This document shows, in pieces, positions 1 to 15,851 of a stretch of 15,851 nucleotides of DNA. Each line of letters opens with the position of its first letter. Position 1 is the first letter of the stretch. The DNA lies in the NCBI GenBank assembly GCA_003455715.1, contig DMQJ01000117.1:1353-17203 (forward strand). Direction: 5' to 3'. This DNA is from Acidimicrobiaceae bacterium. Its GTDB lineage: Bacteria > Actinomycetota > Acidimicrobiia > Acidimicrobiales > Ilumatobacteraceae. A program made the position numbers and the translations under genes. The notes beneath the pieces are model-generated. The model saw nothing but the letters and a program-made list of their open reading frames with translations, made no database searches and had not been told where the DNA came from.

Positions 1-20
1 ACACGACGCTCTTTCGATCT
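1..20 (+). other. Residual Illumina Read 1 adapter (assembly artefact)
   Basis: The 20 bases ACACGACGCTCTTTCGATCT match the 3' end of the Illumina TruSeq Read 1 adapter at 19 of 20 positions; the only difference is T instead of C at position 14. The match stops at the ligation point (position 20), exactly where genomic insert should begin. This is seen directly and compared with the known adapter sequence. It implies that the window starts at an untrimmed contig end and that bases 1-20 are not genomic. Confidence 0.93.
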
Positions 21-383
21 GAGTGGGAGTTGGGTGCAGGGTCGGTGGAAGGTGATGCCGCCACCGGTGCCGTGGTGCGCGTGCCGGTGCGCAACACCGG
101 CCTGCGGTTAGGCAGCACGGTCGTGCAGGTGTACGTCGAGCCACCGCGTGTGCAATCGGGACGGCCACTGCGCACCCTCGCCGGGTTCGCCAAGGTGCAC
201 GCGGCAGCGGGTGAGGAAGTCGTTGCAGAGGTCGCCCTGTCGCCAAGGGCCTTTGCGCACTGGGATGCCGCCGCACGCCGCTGGGCGACAGCGAGCGGCG
301 ATCACCGCGTGGTGGCCGGCCTCTCGTCGGCTGTCGACGGCCTTACGACGGTTGGCGTGTGTCGTGCACCCGCACCGGGCTGA
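21..383 (+). CDS. Glycoside hydrolase family 3 protein, C-terminal fragment (fibronectin III-like domain)
   Basis: This is the last ~120 residues of a larger protein whose 5' part lies beyond the contig end. The frame is open from base 21 (reading E-W-E-L-G-A-G) to TGA at 381-383. The visible piece matches the Fn3-like domain that closes GH3 beta-glucosidases and related exo-glycosidases: V-R-N-T-G, then V-V-Q-V-Y-V, then R-P-L-R-T-L-A-G-F-A-K-V, then a final G-D-H-R-V-V-A-G-L-S-S strand. In GH3 enzymes this domain packs against the catalytic domains and is not itself catalytic, so the substrate cannot be told from this fragment. The TTG at 30 is an internal codon, not a credible start. The last 41 bases overlap the 3' end of the convergent gene on the other strand. 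The family call is firm; the specific activity is unknown. Confidence 0.85.
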   Translation, partial: EWELGAGSVEGDAATGAVVRVPVRNTGLRLGSTVVQVYVEPPRVQSGRPLRTLAGFAKVHAAAGEEVVAEVALSPRAFAHWDAAARRWATASGDHRVVAGLSSAVDGLTTVGVCRAPAPG

Positions 384-2619
384 CCGGTACGAAACGTAGG
401 TCGGCCGAGACGGAGAACGTGCCCAGCAGGTCGACGGCCAGGTGCATCGTCGACGACACGTACACGCAGAAGTGGCCGCTGGCGTCGACGGGCACGACCG
501 CCGAGTTGGCCACCGCAGCGCCCACCACCGCGTTCACATTGCTGGTGGCTTGCGGGCCGGCCACCAACGTGTCGCACGACCCCGCCGTGACGTATCCCTT
601 GGCCTGAGCGAGCACCGACGTGAGGTTCACCATCACTGCTGCCGCTCCGGCGGGGGCCCGCACCCGCACGATGCTGCCGGCTGGGTTCACCTGGTTGCAT
701 CGCTGCACGAGGGTGGCAGGGTCGGTCCAGCACTGGCGGGTGTCGACCACCCGTACCGGGGTGACGGCAGTGAAGCCGAGGCCCCCTTCGCCAGCCGGAG
801 CGAAGTAGCCCTGCACGTCGACAATGGTGTGTAGGCCGGCGGGCGAGTACGTGCAGAACTGCACGCCCTGGTCGCTGGTGATCGACGGCACGACGGCGAG
901 GTTGGTGACGGTGTCGCCCGCGCCGAAGTTGAGGTTGCTGCGCGTCTGTGGGCCGGGCACCAGGCCGGTGCACGAATCGGCGGTGAGATAGCTGGCCGTT
1001 GCCGGGCCCACCACGGTGAGGTTGGCGAGGGTGGCCACCGCATCGACCGGCGCGGCCGACGTGCTCACCACTTCGACGCCCGGCGCGACCGGCCCCGGCG
1101 CACAGTTGCTGTCGGGCGAGCAGTAGAGCTCGGTTCGTGTGTCGACACTCCGAGAGGCGGTGACGGGCGTGAATCGGGCACCGCTGGGTGCCGAGGCGCT
1201 GGGTACGAAGAAGCCTTGCACGTCGACGATGGTGTGCATCGACGCCGACTGGTACAGACAGAATCGTCCTTGCGAGTCGAGTGGCACCACGCTGGCCGAC
1301 GCGACGTTGCGGCCCGGGCGGGCGTTGCCGTTCGACCAGGCGCGAGTGCCGCTGGCAGCGCCGCACCCTTCGGCGGTGACGTACCCGGTGCTTGCCGCGG
1401 TGGTCATGGTGATGTTCACCAGCGCCGCAGTGGCCCCGGCTGGCTGATCCGTGTCGATGACGATGCGGGTGTCGGCTGCGGGCACCTCGTTGCGCAGCAG
1501 GCAATGCTCGCTGATGGTGCCGGTGGTGCTGGCCACGTCGAAGCAGGCGCCGCCGCCCACGTTGTAACGCAGGATGGCCCGCGCCTGCTCGGGCGAGCCG
1601 TTGAACTCGAAGTGCATCGGGTCGCGGGTGACAGAGGTGCGCGACTGGGTGGGCGACGTGCAGCCGCTGCTCCAGCCGTAGCCGCCCCAGTAGAGCCCCC
1701 ACTTCTCGGCGACCTGAATCATCCACTGGGGCATGTCGGTGAGCATCGGGGTGGCGCACGCGGTGGCGCCGTTGATGCCCACGTACGACCTCATCGGGTT
1801 CTCCACCGTGTTGAAGTCGGTGGCCAGCCCGTACGAGTGGTTGCTGAGCGCCGCACGGGTGAGGCCTGCGCAATCTTTGCGGGTGCTCGCTGTGCAGCGA
1901 AACACGTAGGCGCCAGCGCCACCACGGATGACGTAGCCACGCGCCTGGATTTCGGCCATGAAGCCTTCGAACAGTGGAAGGGCGTCGGCCTGCACCCGGA
2001 ACTGCCCCTTCTTCACCGAACCGATCGCTTGGCTGTTGGACGCAAGGTTTGCCTCCCATCCCGCTAGCGCGGGGCTGCCGTTGTAGCCCCAACCCAGCCA
2101 GTTCCACCCTGGTGGCGGAAAGCTGAAGGTGGTGTTCTGCACACCGAGTGCATCGGCGGTGGCTTGGTTCACCACGCCGGTCACCGGCAGGCTGCGTGCG
2201 GCCTGGAATGCCTTCACCGCATTCTCGGTGAGCGTGCCGAACTGCCCGTCGGTGTCGAGCGTTGCGCCGTTGGCGTTGAGAGCGGCCTGCACCCGGGCCA
2301 CCACCAAGCCGCTGGAACCTTTGGCCAGGTCGACCCACGGCAACACGGTGCCCGGAACGGCCTCAGGGAACGGAGGTGTCGGCCAGCCGTAGTTCTCCGG
2401 ATAGGTGGAAGTGGCGATGATGACGCAGCCAGCCACGTTGCCGCTGTTGATCTGCGTTGTGGTGCACCGTGGTGGCCGAGTGGGCGTGACCCAGGGGGCG
2501 TTGGAGGCCGCGTCGGCGGGCGCGACCGGCTCTGCCACCACGGATGCGGTGGTGATGGTGCCGGTGACCAACGCGAGTGCGAGGCCCGGCGTGAGGAGCC
2601 GGTGGAGTGCCCGATGCAT
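343..2619 (-). CDS. Secreted peptidoglycan-binding M15-family carboxypeptidase with three C-terminal Cys-rich repeats
   Basis: This is a predicted cell-wall peptidase of 758 residues. Residues 1-38 form a Sec signal peptide (basic start, hydrophobic core L-A-L-A-L-V-T-G, likely cut near A-D-A). Residues ~93-160 are a PG_binding_1 domain (G-S-S-G-L-V-V-A-R-V-Q, then D-G-Q-F-G, then A-V-K-A-F-Q). Residues ~205-350 resemble VanY/Peptidase_M15_4, with zinc ligands H261 and D268 in H-S-Y-G-L-A-T-D and H336 in D-P-M-H-F-E. Such enzymes trim peptide stems of peptidoglycan. Residues ~356-755 are three repeats of 127-140 residues, each ending in V-D-V/L-x-G-x-F followed by D-T-R. The frame opens at 2769, but that would run into the divergent SRPBCC gene. 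The ATG at 2619 places the signal peptide at the very N-terminus and is preferred. The 3' end overlaps the GH3 gene by 41 bases. Exact bond specificity is not determinable here. Confidence 0.88.
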   Translation of the reverse strand: MHRALHRLLTPGLALALVTGTITTASVVAEPVAPADAASNAPWVTPTRPPRCTTTQINSGNVAGCVIIATSTYPENYGWPTPPFPEAVPGTVLPWVDLAKGSSGLVVARVQAALNANGATLDTDGQFGTLTENAVKAFQAARSLPVTGVVNQATADALGVQNTTFSFPPPGWNWLGWGYNGSPALAGWEANLASNSQAIGSVKKGQFRVQADALPLFEGFMAEIQARGYVIRGGAGAYVFRCTASTRKDCAGLTRAALSNHSYGLATDFNTVENPMRSYVGINGATACATPMLTDMPQWMIQVAEKWGLYWGGYGWSSGCTSPTQSRTSVTRDPMHFEFNGSPEQARAILRYNVGGGACFDVASTTGTISEHCLLRNEVPAADTRIVIDTDQPAGATAALVNITMTTAASTGYVTAEGCGAASGTRAWSNGNARPGRNVASASVVPLDSQGRFCLYQSASMHTIVDVQGFFVPSASAPSGARFTPVTASRSVDTRTELYCSPDSNCAPGPVAPGVEVVSTSAAPVDAVATLANLTVVGPATASYLTADSCTGLVPGPQTRSNLNFGAGDTVTNLAVVPSITSDQGVQFCTYSPAGLHTIVDVQGYFAPAGEGGLGFTAVTPVRVVDTRQCWTDPATLVQRCNQVNPAGSIVRVRAPAGAAAVMVNLTSVLAQAKGYVTAGSCDTLVAGPQATSNVNAVVGAAVANSAVVPVDASGHFCVYVSSTMHLAVDLLGTFSVSADLRFVPVSPVRVHDTRQPS
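355..1554 (-). repeat. Three tandem protein repeats ending in DTR (within the M15 carboxypeptidase gene)
   Basis: The C-terminal half of the carboxypeptidase is built from three diverged units: residues 356-495 (bases 1135-1554), 496-628 (736-1134) and 629-755 (355-735). Each unit has the order Cys pair, an A-x-V-N-L/I-T strand, G-Y-V-T-A or S-Y-L-T-A with Cys, an A-V-V-P strand, F-C-x-Y, then the V-D-V-Q-G-Y-F motif and a closing (V/H)-D-T-R. Each has four Cys at equivalent places: C359/C373/C419/C454, C500/C506/C550/C589 and C630/C641/C682/C718. This suggests two disulfides per unit outside the cell. The unit family is common in secreted actinobacterial proteins; its ligand is not known to me. 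Confidence 0.8.
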
Positions 2620-2695
2620 TACTGGGGTATCGGCCCGTCCGCACCACATCTTGACACGGGGGAATGTGCCACGTGTCCGCGGCGTTGGCAGTGGC

Positions 2696-3175
2696 ATGTC
2701 CAGCACCGCCGACACATCCCGCGACGTCGCCACCGTGGAGCGCTTCATCCCTGCGCCCGCCGAGGCCATCTTCGACCTCCTCGCCGACCCGTCACGGCAT
2801 CAGGAGATCGATGGCTCGGGCACCGTGAAGGGCACGCCCGAGGGGTCGCAGCGGTTGGCGTTGGGTTCCAAGTTCGGCATGTCGATGAAGATGGGTGTGC
2901 CGTACTCGATGGTGAACACCGTCGTGGAGTTCGAAGAGAACCGGCGCATCGCATGGCAGCCCCGGCCGTCGCTCGGGTTCATGCGCTGGTTCGCCGGTGG
3001 CCGCATCTGGCGTTACGAACTCGAGCCCCAGGACGGCGGCACATTGGTGCGCGAGAGCTGGGACATCCGCCAGGAGGCCCATCCGCGTGCGGTGCGCAAC
3101 ATGCGCTCGAAGGTGGTCGATTCGATGACCAAGACGCTCGAGCGCATCGAGCAGGTGGTGACAGCTCAGCGGTAG
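2696..3175 (+). CDS. SRPBCC (START-like, polyketide cyclase/dehydrase) family protein
   Basis: This is a 159-residue cytoplasmic protein. It opens with the usual SRPBCC first strand and helix (V-E-R-F-I-P-A-P-A-E-A-I-F-D-L-L-A-D-P-S-R-H). It continues through antiparallel strands (V-V-E-F-E-E-N-R-R-I-A-W, then I-W-R-Y-E-L-E-P, then G-G-T-L-V-R-E-S-W) and ends in the long C-terminal helix (V-V-D-S-M-T-K-T-L-E-R-I-E-Q). The fold forms a deep hydrophobic pocket for lipids or other small ligands; no substrate can be assigned. The frame is open upstream to 2405, but homology begins only after the ATG at 2696, which also keeps it clear of the divergent carboxypeptidase gene. No clear ribosome site precedes it. 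It overlaps the next gene tail-to-tail by 10 bases. Confidence 0.87.
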   Translation: MSSTADTSRDVATVERFIPAPAEAIFDLLADPSRHQEIDGSGTVKGTPEGSQRLALGSKFGMSMKMGVPYSMVNTVVEFEENRRIAWQPRPSLGFMRWFAGGRIWRYELEPQDGGTLVRESWDIRQEAHPRAVRNMRSKVVDSMTKTLERIEQVVTAQR

Positions 3176-4167
3176 TAGCCCACCACATCGATGATGAAGT
3201 GGGTCGACGCGCCGGGCTGACCGCCGACGAACACCGACACCCGACGCTGGCTGTCGAGTTTGACAACGCTCGCGTTGGCCAACGCTGATGGCCCCGGCGA
3301 CCAGTTGATCGCCGACCCGCCGGCTGACGCCGTGCCACCCGGTTCCACCGACAGGTACCCGGTGCCAGAGGTTTGGGTCACGGTGAGGTTGTACGCGATC
3401 GCGGTCGCTCCGGCCGGAACCACGTCGCCTTGCGCCACCAGGCCGTTCGACAGATTGCGCTTGTCGTCGCAGTACACCAGCCGTGACGCGCCGCCCACCA
3501 CCATTGGCCCCTTGGTGACGTTGAGGATGATGCCAGTCCATCGGCTGTCGTAGACGCGAGCGGTGGGGATGGGGTGGAACGCGCCAGCAGTCTCCAGGGA
3601 TGCGAGCTTGCGCCACACACCAGGGCTGCCGCCATCGACGCAGAACCACAGGGTGTCGTCGTTGGCTGCCAACTCGCCGCCGGAATGGCTGCCGCTGATG
3701 CTTGGGCCGCTGTCGAAGCCTTGCGAGAAGTAGATCTGCGACTTGCCGCCCACAACGACGAGTGCATAGCCGTTCTCGCCGTTCACGCCAGCGACGACGC
3801 CGCGGGCACTGTTGCCCGGTTCGGCGAGCGCGTCGAAGGCAGTGGCGCCGCTGCTGCGCGCCTCCAGCGCATTGCCGAACAGGCTCGAGTTGCTCACCCT
3901 CATGGTGAACAGTTGGCTGCTGCCGCGCAGTTCGGTTTCGTCAGTGCCGGCGTTGTTCACTGCCCCGTACTGCATGTCGCCGGTTGCTGCGGCGACGACT
4001 CCCGGCTGCGCGATGGCAGCTGCCGCGGCGCCCACCGCGGCTGCACCGCCAAGCCGCAGCAGCTGGCGGCGCGAGGTGAGCCGTTGCTGCATCGCTTCCA
4101 GGCGCTGCTCGGTGTCGGCCAGTTGGCGACGCAGCGCGGCAACCTCATCGAGGTCTTCTTCGTGCAT
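3166..4167 (-). CDS. Tat-exported surface protein with N-terminal coiled coil and one C-terminal DVVGYY-type repeat
   Basis: The protein has 333 residues. Residues 1-31 are acidic then heptad-like (L-R-R-Q-L-A-D-T-E-Q-R-L-E-A-M-Q-Q-R-L), a short coiled coil. Residues 32-37 (S-R-R-Q-L-L) are a twin-arginine motif, followed by an Ala-rich hydrophobic stretch to ~55 and a likely cut near residue 61, so export in the folded state by Tat is inferred. Residues ~62-190 are low-complexity, strand-rich sequence with N-G-E-N-G-Y and similar turns that I do not recognise. Residues ~194-333 match the repeat unit of the neighbouring carboxypeptidase (A-R-V-Y-D-S-R at the start, I-I-D-V-V-G-Y-Y-R at the end) but lack most of its cysteines. 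The ATG at 4167 has a strong GGAGG six bases upstream. Function is unknown; a cell-surface or envelope role is likely. Confidence 0.8.
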   Translation of the reverse strand: MHEEDLDEVAALRRQLADTEQRLEAMQQRLTSRRQLLRLGGAAAVGAAAAAIAQPGVVAAATGDMQYGAVNNAGTDETELRGSSQLFTMRVSNSSLFGNALEARSSGATAFDALAEPGNSARGVVAGVNGENGYALVVVGGKSQIYFSQGFDSGPSISGSHSGGELAANDDTLWFCVDGGSPGVWRKLASLETAGAFHPIPTARVYDSRWTGIILNVTKGPMVVGGASRLVYCDDKRNLSNGLVAQGDVVPAGATAIAYNLTVTQTSGTGYLSVEPGGTASAGGSAINWSPGPSALANASVVKLDSQRRVSVFVGGQPGASTHFIIDVVGYYR

Positions 4168-4171
4168 GATG

Positions 4172-4179
4172 CACCTCCC
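4172..4179 (-). promoter_or_regulatory. Ribosome binding site for the Tat-exported protein
   Basis: The minus strand reads GGGAGGTG, with GGAGG placed 6 bases before the ATG at 4165-4167. It is one of the clearest Shine-Dalgarno sequences in the window and supports this start. Confidence 0.75.
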
Positions 4180-4190
4180 GTTGCCGAGGC

Positions 4191-4218
4191 AGGTTAGACG
4201 GCGGGGGAAAGCGGTCAG
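4191..4218 (-). promoter_or_regulatory. Candidate promoter of the Tat-exported protein
   Basis: On the minus strand a CTGACC box (4213-4218) is followed after 16 bases by TAACCT (4191-4196), a TANNNT-type -10. It lies in the 58-bp gap after the YihY-like gene, so the Tat-exported protein may have its own transcript and not depend only on read-through from the photolyase operon. It is inferred from consensus only. Confidence 0.35.
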
Positions 4219-4225
4219 GCCGAGC

Positions 4226-5068
4226 TCAAGGTTTCGACCACTTGCGGGCCGGAAGCACCCGGTTCAGCTCGGCGCCCATCAACGCAACCATGGCGTGCAA
4301 TCCCAGCCAGGTGATGAGCCCGATCACCGTGGCGAACGTGCCGTACACCGGGGAGGCGTTGGCGATGGCCCGGCCCACCACTGCGGTGCCCACCAGTTGC
4401 AGCCCGGCGAAGAGCACGCCGCCGGTGACGGCTCCCGGTGCCGCGGCACGCCACGATGTCGGCCGACTGCACAGCCATCGATACGTGGCGGCGAGGACCA
4501 GTGCGTTGAGTGCCACCGCCGATGCGGCGAGCAGCAGCTTGTGCACGACGGCGAACTCGTCGAAGCCCACCAGCGTGGTGAGCACTGCCGACCCGATCTG
4601 CGCGCCACCCACCACGGCAATCCCCAGCAGCGAGCGGAGTCGAGTGTGTAGCAGGTTGCGTCGATCATCGAGCGGCACCTCGGCGATGTCGTCGAGCGCC
4701 ATCTGCAACATGTTGAAGGCGCGCATGCCTGCCCATAACGCGAGCAGTAGACCGATGACGAGGGCGACCGCGTTTCCGGTGAGCCCTTCGGGTTCGTTCT
4801 CCAACTGCTGCCCGATGATGGGGAAGCGAGCGAACACCGAGTTGATGGTGCGCTCACGGAGCTTTGGCCGGTCGTCGAGCACGAAGCCGAGGATGGTGGT
4901 GAAGACGAGCATCAGCGGAAACACCGACATGAACCCGTAGTGCGCCACGAGGGCGGAATTGCGCCCGGTGCGATGCACTCGAAAGTTGTCGACGGCCTTG
5001 AGCCCGGTGTTGACGGTGGCCGACTTCCGCCGAAACGGCATGATGCGCGGGTGTTCGGTCCAAGCCAT
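4226..5068 (-). CDS. YihY/virulence factor BrkB family inner-membrane protein
   Basis: This is a 280-residue protein with about six membrane segments (roughly residues 38-63, 96-116, 146-166, 176-196, 211-231 and 242-270). It fits the YihY/BrkB family, once misnamed ribonuclease BN: Y-G-F-M-S-V-F-P-L-M-L-V in the first segment, A-F-N-M-L-Q-M-A-L-D-D-I in the middle, and S-P-V-Y-G-T-F-A-T-V-I-G-L-I-T-W-L near the end. The true activity of this family is unsettled, and it should not be called a nuclease. The ATG at 5068 is 11 bases after the photolyase stop and is preceded by no strong ribosome site, which suggests translational coupling to the photolyase. A second ATG at 5041 is possible. The short soluble N-terminus is basic. 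Confidence 0.87.
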   Translation of the reverse strand: MAWTEHPRIMPFRRKSATVNTGLKAVDNFRVHRTGRNSALVAHYGFMSVFPLMLVFTTILGFVLDDRPKLRERTINSVFARFPIIGQQLENEPEGLTGNAVALVIGLLLALWAGMRAFNMLQMALDDIAEVPLDDRRNLLHTRLRSLLGIAVVGGAQIGSAVLTTLVGFDEFAVVHKLLLAASAVALNALVLAATYRWLCSRPTSWRAAAPGAVTGGVLFAGLQLVGTAVVGRAIANASPVYGTFATVIGLITWLGLHAMVALMGAELNRVLPARKWSKP

Positions 5069-5079
5069 CGGCCGACAGG

Positions 5080-6585
5080 CTAGAGCGCCCCTCGATCGAG
5101 CAGTGCGAGCACCTCGACGGCTCGCTCCCGCACCGCCGGAAGGTCGGCCAGCCGTTGTGCGGCTCTCACCTGTTGCGCCATGCGCGGGTTGCGCGCGAAC
5201 AGCGTCTCGTGACGGGCGAGGAAGTCCCAGTAGAGGGTGGTGAATGGGCAGGCATCCGCGCCGGTGCGTTTGGTGCGGTCGTAGCGGCAGCCCTTGCAGT
5301 AGTCGCTCATCCGGTCGATGTACGCGCCGCCGCTGGCGTACGGCTTTGTAGCCATGCGGCCTCCGTCGGCGTGGAGCGCCATGCCCACCACGTTGGGCAC
5401 CATCACCCATTCGGCGCCGTCGATGAAGCCTGCCCACATCCAGTCGGTGAGTGCTCTCGGCTGCACGCCCGCCAGCAGGCACAGGTTGCCGATCACCATC
5501 AGCCGTTGGATGTGGTGCACCCAGCCGTGGTCGTGGAGGTTCTGCAGCGTGGTGGCGAGGCAGCGCATCTGCGTGCGGGCCGCGCCGGTGAACGCTGGCG
5601 GAAGCGGGCGATGCGCGTCGAGTTCGTTGCTGGCTGCGTAGTCCGCGCCCCACAGCCAGTAGAGCCCCCACACGTACTCGCGCCAACCGATCACCTGGCG
5701 GATGAACCCCTCAGCGCTCGCGATAGGCGCGTGACCAGCCCGGTAGGCGGCCTCCACCGCATCGCACACCTCTCGAGGTGTGAGCATGCCGAGGTTGAGG
5801 TAGTGGGCCAGCATGCTGTGGCCCACGTGCCAGCTCGCGGTGGTCATCGCGTCTTCGTGGGGGCCGAACCCGGGTAGCACGTGCTCCACGAAGTGGTGCA
5901 GGCGGTCGAGTGCGCCGGCGCGGTCGGTGGCCCACGTGCCGTCAGGGGCGGCACCCCACGTGTGGTGGCGGACGCGTTGCAGCACCTCGTGGTCGAGCGC
6001 GTCGAGCGGCGTGTACGGGGGAGTGGGCCAGTGGTTGCGCCCGTCCTTCGGTGGCGGCTTGCGGTTGTCGGCATCGAAGTTCCACTGACCACCCGCCGGC
6101 TCGTCGCCGTCCATCAGGTAGCCGAGGCGGCGCCGCTGCCAGCGATAGAAGTGCTCCATCGTCAACTGCTTGCGGCCTGCGGCCCACGCCGCGAACTCCT
6201 CGGGGTGGCAGAGAAACTGGTCGGTGCGGTGCACCGTCACGCCGAGGCGGTGCAGCATCGTGAGGCCATCGCGGCTGGCGGGTTCGGTGGCGTGTACTTC
6301 GTCGGGCTGCCACTCCAGTCGGTGCGCGGCCAGGCCAGCGGCGAGTGTGGGTGCGTGCCGTTCGTCGACCTCGAAGCCTTCGGCGCGTAGTTCGACAGCG
6401 AAGCGATGCATCGAGGTGATCACCAGGTGCGCTCGTTGCACATGCCACCGCTTCGACGTCAGCTTGGCCTCGCTGTGCACCATGAGCACCCGATGCGTGG
6501 CGGGGGTGGCTGCCCGGAGTGCGGGCAACTGGCGGTGCAACTGGTCACCCAACACCCAGACCGTTCCTCGTTGGCTGCCATGCAC
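5080..6585 (-). CDS. phrB: Prokaryotic (6-4) photolyase, iron-sulfur cryptochrome/photolyase (FeS-BCP, PhrB type)
   Basis: This 501-residue flavoprotein belongs to the deoxyribodipyrimidine photolyase-related family. It is predicted to repair (6-4) photoproducts using blue light. It starts with the Rossmann strand V-W-V-L-G-D-Q-L typical of the family. Four cysteines, C342, C430, C433 and C446, have spacings 88, 3 and 13, identical to those I recall for the 4Fe-4S ligands of Agrobacterium PhrB (C350, C438, C441, C454). H357-H358-x-x-R361 corresponds to its H-H-x-x-R repair motif with the same offset of 8. FAD and an iron-sulfur cluster are therefore expected. The frame is open to a TTG at 6675, but the extra ~30 residues are outside the conserved domain. 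I prefer the GTG at 6585, which gives near-standard length; the start is uncertain. It is the first gene of a likely two-gene unit with the YihY-like protein. Confidence 0.9.
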   Translation of the reverse strand: MHGSQRGTVWVLGDQLHRQLPALRAATPATHRVLMVHSEAKLTSKRWHVQRAHLVITSMHRFAVELRAEGFEVDERHAPTLAAGLAAHRLEWQPDEVHATEPASRDGLTMLHRLGVTVHRTDQFLCHPEEFAAWAAGRKQLTMEHFYRWQRRRLGYLMDGDEPAGGQWNFDADNRKPPPKDGRNHWPTPPYTPLDALDHEVLQRVRHHTWGAAPDGTWATDRAGALDRLHHFVEHVLPGFGPHEDAMTTASWHVGHSMLAHYLNLGMLTPREVCDAVEAAYRAGHAPIASAEGFIRQVIGWREYVWGLYWLWGADYAASNELDAHRPLPPAFTGAARTQMRCLATTLQNLHDHGWVHHIQRLMVIGNLCLLAGVQPRALTDWMWAGFIDGAEWVMVPNVVGMALHADGGRMATKPYASGGAYIDRMSDYCKGCRYDRTKRTGADACPFTTLYWDFLARHETLFARNPRMAQQVRAAQRLADLPAVRERAVEVLALLDRGAL

Positions 6586-6592
6586 GGAACGA

Positions 6593-6702
6593 GTCTGCCC
6601 GCCGCGAGCGAACCATGCCCCGCCCAGCCAGGATCGCCTGACGTCAACTGGGCCGCACGCGGCGCGGCCCTGCAATCCGGTGGACTGGCCTGGCGGGCAG
6701 AC
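6593..6702. promoter_or_regulatory. Divergent control region with an 11-bp inverted repeat
   Basis: GTCTGCCCGCC (6593-6603) and its exact reverse complement GGCGGGCAGAC (6692-6702) lie 88 bases apart. Each sits just upstream of one divergent gene: 7 bases before the photolyase GTG and 14 before the VOC ATG. Each reads GGCGGGCAGAC in the direction of its own gene. Between them are the perfect palindrome TGACGTCA (6639-6646) and a 7-bp hairpin, GGGCCGC (6650-6656) with GCGGCCC (6664-6670). The symmetry suggests a shared operator or regulator, which is an inference. Confidence 0.45.
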
Positions 6703-6709
6703 GTAGGGT
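6681..6709 (+). promoter_or_regulatory. Candidate leaderless promoter of the VOC gene
   Basis: TGGACT (6681-6686) and TAGGGT (6704-6709) are separated by 17 bases, matching a -35/-10 pair at moderate quality. The -10 ends 7 bases before the ATG at 6717, so transcription would begin at or next to the start codon. No ribosome site is visible, which fits a leaderless mRNA. Confidence 0.4.
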
Positions 6710-6716
6710 CCCGCGC

Positions 6717-7463
6717 ATGATCCGGTGGATGACGGCGTTCGTCGACATGCCGTCCGACGCGTTCGACAACGGCGTGCTGTTCTGGGAACGGCTCACCGCA
6801 ACCACTCGCTCGTCACCTCGTGGTGAACACCATCAGTTCGCCACGCTCATCCCACCCGACGGCGACGCCTTCCTGCGTGTGCAGAGGGTGGCCGATGGTG
6901 CCGCAAAGGTGCACCTCGACCTGCATGTCGACGACGTTCCAGCGGCCGCCGTGGCCGCCGAACGACTCGGCGCCGAGCAGGTGGCCGACTTCGGTTACCG
7001 CATCATGCGTAGCCCATCAGGGTTCGTCTTCTGCCTGGTGCCCTTCCACGGCGACCATCAGCGACCTGCGCCGGTCGTCTCTGCCGCCGGTACCTGCAGG
7101 GTGGATCAGTTGGCGCTCGACATCCCGTACGCGGCGTTCCCGGCCGAGGCCCTGTTCTGGGCGGGGTTCACCGGTTGGGCCCGCCGAACGGGCAGCCGCC
7201 CTGAGTTCGAAGTGCTCGCCCGGCCGCCTGAGTTGCCGCTGCGGGTGCTGTTGCAGCGCCTTGGGCCGGGCGACCCTCGAACGGCAACCACTGCGCACCT
7301 CGACATCGCGTGCGGGGCCGACGTCGCCGCGCTCGCCGTCGAGCACGTTGGGCGAGGTGCCCTCGTGGAACGCGTGGAGGAACGATGGACCACCCTGCGC
7401 GACCCCGCTGGACTGCCCTACTGCCTCACCGCCCGCGACCCGAGCACGGGTGTGCTCACGTGA
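6717..7463 (+). CDS. Two-domain VOC (glyoxalase-like) family protein
   Basis: The protein has 248 residues and holds two VOC-fold modules, about 3-115 and 127-243. The first has F-W-E-R-L-T near its start, H-L-D-L-H-V-D-D (H66, H70) in the middle and S-P-S-G-F-V-F-C-L-V at its end. The second has the parallel features L-F-W-A-G-F-T-G-W, A-H-L-D-I-A-C-G-A-D (H194) and D-P-A-G-L-P-Y-C-L-T. It resembles the Glyoxalase_6/'glyoxalase-like domain' group, whose members include metal-dependent lyases, dioxygenases and binding proteins; the reaction is not assignable. The ATG at 6717 is chosen because it follows a -10-like TAGGGT at leaderless distance. A second ATG lies at 6729. The gene is divergent from the photolyase and overlaps the LytR_C gene tail-to-tail by 8 bases. 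Confidence 0.82.
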   Translation: MIRWMTAFVDMPSDAFDNGVLFWERLTATTRSSPRGEHHQFATLIPPDGDAFLRVQRVADGAAKVHLDLHVDDVPAAAVAAERLGAEQVADFGYRIMRSPSGFVFCLVPFHGDHQRPAPVVSAAGTCRVDQLALDIPYAAFPAEALFWAGFTGWARRTGSRPEFEVLARPPELPLRVLLQRLGPGDPRTATTAHLDIACGADVAALAVEHVGRGALVERVEERWTTLRDPAGLPYCLTARDPSTGVLT

Positions 7464-8016
7464 TGTCGTCGAGCGCGGTGCCGGCGAGGTCGTGGCCGAG
7501 CATGATGAGCACGTTGGCATCGGCGAGCGACTCGGTGGCGCCCTGAATCCAGGCCGGGGTCGGCATCGGGAAGATCTCCAGCCCGCCCATCAACCGACTG
7601 ATCGACTCCGCGACGGCTTCCGCCCCTGGCTTCACGTAGATCTTGCTCACCTGCAGGTCGCTGTCGGGGCCCGCAGCGTTGGTGGCCCGACGGGTCTCGA
7701 ACCCGAGTGCGGCGAGTTCGTCGGTGAGACGCCCTGCCGCGCCGTCGACGCCCGACGCGTTGGCGACCTTCACGATGCCGCCTTCGGTGATGATGGGCAA
7801 CGTGGTGGTGGTGGGCGGCAGGGTCGTGGTGGTGGTGCTCGTCGTGCTCGTGGTGCTGGTGGTGGTGGTGCTGGTGGTGGGCGGCGACGTGGTGGTGGTA
7901 GGCCCGGCCAGCGACTGCTGGCTGCGGCACGCGGGCAGCACCGCAATGGCCGCTGCGAAGGCAACCACGAGCGCGCAGCGGCGAGTGAACGAACGACGAG
8001 CGGGGGGTGTACGCAT
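7456..8016 (-). CDS. Putative lipoprotein with Thr-rich linker and LytR_C domain
   Basis: The protein has 186 residues. Residues 1-29 are a signal peptide (R-R-S-F-T-R-R, then A-L-V-V-A-F-A-A-A-I-A-V) ending in a lipobox-like L-P-A-C with C30 as the likely lipidated residue; Pro at -2 is less usual, so lipidation is probable but not certain. Residues ~39-74 are almost only Thr, Ser and Pro, a flexible wall-spanning linker. Residues ~78-180 match the LytR_C domain (V-K-V-A-N-A-S-G-V-D-G-A-A-G-R-L, then L-G-F-E-T-R, then I-Y-V-K-P-G-A-E-A-V-A). This domain usually follows the LytR-CpsA-Psr ligase domain, but stand-alone actinobacterial versions such as mycobacterial VirR and Cei affect envelope integrity. 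Here no ligase domain is present. The ATG at 8016 lacks a strong ribosome site. Confidence 0.85.
   Translation of the reverse strand: MRTPPARRSFTRRCALVVAFAAAIAVLPACRSQQSLAGPTTTTSPPTTSTTTTSTTSTTSTTTTTLPPTTTTLPIITEGGIVKVANASGVDGAAGRLTDELAALGFETRRATNAAGPDSDLQVSKIYVKPGAEAVAESISRLMGGLEIFPMPTPAWIQGATESLADANVLIMLGHDLAGTALDDIT
7795..7902 (-). repeat. Low-complexity Thr/Ser/Pro-coding tract
   Basis: On the plus strand this is a run of GGTGGTGGT and GTCGTGCTCGTG variants; on the minus strand it codes the Thr-rich linker of the lipoprotein (about residues 39-74). It is a slippage-prone tract whose length may vary between strains. Confidence 0.65.
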
Positions 8017-8087
8017 GTCGCTACCAGCCTGCCGAACCGAGGCGCGTGAATCCAGTCATGCTCATGCCAGGTTGATGACGGCAAGCT

Positions 8088-8091
8088 GGAG
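8088..8091 (+). promoter_or_regulatory. Ribosome binding site deciding the GNAT start
   Basis: GGAG lies 5 bases before the ATG at 8097. The GTG at 8094 is in the same frame directly before it but would be too close, so ATG is preferred. Confidence 0.5.
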
Positions 8092-8096
8092 ATGTG

Positions 8097-8837
8097 ATGA
8101 CGCTGCGACCGGCAACGACCGCCGACGACGAGGTGGTGGCCCACATCGCCGCCCTGGGCGATGCGCACACGCCGCCGCACTATCTCGCCTACGTGCGCAC
8201 CGCCGGACGATTGCTCGTCGCGGAAGACCACGGCCGCGTGGTGGGCTTCGGAGGTGTGGTGCCGGTGCCCGACGCCGAAGGGTCGACCGCCATGGTGACG
8301 GATCTGTTCGTGCATCCCGAGGCGCGCGGTCGCGGCGTCGGCACCCAACTGCTCGGCGAACTCCTCGCGGGCAATCCACGCCGGATGACCTGCAGTTCCA
8401 GTCACCCGGCGGCCCTCCCCGCGTATGTCCGGGCGGGCATGGAGCCTCGTGGCACCGTTCACTACTGGCGGGGCCCTGCATTCGGCGGGGCAGCTCCGGC
8501 GATGCCCGAACCGTGGGCGCACGACCGTGTCGACCTGGTCGGCTCGTGGGCGGAGCACGGCGCCATCGTGCGTGCCGACAGTGTGGTGGAGCGCCGAGGC
8601 GCAACGGTGGCGGTGGTGCAACGAGTGGTGAGCGAAACACCCGAGCGCGAGGTCGAGCAGTTGCTGCGAGGTCTTCCTGCGGATGTGGAGGTGACGCTCT
8701 GCGTGCCCGACTGGCAGCCACTCGGCCGTTGGTTGAGCGAACACGGCTTCACGTCGTTCGATCATGACCTGTGGTGCGCAACGCCCGATGTGATGCCCGA
8801 CCCGATGCTTGCGGTGGTGAACCCCGGCTTGTGGTAG
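8097..8837 (+). CDS. GNAT family N-acetyltransferase (probable degenerate tandem)
   Basis: The protein has 246 residues. Residues ~2-125 are a GNAT domain: L-R-P-A-T at the first strand, then M-V-T-D-L-F-V-H-P-E-A-R-G-R-G-V-G-T-Q-L-L. R77-G-R-G80-V-G82 is the acetyl-CoA pyrophosphate-binding loop (consensus R/Q-x-x-G-x-G/A). H-P-A-A-L-P-A-Y-V-R-A-G-M follows as the usual motif B region. Residues ~135-246 look like a second GNAT-like half (C-V-P-D-W-Q-P-L-G-R-W-L-S-E-H-G-F) without a CoA loop, as in tandem GNAT proteins with one inactive half. The acceptor substrate is unknown. The gene ends 54 bases before the transporter operon and could be transcribed with it, but no functional tie is evident. 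Confidence 0.85.
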   Translation: MTLRPATTADDEVVAHIAALGDAHTPPHYLAYVRTAGRLLVAEDHGRVVGFGGVVPVPDAEGSTAMVTDLFVHPEARGRGVGTQLLGELLAGNPRRMTCSSSHPAALPAYVRAGMEPRGTVHYWRGPAFGGAAPAMPEPWAHDRVDLVGSWAEHGAIVRADSVVERRGATVAVVQRVVSETPEREVEQLLRGLPADVEVTLCVPDWQPLGRWLSEHGFTSFDHDLWCATPDVMPDPMLAVVNPGLW

Positions 8838-8876
8838 CCGGGCGGCTCCGTGCACGAATGGCAGGCGCATCGCGGC

Positions 8877-8882
8877 TACGGT
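8877..8882 (+). promoter_or_regulatory. Weak -10-like element before the transporter operon
   Basis: TACGGT ends 9 bases before the ATG at 8892 and resembles the TAGGGT before the VOC gene. No good -35 box is visible at 16-18 bases. It is offered only as a possible promoter for the operon. Confidence 0.22.
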
Positions 8883-8891
8883 CCCACCGCA

Positions 8892-11000
8892 ATGCGTCGC
8901 TGGGGGGCTTCACGCATGCCGAGTTCGTCGGCTGTCGCTTGGTGCGTTGTTGGCGCGCTGGTGGCGGTGCAGCTGACCTGGTTCGGCATGCCGTTCGGGT
9001 TGTGGGTCGACGCGGCCATCAAGGGTCTGCTGTCGGCGATGCTCGCCGTCGGTATGGCGCTCGTGTACCGCGCCAACCGGGTGGTCAATTTCGCCCAGGC
9101 CGACCTCGGTACGGTGCCCGCCGCATTCGCGGTGTCGTTCCTGCTCTTCTGGGGTTGGCCCTACCTGCTCGCGCTCGGCAGCGGTCTCGTGCTGGCGGTG
9201 GTGTTGGGGGCAACCGTCGAGTTGGCGTTCATCCGCCGGTTTCGCAACAGCCCGCGGCTGGTGGTCACCGTTGCCACCCTCGGCATCACCCAACTCCTGG
9301 TGGTGCTCGGCATTCTCATCCCGCGGTGGTGGGGCAAGAACCTGGTGAGTGAGCGGCCCGACCCGCCGGTGGATTGGAAGTTCACGCCCAGCTTTCAGTG
9401 GCGCTTCTGGGAGCCGTCAGGCCCCGCTCAGGTCATCCTCAGCGGCAATCACCTGATAGCGCTGTTCGTCGCGCCTGCGGCAATGGCCCTCGTGGCCTGG
9501 TTCCTCACTCGCAGCCGGTTGGGCACCGCGATCCGTGCCTCGGCGGAACGCAGCGACCGGGCAGCAATGCTTGGTATCCCGGTGGGTCGGTTGCACACCG
9601 TCGTGTGGGCGCTCGCCGCCGCTCTTGCCTTCCTGGCACTGTTCCTGCGCAGCGGCATTCAGGGTGTGCCACTCGGCATCGCTGGCTCGTTGCCCGTGTT
9701 GTTCGTAGCGCTCAGCGCGTTGGTGATCGGACGAATGGAGCACCTAGGGGTGGTGGCCGTCGCCGCGGTGGCGCTCACCCTGCTCGAGTTCGGGGTTCGC
9801 TGGCACTACAGCGACGCACCTGGCGTTGCCTATGCGCTGATGGCCGGCGCGATGTTCGTGGCCCTCCTGCTGCAGCGCGGTAGCTCGAGCCGCCGCGATT
9901 CCGACGCCACCAGCAGTTGGCGCGGCGCCGAAGAGGTGCGGCCCCTGCCCACGCATCTGGCGAATGCCGGGTGGGTGCCGACGGTGCGCTGGACGTTGTT
10001 GGCGGTGGTGGTCGGCGGTGTGGTGATGCTGCCGCGGCTGGTGGAGGTCGACACCCTCATCAAGGCCACGGCCCTCATCGCCTTTGCCATCATCGGCATG
10101 TCGCTCGTGGTGCTCACCGGTTGGTCGGGCCAGATCTCGTTCGGGCAGATGGCGCTTGCCGGCATCGGTGCAGCAGTGTCGGCAACGCTCACCACCCGCT
10201 GGCAGGTCGACCTCTCGCTCACACTGCTCGCGGGCGGTGCTGCCGGTGGTGTGGCCGCGTTGGTGGTGGGGCTGCCGGCGCTGCGCCTGCGCGGCATGTA
10301 CCTCGCCGTCACCACGTTCGCGCTGGCCCTTGCCACCGAGTCGTGGTTGCTCAACGGACGCTTCTTCGGCTGGTTCCCCCGGCCCTCCGCCAACGTGCCG
10401 CGGCTGCCGTTGTTCGGCCGCCTCGATGTCGACAACACCGATGCCTTCTACTGGTACTCGCTCGTCGTTCTGGCACTCGTCTACCTCGCCCTGCGGGGCA
10501 TCCGCCGCGCCCGCCCGGGCCGGGTGATCGTCGCCGTGAGAGAGAACGAGCGGGCAGCACAGAGCTACAGCGTTGGCGCCGTGAAGGCGAAGCTCACGGC
10601 CTTCGTCATCTCCGGGTGCGTGGCCGGGGTGGGTGGCGCCCTGTTGGTGCACGGCGCAACCGCCTTCGATGTCGCCAACTACGGCGCGGGCCCCAGCTTC
10701 GACGTGTTCACCTCGGCCGTCATCGGTGGCCTCGGGTCGCTCGGCGGCGCGCTGCTCGGAGCGCTGTACCTGCGTGGCACGCGGTGGTTCATCACCGACC
10801 AGGCGTGGCAGCTGCTGAGCACTGGCTTCGGCGTGCTGCTGGTGTTGCTGGTCCTTCCAGGTGGATTGGGCAGCCTGTGGGTGAAGCTCCGCGACACTGC
10901 GGTGCGGTTGCTCACGGGCAGCAAGGTCGACGACCTCACCCCGGATGCTGCTCCTGTCGCCACCGACCAACCAGCCCCCGAGGAGGTGTCGGCGCGATGA
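8892..11000 (+). CDS. Fused branched-chain amino acid type ABC permease (LivH-LivM)
   Basis: The polypeptide has 702 residues. About 1-328 is a LivH-type permease: A-L-V-Y-R-A-N-R-V-V-N-F-A-Q-A-D in the first conserved helix, and a coupling loop R-S-R-L-G-T-A-I-R-A-S-A-E-R-S-D-R-A-A-M-L-G-I. About 363-655 is LivM: V-L-T-G-W-S-G-Q-I-S-F-G-Q-M-A, then R-G-M-Y-L-A-V-T-T-F, then R-A-V/I-loop equivalent V-I-V-A-V-R-E-N-E-R-A-A. A hydrophilic linker (~329-362) joins them and a Pro/Ala/Glu-rich tail ends the protein. These are usually two genes; together they form the pore of a Liv/HAAT importer. The start is uncertain: GTG 8850, ATG 8892 and ATG 8916 (which has GGGGGG 8 bases upstream) are all possible. 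The stop overlaps the next start as ATGA. The substrate is unknown. Confidence 0.88.
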   Translation: MRRWGASRMPSSSAVAWCVVGALVAVQLTWFGMPFGLWVDAAIKGLLSAMLAVGMALVYRANRVVNFAQADLGTVPAAFAVSFLLFWGWPYLLALGSGLVLAVVLGATVELAFIRRFRNSPRLVVTVATLGITQLLVVLGILIPRWWGKNLVSERPDPPVDWKFTPSFQWRFWEPSGPAQVILSGNHLIALFVAPAAMALVAWFLTRSRLGTAIRASAERSDRAAMLGIPVGRLHTVVWALAAALAFLALFLRSGIQGVPLGIAGSLPVLFVALSALVIGRMEHLGVVAVAAVALTLLEFGVRWHYSDAPGVAYALMAGAMFVALLLQRGSSSRRDSDATSSWRGAEEVRPLPTHLANAGWVPTVRWTLLAVVVGGVVMLPRLVEVDTLIKATALIAFAIIGMSLVVLTGWSGQISFGQMALAGIGAAVSATLTTRWQVDLSLTLLAGGAAGGVAALVVGLPALRLRGMYLAVTTFALALATESWLLNGRFFGWFPRPSANVPRLPLFGRLDVDNTDAFYWYSLVVLALVYLALRGIRRARPGRVIVAVRENERAAQSYSVGAVKAKLTAFVISGCVAGVGGALLVHGATAFDVANYGAGPSFDVFTSAVIGGLGSLGGALLGALYLRGTRWFITDQAWQLLSTGFGVLLVLLVLPGGLGSLWVKLRDTAVRLLTGSKVDDLTPDAAPVATDQPAPEEVSAR
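10981..10988 (+). promoter_or_regulatory. Ribosome binding site of the MFS-LivF-LivG gene
   Basis: AGGAGGTG lies inside the end of the permease gene, with its last base 8 bases before the ATG at 10997. It is a near-perfect Shine-Dalgarno sequence and fixes the start of the fusion gene within an ATGA overlap. Confidence 0.75.
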
Positions 11001-13915
11001 CATCCGCTCGCACCGTTGCTGGCCACGTGGCCCACCCGATGCGCTGGCTGCGCGGCGTGTGCGGCGGCGAAAGCGCCTACCCGTTGGTGATCCTGTTCGG
11101 GCTCAATGCCGTCGACGAACTCGACCGCACTGCCTTTGGCATCCTGTTGCCCAACATCCGCGACCACTTCGGTCTCGACAACACCGGTGTGCTCAGCCTG
11201 GTGGCCCTCGCGTCGGTCGCGGCGCTGGCGTTGCAGGTGCCCATCGCCCAGTTCGCCGACCGGTCGCGGCGGGTGCCCCTCGCCATCGTCGGCGCACTGC
11301 TGTGGGCCACGTTCAGCGGCATGACCGGCCTGGCCGCCGGGGTGGTGTGGTTGGTGCTCGCCCGCAGCGGCAGTTCGCTCGGCAAGGCCGTCATCGACCC
11401 CACCCACAACTCGCTCATCGCCGACTACTACCCCATCGAGTCGCGGAGCCGGGTGTACAGCGTGCACCGCGCCGCCAACGCGGTGGGCGCCTTCATCGGG
11501 CCGATCACCGCCGGCCTCCTCGCCTACTACTTCGACTGGCGGGTGCCGTTCCTCGTGTTCGTGGTGCCCACGGTCATCTTCGCCGTGCTCGCACTGCGTC
11601 TGCGCGAGCCGGTGCGCGGCAAGTGGGAGCGCGAGGCCATGGGTGCCGCAGCCGATGTGGCGGCCACCGAGGAGACGGTGCCCAGCTTCGCCGAGAGTTG
11701 GCGCACGGTGCAGAAGGTGAAGAGCCTGCAACGCCTGTGGTGGAGCCTGCCGTTCCTGGCCACCGCGCTCATCGGGTTCGTCACCCTTGCCTCGTTGCTC
11801 TACGAGCAGCAGTTCGGTCTCGACGAACGCGAACGAGGTATCGCCGCTGCGGTGTCGGAGCCATTCCAGTTGGTGGGCATTGTGGTGGGTACCCGCTACA
11901 TCACCAAGCGGTTCATGGCCGACATGAGCGGCCTCATCCGCTTCCTCGCCCGCATCGCAGTGGGCACATCGGTGTTCTCGGTGGGCTTCGCCCTCGCCCC
12001 AAACGTGGTGGTCGCGGTGGCGCTCAACTGTGCCGTGTCGGCGTCGTTGGCCATCATCGGGCCCGGCATTCTCGTCGCCCTGTCGCTGGCCATCCCCGCC
12101 CGTGCCCGCGCCACCGGCTTCAGTGTCGCCTCGCTGTGGGTCATCCCCGGCTTGCTCATCCTGCCCATCATCGGCTGGATCTCCAGCCACGTCGGCATCC
12201 GCTGGGGCATGCTCGTGATGGTGCCGCTGTTCATCATCGGCAGCCTCGTGCTGGGGAGCGCGCAACACACCATCAACGACGACATCGCCCAGGTGTGGAA
12301 GGCGTCGGCCGCTCGCAGCGAAGCCCTCTACAACCGCCGGCACGAGCAGGCCGACCTGCTGCTGGTGCGAGGTGTCGACGCCGGCTACGGAGGTCGGCAG
12401 GTGCTGTTCGGCGTCGACATCGATGTGAAGGAAGGCGAGATCGTTGCCCTCCTCGGCACAAACGGCGCGGGCAAGAGCACGTTGCTGAAAGCCATCAGCG
12501 GGGTGGTGGAGGCCGATCGAGGTGCTGTTGTGCTCGACGGCCGCGACATCACCCATGCACCGCCCAACGAGATCGCTGCGATGGGCGTGTCGCAGATGCC
12601 GGGCGGACAGGGCGTGTTCGGTGGCCTCACCGTCGAGGAGAACCTGCGCCTCGCTGGCTGGACCCGCCGCAACGACCCAGACGGATGCGCGGTAGCCATC
12701 GAACAGGTGCTCACCGAGTTCCCGGTGCTGCGCGACCGGTTGCACACGTCGGCCGGCGACATGAGCGGTGGCCAGCAGCAGATGCTGGCGCTGGGCATGG
12801 CGTTCGTGGCGAAGCCCAGGGTGTTGCTCATCGACGAGTTGTCGCTGGGGTTGGCGCCGGTCATCGTCGGCCAGCTGCTGCCGCTGGTGCAACGGGTGGC
12901 CGCGCAGGGCACGGCGGTGATTCTGGTGGAGCAGAGCGTCAACGTGGCGCTCTCGATCGCCGAGCGCGCCTACTTCATGGAGCGCGGCACGGTGCGTTTC
13001 AGCGGTCGCACCGCCGACCTGCTCGAGCGCGGCGACCTGTTGCGTTCGGTGTTCCTCGCGGGTGCAGCCGAGTCGGCCGCCCCACCTCCGGCCCCGAGCA
13101 CCGACGATGCGGACCGGTCGCCGGTGTTGACGGTCACCGAGTTGGCTGTCGCGTTCGGCGGCAACCGAGCGGTGAACGGCGCCACGTTCGAGGTATGGCC
13201 ACGCGAGATCGTCGGCATGATCGGCCCGAACGGCGCGGGCAAGACCACCATCTTCGACCTCATCAGTGGGTTCATCCCGTCCGACGCCGGCCGAGTGGTG
13301 CTGAACGGGCGAGATGTCACTGGGCGACGCGCCCCGGTGCGCGCGGCAGCCGGTTTGGGGCGCAGCTTCCAGGACGCGCGACTGTTCCCCGACATGACCG
13401 TGGCCGAGACACTTCGGGTCGCGCAGGAACGCTGGGTCGAGAACCGCAGCGCCCTGGCGGCAGCGGTGCGATGGCCCGCTGTCTTCGACGATGAAGAGCG
13501 CGGCACGATGCGCGTCGACGAACTGCTCGAGCTGATGAACCTCGGCCCATACCGCAACTCATTCGTTCGCGAGCTCAGCACCGGCACGCGCCGCATCGTC
13601 GACCTCGCCTGCCTGGCCGCGCACCGCCCGGTGCTGGTGCTGCTCGACGAGCCCTCGAGCGGCATCGCCCAGCGGGAGGTGGAGTCGCTCGCTCCCGTCC
13701 TGCGGAGGCTGCGCGACGAGATGGGCGCCAGCCTGCTCGTGATCGAACACGACATTCCGCTCATCGCATCCATCAGCGATCGGCTCCTTGCGCTCGACCA
13801 AGGCATCGTCATCGCGGCCGGCCACCCGGCCGAGGTGCTCGACGACCCTGTTGTGCGCGAGAGCTATCTGGGTCATCATCAAGCAGCGCGCGAGCGCAGT
13901 GGCACAAGGGGGTAA
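10997..13915 (+). CDS. MFS transporter fused to two Liv-type ABC ATPases (MFS-LivF-LivG)
   Basis: This is a 972-residue triple fusion. Residues ~28-435 are a full-length MFS carrier: helix one has acidic residues D40, E41 and D43 (N-A-V-D-E-L-D-R), and motif A-like F-A-D88-R-S-R-R92 lies between helices 2 and 3. Residues ~453-690 are LivF: Walker A G487-T-N-G-A-G-K-S-T, signature M589-S-G-G-Q-Q-Q, Walker B L-L-I-D613-E614, and the family's Q in place of the switch His (V-E-Q-S). After a Pro/Ala/Asp linker, ~708-965 is LivG: Walker A G743-P-N-G-A-G-K-T-T, signature L860-S-T-G-T, Walker B L-L-D884-E885 and switch H918. Both ATPases look active and would serve the LivHM fusion encoded just upstream. 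The MFS part may be a second path, a docking subunit or a modulator; which one cannot be seen. The order LivF-LivG is the reverse of the common gene order. No stop or frame break occurs at the junctions. Confidence 0.92.
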   Translation: MTSARTVAGHVAHPMRWLRGVCGGESAYPLVILFGLNAVDELDRTAFGILLPNIRDHFGLDNTGVLSLVALASVAALALQVPIAQFADRSRRVPLAIVGALLWATFSGMTGLAAGVVWLVLARSGSSLGKAVIDPTHNSLIADYYPIESRSRVYSVHRAANAVGAFIGPITAGLLAYYFDWRVPFLVFVVPTVIFAVLALRLREPVRGKWEREAMGAAADVAATEETVPSFAESWRTVQKVKSLQRLWWSLPFLATALIGFVTLASLLYEQQFGLDERERGIAAAVSEPFQLVGIVVGTRYITKRFMADMSGLIRFLARIAVGTSVFSVGFALAPNVVVAVALNCAVSASLAIIGPGILVALSLAIPARARATGFSVASLWVIPGLLILPIIGWISSHVGIRWGMLVMVPLFIIGSLVLGSAQHTINDDIAQVWKASAARSEALYNRRHEQADLLLVRGVDAGYGGRQVLFGVDIDVKEGEIVALLGTNGAGKSTLLKAISGVVEADRGAVVLDGRDITHAPPNEIAAMGVSQMPGGQGVFGGLTVEENLRLAGWTRRNDPDGCAVAIEQVLTEFPVLRDRLHTSAGDMSGGQQQMLALGMAFVAKPRVLLIDELSLGLAPVIVGQLLPLVQRVAAQGTAVILVEQSVNVALSIAERAYFMERGTVRFSGRTADLLERGDLLRSVFLAGAAESAAPPPAPSTDDADRSPVLTVTELAVAFGGNRAVNGATFEVWPREIVGMIGPNGAGKTTIFDLISGFIPSDAGRVVLNGRDVTGRRAPVRAAAGLGRSFQDARLFPDMTVAETLRVAQERWVENRSALAAAVRWPAVFDDEERGTMRVDELLELMNLGPYRNSFVRELSTGTRRIVDLACLAAHRPVLVLLDEPSSGIAQREVESLAPVLRRLRDEMGASLLVIEHDIPLIASISDRLLALDQGIVIAAGHPAEVLDDPVVRESYLGHHQAARERSGTRG
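13906..13912 (+). promoter_or_regulatory. Ribosome binding site of the substrate-binding protein
   Basis: AAGGGGG lies at the end of the fusion gene, 6 bases before the ATG at 13919, and spans into the TAA stop region. It supports the chosen start and coupled translation. Confidence 0.65.
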
Positions 13916-13918
13916 GCC

Positions 13919-15703
13919 ATGCAACCAGCAAGTGCATCCGGTGCGGGGGCATCCGGCGGCAACCGGCAGCTGAAGCGATGGGGGCCGATCATCGGCATCG
14001 TCGCGGTGGCTGCTGTTGGCGTTGGCGTCTTCGCGGCCACGGGGGGCGACGACGAGTCGGCCGACACCACCGTCACCACCGCAGCCGCGCCCGACACCAC
14101 AGCGGGCGGTCCCGACACGACGGGCGGGGGCGACACCACCGCGCCGCCCGACACGGGTGGTACGGGTGACTGGACGTATCCGCTGTCGTACTCCGAGGCC
14201 GTGGAGTTGGGGGTGGAAGGCGACATCGACTGGGGCGATCGGTGCGACACCTCCACCGGCCGAGTGGCGGTGCCCGACTACTTCGCGCAGGAGTGCTTCG
14301 CCCCGTTCGAGGGCGACAACGGCGGCGCCACCGCGCAGGGGGTGACCGCCGACGAGATCACCCTCGTCTACTACGAAGGCCTGCAGGGCGACCCAATCAT
14401 CTCCTACATCACCGACGCCATCTCGGTCGACGACACCAACGCCCAGCAGTTCGAAACGATGCAGGGCTTGGTGGAGTACTACGAGGCCTACTACGAGCTG
14501 TACGGCCGGAAGATCAACCTCGTCACCTTCGAGGGCACCGGTCTGGCCAATGACGACGTGGCTGCACGCGCCGACGCGGCAGCCATCGCCGAGCAGTACC
14601 AGCCGTTCGCGGTGCTCGGTGGGCCTGCCCTCACCAACGCGTTCGCCGACGAACTCGCCGCTCGCGAGATTCTGTGCATCGGCTGCACGCCCGGCCAGCC
14701 GGCCGACTTCTACACCGAACGCGACCCGTACGTGTGGGGGCTCGACGGCAGCGCCATTCAGAAGCAAACGCACGTCATCGAGTTCATCGAGAAGCAGCTG
14801 GTGGGCAAGAACGCCGAGCACGGTGGCGATGCGGTGAAGGATCTGCCTCGCACCTTCGGCCTCGTGTACCTCGACAGCAGCGACGCCTCCGGTGAGTTGG
14901 CCGATCGGTTGGCTGGCGAGATGGAACGCATCGGCGCCCCCTTTGCCGAGGTGGTGGCCTACGCGCTCGACCCGGCCACCATCCAGGCCCAGGCCACGCA
15001 GGTGATCACCAAGATGAAGGCCGCCGGTGTCACCACGGTGGTGTTCAGTGGCGACCCGGTGGCGCCGCGCGACTTCACCAAGGAAGCGACCGCACAGGAG
15101 TACTTCCCCGAGTGGGTCATCGCCGCCAGCACCCTGGTGGATGTCACCGCCTTCGCTCGCACCTACGACCAGCAGCAATGGCAGCACGCGTTCGGGGTCA
15201 CCTCGTTGGCCGCTCGCAGCGACCCGACTGCCCGCGGCGCCTACGCGATCTACGAGTGGTTCCATGGCGCCCCGCCGCCCGCCGACGACACCATCGGCAC
15301 CATCGCCCCCAACCCGGCGCTGTTCTTCGCGGTGATGCAGGGCGTTGGCCCCAACCTGACGGCCGAGGGTTTCCGTGATGCGTTGTTCGCTTCGCCAGGC
15401 ACCGTGCCCGCAGTGAGTCAGCCCTACCTCACCTACGGCGACAAGGGCTACTGGGGCGACGACCTCGACTACTTCGGTGTCGACGACGCCACGGTGCTGT
15501 GGTGGGACCCCAACGCCACCGGCCCCGACGAGATCCGCAAGGAAGGCACGGGCATGTACCAGTACGTCGACGGTGGCGCCCGCTACCTCCCCGGCGAGTG
15601 GCCGACGGAGGAGAAGCTGTTCGACCCCGACGGTGCGGTGAGCATCTACTTCGAAGCGCCACCTGGTGAGGAGCCAAAGGACTACCCGAGTCCGGCGGGC
15701 TGA
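13919..15703 (+). CDS. Membrane-anchored LivK-like ABC substrate-binding protein
   Basis: The protein has 594 residues and is predicted to capture the ligand for the Liv-type importer encoded upstream. Residues 1-20 are short and basic at the end (R-Q-L-K-R). Residues 21-40 are a single hydrophobic helix (W-G-P-I-I-G-I-V-A-V) with no lipobox Cys, so the protein is probably held by an uncleaved membrane anchor. Residues ~42-84 are a Thr/Gly/Asp-rich linker. From ~128 onward the type I periplasmic-binding fold is visible: I-T-L-V-Y-Y-E-G at the first strand, I-N-L-V-T-F-E-G-T-G, A-V-L-G-G-P-A-L-T-N-A-F, C-I-G-C, T-F-G-L-V-Y-L-D-S-S-D, and V-T-T-V-V-F-S-G-D-P. It is longer than typical LivK (~370 residues). 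The ligand cannot be inferred. It starts 3 bases after the fusion gene's stop. Confidence 0.88.
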   Translation: MQPASASGAGASGGNRQLKRWGPIIGIVAVAAVGVGVFAATGGDDESADTTVTTAAAPDTTAGGPDTTGGGDTTAPPDTGGTGDWTYPLSYSEAVELGVEGDIDWGDRCDTSTGRVAVPDYFAQECFAPFEGDNGGATAQGVTADEITLVYYEGLQGDPIISYITDAISVDDTNAQQFETMQGLVEYYEAYYELYGRKINLVTFEGTGLANDDVAARADAAAIAEQYQPFAVLGGPALTNAFADELAAREILCIGCTPGQPADFYTERDPYVWGLDGSAIQKQTHVIEFIEKQLVGKNAEHGGDAVKDLPRTFGLVYLDSSDASGELADRLAGEMERIGAPFAEVVAYALDPATIQAQATQVITKMKAAGVTTVVFSGDPVAPRDFTKEATAQEYFPEWVIAASTLVDVTAFARTYDQQQWQHAFGVTSLAARSDPTARGAYAIYEWFHGAPPPADDTIGTIAPNPALFFAVMQGVGPNLTAEGFRDALFASPGTVPAVSQPYLTYGDKGYWGDDLDYFGVDDATVLWWDPNATGPDEIRKEGTGMYQYVDGGARYLPGEWPTEEKLFDPDGAVSIYFEAPPGEEPKDYPSPAG

Positions 15704-15740
15704 GCCGCTGGCGGAGCTGCTGGCATCATCCAACGTCGGT

Positions 15741-15778
15741 GCGCCGCCCCATCCGAATCACACCGGATGGGGCGGTGC
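15741..15778. terminator. GC-rich hairpin, probable bidirectional terminator of the transporter operon
   Basis: GCGCCGCCCCATCCG (15741-15755) pairs with CGGATGGGGCGGTGC (15764-15778) to make a 15-bp stem with one G-T wobble and an 8-base loop AATCACAC. It lies 37 bases after the substrate-binding protein stop and 11 bases beyond the stop of the opposite-strand gene, so it could serve both. There is no T-run on either side, as is common for actinobacterial terminators. Confidence 0.75.
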
Positions 15779-15789
15779 CGCGCTCGGGG

Positions 15790-15851
15790 TCAGGAGGTGC
15801 GGCCGGCGGCGCGCTGGGCACGCTTGGCGCGGCCCTGTAGCACGCGGGCGG
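15790..15851 (-). CDS. 3' end of a convergent gene, product unknown
   Basis: The minus-strand frame entering from the right edge is open and reads A-R-V-L-Q-G-R-A-K-R-A-Q-R-A-A-G-R-T-S before TGA at 15790-15792. Only ~20 residues are inside the window. They are rich in Arg, Lys and Ala, like many basic C-terminal tails, and cannot be assigned to a family. Placement just beyond a hairpin that faces an operon end supports a real gene end. Confidence 0.45.
   Translation of the reverse strand, partial: ARVLQGRAKRAQRAAGRTS

Follow-up and report, generated by a model that had tools for sequence, protein, structure and literature searches.

An MFS domain fused to both ATPases of a HAAT-type ABC importer in Actinomycetota: a possible built-in carrier for the same ligand

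What is an MFS carrier doing in the same polypeptide as both ATPases of a Liv-type ABC importer? MFS and ABC transporters are usually regarded as unconnected groups, each with its own source of energy, and here the two meet in one conserved chain that is found in many Actinomycetota. The question is raised by a stretch of 15,851 nt from an Acidimicrobiaceae bacterium (Ilumatobacteraceae; GCA_003455715.1, contig DMQJ01000117.1, positions 1,353-17,203, forward strand), called the window below; coordinates are window positions, position 1 being the first letter of the stretch. The features that matter are the following:

8850..11000, + strand: LivH-LivM fused permease, 716 aa from the predicted start (BPD_transp_2 in two stretches, E 3.2e-49, Pfam)
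10997..13915, + strand: MFS-LivF-LivG fusion, 972 aa (one frame; Pfam domains; AlphaFold2 model)
11078..12268, + strand: MFS domain, residues 28-424, spinster-like, 12 membrane helices by our count (MFS_1, Pfam; profile match to 6e8j)
11384..11386, + strand: Lys130, where spinsters have the TM4 proton-switch Glu (profile alignment to E129 of 6e8j)
12272..12340, + strand: predicted junction helix from TM12 to LivF, residues 426-448, of fixed length (AlphaFold2 model; spacing in 63 rows)
12353..13066, + strand: LivF ATPase domain, residues 453-690 (NCBIfam UrtE model; conserved ABC motifs)
13118..13879, + strand: LivG ATPase domain with a BCA_ABC_TP_C tail, residues 708-961 (Pfam; conserved ABC motifs)
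13919..15703, + strand: substrate-binding protein (SBP), 594 aa, with an N-terminal hydrophobic helix (HAAT fold of the model; downstream conservation)

The operon encodes a complete HAAT-type ABC importer, comprising the LivHM permease, both ATPases and the SBP, in the order permease, ATPases with MFS, binding protein. The start of the fusion (ATG) and the stop of the LivH-LivM ORF share four bases, and three bases separate the fusion ORF from the SBP ORF. Because LivHM and the SBP share the operon, the ATPases have ordinary permeases and the MFS domain is an added module; with all of these parts in place, ATP hydrolysis can therefore drive LivHM in the ordinary way. On the features tested the system belongs to the HAAT importers, which we take to be TC 3.A.1.4, and ATP-driven uptake of amino acids or related ligands is predicted. 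Like LivFGHMJ and UrtABCDE, it has a LivF/UrtE-like and a LivG-like ATPase with complete ABC motifs and the BCA_ABC_TP_C tail, two BPD_transp_2 permease domains of the LivH/LivM type and a type I periplasmic binding protein, the last recognised by fold only. Unlike these importers, its permeases are fused to each other, as are its ATPases, MFS stands ahead of LivF, the LivF Q-loop contains a Gly and the SBP lacks a Pfam model above cut-off. Scans of the DNA for promoters, terminators and Rfam families gave nothing above chance. A role in defence was also considered and rejected, the PADLOC matches being confined to the ATPase part.

The initial annotation had read, from the letters alone, one frame coding for a 12-helix-sized MFS domain followed by two ATPases with their ABC motifs, and this reading was borne out. 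Pfam places MFS_1 at residues 34-380 of the 972 (E 9.7e-39), ABC_tran in two stretches (E 1.3e-54) and BCA_ABC_TP_C at 938-961, and the helices of the AlphaFold2 model (mean pLDDT 83.5, pTM 0.68) fit 12 membrane spans by our count. Among NCBIfam models, UrtE matches residues 457-675 above its cut-off and LivF residues 454-689 below its own; in the LivG part the LivG (708-960) and UrtD models fall below their cut-offs and LptB lies above. Conservation was followed in an alignment of 63 rows, namely the window and 62 of the 68 complete fusions described below (six were left out). The LivF motifs (Walker A GTNGAGKST, signature SGGQQQ, Walker B LLIDEL) are conserved in all 63 fusions, and the core residues of the LivG motifs (GPNGAGKTT, LSTGTRR, LLLDEP, EHD) are invariant or nearly so. 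LivF Gln646, at the place of the H-loop His of many ABC ATPases, is Gln in 63/63. The arrangement is not that of an ABC exporter, in which an ABC membrane domain precedes the NBD: here that position is taken by MFS_1. Two NBDs in tandem within one chain also occur in M. tuberculosis DppD and in OppD, both among the best Foldseek matches; these belong to a different importer family and have no MFS domain.

Residue 536 in the LivF Q-loop is Gly in 62 of the 63 rows, with one X (PGG versus PQG/PEG in LivF/UrtE). As a mark of coupling to MFS this Gly was rejected: it occurs throughout the clan examined, with or without MFS, including the relatives that have the whole importer core in one chain. 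A separate LivF (L194) and a LivF from the window's own genome (L003) retain PEG and PQG, respectively.

The SBP (13919-15703) matched no Pfam family above cut-off. Its model (pLDDT 87) matches HAAT binding proteins at 10-16% identity, the best being 4n03, titled fatty-acid binding protein, followed by the Leu/Ile/Val-binding 1z15, UrtA (7s6e) and aromatic-acid binders. Two cysteines, C109 and C126, are invariant in 53 rows of the SBP family.

How far does the arrangement extend beyond the window? A contig scan with the MFS-domain alignment as query, covering 84,980 species with one genome apiece, gave 191 relatives, and the best 80 of these, hence near ones, were retained. All 80 contain the MFS domain. 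We looked for a frameshift or assembly join in independent genomes, the weak point that the initial annotation had itself named: MFS, LivF and LivG lie in one stop-closed frame in 68 of the 80 loci (three of these frames start at a contig edge), and in the remaining 12 the fusion frame runs off the contig end. Among the carriers are Ilumatobacter nonamiensis YM16-303 (L131), which is an isolate, and IMCC26256 (L148), whose genome is complete. The check for a LivHM neighbour, likewise proposed at that stage, found a LivH/LivM homologue upstream in 77 of these 80 loci (LivH and LivM in one frame in 73, LivM only in three, broken frames in L087), the other three having at most about 184 bases upstream of the fusion. 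An SBP homologue lies downstream in 66 of the 80, and the other 14 loci end within 367 bases; every missing LivH/LivM or SBP call corresponds to missing sequence. The notion of ATPases without a permease was rejected, since LivH/LivM is present wherever the sequence allows. Loci L112 and L114, under the record title Bifidobacterium breve, and L129, under Acidobacteria, also carry the operon; their bins are probably actinobacterial and mislabelled.

The related sequences that had been anticipated in Actinomycetota are indeed widespread: 2607 proteins in the protein database match the MFS part. Among the 120 matches listed, the commonest of the names given by the source was 'MFS transporter', and two were named 'ABC-type branched-subunit amino acid transport system ATPase component/MFS family permease'. 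Behind automatic names such as 'MFS transporter' or 'branched-chain amino acid transport system ATP-binding protein' the arrangement goes unseen. A published description of an MFS-ABC fusion was not found in the open-access literature searched, including passages of PMC3924187 and PMC1810536. A survey of the phylum, in which scoring was limited to the top four candidates of each genome, gave matches at 1e-95 in 13 of 197 genomes, including families of other classes. Closer to the window, 33 of 61 genomes (its own and 60 relatives) give a match when the cut is set at E 1e-60, which LivF-LivG proteins without MFS can pass as well. The match is present in 8 of 14 other genomes of the window's genus and absent from five of these 14 that are at least 94% complete; because of this patchiness we regard the fusion as an accessory trait.

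By profile, the solved chain nearest to the MFS domain is 6e8j, and DgoT and human SPNS1/2 come after it; 6e8j came first in both profile searches, and the border with the DgoT group is soft because DgoT ranked second in one. We infer from residue numbering that 6e8j is HnSpns, since its letters at 41, 42, 122, 129 and 142 match the HnSpns numbering in PMC9440201. According to that paper, E129 is the intracellular proton switch of HnSpns, D41 a second site and D87-R91-D142 the motif A relay; in MsSpns, D38 and E126 play roles like those of D41 and E129 (PMC13192786). The fusion retains what spinsters (HnSpns, SPNS1, SPNS2) and DgoT have in common: the motif A Asp-Arg-Asp relay (D88 in 63 of 63 rows, R92 in 63, D143 in 62 with one X), the TM1 Asp-Arg (D43 in 63, R44 in 62) and the TM4 Arg (R123 in 63). 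It departs from them at the TM4 switch, where the E129-equivalent place (Lys130 in the window) is Lys in 56 rows, Arg in five and Ala in two, hence basic in 61/63; TM1 has gained two further acids, D40 and E41, and the C terminus is fused to an ABC ATPase pair. The TM4 charge swap is not universal: in a wider set of 22 rows only 12 have a basic residue there, one has Asp, and Glu does not occur. The extracellular TM2 Asp of the spinster TM2 Asp-TM7 Arg pair aligns with Asn62, with Asp61 adjacent, and both residues vary in the family. The domain thus has the 12-helix fold and motif A relay of spinsters, and spinsters are its closest solved relatives, but the TM4 Glu is missing; because this hallmark fails, we do not file it as a spinster (TC 2.A.1.49). 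To judge by its residues, the domain looks capable of alternating access and incapable of working through the usual proton switch.

The junction between MFS and LivF is uniform in length. Between D429, just after TM12, and the Walker A Lys of LivF there are 63 residues in 63/63 proteins with the window's layout (T1, below), with 63-65 in another 20 rows (13 T1 and seven T2, some of the T1 rows coming from genomes already counted). Junction residues V433, A439 and R447 are invariant in the 63 rows, and residues 426-448 are modelled as one helix, the blocks that cover it having pLDDT values of 82-92. Two linkers served as controls: the LivF-LivG linker spans 48-126 residues in the same 63 proteins, and the LivH-LivM linker 96-105 (sd 1.4, 92 rows). 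The constancy of the junction is suggestive rather than unique, because the LivH-LivM linker is fairly constant too.

Which partner does the MFS domain follow in evolution? Co-divergence was assessed in the 78 loci with all six components, dereplicated by similarity to 54, as the correlation of pairwise distances between two components with the other four held fixed. The partial r for MFS and SBP is 0.77 (reached in 0/300 permutations), a value that denotes co-divergence and not contact, because the permutation null ignores shared ancestry. LivF-LivG (0.58) and LivH-LivM (0.56) both lie below it, and MFS-LivF is at 0.12 (47/300 permutations), though the two are one chain. Seven variants of the test, among them ranks, quadratic terms, the nearer 43 loci and 41 loci from the genome scan, left MFS-SBP at 0.60-0.77 (0/200 each), the largest of the 15 pairs in each. 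Over the same variants MFS-LivF was 0.07-0.18, exceeding nearly all permutations in two (0 and 2 of 200), and MFS-LivM also reached 0.41-0.48 in the nearer sets. Joint replacement of MFS and SBP by recombination is unlikely, because LivF and LivG lie between them. The co-divergence suggests shared substrate recognition and lends support to the idea, already voiced in the initial annotation, that both transport units serve one substrate. Median dN/dS is 0.15 for MFS, 0.10 for LivF, 0.13 for LivG, 0.22 for SBP, 0.12 for LivH and 0.16 for LivM (39 of the 40 closest pairs, non-independent, many sharing members); with a value of 0.15, MFS is under purifying selection.

The reading that we prefer, with a probability of roughly 0.4, is that of a HAAT-type ABC importer whose ATPase chain may carry a built-in MFS carrier for the same ligand, probably not proton-driven. 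The MFS domain would bind the same ligand as the SBP, or one closely derived from it, which is probably an organic anion; with motif A intact, it would alternate access without being proton-driven via the usual TM4 Glu, and it might act as a uniporter or exchanger beside the pump. The passage from TM12 through a fixed-length helix into LivF would give one MFS per ATPase pair in a set geometry. Because the helix would set this geometry, mutual influence between the state of the ATPases and the MFS gate is possible: the passive path could, for example, be shut while the pump works, or excess ligand could be released when the pump stops. Of the hybrid transporter first suggested for this locus, the true MFS-ATPase chain beside LivHM stands, with the correction that the ATPases have their own permease and SBP in the operon and that MFS is an accessory that comes and goes. 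An MFS-derived pure scaffold, another early suggestion, fits poorly with the conservation of motif A and the covariation with the SBP. With this system two questions could be put to the test: can the activity of an MFS carrier be governed by an ATPase, and can an ABC importer employ another porter for the substrate that it takes up itself?

The same fixed junction with LivF, loss of the proton switch and covariation with the SBP could also describe a transceptor, that is, a non-transporting MFS domain that senses the ligand and tunes the ATPases through the junction helix, by trans-inhibition or activation. MFS receptors are known, and the NCBIfam model 'glucose-6-phosphate receptor UhpC' matches 2/9 MFS domains weakly. 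A precedent for MFS joined to a cytoplasmic ATP-using module is the sensor kinase-MFS fusion family 2.A.1.34, which PMC3924187 lists; there the module is a kinase, here it is a pair of ABC ATPases. However, a pure sensor would not need motif A, which is kept throughout the 63 rows, and the central MFS loop has 40 residues in 63/63, which leaves no room for a regulatory insertion. We consider sensing without transport rather unlikely.

The carrier-beside-the-pump reading also has to accommodate relatives in which the parts are arranged differently. Four layouts were found. T1 is LivHM followed by MFS-LivF-LivG, mostly with an SBP (30 ORFs in 29 loci); the permease is a LivH+LivM frame in 28 of the 29 (LivM only in L067), and an SBP homologue lies within 4.5 kb in 24, none being recognised within that distance in the five most divergent T1 loci (L063-L067). 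T2 has MFS-LivF beside LivH-LivM-LivG in seven loci, one of them (L072) cut by a contig end and another (L038) on a 5.7 Mb replicon of Embleya; Peripla_BP_6 binding proteins adjoin two T2 loci (L038, L071), and L199 is a further T2 with a separate LivG. T3 is MFS-less, with LivHM, LivF-LivG and SBP (L075, L077, L078, L204), and T4 is LivH-LivM-LivF-LivG in one open frame (L076, L189, L203). T1 and T2 alike place MFS ahead of LivF, and wherever both ATPases can be assigned, each pair of them has a single MFS. In the LivF tree, from which nine near-duplicates and two long-branch rows (L198, L068) were left out, the MFS-less L077 is sister to the MFS-bearing L062 (support 100/95). In the MFS tree, made with a quick method with SH-aLRT only and without six near-duplicates, free MFS rows (L074, L190, L191) fall inside the T1 clan; the row L195, labelled free, is cut by a contig end. 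The trees sampled 13 of the 80 near loci, and short domains, L192 and L201 among them, were dropped. From the L077/L062 sisterhood and the free MFS rows in the T1 clan it follows that there was more than one loss, gain or separation of MFS, and the existence of the MFS-less T3 relatives makes it a dispensable module.

Some of these relatives are noteworthy in themselves. The T4 frames (L189:13283-17095, L076:5987-10069, L203:8928-12698) are 1257-1361 aa from stop to stop, and each joins the core of an ABC importer into one polypeptide; beside the T4 gene of L189 stands a separate MFS gene that belongs to the T1 clan. The window's genome also has, on contig C108, a T2-like system (L201) that is cut by the contig start and shows an apparent LivF frame break. 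MFS frames of a separate clade (L196, L197, L200) measure 638-751 aa from stop to stop, and a long part of each was unmatched by the queries used.

Repeated loss, gain or freeing of MFS is what might be expected of two independent transporters, for instance an importer and a by-product exporter, tethered merely for equal dosage, and MFS and the NBDs do evolve at different rates. CamABCD and CamM of Rhodococcus jostii RHA1 are separately named genes. They form a pair of an ABC and an MFS importer, in which CamABCD and CamM take up different cholate metabolites in the service of one catabolic pathway (PMC8399759). Unlike the chain described here, those two are non-fused and handle distinct metabolites. 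Against mere tethering, MFS-SBP is the strongest covariation of the 15 pairs, and the junction is fixed; we find it quite improbable.

A bolder version of the hybrid idea would have the LivF-LivG cycle gate or power the spinster-like carrier, now devoid of its proton switch, through the junction helix, the same ATPases also serving LivHM. If true, this ATP-controlled MFS would mean that a single motor serves two membrane machines of unrelated kinds, both working on one substrate, a prospect that we hold to be a long shot. As a complete account of the fusion, an MFS domain powered or gated by the ATPases, besides or in alternation with LivHM, would be favoured by the fixed-length helical junction at the LivF N terminus in T1 and T2 and by the change of the proton switch to Lys/Arg. 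The structural model adds a weak hint: in a Foldseek search with the whole fusion, ATPase pairs dominate the matches, and the modelled pair seems nearer to the ATP-bound M. tuberculosis DppD chain 8wdb_D (the best match, at a modest target TM of 0.66) than to the substrate-bound 8wda_D (0.48). However, every sufficiently sequenced locus of the best 80 of 191 has a dedicated LivHM, close MFS-less relatives retain the same ATPases, and MFS-LivF co-divergence is small (0.07-0.18). We also know of no MFS that is ATP-driven, and judge this account very unlikely. Finally, although the window lies in a genome of 552 contigs that is 78.5% complete, an assembly join or frameshift that fused two genes is rejected almost outright, as the frame is intact in 68 of the 80 loci, contig ends account for the other 12, and the isolate and the complete genome agree.

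Could the gene neighbourhood name the ligand of the importer and its candidate same-ligand carrier? When the neighbouring ORFs of 122 loci were clustered, the largest clusters were, on our reading, antisense shadows, and the commonest non-transporter cluster scanned, a uracil-DNA-glycosylase-like gene, occurred in at most 37 of the 122 loci. Apart from the binding proteins in two T2 loci, the 30 neighbour ORFs scanned had scattered functions (ROK, 2OG oxygenase, sulfatase, UvrD, PhyH, acyl-CoA dehydrogenase, enoyl-CoA hydratase, wax synthase, peptidases, transposase and others), and no substrate could be inferred from these 122 clustered loci and 30 ORFs. Two further genes of the window lie on the minus strand. 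The product of the ORF at 343-2769 has 808 aa; its peptidoglycan-binding and M15-type peptidase domains precede long repeats with motifs such as VDVQGFF. The ORF at 5080-6675 encodes a deoxyribodipyrimidine photo-lyase-related protein (DPRP) and is flanked by BrkB-type and glyoxalase-like ORFs.
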